Position numbers and translations under genes: made by a program. A stretch of 64,000 nucleotides of DNA from Neisseria sp. 83E34. GTDB lineage: Bacteria > Pseudomonadota > Gammaproteobacteria > Burkholderiales > Neisseriaceae. The stretch spans positions 1 to 64,000 of the forward strand of contig NZ_LGYH01000012.1 in NCBI RefSeq assembly GCF_001308015.1, written 5' to 3'. Position 1 is the stretch's first letter. The number at the start of each line of letters is the position of its first letter. Below, in pieces: positions 1-64,000 of this stretch. The notes below the pieces were generated by a model. That model saw nothing but the letters and a program-made list of their open reading frames with translations, was not told the origin of the DNA and made no database searches.

Positions 1-10
1 TAATCTGTAT

Positions 11-22
11 TGTTAAAGAGCG
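11..22 (-). promoter_or_regulatory. boxA-like antitermination site
   Basis: The minus strand reads CGCTCTTTAACA, matching the rRNA boxA consensus TGCTCTTTAACA at 11 of 12 positions. BoxA binds NusB/NusE and is characteristic of rrn leaders. It lies downstream of the promoter at 94-122, which fits a 16S rRNA gene beginning beyond the left edge. Confidence 0.65.
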
Positions 23-93
23 CGAACCAATCAAAACAGCTTGTGCTATAATAACCAGTTCGTGAATCACTGCAGCAGCAGCGAAGAAACCGA

Positions 94-122
94 ACTATAC
101 CCAACAACCCAACCAGCGTCAA
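94..122 (-). promoter_or_regulatory. Strong minus-strand promoter, probably for an rRNA operon
   Basis: Read on the minus strand there is a -35 TTGACG (plus positions 117-122), a 17-bp spacer and a -10 TATAGT (94-99). It points out of the left edge, away from all genes in the window, and is followed about 70 bases later by a boxA-like site. The hexamers and spacing are seen; the assignment to an rRNA operon is inference from boxA. Confidence 0.65.
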
Positions 123-185
123 CACCCAAAACAACTCAAATATACCCAACAAACACTAAACAAATGTTTTATATGAGAATTTAGT

Positions 186-1007
186 TTACAGCCTATTTAT
201 TAATATAACCTCTAAAACAAATTTACTCCCCACATATGCCAGCATCAGGCTAATAAATCCCAACACTGTCCAAATAGCCGCATTTTTCCCCCTCCATGCC
301 ATCATACTTCTTTTTAAAAGCAAAGTACCGTAAATAAACCAAGAAAAAATGCCGAATATTGACTTATGAGTAAATTCAAATGGGCGACCAAATACTTCTT
401 CTGCAAAAAATGTGCCACTGACCACCGAAATGCTCAACAAAATAAACCCCACCCACATACCTTGGAACATTAACTTTTCCAAACTAAGCAAAGGTGGCAA
501 GAATGACACTAACGACGAGAATTTACGTTGATGTAAATCCCGACTTAACCACAAAATCAGAACTGCTAACAACGTGATGATAGCAAACATACTATATGCT
601 ATTAACGATGCACCTATATGCGCCATAAAAGGAATATTTTCAATAGAATACCCTGTATATTTGCCAGGAAACACGGCTGCAAACAATAAAGAAATAGTTG
701 CAATTGGGTAAAGAAGCAGCTGAAGCCCTCTTAAATTGTAAAAAAAACTGCCCGCAAAATACATAACCAGCATCAACCAGACAATCAGGCTTAAAGCATA
801 GCCAAAGCCCATAACCAAAACCCTATCAACTAATATCGGCAACAGCACTATCGCCCCATGCACAAGTGTCGCAGGTGCCAGAATGCTTAATTCTATTTTT
901 AAAGGATAAGTGTCACCGTTGCCATTTTTGTAATACCGCCAAACAAAAACAGCTAATGCGGTATAAATCACCATAAGTAAAATCATTAAAACCGGCATAG
1001 CAAACAT
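186..1007 (-). CDS. ypjD: CcsA/YpjD-family inner membrane protein
   Basis: A 273-residue, very hydrophobic protein with about eight predicted membrane segments, starting MFAMPVLMILLMVIYTALAV. It resembles the YpjD branch of the cytochrome c assembly (CcsA/HemX) family, of similar length. The WGxxWxWD heme-handling motif of CcsA/CcmC is not visible, so heme delivery should not be assumed. It is divergent from ffh, the usual partner of ypjD in proteobacteria, which supports the name. A role in membrane protein quality control or heme handling is only family-level inference. Confidence 0.8.
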   Translation of the reverse strand: MFAMPVLMILLMVIYTALAVFVWRYYKNGNGDTYPLKIELSILAPATLVHGAIVLLPILVDRVLVMGFGYALSLIVWLMLVMYFAGSFFYNLRGLQLLLYPIATISLLFAAVFPGKYTGYSIENIPFMAHIGASLIAYSMFAIITLLAVLILWLSRDLHQRKFSSLVSFLPPLLSLEKLMFQGMWVGFILLSISVVSGTFFAEEVFGRPFEFTHKSIFGIFSWFIYGTLLLKRSMMAWRGKNAAIWTVLGFISLMLAYVGSKFVLEVILINRL

Positions 1008-1126
1008 CCCTGGTTACGCATATTCAGAATAGCGTATGTGGTGTAAAATACGACGATTTTACCAAATATCCGCATACTGTGTTGTGTTTACACAGCCTGT
1101 ATGTTTGTCGTTATCAAGGATTTAGA

Positions 1127-2491
1127 ATGTTAGATAATTTAACCAACCGCTTCTATTCGGTATTCCGAAATATTCGCGGCCAAGCACATTTGGATGAAGA
1201 AAATATCAAACCGGCTCTGCGCGAAGTGCGTTTGGCGATGCTGGAAGCCGATGTTGCGTTGCCTGTTGTAAAAGATTTTGTTGCAAATATCAAAGACAAA
1301 GCTATCGGCAAGGAAATCAGTGAAAACCTAACGGCAGAACAAGCTTTTATCAGCATTGTCAATCAAGCGCTGATAGAGTTGATGGGTAAAGAAAACAGCG
1401 CTTTAAATCTCGCAGCTACTCCTCCCGCGGTGGTATTGATGGCAGGCTTGCAAGGCGCGGGTAAAACCACCACGGTAGGTAAACTCTCCCGCCTGTTGAA
1501 ACAGCAAGACAAGAAAAAGAAAATTTTAGTAGTTTCTGCGGACGTGTACCGCCCTGCTGCCATTGAACAGCTCAAGCTTTTGGCAGAACAGGTAGGCGTG
1601 GATTTTTTCCCCTCAGATACAAGCCAAAAGCCGGTTGAAATTGCCCAAAAGGCACTTGAACATGCCAAACGCAACTTCTATGATGTTTTAATGGTCGATA
1701 CCGCAGGCCGCTTGGCTATTGATGAAGAGATGATGGACGAAATCAAAGCACTCCATGCTGCGGTTAAGCCTATCGAAACCTTATTTGTTGTTGATGCCAT
1801 GCTGGGTCAAGATGCGGTTAATACGGCGCAAGCCTTTAATGAAGCGCTGCCGCTGACCGGCGTTATCCTAACTAAAATGGATGGCGATTCACGTGGTGGT
1901 GCGGCCTTATCAGTACGCCAAATAACCGGCAAACCGATTAAATTCATCGGTGTCGGTGAGAAAATCGACGGTTTGGAGGCTTTTCACCCCGACCGCATCG
2001 CCAGCCGTATTTTAGGCATGGGCGACGTTTTGACCTTGGTGGAAGATGTTCAAAAAGGTATTGATGAAGAAATTGCTGCTGAAATGGCTGCCAAGCTGCG
2101 CAAAGGCAGGGGCTTTGATTTGAATGATTTTAAAGCCCAAATCCAACAAATGCGTAAAATGGGCGGCTTGGAAAACATTATGTCAAAGATGCCCGGGGAA
2201 TTAGGTCAGATTTCCAAACAAATCCCCGAAGGGACTGCTGAAAAAGCCATGGGGCATGTTGAAGCCATTATCAACTCGATGACACCAAAAGAGCGCGCTA
2301 ACCCAGCCTTAATCAAAGCCAGCCGCAAGCGCCGCATCGCAGCAGGCTCAGGCACGACTGTGCAGGAAGTGAACAAAATGCTCAATCAATTTGAGCAGTC
2401 GCAAAAAATGATGAAAATGTTTAGTGGCAAAGGCATGTCTAAACTGATGAATCTGGCCAAAGGTATGAAAGGCAAATTCCCTGGCTTCTGA
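1127..2491 (+). CDS. ffh: Signal recognition particle protein Ffh
   Basis: The GTPase that, with 4.5S RNA, binds signal sequences on ribosomes and targets inner membrane proteins to FtsY. The 454 residues comprise the N domain, then the NG GTPase with P-loop GLQGAGKTTTVGK (about 107-119), DTAGRL, TKMDGDSRGG, and a methionine-rich M domain with the RNA-binding stretch ASRKRRIAAGSG near the C-terminus. I chose the ATG at 1127 (MLDNLTNRF): the family begins there and AAGGA sits at 1116-1120. An in-frame ATG at 1079 would add 16 unconserved residues. Confidence 0.96.
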   Translation: MLDNLTNRFYSVFRNIRGQAHLDEENIKPALREVRLAMLEADVALPVVKDFVANIKDKAIGKEISENLTAEQAFISIVNQALIELMGKENSALNLAATPPAVVLMAGLQGAGKTTTVGKLSRLLKQQDKKKKILVVSADVYRPAAIEQLKLLAEQVGVDFFPSDTSQKPVEIAQKALEHAKRNFYDVLMVDTAGRLAIDEEMMDEIKALHAAVKPIETLFVVDAMLGQDAVNTAQAFNEALPLTGVILTKMDGDSRGGAALSVRQITGKPIKFIGVGEKIDGLEAFHPDRIASRILGMGDVLTLVEDVQKGIDEEIAAEMAAKLRKGRGFDLNDFKAQIQQMRKMGGLENIMSKMPGELGQISKQIPEGTAEKAMGHVEAIINSMTPKERANPALIKASRKRRIAAGSGTTVQEVNKMLNQFEQSQKMMKMFSGKGMSKLMNLAKGMKGKFPGF

Positions 2492-2497
2492 CTTTCG

Positions 2498-2533
2498 GAT
2501 GCCTGTCTGAAAGAAAGTTTTCAGACAGGCATC
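2498..2533. terminator. DUS inverted-pair hairpin after ffh
   Basis: Two uptake sequences face each other as GATGCCTGTCTGAAA and its complement with a 5-base loop. This is a strong hairpin directly after the ffh stop and is probably a transcription terminator. Confidence 0.75.
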
Positions 2534-2576
2534 TTCATATTTCCCATCAAACCGACCTAATCAATAGGATTCCATT

Positions 2577-3587
2577 ATGTCCCGCTTCCGCACAGAACCA
2601 GCAGTTGCATTTTCCGAACAAAACCGCACTGCCGTTTTACTACTCAACCTCGGCACACCTGAAGCGCCTACGGCCGAAGCCGTTCGCCCCTATCTGCGTG
2701 AGTTTTTATCTGATGAACGCGTGGTGGAGCTACCCAAAGTATTGTGGCAACCTATTCTGCACGGCGCGGTGTTAACCTTACGCCCTAAAAAAAGTGCGCA
2801 CGGCTACGAAAAAGTCTGGTTTCCCGAAGGCTCTCCGTTAGCCATTTATACGGAGCAGCAAGCTGCCGGATTGGCTGAGCAGCTTCCTGACGTGATCGTT
2901 CGCCATGCCATGACTTATGGCAAACCTTCCATATCCGATACAATCGACGAATTAAAAGCACAAGGAGTATCCCAGCTTCTCGTGATCCCGCTTTACCCTC
3001 AATACGCTGCCTCCAGCGCCGGTGCCGCATTGGATAAAGTTTTATCCACTCTGTTTTACCAACGCAACATGATGAGCCTGCGTACAGTTAGCCGTTTTTA
3101 TGATGACGAACACTATATCAATGCCTTATCGAAGCAAATCCAAGCCTACTGGGCGCAGCACGGGCGCGGTGACAAAATCATGTTCAGTTTTCACGGTGTA
3201 CCCCAGGCCAATTGTGACCAAGGAGACCCTTATTTATTCGAATGCAGTAAAACGGTACACCTGCTTGCTGAAAAGCTGGATTTAAAACAACAAGATTACA
3301 TCATGGCCTTTCAAAGCCGCTTCGGAAAAGCCAAATGGATAGAACCGAGCACACAAGATCTATTGGAGATCCTGCCAAAGCAAGGTGTCAGCAAACTTGA
3401 TGTGGTCTGCCCCGGATTTATATCAGATTGTTTGGAAACCATGGAAGAAATCGCGATTGCAGGGCGCGAAGCATTTCATGCCGCGGGCGGTACGCAATTT
3501 AACTATATTCCCTGCCTCAATGCCAATCCGGCTTGGATTGATGCTCTTGGCAAGTTGGCCAAGCAGCATCTGCAAGGCTGGATATAA
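2577..3587 (+). CDS. hemH: Ferrochelatase
   Basis: Inserts ferrous iron into protoporphyrin IX, the last step of protoheme synthesis. It has 336 residues, close to the usual proteobacterial length. The N-terminal stretch AVLLLNLGTPEAPT, the SFHGVP motif containing the catalytic histidine (about residue 204), and VVCPGFISDCLETMEEI with the conserved glutamates near the C-terminus are all visible. The ATG at 2577 follows AATAGGA with good spacing. It is bounded on both sides by DUS hairpins, so it is probably transcribed alone. Confidence 0.95.
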   Translation: MSRFRTEPAVAFSEQNRTAVLLLNLGTPEAPTAEAVRPYLREFLSDERVVELPKVLWQPILHGAVLTLRPKKSAHGYEKVWFPEGSPLAIYTEQQAAGLAEQLPDVIVRHAMTYGKPSISDTIDELKAQGVSQLLVIPLYPQYAASSAGAALDKVLSTLFYQRNMMSLRTVSRFYDDEHYINALSKQIQAYWAQHGRGDKIMFSFHGVPQANCDQGDPYLFECSKTVHLLAEKLDLKQQDYIMAFQSRFGKAKWIEPSTQDLLEILPKQGVSKLDVVCPGFISDCLETMEEIAIAGREAFHAAGGTQFNYIPCLNANPAWIDALGKLAKQHLQGWI

Positions 3588-3602
3588 ATCCGAACCAACA
3601 AA

Positions 3603-3635
3603 CAATGCCTGTCTGAAAATTTCAGACAGGCATTG
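3603..3635. terminator. DUS inverted-pair hairpin after hemH
   Basis: CAATGCCTGTCTGAAAA and its complement with almost no loop, 15 bases after the hemH stop. It lies between the converging hemH and pepN genes and can serve both. Confidence 0.75.
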
Positions 3636-3719
3636 TTTATGTATCGCCATGAAATCCAATCATTACTACAAATTGCAAAACCAAGCCTTATAATGATTAG
3701 GTTTCACAGCAATACCACT

Positions 3720-6341
3720 TTAAGACAAAATCTTGCCCACAATCTCGGCCACATCTTTCGACAAGCCTTCTTTTGCCGCAATATTTTGCAACTGCAGTTC
3801 CATCAATGCGCGGCGCTTTGGCCCCAAGCGTTTGCAAATATTGAATGCCTGCACCAATCTCGCTGCCACTTGCGGGTTAAACGTATCAATCTGCATCACT
3901 TTTTCTGCTAAAAATTCATAGCCGCTGCCATTTTCCGCATGGAAATGCGGTACATTGCGGCTAAACGCACCAAGCAATGAACGGGCTTTATTCGGGTTTT
4001 CCAAACTGAATTTCGGGTGCTGCAAAGCGGTTTGCACTTTAGCCAAAGTGTCGCTGCGGCGGCTCGAAGCGGTAAGCATAAAATATTTATCCATTACCAG
4101 CGCTTCTTCGCTGAATTTTTCAGCAAACCGTTCCAACAAAACATTGCGTTTTTCGTCTTCCACATGATTGATCGCACTTAAAACACCCCACTCATGCGTC
4201 ATGTTTTTCGCCATTACATCATAATTTGCCGCAACTTCGATAATGCGTTTCGGATTGGCTCTCAATAAAAACGCACGGCAAGCATTGCGTAGTGTCCGCC
4301 GGCCGGCCTGTTGCGGCTCATATTCATAAGGCTGTGCCAAACCGCTGCTTTCTTCCCGATTTTTAGTCAGTTCGTTTTGTGCCAACCATTCTACTTCACA
4401 CGATTTGGCAATATTGTCCAACAATGCCTCCCGGGCTTGGTGTACGCGTAAGGGTTCGATATTTTCACCGTCTGCCCACAACTCGGCTTCCGCCGGAATC
4501 TGCAATAACACGGCTTTAAATGCCGGATCAATATCCGATTGCAATACCGTTTTCACTGCATCAATCAAAGCATCATGCTGCGGCAAAGGTTTTCCTGCAG
4601 CCAACGCTGCTTCATTTTCTACAATCGCACGCCGGTAAAGCGTTTGCCCTGCTTCCCAACGTGCAAACGAATCATTGTCATACGCCAAAAGCAGACTCAA
4701 TTCGGCATCGCTGTAAGGATAATTCAAATGCACCGGCGCGGAAAAACCGCGCAACAGCGAGGGCACAACTGGTTCCCGTACATCTTTCAATTCAAAAACC
4801 TGCTCTGCCTGCTCCAACACCAAAACAGCCTCTTCTACTTTTTTACCGTTATACTCAAACAGCACGACTTGACCTTGGTTATTAAGCAAGCCCACTTTCA
4901 CAGGCATCAGCATTGGCTGCTTCTCCGCCATATCCGGCGTAGACGGCACGGTTTGTTTGATTTTCAGGTTCAGCACGCCATTTTTCAGACAGGCATCCAC
5001 GTCCAGTACCGGCGTACCCGCCTGGCTATACCAAAGCGCAAACCGTTCAAGGTTAATGCCATTTGCGTCCGCCATTGCAGCACGGAAATCATCACAAGTT
5101 ACTGCCTGACCGTCATGCCGCTTAAAATAAAGCTTCATGCCTGTCTGAAAACCTTCTTCGCCCAACAGAGTATGATACATCCGCACCACTTCCGCGCCTT
5201 TTTCATACACAGTCATGGTGTAGAAATTATTCATTTCCACATAAGACGCAGGGCGTATCGGATGTGCCATCGGCCCCGCATCTTCCGGGAATTGATGTTG
5301 ACGCAGCAGGCTCACGTTTTCAATCCGGCGCACAGCGCGCCCTGCTCGGTCGGCAGAAAACTCCTGATCACGGAATACGGTTAAGCCTTCTTTAAGCGAA
5401 AGCTGAAACCAATCGCGGCAGGTAACGCGGTTACCCGTCCAATTATGGAAATATTCGTGTGCAATCACGCTTTCCACGCCATCAAAGTCCGCGTCGGTTG
5501 CCGTGCGGCTATCAGCCAATACGAATTTGGTGTTGAAAATATTTAAGCCTTTATTTTCCATGGCGCCCATATTGAAATCGCCTACGGCCACAATCATGTA
5601 AATATCCAAATCGTATTCCAAACCGAAGCGGGTTTCATCCCACTTCATAGCATGTTTCAACGACTCCACCGCAAAGCCGACTTTATCCGCATCTTCGGCA
5701 CGGGTATAAAATTCAATCGCCACTTCGCGCCCACTCATGGTAGTGAACGTGTCTTTGGTTAATGCTAAATCGCCGGCTACCAACGCAAAAAGGTAGCTCG
5801 GCTTATTAAACGGATCTTCCCATTTCACCCAATGACGGTTGTGTTCCAGTTTACCGCCGTCAATTTTGTTGCCGTTGGAAAGCATCACAGGAAAACGTGT
5901 TTGGTCGGCAATAATGGTAGTCGTGAATTTACTCATCACATCCGGACGGTCGGGATAAAACGTGATTTTTCGGAAACCTTCCGGTTCGCACTGTGTATAA
6001 AGGTTGCCACCCGAAGCATACAAGCCCATCAGGGATTTATTTTTATCGGGAAATACTTTGGTTTCAATTTCCAATGTAAACGGCTTGGTCGGCACGTTTT
6101 CTAAAGTTAGCCGCTCATCCGCCAGTGTATATTGCTCAACAGCCTGCCCATCCAACGACACGGAAATTAACTCGGCAGAACCATCCAGCACCAGCGGTGT
6201 TCCTGCATTTACGGGCTCAACGCTTAAACGTGATGTAACGCGTGTTTCCTCATCTAAAATATCGAAAGTTAAATCTGTTTGACGGATATGGTAATCCGGT
6301 GCTTGATAGTCTTTCAGATAATGAACGGTATTTTGCTGCAT
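3720..6341 (-). CDS. pepN: Aminopeptidase N (M1 metalloprotease)
   Basis: Cytoplasmic zinc aminopeptidase that removes N-terminal residues from peptides. The 873 residues carry the exopeptidase motif GAMEN and the zinc motif [11 protein letters not shown] followed by the distal glutamate ([13 protein letters not shown]), all in the N-terminal half, then the Ig-like and helical C-terminal domains of PepN. I chose the ATG at 6341 ([13 protein letters not shown]): it aligns with other PepN starts and AAGGA lies upstream. An in-frame ATG at 6368 adds nine residues. Two uptake sequences lie inside the gene (4984-4995 and 5138-5149), encoding DACLKN and GFQTGM. Confidence 0.95.
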
Positions 6342-6383
6342 GCTTTTTCCTTGTAAATCTATCATCACGCTTAATTATACAGA

Positions 6384-6416
6384 ATGCCTGTCTGAAAAAC
6401 CTTTTCAGACAGGCAT
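6384..6416. terminator. DUS inverted-pair hairpin upstream of pepN
   Basis: ATGCCTGTCTGAAAA and its complement with a 3-base loop. It lies just upstream of pepN and beside the Correia-like element, so no gene obviously needs it as a terminator. Confidence 0.6.
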
Positions 6417-6436
6417 GGGTTTTATTTCGTGCAGTT

Positions 6437-6601
6437 TATAGTTATAGTCAATCAACACATTTTTGATACAAGGCAGCAAGCCGAAGACAATACAAGTTAG
6501 TACGGGGCTGATTTTGTCGCTGCTTCAGCAGCTTACAAAATCATTCTCTTTGAGCTAAGGCTCAGCAACGCCGTAGCAAAAGTTAGACTGACTAAACTAT
6601 A
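6437..6601. mobile_element. Correia-like miniature element, 165 bp
   Basis: The ends are imperfect inverted repeats: the left reads TATAGTTATAGTCAATC and the right is the complement of TATAGTTTAGTCAGTC. The interior resembles the neisserial Correia repeat enclosed element: ACAAGGCAGCAAGCCGAAGA, then AGTACGG, a small palindrome GCTGCTTCAGCAGC, TTCTCTTTGAGCTAAGGC, and CAACGCCGTA. There is no coding capacity. Two shorter relatives occur at 54072-54140 and 60456-60519. The family resemblance is from memory; the inverted ends are seen. Confidence 0.75.
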
Positions 6602-6645
6602 ATTGCTGCAACGCAGTTTTCATAACGACCATTCTCTTTAAATCC

Positions 6646-6681
6646 AAATGCCTGTCTGAAAAAATTTTCAGACAGGCATTT
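6646..6681. terminator. DUS inverted-pair hairpin after fabG
   Basis: AAATGCCTGTCTGAAAA and its complement with a very short loop, four bases after the fabG stop on the minus strand. Likely terminator of the fab cluster. Confidence 0.75.
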
Positions 6682-6684
6682 CAA

Positions 6685-7431
6685 TTAAGGCATTAACATA
6701 CCGCCGTTTACATGAATGGTTTGACCGGTAATATATTTAGCCTGATCGCTGGCTAAAAACAACACAGCATTAGCAATATCCTGTGCCTCACCAAATTTAC
6801 CCAACGAAGTTTGTGCTTCAAACATCTTACGGGTCTCTTCCGGCAAAGCGCGGGTCATGTCGGTATCGATAAAGCCCGGCGCTACGCAGTTTACGGTAAT
6901 GCCACGGCTGCCCACTTCGCGCGCCATCGATTTAGAAAAACCGATTAAGCCGGCTTTAGCAGCCGCATAGTTGGCCTGCCCCGCGTTACCCATTGCGCCC
7001 ACTACAGAAGTGATATTGATCACACGGCCACTGCGCTGTTTCATCATGCCTCGTAACACAGCTTTGGAAGCACGGAACACAGATTTCAGATTCACCTGCA
7101 TAATCTCATCCCACTCTTCTTCTTTCATACGCATCAATAAGTTATCGCGTGTAATACCGGCATTGTTTACCAAAATATCCAATTTGCCGAATCCTTTTTC
7201 AATCTCGGCAATCAGATTTTCGATACTGCCTTCTTCCGCCGCATTCAATGCGCGGCCTTGTCCGCCCCATTGCGCCAAACGCTCTCCGATAGCCTTGGCA
7301 CCACTCTCGCTCGTAGCCGTACCGATAACCGTGGCACCTGCTTGCGCCAAAGTATCTGCAATCGCCGCGCCAATACCACGCGATGCGCCGGTTACCAGAG
7401 CAATACGGCCGGATAAATCTTGAGTTGTCAT
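6685..7431 (-). CDS. fabG: 3-oxoacyl-[acyl-carrier-protein] reductase
   Basis: NADPH-dependent reduction of 3-ketoacyl-ACP in fatty acid elongation. This is a short-chain dehydrogenase of 248 residues with the cofactor motif TGASRGIG (14-21), the NNAG motif (89-92) and the catalytic triad Ser142, Tyr155 and Lys159 in the YAAAK context. The start follows AGGAAG at good spacing. It is last in a minus-strand run fabH, CSD/DUF1294 gene, fabD, fabG. A DUS hairpin between fabD and fabG may uncouple it partly. Confidence 0.95.
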   Translation of the reverse strand: MTTQDLSGRIALVTGASRGIGAAIADTLAQAGATVIGTATSESGAKAIGERLAQWGGQGRALNAAEEGSIENLIAEIEKGFGKLDILVNNAGITRDNLLMRMKEEEWDEIMQVNLKSVFRASKAVLRGMMKQRSGRVINITSVVGAMGNAGQANYAAAKAGLIGFSKSMAREVGSRGITVNCVAPGFIDTDMTRALPEETRKMFEAQTSLGKFGEAQDIANAVLFLASDQAKYITGQTIHVNGGMLMP

Positions 7432-7494
7432 AATTGGCTTCCTGTTTATTTCAGTTGGAAAAATTCAAAATCTTTGGTATCTGGAATTTCAATG

Positions 7495-7534
7495 TTTTCA
7501 GACAGGCATAGTGTTTATTATGCCTGTCTGAAAA
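7495..7534. terminator. DUS inverted-pair hairpin between fabD and fabG
   Basis: TTTTCAGACAGGCATA and its complement with an 8-base loop, in the 120-bp gap between fabD and fabG. The pair is in the opposite arrangement to most in the window (TTTTCAGA first), but still folds as a hairpin and may attenuate read-through into fabG. Confidence 0.6.
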
Positions 7535-7552
7535 CTATAATCTCTGTTTGAA

Positions 7553-8479
7553 TTAGTGCGCTTCGATAAACGCCGCTACTTGTTCGGCATTTGTCAGCGC
7601 CGAGCAGACGGCCGCTTTGTTAATGCGTTTTGCCAATCCTGCCAACACTTTTCCCGGGCCGCATTCGGCAGATTCCGTAACACCTTCTTCTACCAAAGCA
7701 TTCACTGTTTCAGTCCAACGCACGGGGCTGTAAAGCTGGCGCACAAGGGCATCTTTGATTTTTTCGCCATCACCGTACGAAGCAACATCAACATTGTGAA
7801 TCACGCGGATTTTCGGTTCTCGGATTGACACTTCTTTCAAAGCCTCGGCTAATTTCTCAGCGGCAGGTTTCATTAAGCTGCAATGCGAAGGCACAGACAC
7901 AGGCAAAGGCAACACACGTTTCGCACAGGCCTCTTTCGCCAGCGCCATTGCGCGCTCTACTGCTGCTGCATTACCGGCAATCACAACCTGACCGGGAGAA
8001 TTGAAGTTTACCGCTTCCACAACTTCACCTTGCGCGACTTCTGCACAAATAGCTTTAACTTGTTCATCTTCCAGCCCCAAAACCGCGGCCATTGCTCCCA
8101 CGCCCTGAGGCACGGCATTCTGCATCAGCTCCGCACGTAAGCGCACGAGTTTTACGGCATCGGTGAAGTCCAAAGAACCCGCAACAACGAGAGCCGTATA
8201 TTCGCCCAAACTGTGCCCCGCCACTACGTCAGGCTCTTTACCGCCGGCTTCCAGATAAGCACGATAAGTTGCCACACCGGCTGCCAACATTAAAGGCTGT
8301 GTATTCACAGTTTGACCGATAATCTCGGCATCTTCACCATTTATCATTGCCCACAAATCTTGGCCTAACACATTGGAAGCTTCGTCAAACGTTGCCTTTA
8401 CCACAGCCAGGCCTTCGAAGCCGTTCATCATATTCAGGCTTTGCGAGCCTTGACCGGGGAAGAAAAATGCAAAAGACAT
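7553..8479 (-). CDS. fabD: Malonyl-CoA:ACP transacylase
   Basis: Transfers malonyl from CoA to acyl carrier protein, supplying the extender for fatty acid synthesis. The 308 residues show the N-terminal FPGQGSQ motif, the nucleophile Ser90 in GHSLGEY, the conserved arginine in LVRLRAELMQ, and the catalytic histidine in the PSHCSLM segment near residue 199. The ATG follows AAGGAA. It lies 10 bases after the cold-shock/DUF1294 gene and 121 bases before fabG on the same strand. Confidence 0.95.
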   Translation of the reverse strand: MSFAFFFPGQGSQSLNMMNGFEGLAVVKATFDEASNVLGQDLWAMINGEDAEIIGQTVNTQPLMLAAGVATYRAYLEAGGKEPDVVAGHSLGEYTALVVAGSLDFTDAVKLVRLRAELMQNAVPQGVGAMAAVLGLEDEQVKAICAEVAQGEVVEAVNFNSPGQVVIAGNAAAVERAMALAKEACAKRVLPLPVSVPSHCSLMKPAAEKLAEALKEVSIREPKIRVIHNVDVASYGDGEKIKDALVRQLYSPVRWTETVNALVEEGVTESAECGPGKVLAGLAKRINKAAVCSALTNAEQVAAFIEAH

Positions 8480-8489
8480 ATCATTCCTT

Positions 8490-9800
8490 TTAGTTTCTTA
8501 AAAATGCGAGCATCGGCTCTTTGGCAAAAAAGATCAGCAAGGTGTAAGTTATCGCTATGTTTGCCAATACTACCAGCCAAAACATGGTAATAAAATTTTG
8601 TTTTGAAGTTTTGTGATTACATATCACTCTAGCCAATAATCCCCCGGGCCAGCCGCCGATCAATCCGATAAAATGCAGGGTACTTTCCGGTATTCTTCTC
8701 TTCTGCTCTGACTTTGACAGCGTTGCATTCTGCAAAGCCGCACATTTATCTGTATGATAACAAGTCATCGCAATCAAACTGATCAACGCATAGAAAAGGG
8801 CTGTGATTAAAGAAAGGGTGTAAACCCAATAAAAATAGGCACCAACAATCGGTACTGCAAGCAATAGCCGTTTCACTTTATCATCTGCCTCTCCCATTTC
8901 ATAGGGCACATCGCAATAGAGCCATTCTTCATGCTCACTTAATACCACCCTAACGGCTTGCTGCCGGGCTTCCGATATCGGCTTATTGCAATAAAAACTA
9001 ACCAACTGGCCTTCTTTCGGCCTCAGCTTGGTATAGTGAAACGCTTTAATATGAAAAAAAACCTGCTTGTCTTCTGCACCGCTCTGTATAAATCCGAAAC
9101 CCTTCTCATCATCCCATTTTACAATATGGCCTCTCAACGACATAAAAGCGGGAAACACCATATTTTCTTTAATTTGCTGCTTACTTTTGTCGACGGGTGC
9201 TACCGGAGGAATAAAACTTGGCTGATCCTGTTTTTTTCGTGCGGCGTAAACTCTTCCCGCATAACTGGAACCGGCATATCTGAGCTCTGCGGCCAAGCGC
9301 TCTTCTTCCAGATTTGCTTCATCCGGCATGTTTACCTTATCAATAATGCTGATTTCAGTAAGCATCCAATGTTGGTTTTCATGTTTGGTCAGATAACCCT
9401 GTAATACATCTCCTATTTCGGGAACACGGGTTCTGTCTGTCAAACATTGGCCCAAAACGAAAACAGGCACCTGCTTGCGCAGGCCATAGATACCATACCC
9501 CCCGTTATACCTGAGATCCCATGACTTAACTGTAATCCGTATCAGGCCGCCTTCTTTCGGCGGCGGAAGCGGCTCGATTGAAGTTGCATACAACCGGTTT
9601 TTATCGTCTTTTTGTACCCGGTAACAGACTTCATCCCCTACTTTGGGTGAAATATAAAATTCCGGCAACTTTTCAGCAATCAGTAAGATATTTTCACTGA
9701 TGCTTTGGCTGTCCGGTTTGATAGAACCGATTTTTTGATGGTTGAACCAATGAGCAATCGTACCGTAATGTTCTTGAGTATTTTCTAATGTTTGATTCAT
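8490..9800 (-). CDS. Cold-shock domain and DUF1294 membrane protein
   Basis: A 436-residue fusion. Near the N-terminus a weak cold-shock-like segment reads GTIAHWFNHQKIGSIKPD. After a middle region of unknown fold, a clearer cold-shock domain (about residues 225-290) carries RGHIVKWDDEKGFGFIQS and VFFHIKAF, the RNP1 and RNP2 positions. The C-terminal third has membrane segments and the DUF1294 signature HFIGLIGGWPGGLLA. CSD-DUF1294 fusions are known, but the function is not. It sits between fabH and fabD on the same strand, 10 bases from fabD, so co-transcription with fatty acid genes is likely. Confidence 0.8.
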   Translation of the reverse strand: MNQTLENTQEHYGTIAHWFNHQKIGSIKPDSQSISENILLIAEKLPEFYISPKVGDEVCYRVQKDDKNRLYATSIEPLPPPKEGGLIRITVKSWDLRYNGGYGIYGLRKQVPVFVLGQCLTDRTRVPEIGDVLQGYLTKHENQHWMLTEISIIDKVNMPDEANLEEERLAAELRYAGSSYAGRVYAARKKQDQPSFIPPVAPVDKSKQQIKENMVFPAFMSLRGHIVKWDDEKGFGFIQSGAEDKQVFFHIKAFHYTKLRPKEGQLVSFYCNKPISEARQQAVRVVLSEHEEWLYCDVPYEMGEADDKVKRLLLAVPIVGAYFYWVYTLSLITALFYALISLIAMTCYHTDKCAALQNATLSKSEQKRRIPESTLHFIGLIGGWPGGLLARVICNHKTSKQNFITMFWLVVLANIAITYTLLIFFAKEPMLAFLRN

Positions 9801-9838
9801 CCGTAAGCTAACCCGTAAACTTTGTCTGACGTCACTTT

Positions 9839-9850
9839 TTCAGACAGGCA
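9839..9850 (-). repeat. Single DNA uptake sequence
   Basis: An exact TGCCTGTCTGAA on the minus strand, with no inverted partner nearby, in the 187-bp AT-rich gap between fabH and the cold-shock/DUF1294 gene. Confidence 0.9.
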
Positions 9851-9987
9851 TAGTATTTAGTATTTATTATAACTTCTTATTTAAAGAGTCAGTATTATAT
9901 ATTTTGATTTCAACCCGTTTTCTTCAAATTACCGAAAGAAAACAACATAAAAGTTAACGCTCAATCTATTATCAATCTGAGCAAACT

Positions 9988-10947
9988 TTAATACCTAACC
10001 AAAACCGCACCCCAAGCAAATCCGCCACCGATACCCTCTAACAGCAAGACTTGCCCTCGTTTGATTTTTCCCGATTTAATACCCGCATCCAAAGCCAATG
10101 GAACAGAAGCAGCGGAAGTGTTGCCATGATCCTGAACCGTTAAAATCACCTTGTCCATACTCAAGCCCAAATGTTTGGCTGTACTTTCAATAATGCGTTT
10201 ATTGGCCTGATGCGGCACAACCCAATCCACTTGGTCGGCAGTCATGCCTGCCTCCTGTAAAACATCCTCGGCAACCTGTGAAAGATTTTTCACGGCAAAT
10301 TTATAAACACCCGGGCCGTCCATAGTCAAGAACGGCGTACCGCAAATCTGCCCATTGGCAATCTGCCCCGGTGTTTTCAATAAATCCAGATAATTTCCAT
10401 CGGCCTGTAATCTGCTGTGAATAATACCGGCCTCATCCGAAACGCCCAGCACTACCGCTCCGGCGCCATCTCCGAACAGAACGCAGGTTGAACGGTCATT
10501 CCAATCCAAAATGCGGCTGAAAATCTCCGCACCGATGACTAACACCTTTTGCGCCATGCCGCTTTTAATATACGCATTTGCCGTAGTCAGCGCATACATA
10601 AAGCCCGCACACACCGCCTGCACATCAAAAGCAGGGCAACCGCCAATGCCGAGCTTTTGCTGGACAATCGTTGCAGTAGACGGAAACTGCATGTCTGGGG
10701 TAGCCGTTGCTACGATAATCAAATCGATATCAGATGCACTCAACCCCGCATCGGCCAATGCGGCTTTCGCCGCAAAAACAGCCAAATCGCTGGTTTTTTC
10801 GTTATCCGCGGCAATATGCCGGTTTTTAATACCGGTGCGGCTGGTAATCCATTCGTCCGAGGTGTCAATAAACTTCGCCAAATCATCATTACTGACACGC
10901 TTGGCGGGCAGATAAGATCCCGAACCGAGAATTTTCGCATATTGCAT
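9988..10947 (-). CDS. fabH: 3-oxoacyl-ACP synthase III
   Basis: Condenses acetyl-CoA with malonyl-ACP to start fatty acid chains. The 319 residues have the catalytic Cys113 in [10 protein letters not shown], the histidine in [10 protein letters not shown] (about 246) and the asparagine in DHGNTSAAS (about 276), the full KAS III triad. The C-terminus [13 protein letters not shown] is typical. It is the first gene of the fab run on the minus strand. The usual partner plsX is not upstream within the window; instead there is a 400-bp non-coding stretch. Confidence 0.95.
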
Positions 10948-11311
10948 GGCGTGGCCTTTTATAGTTTTTAAACGATTTTTCTATTGTATTAAATATGGAA
11001 ATTTCACTCAATCAAAATTAAACGATTTACCAAATATCCATTCTTTAGCTGATTAATTCAGAGATCATTCCTGAAGATAATGTTCAATGTAAATAGCTGT
11101 TTCTGTATCAATTCATCATTCCTGCAGATGTTTGAATTATGGCTCAGTCTCGTCAAGATGTGTCAGCGCAAAGCAAAATATAAACAAAAGTATTACTGTG
11201 TTTCTGTATCAACACCACGTCGACAGCTTCCAACTTTTTCAGGCAGACATTCAAAATCGCAAACTATGCCTGTCTGAAAACATAATCAAAAAATACAACA
11301 CCTTTCAGCAA
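10948..11311. other. Non-coding stretch between serS and fabH
   Basis: About 360 bases, AT-rich, with no supportable gene. It holds one uptake sequence (11267-11278) and two pairs of short direct repeats: TGTTTCTGTATCAA at 11098-11111 and 11199-11212, and ATCATTCCTG(A/C)AGAT at 11064 and 11115. The fabH promoter must lie here, but I cannot pick it with confidence. Confidence 0.5.
11267..11278 (+). repeat. Single DNA uptake sequence
   Basis: Exact TGCCTGTCTGAA. A degenerate partner, TTTTTCAGGCAGACATT, lies about 30 bases upstream, suggesting a decayed inverted pair. Confidence 0.9.
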
Positions 11312-11343
11312 CAAAAAAGCCGGCTCAAACAGCCCGGCTTTTC
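11312..11343 (-). terminator. Intrinsic terminator of serS
   Basis: On the minus strand AAAAGCCGG and CCGGCTTTTTT form a GC-rich stem followed by a U-run, 12 bases beyond the serS stop. It is a classical Rho-independent terminator, not built from uptake sequences. Confidence 0.8.
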
Positions 11344-11354
11344 AGCATCAAAGT

Positions 11355-12689
<1,335 letters not shown>

Positions 12690-12745
12690 TTAAACCATAG
12701 GCAGTAAACTTCAACACTATACCTGCTTTAAGAGGTGATACTAAA

Positions 12746-12778
12746 AATGCCTGTCTGAAACGTTTCCAGACAGGCATT
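12746..12778. terminator. DUS inverted-pair hairpin after the FKBP gene
   Basis: AATGCCTGTCTGAAAC faces GTTTCCAGACAGGCATT; the second arm has one substitution in the uptake core (TTCCAGA). It is the terminator candidate for the FKBP lipoprotein gene on the minus strand. Confidence 0.65.
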
Positions 12779-12800
12779 ATGAAATTTAGGCACTGTTTAA

Positions 12801-13757
12801 TTATTTACCCACTTTTTCCAGTTTCACATCAAATACCAAAACGGAGTTGGGCATGATATTGCTTTGGGGCGGCGGATTTTTTCCATAAGCCAATTCGGCA
12901 GGGATGTAAAAAGTTGCTTCGCTGCCTTCTTTCAGCAATTGCAGACCCTCTGTCCAACCTTTAATCACACCGTTAAGAGGGAAAGTAACAGCTTGGCCTT
13001 TGCTGTTGTCAAATTCCGTGCCGTCAACCAGCTTACCGACATATGCAACGCTCACTTCATCTGTTGCCTTAGGCTGTTTGCCGCTGCCTTCTTTGGTGAT
13101 TTTGTATTGCAGGCCGCTGGCTGTGGTTTTCACGCCCTCTTTGGTTGAATTCTCTTTTAAGAAAGCTTGGCCTTTTTCCAGCTCTTTTTGTGCAAATCTA
13201 TCTTCAACAGCTTGCAGCGTTTGCCCTGCCTGCTCCAGCGACATCTGTGTTTTTTTACTTTCCAACGTATCGGAAATTGCTATAGTGAAGCTTTCGAGAT
13301 CCACTTCAACACCGGCTTCTTTAGCATTAAAAAAACCGCTGCCGATTTGGGCGCCAAGCAAGCCGCTGAGATTTTTCAGCTGTTCGGCGCTAAACTTAGG
13401 CTCCGTCCCTGAAGATGCTTGCTGCATGATCGCAGGTACTTCTGTTGAAAGCTTGGCGAAGGTTTCTTTACTAAACAAAGGTTCTTTACCCTGCGCAACG
13501 GCTTTCACATTTTCCAACAGATAGGCATTATCGAATTTCACGCCGCGCTGCTTATAGGCTGAGGTCACGAAATCAGTCAATTGCAAGCCCAATGCGTAAC
13601 CTACGGTGGTAGGCGCCATATTGGTCGCACCGGCACCTGATGCGGCAGCCGGAGCCGATGAGCCGGCTGCTTGTTCGGCGGTACCGTTTTGCTTGCATGC
13701 AGCAAGGGATAGTGCGGCTGCTATCGCCAAAGCGCTGAATTTAAGAGTTTGTTTCAT
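12801..13757 (-). CDS. FKBP-type peptidyl-prolyl isomerase lipoprotein, FkpA/Mip-like
   Basis: Outer membrane or periplasmic prolyl cis-trans isomerase and chaperone. The 318 residues open with a lipoprotein signal ending in LSLAAC (lipobox cysteine at 21), a low-complexity Ala/Ser linker, a helical dimerisation region, and a C-terminal FKBP domain (about 205-318) with ASGLQYKI, VSVAYVGKLVDGTEFDNS, GWTEGLQLL and AYGKNPPPQSNIMPNSVLVFDVKL. It is longer than the Mip proteins of pathogenic Neisseria, mainly in the linker and helical part. Virulence functions of Mip should not be assumed here. Confidence 0.88.
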   Translation of the reverse strand: MKQTLKFSALAIAAALSLAACKQNGTAEQAAGSSAPAAASGAGATNMAPTTVGYALGLQLTDFVTSAYKQRGVKFDNAYLLENVKAVAQGKEPLFSKETFAKLSTEVPAIMQQASSGTEPKFSAEQLKNLSGLLGAQIGSGFFNAKEAGVEVDLESFTIAISDTLESKKTQMSLEQAGQTLQAVEDRFAQKELEKGQAFLKENSTKEGVKTTASGLQYKITKEGSGKQPKATDEVSVAYVGKLVDGTEFDNSKGQAVTFPLNGVIKGWTEGLQLLKEGSEATFYIPAELAYGKNPPPQSNIMPNSVLVFDVKLEKVGK

Positions 13758-13848
13758 ATTCTGCTTTCGATTTGAGACTAGGGAAATAATAGGCTGGCAT
13801 TCTATAAGAGAATTAGTTTAAGTTTCGTTATATCGTTAAAGAACGTGA

Positions 13849-13883
13849 AAATGCCTGTCTGAAAACGGTTTCAGACAGGCATT
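13849..13883. terminator. DUS inverted-pair hairpin after bfd
   Basis: AATGCCTGTCTGAAAAC with its complement, 20 bases after the bfd stop. Probable bfd terminator. Confidence 0.7.
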
Positions 13884-13902
13884 GTTAAAATTTCAGAATA
13901 TC

Positions 13903-14109
13903 TTAAACAGATACTTTAATACCGGCAGTAACGGTATTCTGGCTTTGTGAGCCGGTAGCCGAAAGGAAAGAAGAAGCCAAGTCACTGCAACAACCACAAC
14001 AGGTAGCCACGCCCAACTGAGCTTGTAAATCACTCAAGGTCATCGCACCCGCAGCAACGGTTTCTTTAATTTGGTGGTCGGTAACGGCATTGCAGATACA
14101 TACAAACAT
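13903..14109 (-). CDS. bfd: Bacterioferritin-associated ferredoxin
   Basis: A 68-residue [2Fe-2S] protein that delivers electrons to bacterioferritin to release stored iron. The four cluster cysteines are visible: Cys4 and Cys6 in MFVCICNAVT and the pair in TCCGCC (about 37-41, one extra cysteine). The start follows GGAGGA. No bacterioferritin gene is adjacent. The family is usually Fur-controlled. The AT-rich upstream region (14150-14220) has no convincing Fur box, so regulation is not shown. Confidence 0.9.
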   Translation of the reverse strand: MFVCICNAVTDHQIKETVAAGAMTLSDLQAQLGVATCCGCCSDLASSFLSATGSQSQNTVTAGIKVSV

Positions 14110-14257
14110 AATGGCTCCTCCACATGATGCTTTGCAGTGTTATAGCTTGTAATCCTAAATGAGATTTAGTCGTGTTCGTAAATATAAATGCAAACAGTTT
14201 TTATTGCAAGTATTGAGATTGTAAATTATGCCGATAGTTTTAAACAAAAAATAACGA

Positions 14258-14269
14258 TGCCTGTCTGAA
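14258..14269 (+). repeat. Single DNA uptake sequence
   Basis: Exact TGCCTGTCTGAA in the 250-bp divergent gap between bfd and the aldehyde dehydrogenase. Nothing else is clear in that gap. Confidence 0.9.
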
Positions 14270-14361
14270 AACGCGCTAACTAAAGAAAAAGCAATGTAAA
14301 AAGAGTGTAAATAGGATATGATTCAATATCCTAAATATTAAATAAAAATACCGGAGAATCT

Positions 14362-15705
14362 GTGTTTCGCAGCGAGCATGTTATTACGCAGGAAGTGTTG
14401 TTTGAACGCGCCGCCGACTCCTACGCCACTTTCGCGCAAAGTCTGGCAGACTTGAAAGCTCGGCAGCAAATATTTGCTACCCTTCCAGTAACCAAACGGG
14501 CTGCTTTGCTTTCAGAATTCGGCAGCAGGTTAAAAGCAAAGCGAGCCGAACTTGCCCGCATGGTGTGCGAGGAAGTGGGACGCTGTTTGAGAGAATGTGA
14601 AGCAGAGCTGGATAAGTCGGTTGAGCTGATTCATTATTACAGCCATCTTTCTCCTGAATTACTCGCGCACAAAACCATCGCGACCCAAGCCAGTTTGAGT
14701 CAAGTCCGGTTTGAGCCTTTGGGCATAGTATTGGCTGTGATGCCGTGGAATTACCCGGTATGGCAAATTTTGCGTTTTGCCGTGTCTGCTTTATGTGCAG
14801 GAAATGCCTGCGTGGTCAAACCCGCCCCCAGCGTAGCCCGAGTAAGCGCGGCTTTGTTTGATTTGGTCGGCAATGATTTGCCTTTTATTCCTGCATGGCT
14901 TGCGCATGAAGATTTGGAAAAAGCCATTGCGGATACAGATGCACTGGCTTTTACGGGTTCGGTCGAAACCGGCCGTATTTTGGCCGGATATGCAGGCAGA
15001 CATTTGAAAAAAACCGTGTTGGAACTGGGCGGAAGTAATGCTTTTATCGTGCTTCCGGGTGCCGATTTAGAGCAAGCCGCTAAAGATGCCTGCTATTCGC
15101 GCTTCCGTGATGCCGGCCAATCATGCAATGCAGCAAAACGAATTATTGTTACCGAAGCTGTGGCAGATGAGTTTATCCGATTGTTTTTAAAAGAAACTGC
15201 CTGTCTGAAAATGGGCAACCCCATGCTTTCAGAAACAACCCTGGCACCATTGCACAGAGAAGATTTACGCGCACAAGTTCACGGGCAGGTGCTTGATGCG
15301 GTGAACAACGGCGCAACAGTTTTGTGCGGCGGCTTTCTACCCGAAGGCACGGGCTGGTTTTACCCGGCAACGGTTTTGGCTGACGTAACCTCTGATTGCC
15401 GCGTATATCATGAAGAAGTATTCGGCCCTGTGGCCGTTTTATTGCTTGCCCGCGATGCGGAAGATGCCGTTTACTTGGCCAATGACAATCCTTTTGGTTT
15501 GGGCGCCAGTATTTATACCCAAGATGAAGAAGCCGCATGGCAATATGCGCAGAAACTGCAAACCGGCGCCGTGTACATTAACCGGCATACCAGTAGCGAT
15601 CTACGCCTGCCTTTTGGCGGTGTGAAAGCATCGGGGTTCGGAAGAGAATTATCCGAATTCGGTTTATATGAATTCGTGAACATAAAAACTTATTGGCAGA
15701 AATAA
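14362..15705 (+). CDS. Aldehyde dehydrogenase, succinate-semialdehyde dehydrogenase type
   Basis: NAD(P)-dependent oxidation of an aldehyde to the acid; closest in style to the Sad/YneI group of succinate-semialdehyde dehydrogenases. Its 447 residues have MPWNYPVWQI, the NAD-binding FTGSVETGR, the base Glu in LELGGSN and the nucleophile Cys in GQSCNAAKR. The start is GTG at 14362, preceded by CCGGAGA. An uptake sequence inside the gene (15198-15209) encodes ACLKM. No GABA transaminase is nearby, so the natural substrate is inferred only. The next gene starts six bases after the stop. Confidence 0.82.
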   Translation: MFRSEHVITQEVLFERAADSYATFAQSLADLKARQQIFATLPVTKRAALLSEFGSRLKAKRAELARMVCEEVGRCLRECEAELDKSVELIHYYSHLSPELLAHKTIATQASLSQVRFEPLGIVLAVMPWNYPVWQILRFAVSALCAGNACVVKPAPSVARVSAALFDLVGNDLPFIPAWLAHEDLEKAIADTDALAFTGSVETGRILAGYAGRHLKKTVLELGGSNAFIVLPGADLEQAAKDACYSRFRDAGQSCNAAKRIIVTEAVADEFIRLFLKETACLKMGNPMLSETTLAPLHREDLRAQVHGQVLDAVNNGATVLCGGFLPEGTGWFYPATVLADVTSDCRVYHEEVFGPVAVLLLARDAEDAVYLANDNPFGLGASIYTQDEEAAWQYAQKLQTGAVYINRHTSSDLRLPFGGVKASGFGRELSEFGLYEFVNIKTYWQK

Positions 15706-15711
15706 AAAATA

Positions 15712-16449
15712 ATGAATACACAATGGAAACAAATTTGTCTAGCTGCGTTAGCATCATTTCCGCTAATGTTGCATGCGTCTGACTTGCAAAAAGCATATTT
15801 TACTGAGCGCGGACAATATATCGCGGAAACCACGAACGCGGCTTACGAGCGCCAATATGAAGTTGACGGAGCCACCGCAAAAGTGCGCGATTTCTATTAT
15901 CCGTCGATGAAAAAATATTCTGATCCGTATGAAATTCCAGTATCGGAAATTAAAAAATTCGTACCTAATCTACAAAACGGCACACTAACACTTTGGCATT
16001 TCAACGGAACAAAAAAAATGGCGGGTTCTTACCGTCAAGGCAAACCGCACGGCATTTGGATTAATTGGTATCCCAATGGTAAAAAATCTGCCGTTATGCC
16101 TTATGTAAACGGTAAAACAGAAGGCTTGGGAGAGCGGTTTTTCCGTAATGGCCGTAAAGAAAGCGAAATCCGTTTTCGAAATGACAAAGCCAATGGGCTG
16201 CATAAGCAATGGTATCCAAGCGGCAACCCTAAAAGCGAAAGCATCATCCACAATGACGAAGTAACTACTTTAGTCACTTGGAATGAAGATGGCCGTTTAA
16301 CTTCCGAATTAAGCATTGCCAACGGCAAGCGCAGCGGGATCGTTTTGGATTGGTATCCTAACGGCGAAAAAAAATCCGAATCCGCATATCAGGATGATGT
16401 GTTAATAAACAGAACCGTATGGGATGAAAATGGAAATGTCTTGGAGTAA
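15712..16449 (+). CDS. Secreted MORN-repeat protein
   Basis: 245 residues: a signal peptide of about 22 residues ending near MLHASDL, then five or six MORN_2/YwqK-type repeats of 20-24 residues, such as GIWINWYPNGKKSA, GLGERFFRNGRKESE, GLHKQWYPSGNPKSE and GIVLDWYPNGEKKSE. Repeats of this kind form an extended beta structure of unknown partner. It lies six bases after the aldehyde dehydrogenase, so it is probably co-transcribed, without obvious functional logic. Some annotations call such repeats toxin-antitoxin YwqK; no toxin partner is present here. Confidence 0.75.
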   Translation: MNTQWKQICLAALASFPLMLHASDLQKAYFTERGQYIAETTNAAYERQYEVDGATAKVRDFYYPSMKKYSDPYEIPVSEIKKFVPNLQNGTLTLWHFNGTKKMAGSYRQGKPHGIWINWYPNGKKSAVMPYVNGKTEGLGERFFRNGRKESEIRFRNDKANGLHKQWYPSGNPKSESIIHNDEVTTLVTWNEDGRLTSELSIANGKRSGIVLDWYPNGEKKSESAYQDDVLINRTVWDENGNVLE

Positions 16450-16498
16450 ACCTTCCTCCGGAATATGCTTATGCTGAACATACTTTCATCACAATAAA

Positions 16499-16536
16499 AC
16501 AATGCCTGTCTGAAACAAATTTTCAGACAGGCATTG
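16499..16536. terminator. DUS inverted-pair hairpin between converging genes
   Basis: ACAATGCCTGTCTGAAA and complement between the MORN gene (plus) and ppiD (minus). It can terminate both. Confidence 0.75.
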
Positions 16537-16560
16537 TTACAGTTCCAGCATATGTCTATT

Positions 16561-18414
16561 TTAAGAAGCTTCGCTCTCAGAACTTAATTTCTGCGACCCG
16601 TTTTTCTGTTTGATTTCACGTTGCAAGTAACGCAAAAAAGCATCATAAATATTGATATTCATACTTTGTACCAAAGCAGCACGGGCCTGCGGCATTTGAG
16701 CTTCAACATTCTCAGGCTCTTCAATACTTTGTACTTCAATCAATACCGGTTGAGGTAGATTTTCGGCCAATACATAAACCGGTTTGTCTTTTTGAGGCTT
16801 AGCTTTCAAAAGCGCATTCACCTCTTCCGGACCTAACACACGGCCTGCTTCGGCCCGAGTCAGTTTTTGTACCGGAGACCACTGCACATCAACCTTCTCA
16901 CCGGTTTTCAAATCAGCCAAAGTTTGTTTGGCTTGATCAAGTGCCAATTTGCGGGCTTGCGAAGCCAGATAAGCTGATTTCACTTTTTCTTTGGCGGCTT
17001 CAAACGATTCCGTTGTTTCCTGACGAACATCTGTTACACGCACCACGGTAATCACACCGTTGCCCACAGTGATTGGCTCGGAATTATGCTTACTTTTCAA
17101 AGACTCTTCACTAAATAGCGTTTTGGCCATTTCAGGAGAACCCATCTTTTCTGTTTCACGTTCCGCTTCAGCTTTGGTTACCCATTGGTCAATCGTATTG
17201 AGTTTAACCCCCATTTTTTCGGCAACTTTAGCCAAATCTGTAGGATGGTCGAATGCGGCGGTTTCCAACTCCTCACGCGCTTTAAGCATCGCTTGCTGAG
17301 CTTTTTTCAGCTTGATTTCTTCCTCCAATAAAGCACGATCTTGTTCAAAATTCGGTTTATCGCGGATTTCATTCAGCTTGATAATATGATAGCCATAGTC
17401 AACTTGAACCGGCCCGCTCACTTTGCCCTGCTCCATCGCAAATACTGCGTCTTCAAAAGCTTTAGGCAACTGACCGCCTTGCTGAATAAAACCCAAGTTC
17501 CCTCCGCCTCCAACGGTTGCAGCATCTGAAGAGTATTGTTTGGCCAACTCCCCAAACGATTCAGGTTTGGCTTTCGCTTCTGCAGCAACTTTCTCAGCCA
17601 ATTTTTTGTTGGCTTCTTTTTCTTCGTCTGAATTACCCAAAGGAATCAGGATATGCTGTACAGAGCGACGTGGTTTTCCTTCATTGGCAGACTTTTCATA
17701 TGCTTCTTTTAGTTCTGCTTCACTAACCGTTTGTTTGCCGATCAAATCTTCCGGCGCCAATGCGATATATTGAAACTTCACAGCCTGCGGCAATATATAA
17801 TTTTTTTTATTAGCTTCGTAGTAACTTTTCAGTGTCGCGTCATCCAAGCTTACTTTTGCCAAAAAAGCTTCCGGATTAACTGTAGTCATCCGCACAACAC
17901 GCGCAGCATTTAAGATGCTGACAATCTGCTTGGCTTGTGCATCGCTGACAATGGCACCATCTCTCGACAGATTTTCCAAAGTCTCTAAAGCCAAAGCATC
18001 ACGTTCCTGCTCAACCAATTGATCTTCTGAAATGCCGATTTGTTGAAGATACTCATTAAACTTAGCCTGGCTGAATTGACCGTTTTCCTGAAATATCGGT
18101 GTATGAGCAATATTCTTTTTAAGCGTTTCCATAGAAACACCTATACCCATCAAACGTGCACCTTCTATCAGGTAAGCGTGTTGCAACAAACTTTGATAAA
18201 TACTAGCGGGAAGCACACCCGCGTTTCCACTATTTTGTAGATTTCTCAAAGCCTGATCAATTTGCTCCTGGCTGATTTTCTGGTCGCCGACTTTCGTGAT
18301 GTAATCAGACTCACCAAAAGCCACACTATTCACACCAAAACCGACAAATGTTAAAGCAATCAATCCGATAATGACCTTGGCCAGGCCACTGTATTTTTCT
18401 ATGGTATAAAACAT
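16561..18414 (-). CDS. ppiD: Periplasmic folding chaperone PpiD (membrane-anchored)
   Basis: Inner membrane-anchored chaperone working near SecYEG on emerging periplasmic and outer membrane proteins. It has 617 residues: one N-terminal membrane segment (VIIGLIALTFVGFGVNSVAF), a SurA-like N-terminal chaperone region, a parvulin-type PpiC domain (RRSVQHILIPLG through GGNLGFIQQGGQLPKAFEDA and YGYHIIKL, about 245-355), and a long charged C-terminal region. Length and order match PpiD. The Shine-Dalgarno site is weak. The gene stands alone, upstream of the DUS hairpin at 16499-16536. Confidence 0.9.
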   Translation of the reverse strand: MFYTIEKYSGLAKVIIGLIALTFVGFGVNSVAFGESDYITKVGDQKISQEQIDQALRNLQNSGNAGVLPASIYQSLLQHAYLIEGARLMGIGVSMETLKKNIAHTPIFQENGQFSQAKFNEYLQQIGISEDQLVEQERDALALETLENLSRDGAIVSDAQAKQIVSILNAARVVRMTTVNPEAFLAKVSLDDATLKSYYEANKKNYILPQAVKFQYIALAPEDLIGKQTVSEAELKEAYEKSANEGKPRRSVQHILIPLGNSDEEKEANKKLAEKVAAEAKAKPESFGELAKQYSSDAATVGGGGNLGFIQQGGQLPKAFEDAVFAMEQGKVSGPVQVDYGYHIIKLNEIRDKPNFEQDRALLEEEIKLKKAQQAMLKAREELETAAFDHPTDLAKVAEKMGVKLNTIDQWVTKAEAERETEKMGSPEMAKTLFSEESLKSKHNSEPITVGNGVITVVRVTDVRQETTESFEAAKEKVKSAYLASQARKLALDQAKQTLADLKTGEKVDVQWSPVQKLTRAEAGRVLGPEEVNALLKAKPQKDKPVYVLAENLPQPVLIEVQSIEEPENVEAQMPQARAALVQSMNINIYDAFLRYLQREIKQKNGSQKLSSESEAS

Positions 18415-18558
18415 AGTAATAATTAGAATATAAAAAAGGGCATTGTAACGTATTTTAGTTTTTTACGCACAAACGCCCGAATTGAGTAAACATCTTATTT
18501 GTTAATAAAACAGAGACATTGCAGGGAGCAATCATCAGTCATCCGAATAATACTTGAT

Positions 18559-19020
18559 TTATTCTGAGGCTTCTGACGTATCGCTTTGCGTAGCCACATC
18601 TTGCTCTTGCAATTCTGTTTCTTTAACTGCTGCTTTTTCCGCTGCTTCGGCTTTTTTTGCTGCCAAACGTTCAAGAGATTCTTTCACGGCAGGGTTTTGC
18701 GCAGCAATTTGCTGCTCTTCCGGCGTAACTTCACCTTTAAAGCGGTTATTCAAATCAAAACGTTTACCACCTTTAGCCAAAGCTTTCAGATAACGGGGAC
18801 GGCGGCAATGATTGGCCAAAACCCGTGCGATTAAAGCCGGGTCGTATTGTGGCATAGCAGTAATCAAATCCTGATCAATACCAACAGCTAACGGTTTAAA
18901 CCGTTTAAAAACATCATATTTACCGTAGATATGATCGGCAATCATATCGGTTTGTTTCTTCTTGCTCATGGTTTGCACAGCTGTTTTCAATGCTGCGCCC
19001 AAAGCGGTTTCTTGGGTCAT
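18559..19020 (-). CDS. proQ: ProQ/FinO-domain RNA chaperone
   Basis: A global RNA-binding protein that binds structured small RNAs and mRNA 3' ends. The 153 residues carry the FinO/ProQ domain in the N-terminal two thirds (ADHIYGKYDVFKRFKPLAVG, then HCRRPRYLKALAKGGKRFDL) followed by a short acidic and alanine-rich tail. As in the minimal ProQ of Neisseria meningitidis, the C-terminal Tudor-like domain of the E. coli protein is absent. It has a long structured leader with its own promoter (see 19108-19183 and 19205-19234). Confidence 0.9.
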   Translation of the reverse strand: MTQETALGAALKTAVQTMSKKKQTDMIADHIYGKYDVFKRFKPLAVGIDQDLITAMPQYDPALIARVLANHCRRPRYLKALAKGGKRFDLNNRFKGEVTPEEQQIAAQNPAVKESLERLAAKKAEAAEKAAVKETELQEQDVATQSDTSEASE

Positions 19021-19107
19021 TTTCGTTTCCTATTTTAGGGTAACAAATATTTTTATAGATTCCTTAAATCTGCTGTTTTTTGTTGATAAAGTCCAAGTTT
19101 TGATTTA

Positions 19108-19183
19108 GTCGGAAATTATCTCTAGTAGCGACAAAACCAAATTTTATCCTTTTGAAGTTCCGACAAAATAATGATTTGGTTTT
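19108..19183 (-). other. Interleaved inverted repeats in the proQ leader
   Basis: Two inverted pairs alternate in the order A-B-A'-B': GTCGGAA (19108-19114) with TTCCGAC (19158-19164), and AAAACCAAAT (19133-19142) with ATTTGGTTTT (19174-19183). Both cannot be nested; if both formed in RNA the result would be a pseudoknot. The region lies in the proQ 5' leader if the promoter at 19205-19234 is right. Confidence 0.5.
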
Positions 19184-19204
19184 TTCGTCATAAAATCTGG
19201 CGGC

Positions 19205-19234
19205 ATTGTAGCTGAAAAGCAAAATTTTCGCCAA
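19205..19234 (-). promoter_or_regulatory. Candidate proQ promoter
   Basis: On the minus strand -35 TTGGCG (plus 19229-19234), 18-bp spacer, -10 TACAAT (plus 19205-19210). It would give a leader of about 175 bases before proQ. Confidence 0.5.
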
Positions 19235-19276
19235 CCCAATCCGTCTTATTTAGTATATCTATTAAGAAAATAAGGT

Positions 19277-19329
19277 AATGCCTGTCTGAAAACTTAGGCA
19301 ACATACCTTTTAATTTTCAGACAGGCATT
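19277..19329. terminator. DUS inverted pair after iscA
   Basis: AATGCCTGTCTGAAAA (19277-19292) and its complement (19314-19329) with a 21-base loop, 22 bases after iscA. Likely end of the isc transcript. Confidence 0.65.
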
Positions 19330-19351
19330 CGTAAAAAATAAACCGGCTTAT

Positions 19352-19672
19352 TTAAACGTGAAAGCTTTCACCGCAACCACATTCATCTTTAACATTCGGA
19401 TTCTTAAATTTAAAACCTTCCTGTAAGCCTTCCTTCGCGTAATCCAACTCGGTACCATCAAGGTACACATGGCTTTTCGGGTCTACAAACACTTTTACAC
19501 CGAATCCCTCGAATATCAAATCTTCTGGTTGAATCTCGTCAACAAACTCTAAAGTATAAGCCATACCAGAACAACCACTGGTTTTTACTCCTAAGCGGAT
19601 ACCCTCGCCTTTTCCGCGCTTAGTAAGAAAATTTCGGATATGGTTGGCCGCTTTTTCAGTAAGGGTAATCAT
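19352..19672 (-). CDS. iscA: Iron-sulfur cluster assembly protein IscA
   Basis: A-type carrier that accepts iron or Fe-S clusters and passes them to apo-proteins. The 106 residues have all three ligand cysteines: Cys34 in TSGCSGMAY and Cys98 and Cys100 in the C-terminal [11 protein letters not shown], which favours IscA over ErpA. It is the last gene of the isc cluster, 105 bases after the small HhH gene. hscB, hscA and fdx, which often follow, are not here; proQ comes next. Confidence 0.93.
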
Positions 19673-19777
19673 AATTTGATCCTCATTTAATCAATCCGGC
19701 ATTTCAGAGCTGCTTGCAAAGCAAGAAAACTATAAGAATTAATTTAGTTGCTTAGAAAGCCTGCATTGTGTTTATGC

Positions 19778-20026
19778 TTATCCACCAGTTTTGGATTGTT
19801 GCTTTGCCCATTCTACCGCTGCTCGAACAGCACTTTTAGCTTGAGGGCTATTTTTCCAACAAGCAGAACCGGTTAACACAGCACCTTGTTGCAAAATATC
19901 TTCCACATTGGCAGCCGCCAGCTGCGTAACGTCATCCAAGCCCATTTGCTGCAAGCGCTTCAACACTGTTGGAGCCATACCTTTCTGCGCCAATAAAGAT
20001 TGGATTTGTGTTTCAGTAAAAGCCAT
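19778..20026 (-). CDS. Small helix-hairpin-helix-like protein in the isc cluster
   Basis: An 82-residue protein that I do not recognise with certainty. The segment GMAPTVLKRLQQMGLDDVTQLAAA looks like a helix-hairpin-helix, a fold that often contacts DNA, followed by a helical C-terminus with a single cysteine in LTGSACWK. I chose ATG 20026 (MAFTETQIQ) because AGGTG precedes it; an ATG at 20041 is also in frame. It lies between iscU and iscA on the same strand. An Fe-S-related role is suggested only by position. Confidence 0.6.
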   Translation of the reverse strand: MAFTETQIQSLLAQKGMAPTVLKRLQQMGLDDVTQLAAANVEDILQQGAVLTGSACWKNSPQAKSAVRAAVEWAKQQSKTGG

Positions 20027-20072
20027 CACACACCTCATCAAACACGGGCTTGATACGTTACAGATTAAACAA

Positions 20073-20084
20073 TGCCTGTCTGAA
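20073..20084 (+). repeat. Single DNA uptake sequence
   Basis: Exact TGCCTGTCTGAA between the small HhH gene and iscU, ending a few bases from the iscU stop. It has no inverted partner. Confidence 0.9.
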
Positions 20085-20088
20085 AAAC

Positions 20089-20472
20089 TTAAACGCCTTT
20101 TTTCTTTTTATAATCAGAGATGGCCGCTTTAATAGCATCTTCCGCCAAAATAGAACAATGCACCTTTACCGGAGGCAACTCTAATTCTTCGGCAATTTCA
20201 CTATTCTTAATAGCCAAAGCTTCGTCCAAACTTTTGCCCTTTACCCATTCTGTAATCAAAGACGAAGATGCAATAGCCGAACCGCAGCCATACGTTTTGA
20301 ATTTAGCATCTTCAATTACACCTTCATCATTTACCTTAATTTGTAATTTCATCACGTCACCACAAGCAGGGGCTCCGACCATACCCGTACCGACTGATTC
20401 ATCATTTTTATCAAACGAACCGACATTGCGCGGATTCTCATAATGATCAATTACTTTATTGCTGTATGCCAT
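20089..20472 (-). CDS. iscU: Fe-S cluster scaffold protein IscU
   Basis: Scaffold on which IscS-derived sulfur and iron build [2Fe-2S] and [4Fe-4S] clusters. The 127 residues keep Cys37, Cys63 and Cys106, Asp39 in the ACGD context, and LPPVK (99-103), the HscA recognition motif. The presence of LPPVK implies that an HscA chaperone exists elsewhere in the genome, since none is adjacent. The neighbouring genes are iscS upstream (separated by the DUF695/RraB gene) and the HhH gene downstream. Confidence 0.95.
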   Translation of the reverse strand: MAYSNKVIDHYENPRNVGSFDKNDESVGTGMVGAPACGDVMKLQIKVNDEGVIEDAKFKTYGCGSAIASSSLITEWVKGKSLDEALAIKNSEIAEELELPPVKVHCSILAEDAIKAAISDYKKKKGV

Positions 20473-20524
20473 GGCTTTTTTCCTTCATGATATATAGTAT
20501 GTTTATTGAGATGGTGGGTTTACC

Positions 20525-21313
20525 TTATTTCGCCAATAAAGCTTCCCAATCATCATATTCTCCGTTGTATTGTTCAGCGAGTGCTTCCAGATTAGCCGCT
20601 ATCTTCGCCATTCTCTCTGCATCAATGTAATCAACATGGGTCAGCGTTACTCTGTACACTTCTGTGTTATCTATTGAACGATTAATGTCATTTAAATATT
20701 TACCCAAACTCCCTGCCGCACACGCAAATGCTTCTGCATCTGCCAAACTATCGAAATAAGCATAGTGATGAATTGGCCTCAATTGGGAAAGGTTATCCCC
20801 ATAATTTTGCAAAGCTTCAATCATGGGGGCATTACGCTCATAAGCCCGAACCTCCCTACTAGGTAGCAAGGTATTTCGGTAAAGCTGCCAATCAGGATCA
20901 TCTTCTGCATTTCCGCCCAAAACGAACGGAATTTCAGACAGGCTGTTTAAATATGCAGCATTGGTTTTGTGGAACAAATCCGCATCATCTGAATAGAAAA
21001 AGACGATACGCTGCCTGTGTGAAGTAATTGAACCTACCCAAATACCGCTTTTTTTCGCTTCGGCATGTTCTATAATACCTTCTATAAAAGCTTGCAAACG
21101 CTCCACTTCTCGCTCTGTCGGCAATCCGTTTGCTTCACCTTTATACCCTAAGGCAATGTTGCATAATATAGGCTTACCTGCTAACGGCGCCTTATCAGCT
21201 AAATCGGTACGGACTCTAATAATGCAAGGGCTTCCATCAGGAAAACTTGCTGCATAGCAATGACATTTGGCTAAATCGACCATAACCCATCTTTCCGCTT
21301 CTCCATGTTGCAA
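20525..21313 (-). CDS. DUF695 and RraB-like domain protein inside the isc cluster
   Basis: 262 residues. The N-terminal part resembles DUF695 proteins (ERWVMVDLAKCHCYAASFPD, then HRQRIVFFYSDDADLFHK). The C-terminal part (about 155-262) resembles the RNase E inhibitor RraB (NLSQLRPIHHYAYFDSLADA, EVYRVTLTHVDYIDAERMAK, with a DDWEALL end). Such fusions are annotated but not characterised. It lies between iscS and iscU on the same strand with gaps of 27 and 52 bases, so it should be co-transcribed under IscR. Whether it touches RNase E is unknown. Confidence 0.7.
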   Translation of the reverse strand: MQHGEAERWVMVDLAKCHCYAASFPDGSPCIIRVRTDLADKAPLAGKPILCNIALGYKGEANGLPTEREVERLQAFIEGIIEHAEAKKSGIWVGSITSHRQRIVFFYSDDADLFHKTNAAYLNSLSEIPFVLGGNAEDDPDWQLYRNTLLPSREVRAYERNAPMIEALQNYGDNLSQLRPIHHYAYFDSLADAEAFACAAGSLGKYLNDINRSIDNTEVYRVTLTHVDYIDAERMAKIAANLEALAEQYNGEYDDWEALLAK

Positions 21314-21340
21314 TTTTTTTATTATAAACTATTACAAGGT

Positions 21341-22555
21341 TTAGTGTTCGGCCCATTCCACCGTGCTTAAGTCAATACCTTCTTTAAACATTTCCCACAA
21401 GGGAGACAACTCTCTTAATTTATCAATTTTCGATTTAATCAGTTCTGCTGCAAAGGCAACTTCTTCTTCCTTGGTCATACGACCAAAAGTTATACGCAAC
21501 GAACTATGAGCCAATTCATCATTGCGACCTAATGCACGTAATACATAAGATGGTTCCAAACTGGCCGAAGTACAAGCCGAACCGCTGGATACAGCCAACT
21601 CTTTCACGGCCATAATAAGGCTCTCGCCTTCAACGAAATTAAAGCTTACATTCAAATTTGTTGGTACTCTATGTTCTAAATCGCCATTGATGTAGACTTC
21701 ATCGATACCTTCAATGCCTTTTAAGAAAATGTCGCGTAATTTCAAAGCATGAGCATAATCCTGTTCCAGCTCTTCTCGTGCCAGACGGAAAGCTTCCCCC
21801 ATACCGACAATCTGATGCGTCGGTAAAGTACCGGAACGGAAACCTCTCTCATGCCCGCCACCATGAATTTGCGCTTCAAGTCGTACTCGGGGTTTTCGGC
21901 GCACATAAAGCGCGCCAATACCTTTAGGCCCATAAATTTTATGTGCGGAAAGGCTTAATAAATCAACTTTAGCCGCTTCCACATCAACGGGGGTTTTACC
22001 TGCGGCCTGCGCTGCATCAACATGAAAAATAATCTTATTCTCGCGGCAGATTTCACCAATAGCCGGAATATCTTGAATTACGCCAATTTCATTATTTACC
22101 CACATAACCGAAATCAAAATGGTATCCGGGCGGATAGCTGCTTTCAGCTCTTCCAAATCAAGCAAGCCATTTTCTTTAACGCCCAGATAAGTCACTTCAA
22201 AACCTTGACGCTCAAGCTCACGCATAGTATCTAAAACGGCTTTATGCTCGGTTTTTACCGTAATCAGATGTTTGCCTTTGGTTTTATAAAAATTGGCCGC
22301 ACCCTTAATCGCGAGATTATTAGACTCAGTGGCACCGCTGGTGAAAACAATTTCCTTAGCATCTGCATTAATAAGTTTCGCAATTTCCACTCGTGCATTT
22401 TCAACAGCTTCCTCTGCAACCCATCCGAAACTGTGACTATTTGAAGCAGGATTTCCGTATATATCGGTTAGATAGGGAATCATCTTTTCGGCCACGCGGG
22501 GGTCAACAGGAGTAGTGGCTGCATAATCGAGATAAACTGGTGTTTTAATGGTCAT
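21341..22555 (-). CDS. iscS: Cysteine desulfurase IscS
   Basis: PLP enzyme that takes sulfur from cysteine to form a persulfide for Fe-S clusters, tRNA thiolation and other cofactors. The 404 residues have the PLP lysine in [12 protein letters not shown] (about 206), the ATESNN motif near residue 75, and the active loop [10 protein letters not shown] with the catalytic cysteine near 328. The C-terminus [20 protein letters not shown] is the IscU-docking tail of true IscS. It follows iscR by 71 bases. Confidence 0.96.
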
Positions 22556-22626
22556 GGTATTTGTTCTTTCCTAATGATCAATTTTATATATTTGATTTTT
22601 CTTCAGAAAAATTTAGTTGATTCAGG

Positions 22627-23079
22627 TTAACGTATCTGCTGAAAACTGATTGCTTGTATATTCCGATTATTTTCAGCAGTATATTGCTCCAAAACATTCT
22701 GCAATGTTACATTGCATAAATATTCATCAATTTTTTGATTTAATGTTTCCCATAAATAATGGGTAAGACAAGGTGCGCCTTTATGACAATTTGCTTTGCC
22801 ATTGCATTGTGTAGCATCCAAGCTATCTTCGGCGGCTGAAATAATCTGAGCAATATTAATTTTATCCGCACCTGCAGACAATATATATCCTCCTCCCGGC
22901 CCTCTCACGCTTTCTACTAAGTGCGCCCGCCTTAATTTGCTAAATAGCTGTTCGAGATACGATAAAGATATATTCTGCCTTTCGCTGATAGCATTAAGCT
23001 TTACTGCCCCATGATTAGCATGCATAGCCAAATCCAACATGGCAGTTACGGCAAACCTGCCTTTCGTAGTCAGTCGCAT
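22627..23079 (-). CDS. iscR: Fe-S cluster regulator IscR (Rrf2 family)
   Basis: A [2Fe-2S] transcription factor that represses isc when clusters are plentiful. The 150 residues have the Rrf2 winged helix (MRLTTKGRFAVTAMLDLAMH, recognition helix around ISLSYLEQLFSKLR) and cluster ligands Cys92, Cys98, Cys104 and His107, exactly spaced as in E. coli. A near-consensus type 1 operator overlaps its promoter (23186-23210), consistent with autorepression. It heads iscR-iscS-DUF695-iscU-HhH-iscA. Confidence 0.95.
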   Translation of the reverse strand: MRLTTKGRFAVTAMLDLAMHANHGAVKLNAISERQNISLSYLEQLFSKLRRAHLVESVRGPGGGYILSAGADKINIAQIISAAEDSLDATQCNGKANCHKGAPCLTHYLWETLNQKIDEYLCNVTLQNVLEQYTAENNRNIQAISFQQIR

Positions 23080-23112
23080 AAATTCTTTACTCTATATTAT
23101 GTATTATATGTA

Positions 23113-23141
23113 TTAAACGAAATTTAAAGCATTTCGTTTAA
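23113..23141. promoter_or_regulatory. Perfect 11-bp inverted repeat in the iscR leader
   Basis: TTAAACGAAAT (23113-23123) and ATTTCGTTTAA (23131-23141) are perfect complements around a 7-base centre, 34 bases before the iscR start and downstream of its promoter. It could bind a dimeric regulator or fold as an RNA hairpin. There is no U-run, so it is not a terminator. Confidence 0.6.
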
Positions 23142-23177
23142 GATTTAGTCCGACTCTAAAATTTTCAGGGAAAAGAG

Positions 23178-23206
23178 ATTGTCCAATATCCGAGTGTTTT
23201 AGTCAA
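23178..23206 (-). promoter_or_regulatory. iscR promoter
   Basis: On the minus strand -35 TTGACT (plus 23201-23206), 17-bp spacer, -10 GACAAT (plus 23178-23183), giving a leader of about 90 bases. The -35 is embedded in the IscR operator. Confidence 0.65.
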
Positions 23207-23210
23207 GTAT
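23186..23210 (-). promoter_or_regulatory. Type 1 IscR operator
   Basis: The 25-bp minus-strand site begins ATACTTGACTAAAAC and ends ACTCGGATAT. It matches the E. coli type 1 consensus (ATASYYGACTRWWWYAGTCRRSTAT) at about 23 of 25 positions by eye. Overlap with the promoter predicts repression by holo-IscR. Confidence 0.75.
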
Positions 23211-23474
23211 TGAGATCAGATGCTCTTAAAGCCACTTATAATTTTCAGACTACTACCCGCTACCCATTATTATGGCTTCTTGAAGCACGTTTAATTAATT
23301 TAAATACCTACCCACACCATTCAGGCAAAAAAAATTGGAATATTTTTTTTCTTAGTATAGAATGGGACGAATTTTATTTGCACAAATACCTGAGTATAAG
23401 CATTAATAGCAAACAAACCCTGTTAAACAGCGCTATTTGTAAATACCCACTTACAACCCTTATAGGTAATAAAA
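23211..23474. promoter_or_regulatory. Divergent iscR/lldD intergenic region with lldD promoter candidate
   Basis: The gap holds A8 (23327-23334), then TTGGAA (23335-23340), a spacer containing T8 (23343-23350), and TATAGAAT (23356-23363). TTGGAA and TATAGA are 15 bases apart, short of ideal. No uptake sequence is present. The rest is AT-rich with nothing I can name. Confidence 0.35.
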
Positions 23475-24647
23475 ATGAAACGAGATTTAAGCAAAATGAC
23501 CTGCATTGAAGACTTGCGCAGGGTAGCTCAACGTAAAGTGCCGAAAATGTTTTACGATTACGCTGATTCTGGTTCATGGACTGAGGCAACTTATCGTGAG
23601 AATACAACTGACTTTAAAGACATTAAATTCAATCAACGTGTTTTAGTAAACATGGAAGGCCGCAGTTTGGCCACCAAGATGATCGGCCAGGACGTAAAAA
23701 TGCCGGTTGCCATCGCCCCTACCGGTTTCACCGGTATGCAGCATGCCGACGGTGAGATTCTGGCAGCGCGCGCAGCAGAAAAATTTGGCATTCCATTTTC
23801 ATTATCTACCATGTCCATCTGTTCGATTGAAGATGTGGCAGAAAACACCAGTGCACCTTTCTGGTTTCAGCTTTACGTGATGCGTGATCGTGAGTTTATG
23901 GAAAATCTGATTAAGCGCGCTCAAGCAGCAAAATGTTCCGCGCTTATCTTAACTGCCGACCTGCAGGTTTTAGGCCAACGCCACAAAGACATTAAAAACG
24001 GTCTTTCCGCACCTCCCAAACCAACATTGGCCAACCTGATTAACCTCGCCACCAAACCCGAATGGTGCATGAAAATGCTCAACACTGAGCGTCGCACATT
24101 CCGCAACATCGTAGGTCATGCCAAAAACGTAGGCGATTTATCATCTTTATCATCTTGGACTTCCGAGCAGTTCGACCCGCGTTTGAGCTGGGATGATGTA
24201 GCACGCATCAAAGATTTGTGGGGCGGTAAATTGATTATCAAAGGCATTATGATGCCTGAAGATGCTGAACTTGCTGTTAAGAGTGGTGCAGATGCCCTTG
24301 TTGTTTCCAACCACGGTGGCCGCCAGCTTGATGACACCATCTCAAGTATTAAAGCTTTACCGGATATTGTCAGCGCAGTGGGCAGCGACATTGAGGTTTG
24401 GTTGGATAGCGGCATCCGCAGCGGTCAAGATATTCTAAAAGCATGGGCATTGGGCGCCCGCGGCACCATGATTGGCCGTGCCTTCCTCTACGGTTTGGGC
24501 GCTTATGGTGAAGATGGTGTTACCCGCGCCTTAGAAATCCTATATAAAGAGATGGATGTTTCCATGGCATTCACCGGTCATCGCGACATCCACGATGTAG
24601 ACCAGCAGATTCTGGTTCCGGGCACATACCCAACCCCTATCAAATAA
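23475..24647 (+). CDS. lldD: L-lactate dehydrogenase (FMN, quinone-linked)
   Basis: Membrane-associated flavoenzyme that oxidises L-lactate to pyruvate and feeds electrons to the quinone pool. The 390 residues show the family start (CIEDLRRVAQRKVPKMFYDY), PVAIAPTGFTGM, the QLYV segment, and the active-site block VSNHGGRQLD with the catalytic histidine and arginine, then LDSGIRSGQDILKAWALGA for FMN. The length fits LldD and Neisseria. No lactate permease is adjacent. It is divergent from iscR and ends at its own hairpin. Confidence 0.94.
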   Translation: MKRDLSKMTCIEDLRRVAQRKVPKMFYDYADSGSWTEATYRENTTDFKDIKFNQRVLVNMEGRSLATKMIGQDVKMPVAIAPTGFTGMQHADGEILAARAAEKFGIPFSLSTMSICSIEDVAENTSAPFWFQLYVMRDREFMENLIKRAQAAKCSALILTADLQVLGQRHKDIKNGLSAPPKPTLANLINLATKPEWCMKMLNTERRTFRNIVGHAKNVGDLSSLSSWTSEQFDPRLSWDDVARIKDLWGGKLIIKGIMMPEDAELAVKSGADALVVSNHGGRQLDDTISSIKALPDIVSAVGSDIEVWLDSGIRSGQDILKAWALGARGTMIGRAFLYGLGAYGEDGVTRALEILYKEMDVSMAFTGHRDIHDVDQQILVPGTYPTPIK

Positions 24648-24671
24648 TTTGATATAAGTATGAAGAAACAC

Positions 24672-24702
24672 AATGCCTGTCTGAAACTATTTCAGACAGG
24701 CA
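24672..24702. terminator. DUS inverted-pair hairpin after lldD
   Basis: AATGCCTGTCTGAAA and its complement around a 3-base loop, 25 bases after the lldD stop. Confidence 0.75.
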
Positions 24703-24824
24703 TAATTTATTTGTAACCATTTTTATAAGGAAAATAAGGGGCAGATTAGCCATAACTCGAATCGTGGCTGCAAAAATAATCTTTTTTGTGTTAAAGTTTG
24801 GTTTTCATAACTTCATTGGGCACA

Positions 24825-24847
24825 AGCGGTTGATGCCGCTTTTTTTA
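24825..24847 (+). terminator. Hairpin and U-run in the hisZ leader
   Basis: AGCGG and CCGCT form a short stem around TTGATG followed by seven T, 28 bases before the hisZ start. It looks like a small intrinsic terminator. It could end residual lldD read-through or attenuate hisZ. Confidence 0.5.
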
Positions 24848-24874
24848 TTGTGTTTCGAGAAAGAAATTCTTAGT

Positions 24875-27357
<2,483 letters not shown>

Positions 27358-27378
27358 TTCAGTTTTTCATACACTTTA

Positions 27379-27405
27379 AAGGCGGCTCTTATAGCCGCCT
27401 TATTT
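27379..27405 (+). terminator. Intrinsic terminator of purA
   Basis: AAGGCGGCT and AGCCGCCTT form a perfect 9-bp stem around CTTAT, then TATTT. It sits 21 bases after the purA stop. Confidence 0.8.
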
Positions 27406-27427
27406 AATAATCCCAATACTTTATATT

Positions 27428-28189
27428 ATGAAATTCACCGACACCCACACACATCTTGCAGATGCTCGACTATACGGTCAGCTACAACCGGTTCTGCAGC
27501 AAGCAGGAAATGTTGGTGTTTGGCGTTTCATTGTTCCTTCCGCATCCGTTAATGATTGGAACAGAGTGGCGCAATTACAAATGCATTCTGTTCATTGCGC
27601 TTTCGGCATTCATCCCTGGTTTGCAGAAGAAGCCGATCAAGCTTCTTTAGGCAAACTCGATAAACTTTTGCAATTGCATCCTCACGCCCTAATTGGTGAA
27701 ATCGGCCTGGATTATGCCAATAAAAAACAAGCGCCTGAATCTATCAATCAACAAAAAAATGTGCTCAGACAACAGCTCAAGCTTGCCACGCACCACAGCC
27801 GCCCCGTTATTCTGCACAATGTACACGCGGGTAATGACCTTATACGCACAATTAAAGAAACCGGCTTCTCAAAAGGCGGTTTCGCCCACGCTTTTTCAGG
27901 CAGCCTTGAGGAGGCAAACGAATTCATCAAGCTTGGTTTCAAAATAGGCATCGGCTGTTTATTACTGAATCCAACAGCAAAAAAAGCCCGCAAAGCCGCT
28001 TCAGAGCTGCCTTTGGAAAGCATCGTTTTGGAAACCGACAGCCCTTTTATGCTGAGAGACGAAACCAATGTTCCCGCCAATGTGTGCCGCATTGCGGAAA
28101 TTGTGGCCGAACTACGCAATATTCCGCTACAAACCCTATCAGAGCAAACCGAAAAAAACGTGGATGCCATACTGAGTTTCTGCCGGTAA
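27428..28189 (+). CDS. TatD-family metal-dependent deoxyribonuclease
   Basis: A TIM-barrel metal-dependent hydrolase. The 253 residues have the metal motifs FTDTHTHLADAR at the start, GEIGLDYA (about 97-104), ILHNVHAG, and ETDSPFML (about 201-208). Members act as 3'-5' exonucleases in DNA repair; three paralogues (TatD, YcfH/YjjV types) exist in many bacteria. This one looks most like the YjjV group, but I cannot separate them firmly. It starts 22 bases after the purA terminator. Confidence 0.85.
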   Translation: MKFTDTHTHLADARLYGQLQPVLQQAGNVGVWRFIVPSASVNDWNRVAQLQMHSVHCAFGIHPWFAEEADQASLGKLDKLLQLHPHALIGEIGLDYANKKQAPESINQQKNVLRQQLKLATHHSRPVILHNVHAGNDLIRTIKETGFSKGGFAHAFSGSLEEANEFIKLGFKIGIGCLLLNPTAKKARKAASELPLESIVLETDSPFMLRDETNVPANVCRIAEIVAELRNIPLQTLSEQTEKNVDAILSFCR

Positions 28190-28210
28190 CAGTTTCTATC
28201 GCGTTAAGCT

Positions 28211-28222
28211 TTCAGACAGGCA
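28211..28222 (-). repeat. Single DNA uptake sequence
   Basis: Exact core on the minus strand, 21 bases after the tatD-family stop, upstream of the paired sequences at 28269-28303. Confidence 0.9.
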
Positions 28223-28268
28223 TCAACCACTCTCGGAATCTGCTGGAAAGGTTTTTTTCATTTTTCAG

Positions 28269-28303
28269 ATGCCTGTCTGAAAACTACTTTTTCAGACAGG
28301 CAT
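28269..28303. terminator. DUS inverted-pair hairpin after the TatD-family gene
   Basis: ATGCCTGTCTGAAAA and complement around a 5-base loop, between the TatD gene and the MFS pseudogene. Confidence 0.7.
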
Positions 28304-28414
28304 TTCCATAATCACGACTATATTGCTTTCATACAACGAAGTTAAAGCACTCCCTTGCCTCAAGGCATAATCCCATTCATCATTACATTATTATTTTTTC
28401 TGCTCTATATCGCT

Positions 28415-28644
28415 ATGCTTCCAGTCAAACCGCACAAATATCTGCCCCTGCTGCTGGCGCTGTCGATATTTATGCAAATGCTTGATGCCACTATTCTCAA
28501 TACCGCATTCCCGAAATCAGCGGGGGCAACCTGCATAATGCCTTTCGTTATACTTTCTGGATAATCGGCATCATCACTTTTTCTCCCTCTCAAGTATTCG
28601 CCTGCCTGCATAAACATGACTGGGCAAATTTAACCGAACACTGA
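28415..28644 (+). pseudogene. MFS drug transporter remnant with a central deletion
   Basis: An N-terminal piece (HKYLPLLLALSIFMQMLDAT, ending LNTAFPKSAG) matches the first membrane segment of DHA2-type multidrug transporters. The next 80 bases, in another frame, read GNLHNAFRYTFWIIGI and on to HKHDWANLTEH stop, which matches the last membrane segment and tail of the same family. About 400 residues between are missing. An ATG at 28355 in the same frame as the first piece may be spurious. Both ends are seen; family identity is by motif memory. Confidence 0.7.
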
Positions 28645-28739
28645 AACATTTTTCAGACAGACATCCTATCTGCCGTTTTCCAAGTCGGCCTAAGTTCTTT
28701 ATAATGCAACACCATTTATCCTAATTAAATCTATAAAGT

Positions 28740-30203
28740 ATGTTTGCCTTATTTTCGGACTTCACACATCTTATTCCGCAAATTGCCGACCAAACCGGTG
28801 CAGCTCTGCTTAAAAATACCGGCGAAGGATTCAAAAGCTTTATTCTTTCCCTCTTCGCACGAGACGAATTTGCTTCCCAATTCTTACAAACCAGCTTCCG
28901 CCACTTTTCCGGCTGGGTCGACATCACCGTGGCCGCAGCCATTATGATATTGGCTTATTGGCTGTCTTCTATTTGGATACGCAAAAAGCCAATTGATTAT
29001 TCAGCCCGCTTTGCCTTTCTCCGCCATCTCGGGCAGAGGATTCTTTGGCCGATATTAATATTGGTGCTTACCTTTGTCGCATTGATCGTATGGAACGCCC
29101 TCGGCCTACAGCCGCTTTGGTTACGGCTGCTTTTATTAGCCGCACAATGGATGATTCTAATCCGCGCCGCATTGGCTATCGTTCATGCCGCCATGCCGGC
29201 TAACAAATTCAGCAGCTGGTTGGAAAATACGGTAGCCAGCACTCTGTGGGGATACTTTCTGCTTTGGGTTTCCGGCATAGATAGCATCATCATCAACTGG
29301 ATGAAAGGCCTAACCTTTTCTATCGGTTCAGGTTCATTAAGTCTGTACACCATACTCACCGGCTTTATTTGGGTAGGTGTGGTTATGATGCTGGCTCTGT
29401 GGCTGTCTAAAACGATTCAAGCCAAATTAATGGGCAGCACCCAGCTCGATATCAACTTGAGAATCATGCTGTCCAATATAATCAAAACCGTTTTGGTTAT
29501 ATTATCCGTGTTAATCGCCCTGCCGTTGGTCGGTATCAACTTAACCGTATTGTCAGTGTTTGGTGGTGCATTGGGTGTGGGTATCGGTTTTGCATTGCAA
29601 AAAATTGCCAGCAACTATATTTCCGGCTTCATTATTCTCGGCGACCGCTCCATCCGCCCCGGCGACAGACTTACCGTAAATAACTTTACCGGCTACGTTA
29701 CCAAAATTACCTCGCGCTTTGTGGTATTACGCAGCACCACCGGCTCGGAAGCATTAGTGCCGAATGAAACATTTATCACCTCAATGGTGATCAACGAATC
29801 GTATACCGGCAAATCTCTTTCTCAGAGCCTGAGCGTTCAGGTTTCTTACAGTTCCGATATTGTGCGTGCAATGGAAATCATGAAGGCGGCCGCAGCGGCA
29901 CAAGAGCGCGTTGAAACCTCACCGGAACCGAATGCCTTTTTAATCGGCTTCGGCGATAACGGCATTGATTTGAGCGTAACTTTTTGGGTAAAAGACCCTG
30001 AAAACGGCTTCCTCGGCCTGTTTTCCGCTATATTGCTGGATATTTGGAAGCGTTTTAATGAAGAGAACATCGAATTCCCGTTCCCACAACGCGAAGTGCG
30101 CATCCTTAACGAAGCTGCCGAACCCAGCGATATGGCTATCTTGCGGGCAGGCCTTAAAGCCCGCGGCGATACCGAATCCGTCGACCCGGGCAGCGACGAA
30201 TGA
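28740..30203 (+). CDS. MscS-family mechanosensitive channel
   Basis: 487 residues with several N-terminal membrane segments (first near IMILAYWLSSIWI), then an MscS core: pore helix and hinge LSVFGGALGVGIGFALQKIA followed by NYISGFIILGDRSIRPGDRL, the beta domain SRFVVLRSTTGSEALVPNET, and a cytoplasmic cage ending at an acidic tail. It is longer than E. coli MscS (286) and shorter than MscK. It protects cells from osmotic downshock. The stop overlaps the nudB start by four bases (ATGA), so translation is coupled. Confidence 0.88.
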   Translation: MFALFSDFTHLIPQIADQTGAALLKNTGEGFKSFILSLFARDEFASQFLQTSFRHFSGWVDITVAAAIMILAYWLSSIWIRKKPIDYSARFAFLRHLGQRILWPILILVLTFVALIVWNALGLQPLWLRLLLLAAQWMILIRAALAIVHAAMPANKFSSWLENTVASTLWGYFLLWVSGIDSIIINWMKGLTFSIGSGSLSLYTILTGFIWVGVVMMLALWLSKTIQAKLMGSTQLDINLRIMLSNIIKTVLVILSVLIALPLVGINLTVLSVFGGALGVGIGFALQKIASNYISGFIILGDRSIRPGDRLTVNNFTGYVTKITSRFVVLRSTTGSEALVPNETFITSMVINESYTGKSLSQSLSVQVSYSSDIVRAMEIMKAAAAAQERVETSPEPNAFLIGFGDNGIDLSVTFWVKDPENGFLGLFSAILLDIWKRFNEENIEFPFPQREVRILNEAAEPSDMAILRAGLKARGDTESVDPGSDE

Positions 30204-30640
30204 ATCAAGCCAAACCCTTAAAACAACCCATCTCCGTGCTGGTCGTACTTCACGACGGTACGGGGCAGGTTTTATTACTGGAGCGCGCCGACAATGCAGG
30301 GTTCTGGCAGTCTGTAACCGGCAGTATCGAAACCGGCGAAAGCCTGTCTGAAACCGCCCTCCGCGAAGTCTGGGAAGAAACCGGTATCAGGCTGAATGCC
30401 GAAGATTTAAATGATTGGCAAGAAAGTACGGTATATGAAATCTACCCGCACTGGCGCTGGCGCTATCCGGAGGGCGTCACACACAATACCGAACACATAT
30501 TTTCAGCCGTCATCGCCAAATCAAGCAAGATTACTCTGGCAGAACACGTTTCCTACCGATGGCTGCCGGCAGAAGAAGCCGCAGAATTGGTATTTTCCCC
30601 ATCCAACCGTCTTGCCATTTTAAATTTGGCTAAACATTGA
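30200..30640 (+). CDS. nudB: Dihydroneopterin triphosphate diphosphatase (Nudix)
   Basis: Removes pyrophosphate from dihydroneopterin triphosphate, an early folate step. The 146 residues have a full Nudix box GSIETGESLSETALREVWEE (about 45-65) with the REVWEETG core. Flanking segments VTHNTEHIFSAV and VSYRWLPAEEAAEL resemble NudB. The Nudix box includes a near uptake sequence (AGCCTGTCTGAAA) encoding LSET. The ATG overlaps the channel stop. A different Nudix substrate cannot be excluded. Confidence 0.82.
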   Translation: MNQAKPLKQPISVLVVLHDGTGQVLLLERADNAGFWQSVTGSIETGESLSETALREVWEETGIRLNAEDLNDWQESTVYEIYPHWRWRYPEGVTHNTEHIFSAVIAKSSKITLAEHVSYRWLPAEEAAELVFSPSNRLAILNLAKH

Positions 30641-30641
30641 A

Positions 30642-30682
30642 AATGCCTGTCTGCAAAGATTGAATATCCTTTCAGACAGGCA
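30642..30682. terminator. DUS inverted-pair hairpin after nudB
   Basis: AATGCCTGTCTGCAAAG faces CTTTCAGACAGGCAT; the first copy has one substitution (CTGCAA). Probable nudB terminator. Confidence 0.65.
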
Positions 30683-30730
30683 TATATTAAATATATAGCT
30701 TCAACAAATAATACGGAAAACACCACAACC

Positions 30731-31492
30731 ATGTCTGTCAATCCCATTATTATTACCACCTATAATATGCACAAAGGCATGTCGCCGCTCAACCGCTTTG
30801 TGCAAGTCGACAGTATGGCAGAAGCCATCCAAAGTCTGCGTTCCGATATTTTATTTTTACAAGAAGTACAAGGCGAAAACCTGCGCCGCCAGCTCAAGCT
30901 GCCCGCTTTCCCCAAAGCTCCCCATTACGACATTTTGAGCGACCGTCTGGATTATTACTCAAGCTACGGCAAAAACGCCATATATAAGGAAAAACACCAC
31001 GGCAATGCCATTTTGAGCCACCTGCCCATCCACACACAACACAATCTGAACATCACCGTCAACAAGCTTGAGCGGCGCGGCGTTTTGCATTGCGAAATCC
31101 ATCCCGAAGGCTGGCCTTTCCCCATCGTATGCCTGTGCGCCCACCTCAATCTGCTGGAAGTTGACCGCGTTAAGCAATACACCGCCATCTTCGAATACGT
31201 TACCACCTACGTTGCACCGCAAAGCCCGCTTATTCTTGCCGGCGACTTCAACGATTGGCGCCACAAATCCTGCATGAACATAGGCAGCGCGCTGGGCTTG
31301 AAAGAAGTGTTTATCGACTATTTCGGCTCCCGGCCCAAAACCTTTCCCGCCCGTATGCCGTTTTTAAGCCTCGACCGAATCTATACGCGCAATTTGGATA
31401 TTCTCGACGCCAAACTACACAACGGTAACCCCTGGCAAAACCTTTCCGACCATCTTCCGCTAAGTGCCACACTGGCGCCCACCTCCTTTTAA
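30731..31492 (+). CDS. Endonuclease/exonuclease/phosphatase family protein, YbhP-like
   Basis: 253 residues with the EEP fold signatures: TTYNMHKGM near the start, DILFLQEVQ with the metal-binding glutamate (about 37-45), GDFNDWRHKS, SLDRIYTRN and the final LSDHLPLSA histidine. No signal peptide is visible. Substrates in this family range from DNA to phosphoinositides, so none is assigned. It stands between a DUS hairpin and the orphan gene at 31588. Confidence 0.82.
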   Translation: MSVNPIIITTYNMHKGMSPLNRFVQVDSMAEAIQSLRSDILFLQEVQGENLRRQLKLPAFPKAPHYDILSDRLDYYSSYGKNAIYKEKHHGNAILSHLPIHTQHNLNITVNKLERRGVLHCEIHPEGWPFPIVCLCAHLNLLEVDRVKQYTAIFEYVTTYVAPQSPLILAGDFNDWRHKSCMNIGSALGLKEVFIDYFGSRPKTFPARMPFLSLDRIYTRNLDILDAKLHNGNPWQNLSDHLPLSATLAPTSF

Positions 31493-31587
31493 CCGGCTTT
31501 CGTTCCCCTTAAAGGAAGAAAGCTTTTCAGGCGGCACAATTCACGGTATAGTGTAAAAACAAGTAATCAAATATACCGTACACCCCT

Positions 31588-31905
31588 ATGGATTACCTGA
31601 GAAAGATGCCTTTCATAATCGTATTTATCGATAAAAAAGGCCATTCCTATGATGACAGCAGCCGCGACCTGAATGCCTACATTCAGCGCCACCCCTTTAT
31701 TATTCCGCGTCTGCATCAGCCACGCTTTTCCGCTAAAATTCTGGAAATTGCCGCCCACCAATGCGGCATGAGGGTTGTCCGCCGTCCTGCCGACAATCTC
31801 GTACCCCGCAACCTGACCTATGTTATCCGAAAAAATATTTTTAAAAACGATGAAGAGCTGTGGAAATTCATCAACAAGCCTGAAAACCTCAACTCCGTAA
31901 AATAA
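31588..31905 (+). CDS. Unrecognised 105-residue protein
   Basis: I do not recognise this protein. It starts MDYLRKMPFIIVFIDKKGHS and is basic, with a motif-like HPFIIPRLHQPRFSAK and one cysteine in HQCGMRVVRR. There is no signal peptide or membrane helix long enough to be sure of. It is followed at once by a terminator, starts 95 bases after the YbhP-like gene, and codon use looks ordinary for the window. That supports a real gene, but it could be a lineage-specific orphan. Confidence 0.6.
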   Translation: MDYLRKMPFIIVFIDKKGHSYDDSSRDLNAYIQRHPFIIPRLHQPRFSAKILEIAAHQCGMRVVRRPADNLVPRNLTYVIRKNIFKNDEELWKFINKPENLNSVK

Positions 31906-31937
31906 GCTCCGTACAAAATAGTACGGGCTTTTTTCAG
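31905..31937 (+). terminator. Intrinsic terminator after the 105-residue gene
   Basis: GCTCCGTAC and GTACGGGC pair with one bulge around AAAATA, followed by six T that run into a single uptake sequence (31933-31944, minus strand). Confidence 0.75.
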
Positions 31938-31959
31938 ACAGGCATATAGAAAGAAAAAA

Positions 31960-32556
31960 ATGCTTTTAATGATTGATAATTACGATAGTTTCACATACAA
32001 CATCGTGCAATATTTCGGCGAACTGGGGCAGGAAGTGCTCGTGCGCCGCAACGACGATATTAGCATGGAAGAAATAGAAAGCCTTTCCCCCCAATACCTC
32101 ATTATCGGCCCCGGCCCTTGTTCGCCCAAAGAAGCCGGCATCTCCGTTGCCGCCATGCAGCATTTCGCCGGCAAACTCCCCATCATGGGCATTTGTCTCG
32201 GGCATCAAACCATAGGAGAAGCTTTCGGCGGCAATATCGTTCGTGCGCAAACCCTGATGCACGGCAAAGTTTCACCTGTAAAACATCTCGGTCAAGGCAT
32301 GTTCCGCAACCTGCCCAACCCCGTAACCTGCACGCGCTACCACAGCCTGGTTATCGACCGCGCCACCCTGCCCGACTGCCTTGAAATCACCGCTTGGACG
32401 GACGACGGCGAAATCATGGGCGTGCGCCATAAAACCCTGCCCATCGAAGGCGTGCAGTTTCACCCCGAAGGGCTGCTTACCGAACACGGCCATGATATGC
32501 TGAACAACTTTTTAGAAGCATTCAAAACCTTCAATGCCTGTCTGAAAACCGAATAA
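31960..32556 (+). CDS. trpG: Anthranilate synthase glutamine amidotransferase subunit
   Basis: Class I glutamine amidotransferase that supplies ammonia to TrpE (or PabB). The 198 residues have the oxyanion GPGPCSP, the nucleophile cysteine in [16 protein letters not shown] (about 79), and the catalytic His-Glu in VQFHPEG (about 170). The last codons contain an uptake sequence (32535-32546) encoding ACLKTE. trpD follows after 26 bases. TrpG and PabA cannot be told apart by sequence alone; the trpD neighbour favours trpG. Confidence 0.9.
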
Positions 32557-32582
32557 TACAATCTGCAATCTCAAGAAGAATT

Positions 32583-33626
32583 ATGATCACCCCTCAACAA
32601 GCAATCGCCCGCCTTATCGATAATAATGAGCTTTTTTATGATGAAATGACCGACCTGATGCGTCAGATTATGAGCGGCCAAGTTCCTTCCGAACAAATCG
32701 CCGCCATTCTGGTCGGCTTAAGGGTCAAAGTGGAAACCATATCTGAAATCAGCGCAGCTGCTGCCGTGATGCGCGAGTTTGCCACGCCCGTACCCGTAAT
32801 CAACCACGCAAATCTGGTGGATATCGTCGGCACCGGCGGAGACGGCGCCAAAACATTCAATATTTCCAGCACCACCACCTTTGTTGCCGCAGCAGCAGGC
32901 GTGCGCATCGCCAAACACGGCAACCGCTCGGTATCCTCTTCCAGCGGCGCAGCCGACGTGATGGAGCAAATGGGCGTATCGCTCGCCCTCTCACCCGAGC
33001 AAGTAGGGCGATGCATCGACGAAACCGGCATAGGTTTTATGTTTGCTCCAAACCATCATAACGCCATGCGCTATGTCGCCCCCGTGCGCCGCTCGCTCGG
33101 CATTCGAACCATGTTCAATATTTTAGGCCCGCTCACCAACCCTGCCGGCGCGCCAAACCAGCTGCTCGGCGTATTCCATATCGACTTATGCGGCATCCTC
33201 TCCCGCGTTTTGCAGCAACTCGGTTCCAAACATGTGATGGTTATTTGCGGAAAAGACGGGCTGGACGAAATCACCCTGACCGGCACCACCCGGGTTGCCG
33301 AACTCAAAAACAACAAAATCAACGAATACGATATTTCACCTGAGGAATTCGGCATTCCGCTGCGCGAAAACCTCAACGAAATCCGCGTAGATAACAGCCA
33401 ACAATCTCTCGAAATGATGAACGCCGTATTGGCCAGCCAACCCGGCGCCGCACGCGACATCGTATTGCTCAATTCCGCCGCAGCCATCTACACCGGCGGC
33501 AAGGCGGACTCCCTGGCAGAAGGTTTTGAAGCCGCCAAAGAAGCGCTCGATTCAGGCCGTGCCAAAGCCAAGCAGCAAGAACTGATTGCCTACACGCAAA
33601 AACTGGCACAAGAGCAAAACGCTTAG
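32583..33626 (+). CDS. trpD: Anthranilate phosphoribosyltransferase
   Basis: Second step of tryptophan synthesis: transfer of phosphoribosyl to anthranilate. The 347 residues carry [19 protein letters not shown] (PRPP-binding GTGGD), [20 protein letters not shown], and GLDEITLTG. It is in one unit with trpG. trpC, which often follows, is not present; the next gene is ftsX on the opposite strand. Confidence 0.95.
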
Positions 33627-33656
33627 CCTGATATTCCCAATATACCGGCACAAAAC

Positions 33657-33689
33657 AATGCCTGTCTGAAACACTTTCAGACAGGCATT
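33657..33689. terminator. DUS inverted-pair hairpin between trpD and ftsX
   Basis: AATGCCTGTCTGAAA and complement with a very short loop between converging genes; likely bidirectional. Confidence 0.75.
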
Positions 33690-33708
33690 CTTCATTACCA
33701 ATCGTTTT

Positions 33709-34632
33709 TTACGACTTCTTAGCTTTAAAGCCCAGCAAATGCTGCTGTGTCGCCAGCCACGCGCCGCCCATGCCCAGCGCGGTAACCACCAACAACACCA
33801 GCAAAATTTCCGAGAAAGTGAAAAAACGCCATTCAATATTCACGCCGTAAGGTTTGAATATCTGGTTGACCAAAGGCCGGCTCGAAGCCATCAACCAAGC
33901 GCATAACACCAAGCTCACGCCGGCAGCCAAAAGGCTTTGCCATGCAGCCTGATAAAGAAAAGGCCGACGGATAAACGATGAAGGCGCACCCAAAAGTTTG
34001 GTAATTTCAATCTCTTCTTTGCGGCTCAGAATCTGCAAACGGATGGTATTGTGCGCCACCAACACAAAAGCCAAGCTCAAAGTAACCGCAAGAAAATAAA
34101 ATATTTTTCGGATAAAATCGTTCACTTGGTAAAGCGTTTGCATCCATTCCGCATCAAGCTGCGCACTTTCCACCATAGGAAACTCGTTCAAATCATTTTG
34201 CAATGCCTTCATCTGCTCCGGCGCAGGATGGCCTTGCGGCGTTACAATAAACACATCGGGCAGCGGGTTTTCATCCAGCATCGACACCAAATCCTGCCCG
34301 CCCATGCTTTTTTGCAATTCATCCAAGCCCTGCTGCTTACCGACAAATTCATATTTCTCAATCCGCTTGTCTTGCGACAAAAGTTTGCGCACTTCTTCAT
34401 TGTCGCCCGAATCCGCACTCAGCTCCATATAAAGCGTAATTTGCGGCGCTTCTTTCATTTTACCGATCAACGCCTGCGCACTCTGCACACCAAGATAAAG
34501 CGACAACGGCAAGGTCATCGCAATCGAAAGCATGATAAGAATCAAAAACATACCAAAAGGTTGGCGGACAAACTGCGCAGCTGCGCTCTTGGCCGACTCG
34601 GTATGCAGCGAAAAATAATGTTTCAGATTCAT
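33709..34632 (-). CDS. ftsX: Cell division protein FtsX
   Basis: Membrane partner of FtsE that links divisome activity to peptidoglycan hydrolases. The 307 residues have an N-terminal membrane segment (PFGMFLILIMLSIAMTLPLS), an extracytoplasmic domain of about 130 residues, and three C-terminal membrane segments, the FtsX topology. Its ATG overlaps the last base of the ftsE stop (TAATG), so the two are translationally coupled. Confidence 0.94.
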   Translation of the reverse strand: MNLKHYFSLHTESAKSAAAQFVRQPFGMFLILIMLSIAMTLPLSLYLGVQSAQALIGKMKEAPQITLYMELSADSGDNEEVRKLLSQDKRIEKYEFVGKQQGLDELQKSMGGQDLVSMLDENPLPDVFIVTPQGHPAPEQMKALQNDLNEFPMVESAQLDAEWMQTLYQVNDFIRKIFYFLAVTLSLAFVLVAHNTIRLQILSRKEEIEITKLLGAPSSFIRRPFLYQAAWQSLLAAGVSLVLCAWLMASSRPLVNQIFKPYGVNIEWRFFTFSEILLVLLVVTALGMGGAWLATQQHLLGFKAKKS

Positions 34633-35282
34633 TATGCGAACCTCCCTTGGTGCAAACGCAGAATCCGGTGGCCGTAGTCCGCCATCAAACTTTCATCATG
34701 CGCCGCCACAATAACCGTGGTGCCCGCTTCATGAAATGTTTTAAACAACTCCATAATATCCAGAGCATAAGCGCGGTCTAAGTTGGCCGAAGGTTCATCG
34801 GCAATCAGCAAACTGGGCTGGTGAACCACAGCTCGGGCGATACACAGCCTTTGCTGCTCACCGCCCGACATGGTAATCGGATCCGCCTTTTCCTTGCCCG
34901 CCAACCCCACTTTTTCAATCGCAATCATCGCCCGCTCTTCCGCCGCTTTCACGTCATAGCCGGTAATACGCAGCGGCAGAATCACATTTTGCAGCACATT
35001 GCGGTCATAAAGGATTTTATGGTCTTGAAAAACAATGCCGATATGTTGGCGCAGAAAACCGAGTTGGTTATCGGAAAGATCGCTGATATTCTGATTATTC
35101 ATCCAAACCTTGCCTTCGGTGGGCTTGGTGATTCCGGCAATCAGCTTGAGCACGGTTGACTTGCCCGCACCGGAATGGCCTGCCAGAAAAATCATTTCGC
35201 CTTTATTAATCTGAAAGCTCAGATTCTTGATTGCGGCAAACCCGCCCGGGTAGATTTTAGAGACTTGTTCGAATCGTATCAT
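34632..35282 (-). CDS. ftsE: Cell division ATP-binding protein FtsE
   Basis: ABC ATPase of the FtsEX complex. The 216 residues start MIRFEQVSKIYPGGFAAIKN and have Walker A GHSGAGKST, signature MSGGEQQRLCIARA, Walker B LLIADEPSANLD and the switch histidine in VAAHDE. It is upstream of ftsX with a one-base overlap. ftsY, another common neighbour, is not here. Confidence 0.95.
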   Translation of the reverse strand: MIRFEQVSKIYPGGFAAIKNLSFQINKGEMIFLAGHSGAGKSTVLKLIAGITKPTEGKVWMNNQNISDLSDNQLGFLRQHIGIVFQDHKILYDRNVLQNVILPLRITGYDVKAAEERAMIAIEKVGLAGKEKADPITMSGGEQQRLCIARAVVHQPSLLIADEPSANLDRAYALDIMELFKTFHEAGTTVIVAAHDESLMADYGHRILRLHQGRFA

Positions 35283-35413
35283 GATGGTTGTCTGTGAATT
35301 ATTTAAGCCAATGTAATATTTAAACCAATATCTGACCGATTATACAATAAGGCCGACTAAAACCGCCCGTCTGTTTTATAATGTGAAACAAATCCAAGAT
35401 AAAAGGAAACACA

Positions 35414-35662
35414 ATGTTAACCCCCGATCAAGTGAAGCAAATGATTGCAGATATCGCCGCATGTGAACATATTGAAGTGGAAGGCGACGGCCATCATTTT
35501 TTTGCCACCATCGTTTCCAGCCAATTTCAAGGCAAAGCCCGCTTGGCACGCCACCGCATGATTAAAGACGGTCTGGCCGAGAAGCTCGCATCCAACGAAT
35601 TACACGCCCTTTCCATTCAAACTGCCGCCACGCCTGAAGAATGGGCAGCCAGAGGCAACTGA
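35414..35662 (+). CDS. BolA-like protein (IbaG type)
   Basis: 82 residues with the BolA fold. The central GDGHHFFATIVSSQFQGKAR and ARHRMIKDGLAEKLASNELH with the C-terminal ALSIQTAATPEEW match IbaG/YrbA-like members, which bind monothiol glutaredoxins and Fe-S clusters. AAGGA precedes the ATG. It lies upstream of the 91-residue gene and of murA, a pairing with murA seen widely for ibaG. Confidence 0.88.
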   Translation: MLTPDQVKQMIADIAACEHIEVEGDGHHFFATIVSSQFQGKARLARHRMIKDGLAEKLASNELHALSIQTAATPEEWAARGN

Positions 35663-35678
35663 TAAAAGGTTTCCGGCG

Positions 35679-35954
35679 ATGATGGATAAACGAACCTACC
35701 TGCAAGCTTTCATCATTCACTTGCAAATCAATCAAATTCCGTTTAAAGAAAAAAGCGACCATATTTATCTGTCACAAAGCAACCATCGTTTTTTTCTGGA
35801 AATGCTCGTTTACGAAAACGGCACATTCGAAACACTCATCACTGATTTGGGCAGCGGCTCGTTCGCCAAGCGCGAGCAAGGCGAATGGGTAGATGCCAAC
35901 GATTTGAAAGCGCGGCTGCAATCCTATCAGGATATTCTAAACAAAGCCCGTTAA
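35679..35954 (+). CDS. Unrecognised 91-residue protein
   Basis: Not recognised. It begins MMDKRTYLQAFIIHLQINQI and is soluble-looking, with alternating strand-like segments (DHIYLSQSNHRFFLEMLVYE) and a helical end (NDLKARLQSYQDILNKAR). It starts 16 bases after the BolA-like gene, so it is probably in the same transcript, and a DUS hairpin follows. Function unknown. Confidence 0.65.
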   Translation: MMDKRTYLQAFIIHLQINQIPFKEKSDHIYLSQSNHRFFLEMLVYENGTFETLITDLGSGSFAKREQGEWVDANDLKARLQSYQDILNKAR

Positions 35955-35960
35955 CCTAAA

Positions 35961-35997
35961 CCAATGCCTGTCTGAAAATATTCAGACAGGCATTGCC
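35961..35997. terminator. DUS inverted-pair hairpin before murA
   Basis: CCAATGCCTGTCTGAAAATA with its complement, directly after the 91-residue gene; it separates this small operon from murA. Confidence 0.75.
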
Positions 35998-36059
35998 AAC
36001 CCATATCCCAAAACCGCCTTTATCTTTTATAATTCCAAATTCGGCGTCATAAGCCGTAA

Positions 36060-37367
<1,308 letters not shown>

Positions 37368-37427
37368 TGTGCTGCGGCTAGGCGGTAAACCACTGTTTTC
37401 CTAACAACCCCAGTTAAGGAGCATGCC

Positions 37428-38045
37428 ATGAAAGTTTACACAGCAGAAGAAATGCGGCAACACGAGCAAATGGCCGTAAATAAAGGCATCAGTTTTGCCC
37501 AGCTTATGGAAAACGCGGGCAGCGCGGCGGCAGGCGATCTGCTCAAACGTTTTCCCGAGGCCGGTCGCGCGCTGATTGTGTGTGGGAAAGGCAATAACGG
37601 AGGAGACGGCTTGGTTATCGCCCGCATCTTACAGGCAGCGGGTTGGCAGGCCGATATTGTGTTTGTGTTAGGCAATGAATTATCGCCGCTGGCAGAAACC
37701 AACCGGCAAAAGCTGCTCAACCTGCCGGGCATTGAGTTTACCGAACTCAATGCCTGTCTGAAAAAGCCTTACACCTTAATTATCGACGGCATTTTCGGCA
37801 CCGGTTTTACCGGCGCGCTGCCCCAAGCGGTAGCGGAAGCCTGCCGTAGTTTAAACGCCATGCCCGGCACCAAAATCGCGCTGGATATTCCTACCGGCTT
37901 AAACTGCGATACGTCCGAAGCCGATGCCGACACCTTTCAGGCCGACATTACCTACACGTTCGCCGCCTACAAACCCGCACATCTTGATGAAGCCGGCAAA
38001 GCTTATTGCGGCGAAACCCTATGTTTGGATATAGGAATTGAATAA
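37428..38045 (+). CDS. nnrE: NAD(P)H-hydrate epimerase (YjeF N-terminal domain only)
   Basis: Epimerises damaged NAD(P)H hydrates for repair. The 205 residues are a single YjeF_N domain: CGKGNNGGDGLVIARIL (about 50-66), LIIDGIFGTGFTG and KIALDIPTGLNCDT. The ADP-dependent dehydratase domain (NnrD), fused in E. coli, is absent, so the partner should be a separate gene. An uptake sequence (37751-37762) encodes NACLKK inside the gene. A good GGAG site precedes the ATG. Confidence 0.87.
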   Translation: MKVYTAEEMRQHEQMAVNKGISFAQLMENAGSAAAGDLLKRFPEAGRALIVCGKGNNGGDGLVIARILQAAGWQADIVFVLGNELSPLAETNRQKLLNLPGIEFTELNACLKKPYTLIIDGIFGTGFTGALPQAVAEACRSLNAMPGTKIALDIPTGLNCDTSEADADTFQADITYTFAAYKPAHLDEAGKAYCGETLCLDIGIE

Positions 38046-38080
38046 CACACTGCTGCACAACAAATTCATAAGCAGCCATC

Positions 38081-38126
38081 CAATGCCTGTCTGAAAACCA
38101 CGCCGCCTTTTTCAGACAGGCATTGC
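38081..38126. terminator. DUS inverted pair after nnrE
   Basis: CAATGCCTGTCTGAAAA and complement with a 12-base loop, 35 bases after nnrE. Confidence 0.7.
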
Positions 38127-38154
38127 CTTTAAACCCGCGATTCTCATCACCCAC

Positions 38155-39069
38155 ATGCACACAACAGAAAACCACCACGCATCCGGCGAAAAGCGCAAAG
38201 GCTTATGGTATGCGCTGGGCTGCTATTCCATCTGGGGGCTGTTCCCGATTTACTGGTATCCGCTCAACCAATCGGCCATAGGCGCCGATCAGATTTTAGC
38301 GCAGCGTATCGTTTGGTCGGCCATATTCGCCCTGCTCATGTTGCTTATATTCAAGCAAACTGCTGCCGTGCGCGCCGCGTTTAAGCAACCCAGAGTTTTG
38401 GGGCTGCTGATGCTTTCATCTTTTCTGATCGGCATCAACTGGCTGGTTTATCTGTGGGCGATTGTCAACCATCATGTGCTGGATGCCAGCCTCGGCTATT
38501 TCATCAACCCCTTGTTCAACGTGTTGCTCGGCGGCCTGATTTTTAAAGAACAATTAAACCGCGCCCAAAAATCTGCCGTAGTGCTCGCCTTTATCGGCAT
38601 CCTCTGGCTGGCGCTGCCTGCCGGGCAGATTCCGTGGGTAGCCCTGCTGCTTGCCTTCAGCTTCGGCGGCTACGGCCTGATACGCAAACTCGCCCCGATG
38701 GAAGCCTTACCCGGCTTGGCTTTGGAAACTTTGCTTATCGTGCCTTTCGCACTGGCTTATCTGGCTTGGTGCTATACGCAAGGCACATTGGTTTTCGGCG
38801 AACTCAACACCCTGCAAATCTCACTCCTGATCGGCTCCGGCGCCATCACCACCATCCCGCTGCTGTTTTTCGCCGCCAGTGCCAAGCGCATCCCATTATC
38901 ATTGCTCGGCATTTTGCAATACGGCGCGCCGACTTTGCAGTTTTTAATCGGGCTGACTTTGTTTGGCGAAAGCTTCGATTTCAACCGCTTCATCGGCTAT
39001 TTATGGGTGTGGACGGGGGTGGCCGTTTTTCTGCTTGCCGGCTGGCGGGCAAGAAAAATGCCTGTCTGA
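38155..39069 (+). CDS. rarD: RarD/EamA-family permease
   Basis: Ten-membrane-segment transporter of the RarD branch of the DMT superfamily, 304 residues. It begins with a short hydrophilic part then YALGCYSIWGLFPIYWYPLN, a RarD hallmark, followed by AQRIVWSAIFALL and NWLVYLWAIVNHHVLDASLG. Substrate unknown. The last three codons and the stop (ATG CCT GTC TGA) are supplied by an uptake sequence at 39059-39070, so the reading frame ends in a DUS hairpin. Confidence 0.88.
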   Translation: MHTTENHHASGEKRKGLWYALGCYSIWGLFPIYWYPLNQSAIGADQILAQRIVWSAIFALLMLLIFKQTAAVRAAFKQPRVLGLLMLSSFLIGINWLVYLWAIVNHHVLDASLGYFINPLFNVLLGGLIFKEQLNRAQKSAVVLAFIGILWLALPAGQIPWVALLLAFSFGGYGLIRKLAPMEALPGLALETLLIVPFALAYLAWCYTQGTLVFGELNTLQISLLIGSGAITTIPLLFFAASAKRIPLSLLGILQYGAPTLQFLIGLTLFGESFDFNRFIGYLWVWTGVAVFLLAGWRARKMPV

Positions 39070-39089
39070 AACTTTCAGACAGGCATTTC
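39055..39089. terminator. DUS inverted-pair hairpin overlapping the rarD stop
   Basis: AAATGCCTGTCTGAAA and complement, between rarD and trxA. The upstream arm overlaps the last codons of rarD. Confidence 0.75.
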
Positions 39090-39104
39090 AACAACTATTT
39101 CATA

Positions 39105-39434
39105 TTAGCCGATAGAAGCGTTCACAAATGCCACCAACTGGCCTTTAGCCAATGCGCCCACTTTAGTGGCAACGCTTTGGCCGTTTTTAAACACCATCAG
39201 CGTCGGAATACCGCGCACACCGAATTGCGCAGGCGTTTGCTGGTTATCGTCAATATTGATTTTCACCACTTTCACTTTACCTTCAAACTCAGCCGCCACT
39301 TCGTCCAAAATCGGCGCGATCATTCTGCAGGGGCCACACCACGGCGCCCAGAAATCCAACAACACAGGCACATCTGATTTCAAAACATCTTGCTCGAAAG
39401 AAGCATCGGTAGCGTGTACGACTAAATTGCTCAT
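39105..39434 (-). CDS. trxA: Thioredoxin 1
   Basis: Cytoplasmic disulfide reductase, 109 residues, with the active site WCGPC at 32-36, preceded by DFWAP and followed by the conserved cis-proline in [10 protein letters not shown] chose ATG 39434 (MSNLVVHAT) since AAGGA is upstream; an in-frame ATG at 39467 would add 11 residues. It converges with rarD. Confidence 0.95.
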
Positions 39435-39543
39435 ATTTTTTCCTTTTCTTTTGGAATAGATAGCCATGAAAAATCAAACTTCACAGCCATAGCTTGAATT
39501 AAAACTCACCTGCCTGTGAGGATAAGGCCGCCGGGCTTAAATT

Positions 39544-41088
39544 TCAAGCCTTATTATGCGCTAATAGTTTTTTCGTATAGTCGTTATCAGGATTTGCAAA
39601 CACCGCCTCACAATCGCCCTCTTCCACTATCGCGCCGTCTTTCAACACCATCACGCGGTGCGACAAAGCATAAATCACCACCAAATCATGGCTAATGATG
39701 ATCAGGCTCAAGCCGTGTTCCCGTTGCAAATCGCCCAAAAGCTTCAAAATCTGCTGTTGCCATTGCACATCAAGCGCACTGGTCGGCTCGTCGAGCACCA
39801 AAATTTTAGGGCGCACAATAATCGCGCGTGCAATCGCCAGCCGCTGCCGCTGCCCGCCGGAAAACTCGTGCGGGTAGCGCTCGAGAATATCGCCGCCCAA
39901 CCCCACGGTTTGCAACACCTCAAGCACCCGTGCCTTTTTTTGCGCCGCATCCAACGCCGGCTCGTACACATTCAAAGCTTCAGACACTATTTCCAACACA
40001 TTCATACGCGGGTTAAACGCCCCGAACGGATCTTGAAACACCATCTGAGTTTCGCGCCGCAAATCCGGTCGCCAAGCTTCGCCCCGGATTTTCAGGCTGC
40101 CTTTTGCCGGCATCAGCTTCACCAAAGCCTTCGCCAGCGTGGTTTTTCCACTGCCGCTCTCACCGATCACACCCAGCGTTTCACCGCTTTTCAGCCTGAA
40201 CGACACCGGTTGCAGCAGCACTTTTTCCCGCTTTTTAAACCAACCCGCCCGCTCGCTAACCGACACGCTGACCTGCCCGGCCTCCATCACCGTTTCCGCT
40301 TTTTCAGACAGACATTGCACCCTGCGCTCGGGCACGGCATTCAGTAACATGCGCGTATATTCATGCTGCGGCCTCGCAAACACCTCCGCCACGCTGCCCT
40401 GCTCCACCACGCGCCCGTGCTGCATCACCACCACATTATCGGCAAAGCGGCGCACCAAGTTCAAATCATGGCTGATATAAAGCAGCGTCATATTTTTCGA
40501 TTGTTGCAAGCGCCCGAGCAAATCCAAAATCTGCGCCTGCACCGCCACATCCAGCGCCGTGGTCGGCTCGTCGGCAATCAGTAGCTTAGGTTCCGCCGCC
40601 ACCGCCATCGCAATCATCGCCCGCTGCCGCTGCCCGCCGGAAAGCTGAAACGGATAGGCAAACGCTTTTTCTTCGGGATGGTGAATGCCCGTTTCCGCCA
40701 GCAGTTCCACCGCCCGCGCCCACGCCTGTTTCTTATCCAAACCCAAATGCAGCGTCAACACCTCGGCAATTTGCGCACCCACGCGCATCACAGGGTTCAG
40801 CGCCGTCATCGGCTCCTGAAACACCATGCCTATTTCCCGCCCGCGCAAACGCCGCAGCTGCCGCTCGCTGCAATCAAGCAGGTTTTCGCCGTTAAATTTC
40901 AGGCTGCCGCTCAGCGACACATCCGGATTCAAACGCATAATCCCCTGCGCCAGCACCGTTTTGCCGCTGCCGCTTTCACCCACAACCGCCGTTTTGCTGC
41001 CTTGTTTGACGTTGAGGTTGATGTCGTACAGCACTTGTTTGCCGGGGAACGAGGCATTTAGATTTTCAATTTGCAGAATATTCGTCAT
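39544..41088 (-). CDS. yejF: Peptide ABC transporter, fused ATPase YejF
   Basis: Energises YejBE-type uptake of peptides (microcin C, antimicrobial and other peptides). The 514 residues contain two complete ABC ATPase domains: Walker [14 protein letters not shown] and signature [14 protein letters not shown] in the first, [13 protein letters not shown] and [14 protein letters not shown] in the second, with [12 protein letters not shown] and [11 protein letters not shown]. Its ATG overlaps the yejE stop by four bases. A near uptake sequence, TTCAGACAGACA, lies around 40304. Confidence 0.92.
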
Positions 41089-42107
41089 CCCCTCGCCCTC
41101 ACATCAAACGCATGCCGCAGCCCTTCGCCTATCATTACCAGCAAAAGCAACATCACGGTCAGCGTGCCGAATGCAGACAGGCCTATCCACCAAGCATCGA
41201 GGTTGTCTTTACCTTGCGCCAAGAGTTCACCCAAGCTGGCTTGCGAAGCGGGCACGCCCAAACCGAGGAAGTCGAGGCTGGTGAGGGCGAGCACACCGCC
41301 GGAGATGCGGAAAGGCAGGAAAGCGAGCACGGGGGTTAGGCTGTTGGGCAGGATGTGGCGCCACATGATGGTGCGGTCGGGCACGCCCATGCTTTTGGCG
41401 GCCAGCACATAATCAGCCTGCCGGTTTTTAAGAAATTCTGCGCGTACATAGTCGGATAAACCCATCCAGCCGAACAATGAAAGCAGAAACAGCAGCACCA
41501 ACAAGCCGGGGTTGAAGAATGATGAAAGGATAATCAGCAGATAAAGCTCGGGCATGCCGCCCCAGATTTCCATAAAGCGCTGCATCAGCAAATCGGTTTT
41601 ACCGCCGAAATAGCCTTGCACGGCGCCGGCCAACACGCCGATGGTGGTGGTAACGGCGGTTAACACCAAGGCAAACAGCAGTGAATCGCGGAAGCCGTAA
41701 ACCAATCTTGCCAACACATCACGGCCACGGTCGTCGGTGCCCAGCAGGTGGTTGGCAGACGGCGGCGCGGGGTCGGGCAGCGTGTCGAAATCGTTTAAGG
41801 TGTTGGCGGCGTAGGGGTTCACGGGATAAACCGCGCGGTTGCCGCTGCTGGTGATATTGTGTTTGATAAGCGGGTCGAGATAATCGGCGGGAGTATCGAA
41901 GTCGCCGCCGAAATCTTTGTCGTAATAGGTTTTGAAAATAGGAAAGTAGTGGCGGCCTTCATAGTTGACCCACAAGGGTTTATCGTTGCTCCAGAAAGGC
42001 GCGAGCAAGGCGGCGGCAAAAAGCATCAGCAGGATGATCAGGCTGATGCTGCCGCGCTTATGTTTTTTAAATGATTGCCACGCTTTTGCGGCTAAGATGT
42101 TTCGCAT
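41085..42107 (-). CDS. yejE: Peptide ABC transporter permease YejE
   Basis: 340-residue permease. The N-terminal segment SLIILLMLFAAALLAPFWSN is followed by a periplasmic loop with NHLLGTDDRGRDVLARLVYG, then five further segments, including the EAA loop YVLAAKSMGVPDRTIMWRHI that contacts the ATPase. It is between yejB and yejF and overlaps yejF by four bases. Confidence 0.9.
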   Translation of the reverse strand: MRNILAAKAWQSFKKHKRGSISLIILLMLFAAALLAPFWSNDKPLWVNYEGRHYFPIFKTYYDKDFGGDFDTPADYLDPLIKHNITSSGNRAVYPVNPYAANTLNDFDTLPDPAPPSANHLLGTDDRGRDVLARLVYGFRDSLLFALVLTAVTTTIGVLAGAVQGYFGGKTDLLMQRFMEIWGGMPELYLLIILSSFFNPGLLVLLFLLSLFGWMGLSDYVRAEFLKNRQADYVLAAKSMGVPDRTIMWRHILPNSLTPVLAFLPFRISGGVLALTSLDFLGLGVPASQASLGELLAQGKDNLDAWWIGLSAFGTLTVMLLLLVMIGEGLRHAFDVRARG

Positions 42108-42125
42108 AAGTCTCCGTTTGGTCTA

Positions 42126-42137
42126 TGCCTGTCTGAA
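42126..42137 (+). repeat. Single DNA uptake sequence
   Basis: Exact TGCCTGTCTGAA in the 33-bp gap between yejB and yejE; no partner, so not a terminator. Confidence 0.9.
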
Positions 42138-42140
42138 AAG

Positions 42141-43193
42141 CTATTTCCGGCCGCCGAAATGGATGCGCGGGTCAACCCATGAATAAGAAATGTCGGTAAG
42201 CAGCTTGGCCAGCAGCCCCATGAGGGTAAACACGTAGAGCGTGCCCATTACTACCGGATAATCGCGCTTCATCACGGATTCGTAGGAAAGCAGGCCGAGG
42301 CCGTCGAGTGAAAACAGGGTTTCAATCAGCAGGCTGCCGGTGAAAAACGCGCCGATAAATGCGGCGGGAAAGCCGGTTACCAGCGGAATCATGGCATTGC
42401 GGAAGATATGTTTGGTGAGAATGTGTTTTTCAGACAGGCCTTTGGCGCGTGCGGTGTAAACGTATTGGCGGCGGATCTCTTCGAGAAACACGTTTTTGGT
42501 CAACACGGTAACCACGGCCAGATTGCCTGCCACCGAAGCGGTTATCGGCAGCGTGATATGCCAGAGGTAATCTTTGATTTTGCCCGCCGTGCTGAGTTCG
42601 TCCCAATTGCTACCGGTTAGGCCACCTTGCGGAAACCAGGCGAAAAAGCTGCCGCCACCAAACAGCACCAGCAGCACCAAGCCCAACACAAAAGCGGGCA
42701 CTGTGTAGCCCACCAGAATCACGATGCCGCTCAAAGCATCAAAGCGCGTGCCGTCTTTTACCGCGCGCATAATGCCTAAGGGCACGGATATCAGATAGGT
42801 AAGAAAAAAAGTCCACAGCCCTAAGCTCATGGAAACAGGCAGTTTTTCTTTTACCAGCTCCAACACGGTTTGATGGTGGAAAAAGCTTTCGCCCAAATCA
42901 AAGCGGGCAAACTTCGCCACCATTTCACCAAAACGCTGCAAAGGCGGTTTGTCGAAACCGTAAAGCGCATTGAGCTTTGCCATGTCTTCCGCATTGAGGC
43001 GGTTGCCGCTTCGGTTAATACCCACGCCGCTGCCCTGCGCCGCTTCGCTAATCATGCCCGCACCAGTCAGCCGGTCAACCATTTGGTCAACCGGGCCGCC
43101 GGGCACAAATTGGATAATGGCGAAAGTAATCGCCAGAATCCCTAAAAGCGTGGGAACCAGCAGCAGCAAACGCTGAATGATGTATCGGAGCAT
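42141..43193 (-). CDS. yejB: Peptide ABC transporter permease YejB
   Basis: 350 residues with the DppB-type fold: LLLLVPTLLGILAITFAIIQ near the start, the insert GDLGESFFHHQTV typical of YejB (here FDLGESFFHHQTVLELVK), and the EAA loop YVYTARAKGLSEKHILTKHI. It is the first of yejB-yejE-yejF. No yejA (substrate-binding protein) precedes it; the upstream gene is a DUF2788 protein across a DUS hairpin. Confidence 0.9.
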   Translation of the reverse strand: MLRYIIQRLLLLVPTLLGILAITFAIIQFVPGGPVDQMVDRLTGAGMISEAAQGSGVGINRSGNRLNAEDMAKLNALYGFDKPPLQRFGEMVAKFARFDLGESFFHHQTVLELVKEKLPVSMSLGLWTFFLTYLISVPLGIMRAVKDGTRFDALSGIVILVGYTVPAFVLGLVLLVLFGGGSFFAWFPQGGLTGSNWDELSTAGKIKDYLWHITLPITASVAGNLAVVTVLTKNVFLEEIRRQYVYTARAKGLSEKHILTKHIFRNAMIPLVTGFPAAFIGAFFTGSLLIETLFSLDGLGLLSYESVMKRDYPVVMGTLYVFTLMGLLAKLLTDISYSWVDPRIHFGGRK

Positions 43194-43210
43194 GCAACCA
43201 ATCCTTTTTA

Positions 43211-43263
43211 AGCAAATGCCTGTCTGAAAACACCATCGGGCTTTTTTCAGACAGGCATTTGCT
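43211..43263. terminator. Extended DUS inverted-pair hairpin
   Basis: A 20-bp perfect stem (AGCAAATGCCTGTCTGAAAA with its complement at 43244-43263) around a 13-base loop. It is longer than the uptake sequence itself, and its outer arm reaches the DUF2788 stop codon. Confidence 0.75.
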
Positions 43264-43469
43264 TATTTATTGAGCAAAATCAGCTCGACCAACACGTTTT
43301 TAAACAAGAATCCGATCACACCCAAGCCCAATACCAAAAAGAGCATAAACATGCCGAATTTACCCGCATTGGATTTTTTACCCAAATCCCACACGATAAA
43401 ACCCAAAAAGCCCACCAACACGGTCAGGCCGATTCTCAAAGACCAAGTTGCGAATTCCGCTTCAGTCAT
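43263..43469 (-). CDS. DUF2788 small membrane protein
   Basis: 68 residues, two predicted membrane segments (IGLTVLVGFLGFIVWDL and MFMLFLVLGLGVIGFLF) with the linker GKKSNAGKFG typical of DUF2788. Function unknown in the family. It is five bases after the CynX-type transporter stop on the same strand, so probably co-transcribed with it. Confidence 0.8.
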   Translation of the reverse strand: MTEAEFATWSLRIGLTVLVGFLGFIVWDLGKKSNAGKFGMFMLFLVLGLGVIGFLFKNVLVELILLNK

Positions 43470-43474
43470 TATCT

Positions 43475-44671
43475 TTATCCTTTCTTGATTCCAGCTGCCT
43501 CACGCAACGTAACCGGACGGGCGCAATACCAGCCGCAGGCACATTTTACCAGCATCAACATGGTCATAACAGCCAGCGCCATATTCCACGATTGTGTTTT
43601 ATCAAACAACCAGCCCGCACCCACCGGCCCGGTTGCCGCCAGCAGATAGCCGACTGTTTGCGCCATACCCGAAAGCATGGCCGCTTCCGCCGCCGAATCA
43701 GTGCGCTGCACAAATAAAAGCAAACACAAAGTAAACGTGCCCGCCACACCCGCGCCGAGGCAGAACACCCATAAAGCCGTTGCATAAGGCAGCAGCCAAA
43801 GCCCCGCCATGCCGATTAAGCTCAAAAATGTTACCGAAAGCACCAGCAGGCGCTGATTGCGCATCTTCATGGAAAACGTGGTAACACAGAAAATCGCCGG
43901 CAAGGCCGCCATCTGCATCAGCATTGCATAATAGCCGGCTTCATCCGCGCTCACGCCCCGGTCGGCGAGAATAGTGGGCAGCCAAGCGGAAAACGTGTAA
44001 TACAGCAGCGATTGCATGCCCATTAAAATGCTGATTGCCCAAGCAAGCTTATTGCGCCACACCGACACTACCAGCTCCTGCTCCGCCACGCCCGCCACCG
44101 GCCGATGCCCTTGTTTCACACGCAAAACCAGCCACACCGCCAAAGCCAGCATTACCGGCAACACCCACATATTCAAAGACATCTGCCAGCCCACACGCTG
44201 CGCCACCGGCACGGCAACAGCAGCAGATAAAGCCGCCGTAAGGCTCATAGTCACGCTATAAAGCGCGGTAAAACGCCCCACATGCGAAGGCAGGCTGCGT
44301 TTAATCACGCCGGAAACCAGCACATTGCCCATCGCAATACCCACCGATAAAATCAACGTACCCGCCAGCATCAGCATTGGCGACATGCCCGCCGTACGCA
44401 ATAAAATCCCCGCAACCAAAGCCAACAGCGCGCCGATCAACACTTCTTCAAAGCCGAAACGCCGCGCCAGCGGAGCGGCAAACGGCGAGCAAAAAGCAAA
44501 CACCAACACAGGCACGGTGCCGATAATGCCCATCAGAGTGCTGCCGCTGCCCATGTCTGCCTGAATCATTTTCACTAGCGGCCCCATCGACACAATAGGC
44601 GTGCGCAGGCAGCAGGCTATCAGGAAAATAGCGGCGATGGTGAGCAAGGTGTATTTTTTGGCAGCAGACAT
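43475..44671 (-). CDS. MFS transporter, CynX/NimT family
   Basis: 398 residues with about twelve membrane segments. The start AIFLIACCLRTPIVSMGPLV, with the RxPI(V)S(M)GPL signature, places it in the cyanate/nitroimidazole group of MFS transporters, which includes CynX, NimT and YeaN. No cyanase or nitro-reductase gene is adjacent, so the substrate is open. It is followed by the DUF2788 gene. Confidence 0.85.
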   Translation of the reverse strand: MSAAKKYTLLTIAAIFLIACCLRTPIVSMGPLVKMIQADMGSGSTLMGIIGTVPVLVFAFCSPFAAPLARRFGFEEVLIGALLALVAGILLRTAGMSPMLMLAGTLILSVGIAMGNVLVSGVIKRSLPSHVGRFTALYSVTMSLTAALSAAVAVPVAQRVGWQMSLNMWVLPVMLALAVWLVLRVKQGHRPVAGVAEQELVVSVWRNKLAWAISILMGMQSLLYYTFSAWLPTILADRGVSADEAGYYAMLMQMAALPAIFCVTTFSMKMRNQRLLVLSVTFLSLIGMAGLWLLPYATALWVFCLGAGVAGTFTLCLLLFVQRTDSAAEAAMLSGMAQTVGYLLAATGPVGAGWLFDKTQSWNMALAVMTMLMLVKCACGWYCARPVTLREAAGIKKG

Positions 44672-44681
44672 GATTGAGGCT

Positions 44682-44693
44682 TTCAGACAGGCA
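44682..44693 (-). repeat. Single DNA uptake sequence
   Basis: Exact core just upstream of the CynX-type gene; the first of three uptake sequences in an 80-bp gap. Confidence 0.9.
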
Positions 44694-44721
44694 TATATTG
44701 ATTAATCAAGCGTGTTTGGAT

Positions 44722-44760
44722 GTTTTCAGACAGGCATATTTGAAATGCCTGTCTGAAAAC
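44722..44760. terminator. DUS inverted-pair hairpin after metZ
   Basis: GTTTTCAGACAGGCAT and its complement around a 7-base loop, four bases past the metZ stop. Confidence 0.7.
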
Positions 44761-44764
44761 AACA

Positions 44765-45928
44765 TTACGACAATGCTTGTTTCAAATCATTAATCAAATC
44801 ATCAGGATGCTCCAACCCCACCGACAAACGCACCAAGCCTTCGCCAATACCGGCTTCACGCTTTTCTTCGGGTGCCATTTTGCCGTGTGTGGTTGTCCAC
44901 GGATGGCAGATGGTGGAGCGCACATCACCCAAGTTTGCCGTTCTGGAAAAGATTTTCGCAGAATCAATCACTTTCCATGCAGTTTCTGCGTCTTTAACCT
45001 CAAAGCCAATCACTATCCCGCCAGAAGCCTGCTGTTTCTTAACCAGCTCGGCTTGCGGATGATCGGCAAAACCGGCGTAATACACTTTTTCCACCTGCGG
45101 CTGCGCCCGAAGCCAATCGGCAATCTGCGCGGCATTGCGGCTCTGCTCGTTCATCCTCACGGTCAGCGTTTCCAAGCCGCTGAGCAACACCCAAGCATGA
45201 AACGGCGACATCGAAATGCCGGCGGCATTCATATAAACCTGAACCTGCTTCATTAATTCAGCCTTACCAACCACCACACCGCCTTGTACCCTGCCCTGGC
45301 CGTCGATGCCTTTGGTGGCCGATTCCACCGACAAATCAACGCCGAAGCGCAGCGGCTGCTGCAAAGCTGGCGTACACAAACTGTTGTCCACCACCAAAAG
45401 CGCGCCTGCGTCATGCGCCACTTTGGCCAAAGCTTCCAAATCAGCCACTTCACCCAACGGGTTGGAAGGCGTTTCTAAAAACAGGATTTTGGTGTTCGGT
45501 TTCAGCGCCGCCTGCCATTCGGCTACATCCGTAGGCGAAACCAGCGTTACCTCGATACCGAAGCGCGTAACATGGTTCATGATAAAACCCATGGTGGTGC
45601 CGAACAGGCTGCGGCTGGCAATCATATGGTCGCCCACATTGAGAAAGGTTAACAAAGCAGCCTGAATCGCAGCCATACCCGTAGCCATCGAAACCGCTTG
45701 TTCTCCCCCTTCAAGACAAGCCATCCGCTTATTGAACGCACTTACGGTCGGGTTGGCTGTGCGGCTATATGTATAACCGCTTTGCCGGCCTGAAAACAAA
45801 GCTTCGGCAGTAGCAGCATCCTGCCACATAAAACTGCTGGTAAGAAATAGGGCTTGGTTGTGTTCGTTAAATTCGGTTTGCTCTTTAGCGCCCCGTATTG
45901 CCAGAGTTTGGGGGTGAAGCTCACTCAT
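44765..45928 (-). CDS. metZ: O-succinylhomoserine sulfhydrylase
   Basis: PLP enzyme making homocysteine directly from O-succinylhomoserine and sulfide. The 387 residues start with SELHPQTLAIRGAKEQTEFN, have YTYSRTANPTVSAFNKRMAC, the PLP lysine in SATKGIDGQGR, and a C-terminal RLSVGLEHPDDLINDLKQAL. The form fits MetZ better than MetB (cystathionine gamma-synthase), but these enzymes are close and the call is by style and by its presence in Neisseria. Confidence 0.85.
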   Translation of the reverse strand: MSELHPQTLAIRGAKEQTEFNEHNQALFLTSSFMWQDAATAEALFSGRQSGYTYSRTANPTVSAFNKRMACLEGGEQAVSMATGMAAIQAALLTFLNVGDHMIASRSLFGTTMGFIMNHVTRFGIEVTLVSPTDVAEWQAALKPNTKILFLETPSNPLGEVADLEALAKVAHDAGALLVVDNSLCTPALQQPLRFGVDLSVESATKGIDGQGRVQGGVVVGKAELMKQVQVYMNAAGISMSPFHAWVLLSGLETLTVRMNEQSRNAAQIADWLRAQPQVEKVYYAGFADHPQAELVKKQQASGGIVIGFEVKDAETAWKVIDSAKIFSRTANLGDVRSTICHPWTTTHGKMAPEEKREAGIGEGLVRLSVGLEHPDDLINDLKQALS

Positions 45929-46081
45929 GCTTGATTTCCTTTATTCTTGCTTCTTGTGGTTTGAACGGAGCAACGATTTTGCGCTTATTTTCAGGCGATT
46001 TCAAGGCGCTTAATGAAATATGCGTACGGATGTGTAAATGCGCGGAAGAAGGCATATGTACGGCTGGTCCCGTTCAACAAC

Positions 46082-46118
46082 AAAATGCCTGTCTGAAAAC
46101 GTTTTCAGACAGGCATTG
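46082..46118. terminator. DUS inverted-pair hairpin after purF
   Basis: AAAATGCCTGTCTGAAAAC and complement with nearly no loop, 35 bases beyond the purF stop on the minus strand. Confidence 0.75.
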
Positions 46119-46152
46119 CCGGTTAAACAGATTTAAAATATTTGGTTAAGCA

Positions 46153-47700
46153 TTATTCATCCGTATCCGAGCTGATGTCTACGCGTACGTTGTGGTCAAT
46201 CAAGCTCGGTTGAACAAAAGCCGCCGAGCCGGTAGATTCACCTTCAGACAGGCGTTTTAGATAAGCTTCGTCGATATCGCCGGTCGGATAGCAGCCGCTA
46301 AAGCAAGAGTCTTCAAAACCTTCTATTTCCGGGTTTAACTCACGCACCAAATTTTCCAATTCCCCCAATTCTTGAAACACACAGGCATCCGCGCCGATTT
46401 CCCGCGCGATTTCTTCGGCGGATCGGCCATTGGCAATCAGCTCCTCGCGGGTCGGCATGTCGATTCCGTAAACATTAGGGTAGCGCACCTCAGGCGCTGC
46501 CGAAGCAAAATAAACTTTACGCGCTCCGGCATCGCGCACCATCTCAACAATCTCCCTGCTGGTGGTGCCGCGCACAATGGAATCATCAACCAATAAAACA
46601 TTTTTACCTTCAAACTCGGAAGCCATAGGGCTAAGCTTCTGACGCACGGATTTTTTGCGGGTAGCCTGCCCGGGCATAATAAATGTACGGCCGATATAAC
46701 GGTTTTTAATCAAACCTTCACGATAAGGTTTGCCTAAATGATGCGCCAGCTCCATTGCACTGGGGCGGCTGGTATCAGGAATCGGCATTACCACATCAAT
46801 ATCATCTACCGACAAATGCTGCTTCACTTTTTCCGCCAAAGCCACACCCATTTTGACCCGCGACTGATAAACCGACACACCGTCAATCACCGAATCCGGA
46901 CGGGCAAAATAAACGTATTCAAACAAACAAGGGGAAAGTTTGGTATTTTCAGCGCACTGGCGCGAATAAAACTGGCCGTCAAACGTGATAAACACAGCTT
47001 CGCCCGGCGCAATATCACGCTCCAAGTCAAAAGCCAGGCAGTTAAACGCAACCGATTCCGAAGCCACCGCATAAGCCGTTTTACCTGTTTGCTCATCAAT
47101 TTGCGCGCCCAAAACCAAAGGGCGGATGCCATTAGGATCACGAAACGCCACCAAACCATAGCCTGCAATCAGTGCAACCACGCCATAGGCGCCCCGCACA
47201 CAGCGATGAAGTTGGGAAACGGCATTAAAAATATTATCCACGCTCAATTGAGCATCATTAGAAGCAGTTATCTCGCGGCGCAGCTCGTGGGCAAATACAT
47301 TGAGCAACACTTCCGAATCAGAACGCGTGTTGATATGGCGCAGATGCCTGTTACACACATTTTCATAAAGCTCGTCGGTATTGGTCAGGTTGCCGTTGTG
47401 CGCCAAAACAATGCCGAAAGGCGAGCTTACGTAAAAAGGCTGCGCTTCGGCACCGCTGCCCGCACTGCCGGCAGTAGGATAACGCACGTGCGCAATACCC
47501 GCATTGCCGCGCAAATCACGCATATTGCGGGTCCGGAACACATCCCGCACCATGCCTTTGCCTTTGTGCATGTGAAACATATTGCCTTGAACCGTGACAA
47601 TGCCCGCTGCGTCCTGCCCCCTGTGCTGCAACATTTGCAAACCGTCATACAGCGACTGGTTCACAGGTTCATTCGCCACCAACCCAAACACACCACACAT
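46153..47700 (-). CDS. purF: Amidophosphoribosyltransferase
   Basis: First step of de novo purine synthesis. The 515 residues begin [10 protein letters not shown], with the nucleophile Cys2 exposed by methionine removal (no propeptide). The glutaminase domain continues through [14 protein letters not shown] and the PRPP-binding [20 protein letters not shown] near residue 370. It lies 22 bases after cvpA, the same order as in E. coli (dedD-cvpA-purF). Confidence 0.96.
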
Positions 47701-47722
47701 CTTGTTTATATCTCCAAAACAA

Positions 47723-48220
47723 TTAAATCATCGGATTTTTCAATTTTTCCGTCATATAGTCTGAAAGCGCCGGCAACGCGGTGGAGGCCAGCGTTTCAAA
47801 ATAAGGCGCGCTGACGGAGCTTCGCCAATCATTGGTTTTAGGCAAATCGGTAAACGAGCACACCAGCACCACAAAGGTAATAATCAACACCCCTTTTAAC
47901 GCGCCGAATACCCCGCCCAGTAAGCGGTTCACGCTGCCTAAACCCAGCGATCCTGCCATCGAAGTCAGCAAAGAACGCAGCAAATACATCACCAACCACG
48001 CCGCAGCAAATACCAAAATAAAACCAACCGCCACGCTTAATGCATGGGGTTGGATTGATGTGAGAAATGCTTCGGCAAAATCCTGACCGAACATACGTGC
48101 GGCGATAAACGACACTATCCAAGTCATCAAAGCCGCAATTTCGGCGATTACGCCGCGCATCATCGAAATAATAATACATATAAAGACCACGAGGGCGGCA
48201 AGAATATCAAAAGTGGCCAT
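47723..48220 (-). CDS. cvpA: CvpA family protein
   Basis: 165 residues, about four membrane segments, with [20 protein letters not shown] at the start and LNRLLGG-like [17 protein letters not shown] in the middle, the CvpA hallmark. In E. coli it is linked to colicin V export and envelope integrity; the molecular role is unclear. It lies between the SPOR protein and purF. Confidence 0.88.
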
Positions 48221-48227
48221 AACAATA

Positions 48228-49664
48228 CTATTTACCCTGACTAACCACAGAACCGTTTACACCTTTGCTTCTCAACCGGTTCAAAGCATTGTCTGCGGCT
48301 TCCTTGTTAGGGAAAGAACCACTGCGCACGCGGTAAACCGTACCTTTACTGGTTTCTACTTTACTGATAGAAGCACTCATACCGGATTGGCGCAAAGTTT
48401 GCAGCGTTTTCTTGGCTGCCTCTTCGTCACGGAATGCGCCCGCCTGAATTACCGCCCTGCCAGAATCTTTTTTAGTTTCTGCGTCTTTCTTTTGCTGGCC
48501 AGCTTTTTTGGCATCTTCGGCTTTTTTCGCTTCCGCTGCTTTTTTGGCTTCTGTTTCTTTTTTCTGCTGGGCGGCTTTGCGCTCTTCCGCCGCTTTCTTC
48601 GCTTCGGCTTCTTTCTTCAACTGAGCGGCTTTTTTCTCATCCGCTGCTTTTTTGGCTTCCGCTTCTTTTTTCTGCTGGGCGGCTTTGCGCTCTTCCGCCG
48701 CTTTCTTCGCTTCAGCCTCTTTCTTCAACTGGGCGGCCTTTTTCTCATCCGCTGCTTTTTTAGCTTCCGCTTCTTTTTTCTGCTGGGCGGCTTTGCGCTC
48801 TTCCGCCGCTTTCTTCGCTTCGGCCTCTTTCTTCAACTGGGCGGCCTTTTTCTCATCCGCTGCTTTTTTGGCTTCCGCTTCTTTTTTCTGCTGGGCGGCT
48901 TTGCGTTCTTCCGCCGCTTTCTTCGCTTCGGCCTCTTTCTTCAACTGGGCGGTCTTTTTCTCATCAGCCGCTTTTCTGGCTTGCTCGGATTTTCTCTCTG
49001 TTTCTGCTTTTTTAGCATCAGCCTCTTTTTTCAGCTGGGCAGCCTTCTTCTCTTCCGCAGCTTTACGCTCACGCTCTTTAACAACCGCTTCTTTGTTGGT
49101 ATTTTTAATAGTCACTATTGGAATCGGTGCGAACTCTTCCGGCTTGGGATCCATTTTTTCAGCCGGAGCTGCTTTTTGGGTTACGGTTCGGGAATGGCCG
49201 TCTTCATCCGAAACTTCTACACTTTCCTGATTTTCAGCCAGCTCATAAATCCGGTTATCTTTGGATTTAGGCTTAACATCTTGTGTTTCTTCTTTGGGAG
49301 GGGGATTGGTGTCGTCCGGGCTGAGGAACACTACGCGCTGCTTATTGTTCTCCGCAGCTGCAGTTTTTTCTGCCTTTTCTGATTTTACTGCTTTTCGTTC
49401 GGCTTCCTCTTCTGCTTTCTTAGTGTCGGCTTCTTCGGATATTTCGTCTTTTTTATGCTCGGATTGGGTAACTTGAGTAGCTTTTTTGGATGCTGTAACA
49501 ACAGGGGCTGAAGCGGCGGCTTGCTCTGCCTCATCTTTGCCAGAGGTTTTGGCAAATATCAAACCCACCACAACCACCATAGCCGACGCACCGGCTAACC
49601 GGCGACGGTTTCTGCGCTTGAGATTTTCGTATTCTTCCAATGATTCCAAGTGCTTAGGCAGCAT
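48228..49664 (-). CDS. SPOR-domain protein with Lys/Ala/Glu-rich tandem repeats (DedD-like)
   Basis: 478 residues: an N-terminal basic cytoplasmic part, one membrane segment (LAGASAMVVVVGLIFA, about 24-39), a long charged region with a 36-residue repeat unit (KKAADEKKAAQLKKEAEA then KKAAEERKAAQQKKEAEA) in about four copies, and a C-terminal SPOR domain (RAVIQAGAFRDEEAAKKTLQ through VYRVRSGSFPNKEAADNAL) that binds denuded peptidoglycan at the septum. Position between folC and cvpA matches dedD. It may correspond to the neisserial tetrapac (Tpc) protein linked with cell separation; that is from memory. Confidence 0.82.
   Translation of the reverse strand: MLPKHLESLEEYENLKRRNRRRLAGASAMVVVVGLIFAKTSGKDEAEQAAASAPVVTASKKATQVTQSEHKKDEISEEADTKKAEEEAERKAVKSEKAEKTAAAENNKQRVVFLSPDDTNPPPKEETQDVKPKSKDNRIYELAENQESVEVSDEDGHSRTVTQKAAPAEKMDPKPEEFAPIPIVTIKNTNKEAVVKERERKAAEEKKAAQLKKEADAKKAETERKSEQARKAADEKKTAQLKKEAEAKKAAEERKAAQQKKEAEAKKAADEKKAAQLKKEAEAKKAAEERKAAQQKKEAEAKKAADEKKAAQLKKEAEAKKAAEERKAAQQKKEAEAKKAADEKKAAQLKKEAEAKKAAEERKAAQQKKETEAKKAAEAKKAEDAKKAGQQKKDAETKKDSGRAVIQAGAFRDEEAAKKTLQTLRQSGMSASISKVETSKGTVYRVRSGSFPNKEAADNALNRLRSKGVNGSVVSQGK
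48540..48972 (-). repeat. Four tandem 108-bp repeats in the SPOR gene
   Basis: The block built around TTTCTGCTGGGCGGCTTTGC recurs every 108 bases four times with only scattered differences. Each unit encodes 36 residues, so copy change keeps the frame. Confidence 0.85.
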
Positions 49665-49684
49665 TGTTTAATCCTATATGTGTA

Positions 49685-50974
49685 CTATAGTGTTCCCATA
49701 ACTTCGGCAACAGTGTGGAATGAGCCGAATACAACAATTCTATCATTTTCCGAAGCTGCCGCAAAAGCTGCATCATAGGCTTTTGCTATATTTTCAAACT
49801 GTTTTACATTGCTTATGTCGTGGGCAGCCAGTTTTTCAGCTATCTGCTCCAACGTCATGCCGCGAGGCAGATGCAGCGGGGCGATATGCCATTCGTCAAA
49901 CTGGTCTTTTAGAATTTCCAAAACCGAATCAATGTCTTTGTCGTTCAACATGCTGAACACGGCAGTGCGGTTTTGTGCAAACGGCAAGGCCATCAAGCCT
50001 TGGCGCAGCGCGCGGGCTGCGTGGGGATTATGGCCTACATCCAAAACCGTCAGCGGCCTGCCGGGTAAAACTTGGAAACGGCCGGGGTTGTGCACCATCA
50101 ATAAGCCGCGTTTGACGGCGCCTATGTCTATCGGCAATTGATGGTTGAGGCACTCGATAACGGTCAGCGCACAGGCCGCGTTATTGATTTGATATGCACC
50201 GCGCAATGCGGGAATCGGCAGAGCGTTTCGGTTGCGTGTATGCCTGTCTGAAAACTGCGGATCAGGCCGCGGGTGAAAACGGTATGACCATTGCTGGTTT
50301 TCCAGCTTGGTATAGCTGAAATCTTCGCCGATCAACAATAAATCCGCGCCTATGGCTTCAGCGTGTTTTTTCAGCGTTTCTGGCGGCGGGTTCTGACCGC
50401 AGATGGCGGGTTTTCCACTGCGGAACACGCCGGCTTTTTCATAAGCAACTTGCTCTATGGTGTCGCCGAGGAAAGATTGGTGGTCTAAATCAATGCTGGT
50501 TACCACGGATACGTCGGCGTCAAATATGTTCACGGCATCCAAACGGCCGCCCAGCCCGACTTCCAATATCATCACATCTACTTGGTTTCGCATGAAAATA
50601 TCTACTGCGGCCAGCGTGTTGAATTCGAAATAAGTTAGGGAAATATCGCCCCGCGCTGCTTCGATGCGCTCGAATGCGGCCACGATTTCTTCATCTGAAA
50701 CAGGCTGTGTGTTGACACAAATGCGCTCGTTGAATTTCAACAGATGCGGGCTGGTTAGCGTGCCGGTTTTGAAGCCGGCCTCTTTATATATTTGCGATAA
50801 AAATGCGCAAACCGAGCCTTTGCCGTTGGTGCCCGCTACCACGATTACCGGGCACTGCGGATTCAGGCGCATGGTGTTTTTCACTTCTCCCACGCGCGAT
50901 AGACCCATATAAATCAAACCCGCGCTGTGGGCGGTTTCTAAATGGGAGAGCCAGTCGTTCAGATTTTTTTTCAT
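49685..50974 (-). CDS. folC: Folylpolyglutamate synthase / dihydrofolate synthase
   Basis: Adds glutamate to dihydropteroate and to folates. The 429 residues carry the P-loop VVAGTNGKGSVCAFL (about 44-58), TSPHLLKFNERICVN, and MILEVGLGGRLDAVN. An uptake sequence inside the gene (50241-50252) encodes FSDRHT. It starts the minus-strand run folC, SPOR protein, cvpA, purF, as in E. coli. Confidence 0.93.
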   Translation of the reverse strand: MKKNLNDWLSHLETAHSAGLIYMGLSRVGEVKNTMRLNPQCPVIVVAGTNGKGSVCAFLSQIYKEAGFKTGTLTSPHLLKFNERICVNTQPVSDEEIVAAFERIEAARGDISLTYFEFNTLAAVDIFMRNQVDVMILEVGLGGRLDAVNIFDADVSVVTSIDLDHQSFLGDTIEQVAYEKAGVFRSGKPAICGQNPPPETLKKHAEAIGADLLLIGEDFSYTKLENQQWSYRFHPRPDPQFSDRHTRNRNALPIPALRGAYQINNAACALTVIECLNHQLPIDIGAVKRGLLMVHNPGRFQVLPGRPLTVLDVGHNPHAARALRQGLMALPFAQNRTAVFSMLNDKDIDSVLEILKDQFDEWHIAPLHLPRGMTLEQIAEKLAAHDISNVKQFENIAKAYDAAFAAASENDRIVVFGSFHTVAEVMGTL

Positions 50975-50995
50975 GGTTTTGATGATATTGGCTGA

Positions 50996-51028
50996 ATGCC
51001 TGTCTGAAAACTTGTTCAGACAGGCATA
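50996..51028. terminator. DUS inverted-pair hairpin upstream of folC
   Basis: AATGCCTGTCTGAAAAC with GTTCAGACAGGCAT, between the YgfX-like gene stop and folC. Confidence 0.7.
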
Positions 51029-51040
51029 GGTGGATTAATG

Positions 51041-51463
51041 TTACTCTTCTTTGCTTCTGCCGAATTTCGCCCACACAATCAGGCGGCGGTAGCTTTCGGC
51101 ATCGGTCATATCGGGTAGCACGGTGTGCGAAATGCGTTTACCCTCAAGCTGCCATTGCAAAAAACAAGCTCTTCTGTGTATCAAACTGCTTTCAGACAGG
51201 CTTGCATGGCGCAACACGGCATCCGATTGCGAAAGCGAGGCGCGGCCCGAAGTATCGATATGGATGGCAGACACACTGTGTTTGCCCTTCATGCTTTGCA
51301 GCCACCATGCCCAAACCGAGCTTGCTCCCAATGCCGCCACACCCAGCCAACGCATCCAGCCGTAAAATGCGGTAAAACATAACACAAAAGCATAAACATG
51401 CAATGCCGCTGCCAGCAGCATGCCGCGTTTCGACGGCTTGAGCTTAACTTGAAACGCCTGCAT
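51041..51463 (-). CDS. YgfX-like membrane protein
   Basis: 140 residues. Two close membrane segments (GMLLAAALHVYAFVLCFTAF and MRWLGVAALGASSVWAWWLQ) are followed by a cytoplasmic part with HRRACFLQWQLEGKRISHTV and a C-terminal RLIVWAKFG, resembling YgfX (CptA, DUF1434). In E. coli ygfX follows sdhE; here no sdhE is adjacent, and the toxin claim made for YgfX should not be carried over. It follows the acidic 119-residue gene by five bases. Confidence 0.65.
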   Translation of the reverse strand: MQAFQVKLKPSKRGMLLAAALHVYAFVLCFTAFYGWMRWLGVAALGASSVWAWWLQSMKGKHSVSAIHIDTSGRASLSQSDAVLRHASLSESSLIHRRACFLQWQLEGKRISHTVLPDMTDAESYRRLIVWAKFGRSKEE

Positions 51464-51468
51464 CAGGC

Positions 51469-51828
51469 TTACATCATATTGTCGAACACGGGGCTGACGC
51501 TGATGTGCGAATCATCCATGTCCAGCACCATATCGTGGATTTCCACTTCGAAAAACTCCCAAAAAGCTTGCAGGCTCATGTCTTGGGGCCATTTGCTTTT
51601 TTCAATGTCCCAGCCGGAAATTTCGGCTTCAAAAATTTCCTGATAACGCTCATCGAAATAAGAAACCACTGCCTCCGGTTCGTCAAACTGCGGCACCAGA
51701 TAAACCGAACAGTTGGTGCGGATTTGCGCCAAGGTCAAGTCGGGCATATCTTGATCGGAAGATTTCAGCCAGCTTAGAAATTTTTCAGTAGGCTTCAGCA
51801 CTACGGCCGTTCGGTCAACAAAATACAT
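51469..51828 (-). CDS. Acidic conserved-looking protein of 119 residues
   Basis: Not recognised with certainty. It starts MYFVDRTAVVLKPTEKFLSW and is strongly acidic (SKWPQDMSLQAFWEFFEVEI, DMVLDMDD), soluble, with many aromatic residues. The stop lies five bases from the YgfX-like start on the same strand, so the pair should be co-transcribed. Function unknown. Confidence 0.7.
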   Translation of the reverse strand: MYFVDRTAVVLKPTEKFLSWLKSSDQDMPDLTLAQIRTNCSVYLVPQFDEPEAVVSYFDERYQEIFEAEISGWDIEKSKWPQDMSLQAFWEFFEVEIHDMVLDMDDSHISVSPVFDNMM

Positions 51829-51882
51829 GCTTGGTTATCCTTTGGATTCGGTTTTAGCGAAGCAGGATTGTACTTCAAACTA

Positions 51883-51894
51883 TGCCTGTCTGAA
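51883..51894 (+). repeat. Single DNA uptake sequence
   Basis: Exact core upstream of the acidic gene. A second copy in the same orientation lies at 51927-51938, so they form a direct pair and not a hairpin. Confidence 0.9.
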
Positions 51895-51940
51895 AGTATG
51901 CGTCGGCAGTTATGACTGCCCCGCAATGCCTGTCTGAAAA

Positions 51941-51974
51941 AAAACACCATCCGCAATTTAGCGGATGGTGTTTC
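51941..51974. terminator. Intrinsic terminator of actP
   Basis: AAACACCATCCGC and its perfect complement around AATTTA, 16 bases past the actP stop on the minus strand. It is a strong non-DUS hairpin. Confidence 0.8.
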
Positions 51975-51989
51975 ATTCAATAAGCCTGA

Positions 51990-53678
51990 TTAATGATCCG
52001 AAGCATCGGCAGCGCCGATACCCGTCATCGAACGCACATATTGGGCTTCAAAACCTTCTTTGTCTTTTTGCGCCTGCTCGGATTTATCCATCAGCGACAC
52101 CAGCCAGCCCACAATAAACGCCGCCGGAATACTGAAAAGCGCAGGATTGGCATACGGGAAAATCGCCGATTCATTGTGCAACACACTCACCCACACAGTC
52201 GGCCCCAACACAATCAGCACCAAAGCCAAAATCAAGCCGGTAAAGCCGCCGGCTACCGCGCCTTTAGTGGTTAAGCCTTTCCAGAACATAGAAAGCATCA
52301 ACACCGGGAAGTTGGCCGATGCAGCAATGGCAAACGCCAAGCCCACCATAAACGCCACGTTTTGTTTCTCAAACATCACACCGAACAAAATCGCCAATAC
52401 GCCCAGCGTGAGCGTTGTCATCTTAGAAACGCGCATTTCCTCTTCTTGCGTAGCTTTGCCTTTACGGACAACCGAGGCGTAAATATCATGGCTCACCGCA
52501 GAAGCGCCGGATAAAGCCAAACCGGCCACCACCGCCAGAATCGTGGCAAATGCCACCGCAGAAATAAAGCCCAAGAACAAATTACCGCCCAATGCTTCGG
52601 CAAGGTGGATCGCCGCCATATTCGTGCCGCCCACCATCTCATACACTGTTTTGCCTTCTTTCAAAATGGCGGTAAAGAAATGCGGATTTTCTTTAGACAC
52701 AAAAATAATCGCACCGAAGCCGATGATGAAAGTCAGCAAATAGAAATAGCCGATAAAGCCTGTGGCCACAAACACGGATTTACGTGCTTCCTTCGCATCA
52801 GGCACGGTGAAAAAGCGCATCAGAATGTGCGGCAAGCCGGCCGTACCAAACATCAACGCCAAGCCGAGCGAAAGCGCATCAACCGGGTTTTTCACCAAAC
52901 CGCCCGGGCCTAAAATATCCGTACCTTTTTCATGAATAGCAGTAGCCTGTTGGAACATGGTTTCAAAGCTGAAACCGGCGTGCTTCAAAATCATAAACGA
53001 CATAAACGTCGCACCGGAAAGCAGCAACACCGCCTTGATGATCTGCACCCATGTCGTGGCCAGCATACCGCCGAACAACACATAGCAAACCATCAATACG
53101 CCCACCAAAATCACGGCATAAATATAATCCATGCCAAAGAGAAGCTGAATCAGCTTACCTGCACCCACCATTTGGGCAATCAGATAAAAGATCACCACCA
53201 GAATCGAGCCGGAAGCAGCAAACAAACGTACCGGCGTTTGTGCCAAACGGTAAGCGGCCACATCGGAAAAGGTAAACTTACCCAGATTACGCAACCGCTC
53301 GGCTACCAGAAACAGCACAATTGGCCAGCCCACCAAAAAGCCGGTCGAATAAATCAAGCCGTCATAGCCGCTGGTAAACACCATTGCAGAAATACCGAGA
53401 AACGAAGCTGCCGACATATAGTCGCCCGCGATCGCCAAGCCGTTTTTAAAGCCGGAAATACCGCCGCCTGCAGTGTAATAATCCTTTGTAGATTTATTCT
53501 GCATCGACGCCCAAACCGTGATGCCCAATGTTAAACCCACAAAAATCAAAAACATTACAATCGCCGGGATATTCAAAGGCTGCTTTTGCACTTCTCCCGA
53601 AATCGCATCAGCAAATGCACCCGAACAAGCCAGCAACGATAAAGCTGCAAACCAAAAAGTTTTGCCTGAAAAATTCAT
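51990..53678 (-). CDS. actP: Cation/acetate symporter ActP
   Basis: Sodium:solute symporter of the SSS family importing acetate and related short acids. The 562 residues open with a signal-like segment ending at AFADA, then some thirteen membrane segments, including [40 protein letters not shown] and [20 protein letters not shown]. Its ATG overlaps the yjcH stop by four bases, the standard yjcH-actP arrangement. The usual acs is not adjacent. Confidence 0.92.
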
Positions 53679-53995
53679 GCTTTATCCTCCATAACGCTGT
53701 CAATTACCTGCTTAGTCATTTTTTCAAACTTACCGTTGGCAATCGTCACATAAATCCCTGTGGTGACAAATGAAAACACAATCACAAAGATACCGACATA
53801 AATGCCCCAAGTGGTAATACCATCTGCAGACACGGGGGTTTTAAGCAGGTCAGGACTACTGCCTATCACCCATATATAAGCCAGATACATAAAGAGGATG
53901 ACTGCCGAAAACCCCCAGCCGAGCAAAGCTTTTTGCCGGGCCATTTTTTGAAATTCAGGATCATCCAACACCCTGCGTGCAGTTTGTTTGTCCAT
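53675..53995 (-). CDS. yjcH: DUF485 membrane protein YjcH
   Basis: 106 residues, two membrane segments ([20 protein letters not shown] and [20 protein letters not shown]) with the N-terminal [14 protein letters not shown] typical of DUF485. It is always linked to actP-like symporters and is likely an accessory subunit. The ATG follows AGGAG-like GGAGAAAA. Confidence 0.9.
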
Positions 53996-54411
53996 CTTAA
54001 TTTTCTCCTTCTACCCTTTAAAATTACCCATAACAGACAAACCGTATCGTCAATATATGCCAAACTACTTCTTAGCAAACAAACTTATTTTTGACACAAT
54101 ATACAGCAAAGCCGTAGCAGGAATAAGTTCATTTGCCATAACTTCCCATACAAAACGACGAGCTTATCCATCACCTAAGATATTAAAATTCCATAACCAT
54201 ACTTCAAAGATAAGCTTATGCTGTATTTTGTTTTCTGATGCCATCCATCCGTTTTTTTTATGAACTAACAATAATTTTCTGTTTTTAAAACAATTTCCAA
54301 ATTTATCTCCAATCAGTTAATATATTAAAAAAATAATGTACATAATAAAAAATGGCCGGAATACACCATATTTTTGCCGACCTAATTCTGCTGAAATTGA
54401 GAAATACCGAT
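53996..54411. other. Divergent yjcH / LysR intergenic region
   Basis: 416 bases, AT-rich, containing the small palindromic Correia-like element at 54072-54140. No uptake sequence is present. The promoters for both genes must be here; T-rich and A-rich runs near 54290-54350 are suitable but not decisive. Confidence 0.5.
54072..54140. mobile_element. Palindromic Correia-like remnant, about 69 bp
   Basis: The ends TTAGCAAACAAACTTATTTT and the complement of AATAAGTTCATTTGCCATA are inverted repeats. The middle keeps GCCGTAGCA, shared with the elements at 6437-6601 and 60456-60519. Both ends are of the type seen at one end of the 60456 copy, as if two like ends were joined. Confidence 0.55.
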
Positions 54412-55314
54412 ATGGACATCAACCATTTAAAATCATTTGTAGCAGTTGCCTACCACTGCAACCTTACCCAAGCCGCTGAGCGTTTGTTTCTTTCACAACC
54501 TGCCGTATCCGCCCAGATTAAAGCCATCGAAACTTATTTGGGCACGCCTTTATTCAACCGCACCAGCAACGGCATGAGCCTAACCCGCGCCGGCGAGATT
54601 TTCCTGCCGGAAGCCGAATCCCTTCTACAACACAAACACCGGCTTGATAACTTTGCCAAAACACTGGCCGAGCATTACACGCAAGATGCACAAATCGGCC
54701 TGATACATCCCATCAGCAGCAAACGCGTATCCAAATTAACCCGCCTGCTAAACGATTCGGCACCCGATATCCAGCTACACATCCAATACGGCATGAGCGG
54801 TGAAATTCTGGAGCGCATATTGTCCAAACAGCTGCACGGCGGTTTCTTTCTCGGCCCGGTCAACACCCGCAGCGTGCGCAGCATCTTTTTGGAAAACATT
54901 CAATATTCACTCATTTGCCCTACGGCAGAGGTAGAAAATATCCGCAACAACCTACCCAAAAACCTTGAAAACTATATCTGGATCGAAATGTCGGGCGTAT
55001 CTGCCAGCAACAAACACTTGCAACAATTCTGGCGCGCCAACCGCCTTTCGCCCAAGCGGCAGATTATCTGCGACTATCCCCAAACCATAGTCGACTTAGT
55101 GAGCGACGGCATCGGCGTGGCGATGGTGCCCAGCCACAAAGCACAGGATGCAATCAACGCCGGCAAACCGGTTAGCGTGATTGAAGAATTCCGCCAAACC
55201 TTACCGCTCAATTTCATTTATCTGGACGAATACGAGCACGACCCTGCCCTTGTCTTGATCAAACAGAGTGTAGAAAACGTGTGGCAGCTAAAAAACCAAC
55301 CCGAGGGCACATAA
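54412..55314 (+). CDS. LysR-family transcriptional regulator
   Basis: 300 residues: helix-turn-helix MDINHLKSFVAVAYHCNLTQ with AERLFLSQPAVSAQIKAIE at the N-terminus, then a LysR substrate domain with DGIGVAMVPSHKA near 240. I chose ATG 54412 since the family starts there; an in-frame ATG at 54352 adds 20 residues. It is divergent from yjcH-actP, which makes that operon a natural target, but the target is inference. The ligand is unknown. Confidence 0.88.
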   Translation: MDINHLKSFVAVAYHCNLTQAAERLFLSQPAVSAQIKAIETYLGTPLFNRTSNGMSLTRAGEIFLPEAESLLQHKHRLDNFAKTLAEHYTQDAQIGLIHPISSKRVSKLTRLLNDSAPDIQLHIQYGMSGEILERILSKQLHGGFFLGPVNTRSVRSIFLENIQYSLICPTAEVENIRNNLPKNLENYIWIEMSGVSASNKHLQQFWRANRLSPKRQIICDYPQTIVDLVSDGIGVAMVPSHKAQDAINAGKPVSVIEEFRQTLPLNFIYLDEYEHDPALVLIKQSVENVWQLKNQPEGT

Positions 55315-55473
55315 GCCGTTTCAAACAAATCGGCTAAACCCTCCGCAACACGCCCATCTGCGGTGCATTTCCAAACAATGTCCGGCAAAACCTTGAACAT
55401 CATCTGCGACTGACAATTCCGCCAAGTGATCGGGCCGGCTTGATTGATGATTAAGTTCTCCCGTCATATCTGC

Positions 55474-55479
55474 TAAAAT
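55474..55479 (+). promoter_or_regulatory. Candidate extended -10 promoter of dnaX
   Basis: TGCTAAAAT, a TGn extended -10 about 100 bases upstream of dnaX. A -35-like TTAAGT is 17 bases upstream. An uptake pair follows before the gene. Confidence 0.4.
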
Positions 55480-55493
55480 AGCGCAACTTTGTT

Positions 55494-55541
55494 TTTCAGA
55501 CAGGCATAGGATTTCAATCAAACACAATGCCTGTCTGAAAG
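55494..55541. repeat. DUS inverted pair upstream of dnaX
   Basis: TTTTCAGACAGGCAT and ATGCCTGTCTGAAA with an intervening 18-20 bases, in the dnaX leader. If it terminated, it would do so ahead of dnaX, so it is more likely a weak attenuator or inert. Confidence 0.7.
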
Positions 55542-55579
55542 CATTCAATTATCCCAACCCGCATCCTTAAAGAAAGCTT

Positions 55580-57616
55580 ATGGCTTATCAAGTTCTTGCC
55601 CGAAAATGGCGCCCCAAAACCTTTGCCGATTTAGTCGGCCAAGAGCACGTTGTCAAAGCTCTGCAAAATGCGCTCGACAAAGGCCGTCTGCATCATGCTT
55701 ATCTTTTAACCGGCACTCGCGGCGTCGGTAAAACCACAATTGCACGCATCCTAGCCAAAAGCCTGAACTGTGAAAACCCGAGCAACGGCGAACCTTGCGG
55801 ACAATGCCAAAGCTGTACACAAATCGATTCCGGCCGTTTTGTCGACTTATTAGAAATCGACGCTGCATCCAACACCGGCATCGACAATATCCGCGAAGTG
55901 CTCGAAAACGCCCAATACGCGCCCACTTCCGGCAAATACAAAGTCTATATCATCGATGAAGTGCACATGCTTTCCAAATCGGCATTCAACGCCATGCTCA
56001 AAACATTGGAAGAGCCGCCCGAGCATGTAAAATTCATCCTCGCCACCACAGACCCGCATAAAGTGCCGGTAACCGTATTGAGCCGGTGCCTGCAATTCGT
56101 GTTGCGTAATATGACCCCGCAACAAGTCGCCGACCATCTTGCCCATGTTCTGCGAGCCGAAAATATTCCTGCCGAACCTGCTGCACTTCAACTATTAGGC
56201 CGCGCCGCCGCAGGCTCCATGCGCGACGCTTTGAGCCTGCTTGATCAAGCCATCGCCATGGGCTCGGGCAAAGTAAGCGAAGAAGACGTGCGCCATATGA
56301 TAGGCGCGGTTGACAAACGCTATCTTTACGAACTGCTACAAAGCATTGCCGAGCAAAACGGAGCCGCCTTACTGCAAAAAGCGCAAGAAATGGCCGCACG
56401 CGCCATCGGATTCGACAGCGCATTGAACGAGTTGGCCGTGCTGCTGCAACGCATCGCCCTCTTCAAAACCGTACCCTCCGCTATCAGTCAAGACGACCCC
56501 GAACGGGACACCTTGCAAATATTAGCCGAGCATTTAGGTGACGAACAAATCCAGCTTTATTACCAATGCGCCATTCACGGCAAACGCGATCTCAGCCTGG
56601 CGCCGGATGAATACGCAGGCTTCGTAATGACCTTGTTGCGCATGCTCGCTTTCTCCCCGCTCGCCGCCGCAGGCCAACCAACCAACGGCCAAATCAGCGG
56701 CACCGAGCTACACACGCCCTCTACCGAAAAGGAAACCGGCGCAAAAAAGCCTATAGCCCTACCTGATCATTCCGGTCAGCCCGAAGCAGCCGAACCTTCC
56801 GATGTACAAGTTATCGAAGAAGCGACGCCTGAAAACAAACCGGCTATTGCTCCCGAAGCAGAGCAGGTAGAACCACCACCTTTTATTGAACCCATTATAG
56901 AAGCTCCTGTTTTTGCAGAAGCTGTACCGGCGGATACCATTTTTGAACATGCCGTGGCCGTTACCGCCACGCAGGCCGAAGAATACAGCCCGCCGTGGGA
57001 AGAAACACCGTCGGAACACGAAATATCCGCCACCCAACCCTACCCGGATTACCCGATCGATTACCCTCCCCCCTTCGACGATGAGGAAGCCAACCTGCTT
57101 CCATTGCCAGAATCCGAACACATAACGTATGGCAGCAATGAAGAAGAGGATGGCGTAGAAACGGATGCAGAAGAAACATTTGCGCCCATGCCCGAATTTA
57201 CGGCAGACAATTGGGCACAAATTTCATTCCGCCTTTCCCGCAAACTCGGCGCAGCACAAATGCTCACAAACCATGCGGCATGGGTTGATTTCGACACGGA
57301 AAACAAAGTATTGACACTTTCGCTTACCGCCAACGCTGCCAAAGAAGCCAAAAGCAAAGGCTTTTTTGACAAAATCCGAAACGCACTGGCCGAAGCCTAC
57401 GACATGCCCGACCTCAAGCTGCAAACCTGCGCCTGGGAAGAAAACCGCAACTGGGAAACGCCCGCCATGCGGAAAAACCGGCTCCAAATTGAGGGCCGCC
57501 AACGCGCACAACAGCTCCTTGAAAGCGACCCGGCATGTCAAAAACTAATGAATTTGCTCGATTGCCATGAGTGGAAAGCCGATACGATAGAGTTGGCTGA
57601 AAATATCGAAGAATAA
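55580..57616 (+). CDS. dnaX: DNA polymerase III subunits tau/gamma
   Basis: Clamp loader ATPase and organiser of the replisome. The 678-residue full-length (tau) form has the AAA+ P-loop GTRGVGKTT (45-53), zinc cysteines at 64, 73, 76 and 79, the Walker B IDEVHML, and sensor SRCLQF. A long Pro/Glu-rich linker (about 380-570) and a C-terminal domain for polymerase and helicase contact follow. A slippery site in frame at codons 388-390 suggests a shorter gamma of about 395 residues (see 56743-56766). A near uptake sequence is absent inside. Confidence 0.96.
   Translation: MAYQVLARKWRPKTFADLVGQEHVVKALQNALDKGRLHHAYLLTGTRGVGKTTIARILAKSLNCENPSNGEPCGQCQSCTQIDSGRFVDLLEIDAASNTGIDNIREVLENAQYAPTSGKYKVYIIDEVHMLSKSAFNAMLKTLEEPPEHVKFILATTDPHKVPVTVLSRCLQFVLRNMTPQQVADHLAHVLRAENIPAEPAALQLLGRAAAGSMRDALSLLDQAIAMGSGKVSEEDVRHMIGAVDKRYLYELLQSIAEQNGAALLQKAQEMAARAIGFDSALNELAVLLQRIALFKTVPSAISQDDPERDTLQILAEHLGDEQIQLYYQCAIHGKRDLSLAPDEYAGFVMTLLRMLAFSPLAAAGQPTNGQISGTELHTPSTEKETGAKKPIALPDHSGQPEAAEPSDVQVIEEATPENKPAIAPEAEQVEPPPFIEPIIEAPVFAEAVPADTIFEHAVAVTATQAEEYSPPWEETPSEHEISATQPYPDYPIDYPPPFDDEEANLLPLPESEHITYGSNEEEDGVETDAEETFAPMPEFTADNWAQISFRLSRKLGAAQMLTNHAAWVDFDTENKVLTLSLTANAAKEAKSKGFFDKIRNALAEAYDMPDLKLQTCAWEENRNWETPAMRKNRLQIEGRQRAQQLLESDPACQKLMNLLDCHEWKADTIELAENIEE
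56729..56766 (+). promoter_or_regulatory. Programmed -1 ribosomal frameshift signal in dnaX
   Basis: The heptamer A-AAA-AAG lies at 56743-56749, in the zero frame as GCA AAA AAG (Ala388-Lys-Lys). AAGGA at 56729-56733 is nine bases upstream, like the stimulatory Shine-Dalgarno site of E. coli dnaX. After a -1 slip the reading is GCC TAT AGC CCT ACC TGA, a stop at 56764-56766. A 6-bp stem (56763-56768 with 56774-56779) follows, at a spacing longer than usual. This would give gamma. Confidence 0.75.
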
Positions 57617-57620
57617 AATA

Positions 57621-57632
57621 TGCCTGTCTGAA
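57621..57632 (+). repeat. Single DNA uptake sequence
   Basis: Exact core four bases after the dnaX stop; no inverted partner. The rest of the 220-bp gap to ybaB is AT-rich with the near palindrome TTGTTTAACAA and nothing else I can name. Confidence 0.9.
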
Positions 57633-57837
57633 AACCTATCGGCCATCAAGTTTCATAACCGTTGGAATAGACGAATATAGTTTAACTGTCAAACACTAAC
57701 AAATTGTTTAACAAGCATAATTGTTGTTTTCAACTCATTTTTCTACAAACCGGATTCGGCCTTGTTTTTATCTGATACAGGCACAATACGGAATGTAAAC
57801 AACCGTTTTTATATTTTACCCATAGGAGTACCTATTA

Positions 57838-58173
57838 ATGTTTGGAAAAGCAGGTCTGGGCGGTTTGATGCAGCAAGCCCAAAAAATGCAAGACAATATG
57901 AAAAAAGCCCAAGCCAAACTGGCTGTTACCGAAGTCAGCGGCGAAGCAGGCAACGGTTTGGTCAAAGTGGTCATGACATGTAACCACGTTGTAAAAAGCA
58001 TCGACATCAGCCCGGACTTAATCGCCGAAGCTGCCGATGATAAAGAAATGCTGGAAGATTTGGTTTTGGCTGCTGTTAATGCAGCAGGCGATCAGGCCGA
58101 AGAATTAACCAGCAAAACCATGGGAGCATTCACTCAAGGCTTGCCGCCCGGTTTTGGTGATTTCTTCAAATAA
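57838..58173 (+). CDS. Nucleoid-associated protein YbaB/EbfC
   Basis: 111 residues, small DNA-binding dimer: FGKAGLGGLMQQAQKMQDNM at the start with the coiled region, then the beta sheet (GLVKVVMTCNHVVKSIDISP) and a C-terminal GLPPGFGDFFK. It is the usual gene after dnaX in bacteria. AGGAG lies just upstream. It binds DNA without strong sequence preference and shapes the nucleoid. Confidence 0.93.
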   Translation: MFGKAGLGGLMQQAQKMQDNMKKAQAKLAVTEVSGEAGNGLVKVVMTCNHVVKSIDISPDLIAEAADDKEMLEDLVLAAVNAAGDQAEELTSKTMGAFTQGLPPGFGDFFK

Positions 58174-58192
58174 ACCTTTACAAACACTCAAC

Positions 58193-58230
58193 AATGCCTG
58201 TCTGAAAACAATTTTTTCAGACAGGCATTT
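58193..58230. terminator. DUS inverted-pair hairpin after ybaB
   Basis: AATGCCTGTCTGAAAA with its complement, 20 bases past the ybaB stop. Confidence 0.75.
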
Positions 58231-58276
58231 CGATCATTTATACCCCGATCACAATAATCAAGATAAGCCCCAAACT

Positions 58277-58310
58277 AAAAAGCCCATCACTATCAATGTG
58301 AAGGGCTTTT
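58277..58310. terminator. Second, non-DUS terminator between ybaB and slt
   Basis: AAAAGCCC and GGGCTTTT with inner TCAC/GTGA pairing; works as an intrinsic terminator on either strand. It backs up the DUS hairpin between the converging ybaB and slt. Confidence 0.75.
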
Positions 58311-58327
58311 AAAGCTGGCAACTAAGA

Positions 58328-58339
58328 TGCCTGTCTGAA
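58328..58339 (+). repeat. Single DNA uptake sequence
   Basis: Exact core four bases from the slt stop; no partner. Confidence 0.9.
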
Positions 58340-58342
58340 AAA

Positions 58343-60205
58343 TTAACGTCCGGGCACGGTACCCATACGCTGTTTCAGCGATGTTTGCGGCTCGTTGAAC
58401 ATTGTTGCGTAATAAGTCGCATTGGTCATCACTTTTTTCACATAGTCACGGGTTTCATTAAACGGAATGGTTTCCGCGTAAATTGCACCTTCCAAAGGAG
58501 TAGCTGCCTGCCAGTTGCGTGCACGAGCCGGGCCGGCATTATAACCGGCCGTTGCCATCACTTCATTATTCTGCAAACGGCGTTTTGCATCGGCCATATA
58601 CCAGGTACCCATACGGATATTGCCATCCATAGTATATAACTGGCTGCTGTCCATACCGATTTTGCCGGCAATCTCCCGCGCCGTTGCCGGCATTACCTGC
58701 ATCAAACCTTGAGCACCGACGCTGGATTGCGCGCCCAGCATAAACCGGCTTTCTTGACGGATAAGGCCGTATACCCAAGCCGGATCAATACCTACCTGAT
58801 TCGCATAACGCACGGTAATATCTTTAAACGGCGAGATATAGCGGAGCGTGTAATTCAACTTCTGATTGGTGCTGTCTGCCGTATTCACAGCCATTTCATA
58901 GAAACCCTTGTCAAAAGCAAGTTGCGCGGCGGCTAATAAAGTATCTTCATTAAAACCTCGGATGGCAAAACGCCACTCTGCCTGAGCCTGACGGCGCATT
59001 TTCCAATCGCCCGACGTTTGGCTGGCTTGGAAAAGGTTCAATGCACGGTCAATGGCACCATCTTGCGCCAGTTTTTTCACGTCTTTTTTCGAAGCCTCTG
59101 ACACATTATTTTTGGTACTTACACGCTGACCAAGCTCCTCCATCGACATCACCGCATAGAAATTACGGCCTGATTGGGCAGCCTGGGTGTATAAGCTTTT
59201 CGCACGACCACTGTTGCCTTGGGCAGCCAAACTGCGTGCCAGCCAATATTGCCAATCCGGTTTCTTTTTCAAGTGCTCAGGCATACTTTCGATGATGTTG
59301 GCTAAGTCGCTCCAGCGGGAAAAACGCAAAGCCGAACGGGCATACCATTCGAACTGATCATCCGACAATTGTTTTTTATCGGCGCGGTTATAATAGTTCA
59401 ACGCAGTAGAAAAATTCTGCTTTTTAGCCTCGGCATAGCCCAGCACGCCCCAAGCAAAGCCGCTCTGTTCGCGGGTAAGCATGCCATCCAAACCGCTCAA
59501 ACGACTTGCCGCCGAACCGTTTTTCAGGGCAGAAGGGCTAATCACATTGACCAACAATTTTTCTTGTGCGCCCTGCCCTTCAAAGCCATCCAACGGGCTA
59601 CCCAGCGCAGCGGTCAGATTGCGTGCATCTGTGATTTGGTTGTTGCTGATCAATCCTCTTACGCGGCGCCAGACAGTTTGCGTATCCAGCTGACCGCGCC
59701 TCGCAGATTCTTCTACCAACAAGGTACAGCCCGTCGCTTGCCTACCCAGCTCGCCAGCGATTTTCTTAGCCAGCTCGCTTCTTTTTCCCTGCATCAACTC
59801 ATTGTATTCGGCGTAGCAGGATACTTCCTGCGCACGACCCGCTTTATCCAACTTGGCAAATTGCTGCTGAAACTGCGCCCACTGGCCGCGCTTGCCCAAA
59901 CTTTTCAGCCACTCATTACGAACATTCTCAGCCATCGCACTATTATCTGCGCGGCTCAGAAACTGCGAAGGCAATACATCATTGTCAAGCTTGATGGCAT
60001 CCAATACGCTTTGATACATCTGATAGTCAGATAAAATTTTACTAGGCGATTCAGTGGCTCTGACAGTTGGCAAATGTACGCCGCCGGGTGCGGCATCAGC
60101 ACCACGCTTTACCGGCTCTACATGCTGCTCACGGGACGAACAAGAAGCTAAAGCCGTAACGGCAACCGCCGCCATCGTAAGCTTGAAAATACGGTTTTGC
60201 ATCAT
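58343..60205 (-). CDS. slt: Lytic murein transglycosylase, Slt70/LtgA family
   Basis: Cleaves peptidoglycan glycan strands, releasing 1,6-anhydro-muropeptides. The 620 residues open with a lipoprotein signal ending in ALASC (lipobox cysteine at 22), then a large helical superhelix domain, and a C-terminal catalytic domain with the acid Glu in GLIRQESRFM, the SSVGAQGLMQVMPATA motif and AGYNAGPARARNWQ. It resembles neisserial LtgA. The start has a weak Shine-Dalgarno site (TTGAG). Confidence 0.92.
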   Translation of the reverse strand: MMQNRIFKLTMAAVAVTALASCSSREQHVEPVKRGADAAPGGVHLPTVRATESPSKILSDYQMYQSVLDAIKLDNDVLPSQFLSRADNSAMAENVRNEWLKSLGKRGQWAQFQQQFAKLDKAGRAQEVSCYAEYNELMQGKRSELAKKIAGELGRQATGCTLLVEESARRGQLDTQTVWRRVRGLISNNQITDARNLTAALGSPLDGFEGQGAQEKLLVNVISPSALKNGSAASRLSGLDGMLTREQSGFAWGVLGYAEAKKQNFSTALNYYNRADKKQLSDDQFEWYARSALRFSRWSDLANIIESMPEHLKKKPDWQYWLARSLAAQGNSGRAKSLYTQAAQSGRNFYAVMSMEELGQRVSTKNNVSEASKKDVKKLAQDGAIDRALNLFQASQTSGDWKMRRQAQAEWRFAIRGFNEDTLLAAAQLAFDKGFYEMAVNTADSTNQKLNYTLRYISPFKDITVRYANQVGIDPAWVYGLIRQESRFMLGAQSSVGAQGLMQVMPATAREIAGKIGMDSSQLYTMDGNIRMGTWYMADAKRRLQNNEVMATAGYNAGPARARNWQAATPLEGAIYAETIPFNETRDYVKKVMTNATYYATMFNEPQTSLKQRMGTVPGR

Positions 60206-60455
60206 CTCAAGATATTCTTCTGTTAAATAATATTATTCAGATTCAGCTGGCAAGCCGAGCCAATAGCCCTGCTTCAACAGCCTGTATTGTGGAGATTTGA
60301 TCTTTTTAAAAATCAGACTTGAAATTCTAAGCGATTTAAGCAAACAGCTCATGCAATAAACAAATCTTTACAATTTAAAATCTGAGTGTGTGTCAATAAT
60401 TGGAAATACAGTCTATCATTAATCTTTCAAGTGAAGCGGTAAACCGCAAACAATA

Positions 60456-60519
60456 TATAGCAAATAAACTTATTTTTGCTACGGCGTTGTTGCCTTGTAT
60501 TAATGTGTTGATTGACTAT
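60456..60519 (-). mobile_element. Short Correia-like element, 64 bp
   Basis: Read on the minus strand it runs ATAGTCAATCAACACAT, ATACAAGGCAACAACGCCGT and AGCAAAAATAAG to TTTGCTATA. It shares ATAGTCAATCAACACAT, ATACAAGGCA and AACGCCGTAGCAAAA with the 165-bp copy at 6437-6601, as an internally deleted form that ends in a different terminal sequence. Confidence 0.7.
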
Positions 60520-60561
60520 GAAAATTGCCAAGAACAATCTCCACCTACACTTTGAAATAAA

Positions 60562-60598
60562 ACAATGCCTGTCTGAAAACATGTTCAGACAGGCATAT
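60562..60598. terminator. DUS inverted-pair hairpin after the fbpC-like gene
   Basis: ACAATGCCTGTCTGAAAAC and complement, 19 bases beyond the ABC ATPase stop on the minus strand. Confidence 0.75.
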
Positions 60599-60616
60599 GT
60601 AAACCTTAATTGGAAC

Positions 60617-61645
60617 TTAGGCAAACACAGCAAGTTTTTCCGCTTCAAGCCTTATGCCCACACGGCTACCCACATCTAAGTTACATTCTGCGGAGGTTTC
60701 CGCCAGCATGGTTTCACCACTTTCCAATTTCAACGTGAGAATCAGGCAACGGCCTTGAAAATCCTGTTCTATTACTTCAGCCTCAGCCCCACCTTCAACA
60801 CCCACCAACACATTCTGCGGTCGCACAAACACTTGAACCATGCTGCCTTCAACACTATTTTCCGGCATCAACGGCAATATGCCCGCTGCCGTTTTCACTG
60901 CGCCCCGTTCAATCGTACCACCCAATAAAGCACCCTTGCCGGTGAAGCATGCCACCTCGGCGTCTACCGGATTGCGGTAAAGATTACGCGGCGTATCCCA
61001 CTGTTTCAATCGGCCCTCTGCCATAATGCCGATCTTGTCTGCCATGGCGAATGCTTCGTGCCTGTCGTGCGTAACCATCAGCGCGCTGGTGTTTTCCTGC
61101 TTGAGCAGGCATCGCACCTCTTTGGAAAGACGCATACGCAAAGTAGAATCAAGATTGGAAAACGGCTCATCCAGCAAAATCAACTCAGGTTTAGGCGCCA
61201 ATGCGCGCGCCAGAGCCACCCTTTGCTGCTGGCCGCCGGAGAGCTGGTGCGGATAACGGCTGCCATATTCCGGCATCCCGATAAGTTCCAGTAAGCTTTC
61301 AATTCTTTTTTTGCGCTCGACGGTGGGCTGTTTGGCAATACCAAATGCAATATTATCTTTCACGCTGAGGTGTGGAAACAAAGCATAATCCTGAAACACC
61401 ATGCCCACTTTGCGCAGATGCGGCGGCATAAAAGAATGCCTGTCTGAAAGTATGCGCCCGCTGAGCGTGATGGTGCCCGAATCAGGCTGCTCAAAGCCGG
61501 CCACGGATCTGAGCGCCGTGGTTTTACCACAGCCTGAATGCCCGAGCAGGCAGGCAATTTCACCTTCTTGCAGCGCAAAACCAAAATCTTGCAGCACGGG
61601 TTTGCTGTCGAATGAAAGATTAAGTTGCGATACTTCCAGAATCAT
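60617..61645 (-). CDS. Ferric iron ABC transporter ATPase, FbpC-like
   Basis: Energises import of ferric ions across the inner membrane. The 342 residues have Walker A GHSGCGKTTAL, signature LSGGQQQRVALARAL, Walker B LILLDEPFSNLD, switch His in MVTHDRHEA, and a C-terminal TOBE-like regulatory domain (VFVRPQNVLVG). An uptake sequence (61437-61448) inside encodes LSDRHSF. It overlaps the permease stop by four bases. A role in sulfate, thiamine or putrescine uptake is less likely given the FutA-like binding protein nearby. Confidence 0.85.
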   Translation of the reverse strand: MILEVSQLNLSFDSKPVLQDFGFALQEGEIACLLGHSGCGKTTALRSVAGFEQPDSGTITLSGRILSDRHSFMPPHLRKVGMVFQDYALFPHLSVKDNIAFGIAKQPTVERKKRIESLLELIGMPEYGSRYPHQLSGGQQQRVALARALAPKPELILLDEPFSNLDSTLRMRLSKEVRCLLKQENTSALMVTHDRHEAFAMADKIGIMAEGRLKQWDTPRNLYRNPVDAEVACFTGKGALLGGTIERGAVKTAAGILPLMPENSVEGSMVQVFVRPQNVLVGVEGGAEAEVIEQDFQGRCLILTLKLESGETMLAETSAECNLDVGSRVGIRLEAEKLAVFA

Positions 61646-63255
61646 GATTTTTGCTCCGTGCGTGAAAACAGAATCACCGGCACCAATCCGGTCAATACAA
61701 TCAGTAAAGCCGGCAATGCGGCATTGGCAAACTGCCCTTCAATTGTGAACGCATAAACACGCACAGCCAGCGTATCCAAGTCGTAAGGGCGGGTCATCAG
61801 CGTAATCGGCATTTCTTTCATCATATCGACAAAAGCCATCAACATGCCCGTGCCTAATGCACCCTTAAGCAGCGGCAGATAAATCCGTCGCAATACACCC
61901 GCGCCATTATAGCCTAAAGACCGTGCTGCCTCTGCTTGCGAAGGGCTGATGCGCTCCAAGCCGGCCTCTACCGAAGCAAAAGCCACAGCCAAAAAACGGA
62001 TCACATAAGCCGCCAGCATCACCGCCAAAGTGCCTTTCAATATCCCGGTAACTTCTTCCGGCAGCTTCAGCCAGTCGATCAATACATTATCCAGCCACGC
62101 CACCGGCACAAACACGCCAACCGCCAAAACCGTACCCGGAATGGCATAACCCAAAGTAGCCGCGCGTGCGGAAAACGCGGCAAAGCGGCTTTTATCTACC
62201 CGCTTAGACAGTGCCAACAGCAAAGCCACCGCAGCAGCCAGTAAGGCGGCCGCCATACTTGCCGCAAACGAATGCCAAGCATTTTTCCATAGCGAAGTAT
62301 TGAAGCCGTCGTTAAATGTTTCATAAGCCCAAATCAAAAGTTGCACCACCGGAATCAAGAAAGCGAACGTCAGAAGCAAGGTGCAATAGGCGAAAGCCAA
62401 CCAACCTGAGAAAGCCGGAAGTTTTCGGAGCTTGCGGTGCTGCATCCGACCCGATTGGCTGTAACGCCGTCCGCCCCGACTCAACTGCTCCAACACCAGC
62501 AATACAAAAACTGCCGTAAACAGCAGTGCGGCCAGCTGCTTGGCCGTTTCCAAAGAATAAAAATCAAACCACGCCTGATAAATGGCCGTGGTAAACGTGT
62601 CATAGTTGAACACGGAAACCGTGCCGAAATCGGACAACACTTCCATCAATACCAAAACCGTACCACCTGCAATCCAAGGCCGTGCCATCGGCAAAGCCAC
62701 ACGAAAAAAAGAACGTGTAGGTGAAAGCCCTAGCGAAGCGCCTGCTTCCAGCGCACGCTGCCCCATGCTGCTGAACGCATTGCGTGCCAACAAATAAACA
62801 TAAGGATAAAACGTGAGGCTCATCACAACGGCCAAGCCGAAACCATTGCGGATTTCAGGCAGGCCTTGTTCGAAGCCCTTATTCTCCCGCAACCAGGTGC
62901 TGATCGGGCCGGTATAGTCAAATAATCCCAACTGAGTAAACGCCAATACATAAGCCGGCATCGCCAGCGGAAGCATCATGGCCCAAAAAAAGAAACGCCG
63001 CATCGGAAAATCATACATAGCTGTTAACCATGCACTGGAAGTACCCAACACAGCCGTACCCAAGCCCACACCCAGTACCAGCCAAATAGTATTTTTAACC
63101 AACAAAGGCAATTGGAATTCGAGCAAAAATGTCCAAATTTCAGCATCAAACGTGCCGAAAGAAGCAATAATCACCCCCAACGGCACAGCAATCGAACAAA
63201 CACACAGCAGCAGCCAAAAACGCGGCAGCAATAACTTACGAAAAGCGGGCTTCAT
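61642..63255 (-). CDS. Ferric iron ABC transporter permease, FbpB-like
   Basis: About 537 residues with two homologous permease halves, each with the binding-protein-dependent transport loop: EAGASLGLSPTRSFFRVALP and SQAEAARSLGYNGAGVLRRI. Twelve membrane segments are expected. I prefer the ATG at 63255 (MKPAFRKLL) with a weak GGATGG site; in-frame ATGs at 63261, 63276 and 63282 are alternatives. It is coupled to fbpC by an ATGA overlap and divergent from the binding protein gene. Confidence 0.85.
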   Translation of the reverse strand: MKPAFRKLLLPRFWLLLCVCSIAVPLGVIIASFGTFDAEIWTFLLEFQLPLLVKNTIWLVLGVGLGTAVLGTSSAWLTAMYDFPMRRFFFWAMMLPLAMPAYVLAFTQLGLFDYTGPISTWLRENKGFEQGLPEIRNGFGLAVVMSLTFYPYVYLLARNAFSSMGQRALEAGASLGLSPTRSFFRVALPMARPWIAGGTVLVLMEVLSDFGTVSVFNYDTFTTAIYQAWFDFYSLETAKQLAALLFTAVFVLLVLEQLSRGGRRYSQSGRMQHRKLRKLPAFSGWLAFAYCTLLLTFAFLIPVVQLLIWAYETFNDGFNTSLWKNAWHSFAASMAAALLAAAVALLLALSKRVDKSRFAAFSARAATLGYAIPGTVLAVGVFVPVAWLDNVLIDWLKLPEEVTGILKGTLAVMLAAYVIRFLAVAFASVEAGLERISPSQAEAARSLGYNGAGVLRRIYLPLLKGALGTGMLMAFVDMMKEMPITLMTRPYDLDTLAVRVYAFTIEGQFANAALPALLIVLTGLVPVILFSRTEQKS

Positions 63256-63360
63256 AACCATCCATTGCACACACATAAACAAGCAAACGGTTAAAACCGG
63301 TGCCTGAATCTACCAAACCGACACAACAATGTCATAAAACAACTTATTAAATAGCAAATA

Positions 63361-63387
63361 ACCCGATAAACGTATCAGTTATCGGGT
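63361..63387. promoter_or_regulatory. Perfect 9-bp inverted repeat between divergent iron transport genes
   Basis: ACCCGATAA (63361-63369) and TTATCGGGT (63379-63387) around a 9-base centre. No U-run follows on either strand, so an operator or leader hairpin is more likely than a terminator. Confidence 0.55.
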
Positions 63388-63464
63388 AAAAACCATATAA
63401 AACGCGTCATTATCATAAATTTAATAAGATGATGCAATAAAATACATTTAGTTCAATTAAAAAC

Positions 63465-63504
63465 GATAATTTATATTGTTTGCAAAAAGCACTTAACCTA
63501 TAAT
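63465..63504 (+). promoter_or_regulatory. Promoter of the iron-binding protein gene with possible Fur site
   Basis: -35 TTGTTT (63476-63481), 17-bp spacer, -10 TATAAT (63499-63504). The 19 bases from 63465, starting GATAAT and overlapping the -35, match the Fur consensus at about 11 of 19 positions, which is suggestive only. Confidence 0.5.
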
Positions 63505-63592
63505 GTAAAGCGTTTGCAAGTTGGTTTTTTAAAACCATCCCCCTCGTGTCTAATCAACACAATTTCAATTTATTAAACAGAGGAATCAAAAC

Positions 63593-64000
63593 ATGATGAA
63601 AAAAGCGATTGCCCTTGCAGCTGCCGCAATCATTGCCACCCCCTTATACGCGTCAGAGTTGGTAGTTTACTCTTCACGCGCCGACAACCTGCTCAAACCG
63701 ATTGCTGAAGCTTATCAAAAGAAAACCGGCACAACCGTTAAGCTGGTTAACGATAAAGCCGGTCCGCTGATGGCCAAGCTGAAAGCCGAAGGCAGCAATA
63801 CCCCTGCCGACGTATTCATCACCGTTGACGGCGGCAACTTATGGCAAGCCACCCAAATGGGATTGCTGCGCCCCATCAACTCGGCAACATTAAAAGCCAA
63901 TATTCCTGCCCACCTGCGCGACCCGAAAAACCAATGGTACGGCTTGTCTGTCCGCGCACGCACCATTTTCTATAACACACAAAAAGTTAAACCTTCCGAG
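63593..64000 (+). CDS. Ferric iron-binding periplasmic protein, FutA/IdiA-like (cut by window edge)
   Basis: First 136 codons of a periplasmic binding protein. A signal peptide ([20 protein letters not shown]) precedes [20 protein letters not shown], then [20 protein letters not shown] and [14 protein letters not shown], the FutA/IdiA type of Fe3+-binding protein with a tyrosine-rich site. It is not the classical FbpA of pathogenic Neisseria (which begins DITVYNGQHKEA after its signal). AGAGGA lies upstream; ATG at 63593 or 63596. It is divergent from the fbpC/fbpB-like genes, with which it must work. Confidence 0.82.

What the first reader, a model, noticed from the sequence alone, without database searches (positions are those of the whole stretch)
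56729..56779. Programmed -1 frameshift signal in dnaX, predicting a gamma subunit
In frame at codons 388-390 the gene reads GCA AAA AAG, the same slippery sequence as E. coli dnaX. A Shine-Dalgarno-like AAGGA is nine bases upstream. The -1 frame hits TGA after five codons (Ala-Tyr-Ser-Pro-Thr), giving a product of about 395 residues that ends just after the clamp-loader core, as E. coli gamma does. A 6-bp stem-loop follows at 13 bases, longer than the typical 5-9 bases. The heptamer, frame and stop are seen; that slippage happens is inference.
Basis: partly seen in the sequence, partly recalled or inferred. Interest (0 to 1): 0.75.

Follow-up and report, generated by a model that had tools for sequence, protein, structure and literature searches.

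The report
Neisseria dnaX frameshift site, inverted elsewhere
A gene for the DNA-copying machine carries a conserved ribosome-slip signal that should yield a second, shorter protein, a known trick in this genus; in one related genus the same gene appears to be rebuilt so that the longer protein depends on the slip.

Summary
A_AAA_AAG is in frame at codons 381-395 in 40 of 45 same-genus genomes with a readable dnaX; the codon before it varies but always ends in A; a -1 stop follows within 13 codons in 40 of 40; anti-Shine-Dalgarno pairing is enriched; the genome has only tRNA-Lys(UUU), as E. coli does. The 6-bp stem-loop is no better than shuffled sequence (z -0.48), and structure close downstream is not enriched in the genus. 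Recode-2 already lists Neisseria dnaX, so this is a new member of a known kind. Following the gene through the family gave more: in genus g8 (6 of 6 readable) dnaX looks inverted. The zero frame stops just after C_CCA_AAA, a hairpin follows, and the tau C-terminus continues in the -1 frame, so tau needs the shift. Genomes with a detected tRNA-Lys(CUU) never carry A_AAA_AAG (0 of 19, against 40 of 60 others), though phylogeny confounds this. No frameshift product was measured.

The parts
55580..57616 (+). dnaX, zero frame: tau, 678 aa, stop codon included in the coordinates
   Evidence: ORF; Pfam PF13177, PF22608, PF12169 over their cut-offs and PF12170 (tau domain V) below its cut-off
56729..56733 (+). 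AAGGA, Shine-Dalgarno-like, 9 nt before the heptamer
   Evidence: the same 9-nt gap in 12 of the 12 genus genes that have AAGGA in the 18 nt before the heptamer; 16S tail GGATCACCTCCTT present in this genome
56743..56749 (+). slippery heptamer A_AAA_AAG (codons 388-390 GCA AAA AAG)
   Evidence: in 40 of 45 genus genomes
56749..56766 (+). -1 frame tail Ala-Tyr-Ser-Pro-Thr and TGA; gamma of 395 aa
56763..56779 (+).
   Evidence: z -0.48, 58 of 200 shuffles fold at least as well

Best explanation
The window's dnaX makes two clamp-loader proteins by -1 programmed ribosomal frameshifting. Ribosomes reading GCA AAA AAG slip back one base on A_AAA_AAG, because the only lysine tRNA (anticodon UUU) pairs better with AAA than with AAG; pairing of the upstream AAGGA with 16S rRNA probably helps. 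Slipped ribosomes add Ala-Tyr-Ser-Pro-Thr and stop, giving gamma (395 aa: ATPase, lid and domain III); the others make tau (678 aa), which adds the C-terminal part with domain V. Shown here: sequence, frame, conservation, tRNA set, 16S tail. Inferred: that slippage occurs, its rate, and what gamma does. Across the family the recoding site turns over; in genus g8 the arrangement looks reversed, with tau encoded in the -1 frame after C_CCA_AAA.
For: Heptamer in frame in 40 of 45 genus genomes with a readable dnaX. The codon before the lysines is GCA 24, GAA 8, CCA 5, GTA 2, CTA 1, always ending in A; taking each of the five amino acids once, the chance of five A endings is about 9e-5 from the codon use of these genes. 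-1 stop within 1-13 codons in 40 of 40, median 5 against 12 at control positions. Anti-SD energy in the 18 nt upstream -5 kcal/mol or better in 34 of 40, against 11.7% of 5400 control windows. Of 52 tRNA places only two are tRNA-Lys, both UUU, the condition that a review gives for the slipperiness of the E. coli site (PMC5009743 section 21). Neisseria dnaX is in Recode-2 and in the GeneTack dnaX logo (PMC3711429, passages).
Against: No direct evidence of two products. Five of 45 genus genomes lack the heptamer. A -1 stop within 13 codons is also found at 53% of control positions. MFE of 40 nt downstream is -8.3 against -7.75 kcal/mol in controls, so a close hairpin stimulator is not seen. In-frame A_AAA_AAG occurs at 7 further places in the 345 ORFs examined.
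Confidence: 0.9

Rival explanations
1. RNA polymerase, not the ribosome, slips on the A run (transcriptional slippage, as in Thermus dnaX), and gamma comes from mRNAs of changed length.
For: A runs of 9 and 11 stand at nearly the same place in G065, G082 and both g6 genomes, so transcriptional slippage is plausible elsewhere in the family.
Against: The window's run is only 6 A, closed by G in 40 of 40 genus genes. Selection acts on codon phase and on the SD-like element, and the genome has a single tRNA-Lys species, which suit ribosomal slippage.
Confidence: 0.04
2. The heptamer is an incidental Lys-Lys in a loose linker; gamma is not made, or is made by proteolysis of tau, as reported for Caulobacter.
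For: Five of 45 genus genomes lack the heptamer; 8 in-frame A_AAA_AAG occur in the 345 ORFs examined; Caulobacter gamma is proteolytic (PMC5009743 section 21).
Against: Retention of the heptamer in 40 of 45 with changing flanks, always A before the lysines, and anti-SD enrichment.
Confidence: 0.06
3. For genus g8: tau is lost or its C-terminal half is translated from its own start, rather than being fused by a -1 shift.
For: No zero-frame tau. PF12170 matches only below its cut-off, and not in L153. Possible GTG starts exist in the -1 frame of five of the six genomes within the first 40 codons.
Against: C_CCA_AAA directly at the zero-frame stop in 6 of 6 (one codon earlier in G063), with a hairpin after it in 6 of 6, z -2.9 to -5.9. 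The -1 frame is open for 214-383 codons and matches other tau C-termini at E 1e-17 or better in 6 of 6, with low-complexity and composition corrections off. L155 and L157 have no ATG in it, and L151 has no start codon in its first 121 codons.
Confidence: 0.1

Closest known systems
E. coli dnaX -1 programmed ribosomal frameshift (gamma from A_AAA_AAG)
   Same: Same heptamer in the same phase, SD-like element upstream, near -1 stop, product ending after the clamp-loader core, sole tRNA-Lys(UUU).
   Different: The -1 tail here has 5 codons, against 1 in E. coli (PMC5009743). No credible hairpin close downstream here, against a functional 11-bp stem in E. coli (PMC5009743 passage). None of 20 outgroup dnaX genes of the same order has the heptamer, so the two sites may be independent inventions.
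Neisseria dnaX entries of Recode-2 and the GeneTack dnaX logo
   Same: Same genus by my reading of g1, same gene, same heptamer (PMC3711429 passages).
   Different: I did not see the Recode-2 record itself; only its mention in PMC3711429.
Thermus thermophilus dnaX (transcriptional slippage on A9)
   Same: Two DnaX proteins from one gene; the A11 runs of g6 and A9 runs of G065 and G082 resemble it.
   Different: The window has 6 A closed by G and only tRNA-Lys(UUU); the review reports two lysine tRNAs in Thermus.
Reversed dnaX (tau by frameshifting; 17 genes of 12 genera in the GeneTack study, Chlorobium among them)
   Same: Genus g8: zero-frame stop at the shift site and tau C-terminus in the -1 frame.
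   Different: The GeneTack paper ties 12 of its 17 genes to poly-A runs and favours transcriptional slippage; g8 has C_CCA_AAA with a hairpin, which suits the ribosome. The window gene itself is not of this kind. I have not seen which five genes lack poly-A.

Membership tests
dnaX genes making gamma by -1 ribosomal frameshifting | slippery heptamer in the right phase after domain III | tested here: met
   codons 388-390, heptamer 56743-56749; PF12169 ends at residue 361
dnaX genes making gamma by -1 ribosomal frameshifting | -1 frame stop shortly after the slip | tested here: met
   TGA after 5 codons; 40 of 40 genus genes within 13; 53% of control positions also do so
dnaX genes making gamma by -1 ribosomal frameshifting | conservation of the heptamer in relatives | tested here: met
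   40 of 45 readable genus genes
dnaX genes making gamma by -1 ribosomal frameshifting | both products present in cells | not testable with these tools
   needs proteomics or a reporter
full E. coli-type cassette (heptamer plus two stimulators) | upstream Shine-Dalgarno-like element about 10 nt before the heptamer | tested here: met
   AAGGA, 9-nt gap; enrichment in the genus
full E. coli-type cassette (heptamer plus two stimulators) | downstream hairpin starting about 5-8 nt after the heptamer | tested here: not met
   only a 6-bp stem after 13 nt, z -0.48; not enriched in the genus at 40 nt. So I file it as a frameshifting dnaX, not as the full three-part E. coli cassette
full E. coli-type cassette (heptamer plus two stimulators) | sole tRNA-Lys(UUU) | tested here: met
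   two UUU genes, no CUU at 52 tRNA places; CUU pattern 0 hits in this genome
transcriptional-slippage dnaX (Thermus type) | run of about 9 or more A | tested here: not met
   6 A in the window
reversed dnaX (tau by frameshift): the window gene | zero-frame stop at the slip site, tau C-terminus in the -1 frame | tested here: not met
   zero frame open to 678 aa
reversed dnaX (tau by frameshift): genus g8 | zero-frame stop at the slip site, tau C-terminus in the -1 frame | tested here: met
   6 of 6 readable g8 genomes; G060 had no dnaX match
reversed dnaX (tau by frameshift): genus g8 | fused tau product in cells | not testable with these tools
   needs proteomics or a reporter

The most novel reading that the evidence does not exclude
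Within one bacterial family the dnaX recoding switch has been rewired under the influence of the lysine tRNA set. Lineages with only tRNA-Lys(UUU) can use A_AAA_AAG to make gamma; lineages with tRNA-Lys(CUU) cannot, and use other devices. In genus g8 this went as far as inverting the gene, so that the long subunit tau is itself made by a ribosomal -1 shift on C_CCA_AAA, whose A-site codon AAA is still read by the UUU tRNA, helped by a 7-15 bp hairpin. The inversion itself is likely (about 0.85); the tRNA as its driver is the bold part.
Probability: 0.45. Interest if true: 0.68.

Novelty: new member of a known kind. Interest (0 to 1): 0.48.

Why it matters
The window site confirms a known device in one more species. 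The family survey suggests that the device is evolutionarily labile: kept for its nucleotides in most Neisseria examined, not seen in the 20 outgroup genes fetched from the same order, replaced by other slippery sequences or A runs in some sister genera, and inverted in one genus where the tau subunit of DNA polymerase III would depend on frameshifting. The possible link to tRNA-Lys(CUU) would make the question why some bacteria use ribosomal and others transcriptional slippage in dnaX testable with one tRNA gene.

Tried and rejected
Downstream hairpin as a conserved stimulator in Neisseria: not supported. MFE downstream against control positions: 40 nt -8.3 and -7.75, 60 nt -16.3 and -13.7, 80 nt -25.1 and -19.9 kcal/mol. 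An inverted pair of DNA-uptake-sequence cores lies within 130 nt after the heptamer in 16 of 40 genes; that these cause the difference at longer range is my inference.

Bare heptamer frequency as evidence: rejected, since in-frame A_AAA_AAG is not rare in this genome (8 sites in 345 ORFs).

G076 (g10) as a second inverted dnaX: rejected. Its frame break lies before the linker, with no slippery motif of my list, in one draft genome; an indel or sequencing error is likelier.

Inverted dnaX outside the family: order sample, 291 of 300 genomes matched, but the output lists only the best rows. Among the listed rows the frames under 470 were G063 (g8) and three that stop at contig ends (G238, G247, G211), judged from contig lengths. 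Phylum sample, 146 of 150 matched, all 147 rows listed: the short frames lie at contig edges by their coordinates (of these only G413 was fetched), except G503, a 1.0-Mb genome with a short dnaX and no tau C-terminus in the 200 codons read after it in three frames. So none was found, in a partial census.

Rfam on the window gene and on the six g8 loci gave no match over a gathering score. The count of 'other KK pairs' includes the site itself through an indexing slip, so I do not use it.

Rows dropped: of 83 family genomes, G027 and G069 (no dnaX match above paralogue level) and G060 and G073 (no match). L125 was cut short by my coordinates and replaced by L161. L160 and L165 (G027) held no dnaX. 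L004, one of the 11 named loci scanned, ends at codon 373.

Full report
The observation. The ORF at 55580-57616 (+) is dnaX (678 aa; Pfam domains). Codons 388-390 read GCA AAA AAG, so A_AAA_AAG lies at 56743-56749. AAGGA at 56729-56733 ends 9 nt before it. The -1 frame gives Ala-Tyr-Ser-Pro-Thr and TGA at 56764-56766, a 395-residue product. The 6-bp stem exists 13 nt after the heptamer, but 58 of 200 dinucleotide shuffles fold at least as well (z -0.48).

Which organism. TGCCTGTCTGAA occurs 429 times in 464 kb of this genome, ATGCCGTCTGAA twice. PMC3630211 (passages) describes the N. wadsworthii uptake-sequence dialect as AT-DUS with a T inserted; that this is TGCCTGTCTGAA is my reading. A N. 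wadsworthii-like genome is therefore likely. It shares genus g1 with 45 other genomes of the 83 family genomes searched.

Chance. In 345 ORFs of at least 150 aa (124,929 codons) there are 8 in-frame A_AAA_AAG, against 13.7 expected from codon frequencies. Only the dnaX site has one of five SD-like cores in the 16 nt before it. The heptamer alone is weak evidence.

Conservation. Of 83 family genomes, 79 gave a readable dnaX start region: 45 of 46 in g1 and 34 of 37 elsewhere. In g1, 40 of 45 carry A_AAA_AAG in frame, with the first of the three codons at 381-395. The codon before the two lysines is GCA 24, GAA 8, CCA 5, GTA 2, CTA 1, so its amino acid changes while the last base stays A; the second lysine codon is always AAG, which makes up 13.5% of lysine codons in these genes outside the neighbourhood of the site. 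A -1 stop comes within 13 codons in 40 of 40 (median 5, control median 12, though 53% of control positions also have one within 13). Anti-SD energy is -5 kcal/mol or better in 34 of 40, against 11.7% of control windows. AAGGA occurs in 12 of the 40, always with the 9-nt gap. Close downstream structure is not enriched. The five without the heptamer are G012, G021, G036, G039 and G052, so the site can be lost.

Mechanistic precondition. PMC5009743 section 21 (read whole) explains the slipperiness of the E. coli site by the sole tRNA-Lys. This genome has 52 tRNA places; ARAGORN over stretches that cover all 52 finds tRNA-Lys(UUU) at two and no CUU.

Origin. None of 20 outgroup dnaX genes fetched from the same order, and none of 11 further loci of named records (L002-L012; L004 ends at codon 373), has A_AAA_AAG or C_CCA_AAG in codons 346-520; L008 and L011 have A_AAA_AAA further downstream. 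So the Neisseria site probably arose within or near this family, independently of E. coli; this is inference from a small sample.

Turnover in the family. C_CCA_AAG stands at nearly the same place in G003 (-1 stop after 10 codons) and G081 (after 1). A9 runs stand there in G065 and G082, and A11 runs in both g6 genomes. Genera g2, g5 and g7, the g10 genes, G004 and G066 show no candidate near this place from the motif list; of four g4 genes one (G005) has C_CCA_AAA at codon 401.

Inversion in g8. In 6 of 6 readable g8 genomes the zero frame ends after 377-381 codons, with C_CCA_AAA in the last two sense codons before TAA in five, and one codon earlier in G063. The main stem of a hairpin begins 4-6 nt after the heptamer: 15 bp in three genomes, 14 bp in one, 7 bp in the two more distant ones; z -2.9 to -5.9 against dinucleotide shuffles (two of the six segments are identical). 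The sequences fall into three types while the hairpin stays. The -1 frame is open for 214-383 codons and matches tau C-termini of other genera at E 1e-17 or better in 6 of 6, with filters and composition correction off. In 15 of 15 pairwise comparisons it has its fewest differences at codon position 2. Tau domain V is found below cut-off in three of the four genomes scanned; the window's own tau is also below cut-off. Predicted products are gamma of 377-381 aa and tau of 588-762 aa. C_CC.A_AA.A is on a list of shift-prone heptamers in E. coli (PMC4066793, passages). On the DnaX tree, drawn with a midpoint root, g8 lies outside g1 as two neighbouring branches, not a single clade. Searches for print on this: dnaX + Kingella (1 paper, judged by its title), dnaX + frameshifting + Neisseriaceae (0), dnaX + frameshift + Neisseria (13 listed, of which I read passages of PMC3711429 only), dnaX + GeneTack (5 listed). 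The reversed arrangement itself is in print (PMC3711429 passages; PMC5009743 section 21).

tRNA link. A pattern for the tRNA-Lys(CUU) anticodon arm hits 21 of 83 family genomes; the matching UUU pattern hits 82 of 83. ARAGORN confirms CUU in six loci. Among the 79 readable genomes A_AAA_AAG occurs in 0 of 19 with CUU and in 40 of 60 without (Fisher 8e-8). Carriers are both g6 genomes, all 14 of g10, four of seven g8 genomes and G003. Against a causal reading: the heptamer is confined to g1, so these are at best a few independent contrasts; G064 (99% complete, inverted) and G062 (80% complete, inverted) show no CUU by this pattern; G003 has CUU yet carries C_CCA_AAG; 20 genomes have neither heptamer nor CUU.

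Verdict. It is a new member of a known kind. The reversed g8 gene is the more interesting object, a variant of a known rare arrangement.

Noticed in passing
L151, L153, L154, L155, L156, L157 (genus g8 dnaX loci): Inverted dnaX: zero-frame stop just after C_CCA_AAA, hairpin, tau C-terminus in the -1 frame.
   Followed up: yes
L158, L159 near codons 374-378; L131, L135 near codons 381-384: A11 runs in both g6 genomes and A9 runs in G065 and G082 in the dnaX linker, Thermus-like candidates for transcriptional slippage.
   Followed up: partly
21 of 83 family genomes: tRNA-Lys(CUU) is present in g6, g10, part of g8 and G003, and not detected in the 46 g1 genomes.
   Followed up: partly
16 of 40 Neisseria dnaX genes, within 130 nt after the heptamer: Inverted pairs of DNA-uptake-sequence cores could form hairpins behind the slip site; none in the window gene.
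   Followed up: partly
L153-L157, dnaX linkers of g8: The tau linker varies much in length and holds two or three copies of an uptake-sequence core, partly read as Ser-Gly-Ser-Leu.
   Followed up: no
L148 and L162 (G076, genus g10): dnaX frame break before the linker in one draft genome, with no slippery motif of my list; likely an indel or sequencing error.
   Followed up: partly
L192 (G503, 1.0-Mb genome from the phylum sample): dnaX of about 374 codons with no tau C-terminus seen behind it: perhaps a gamma-only gene.
   Followed up: partly
   Followed up: no
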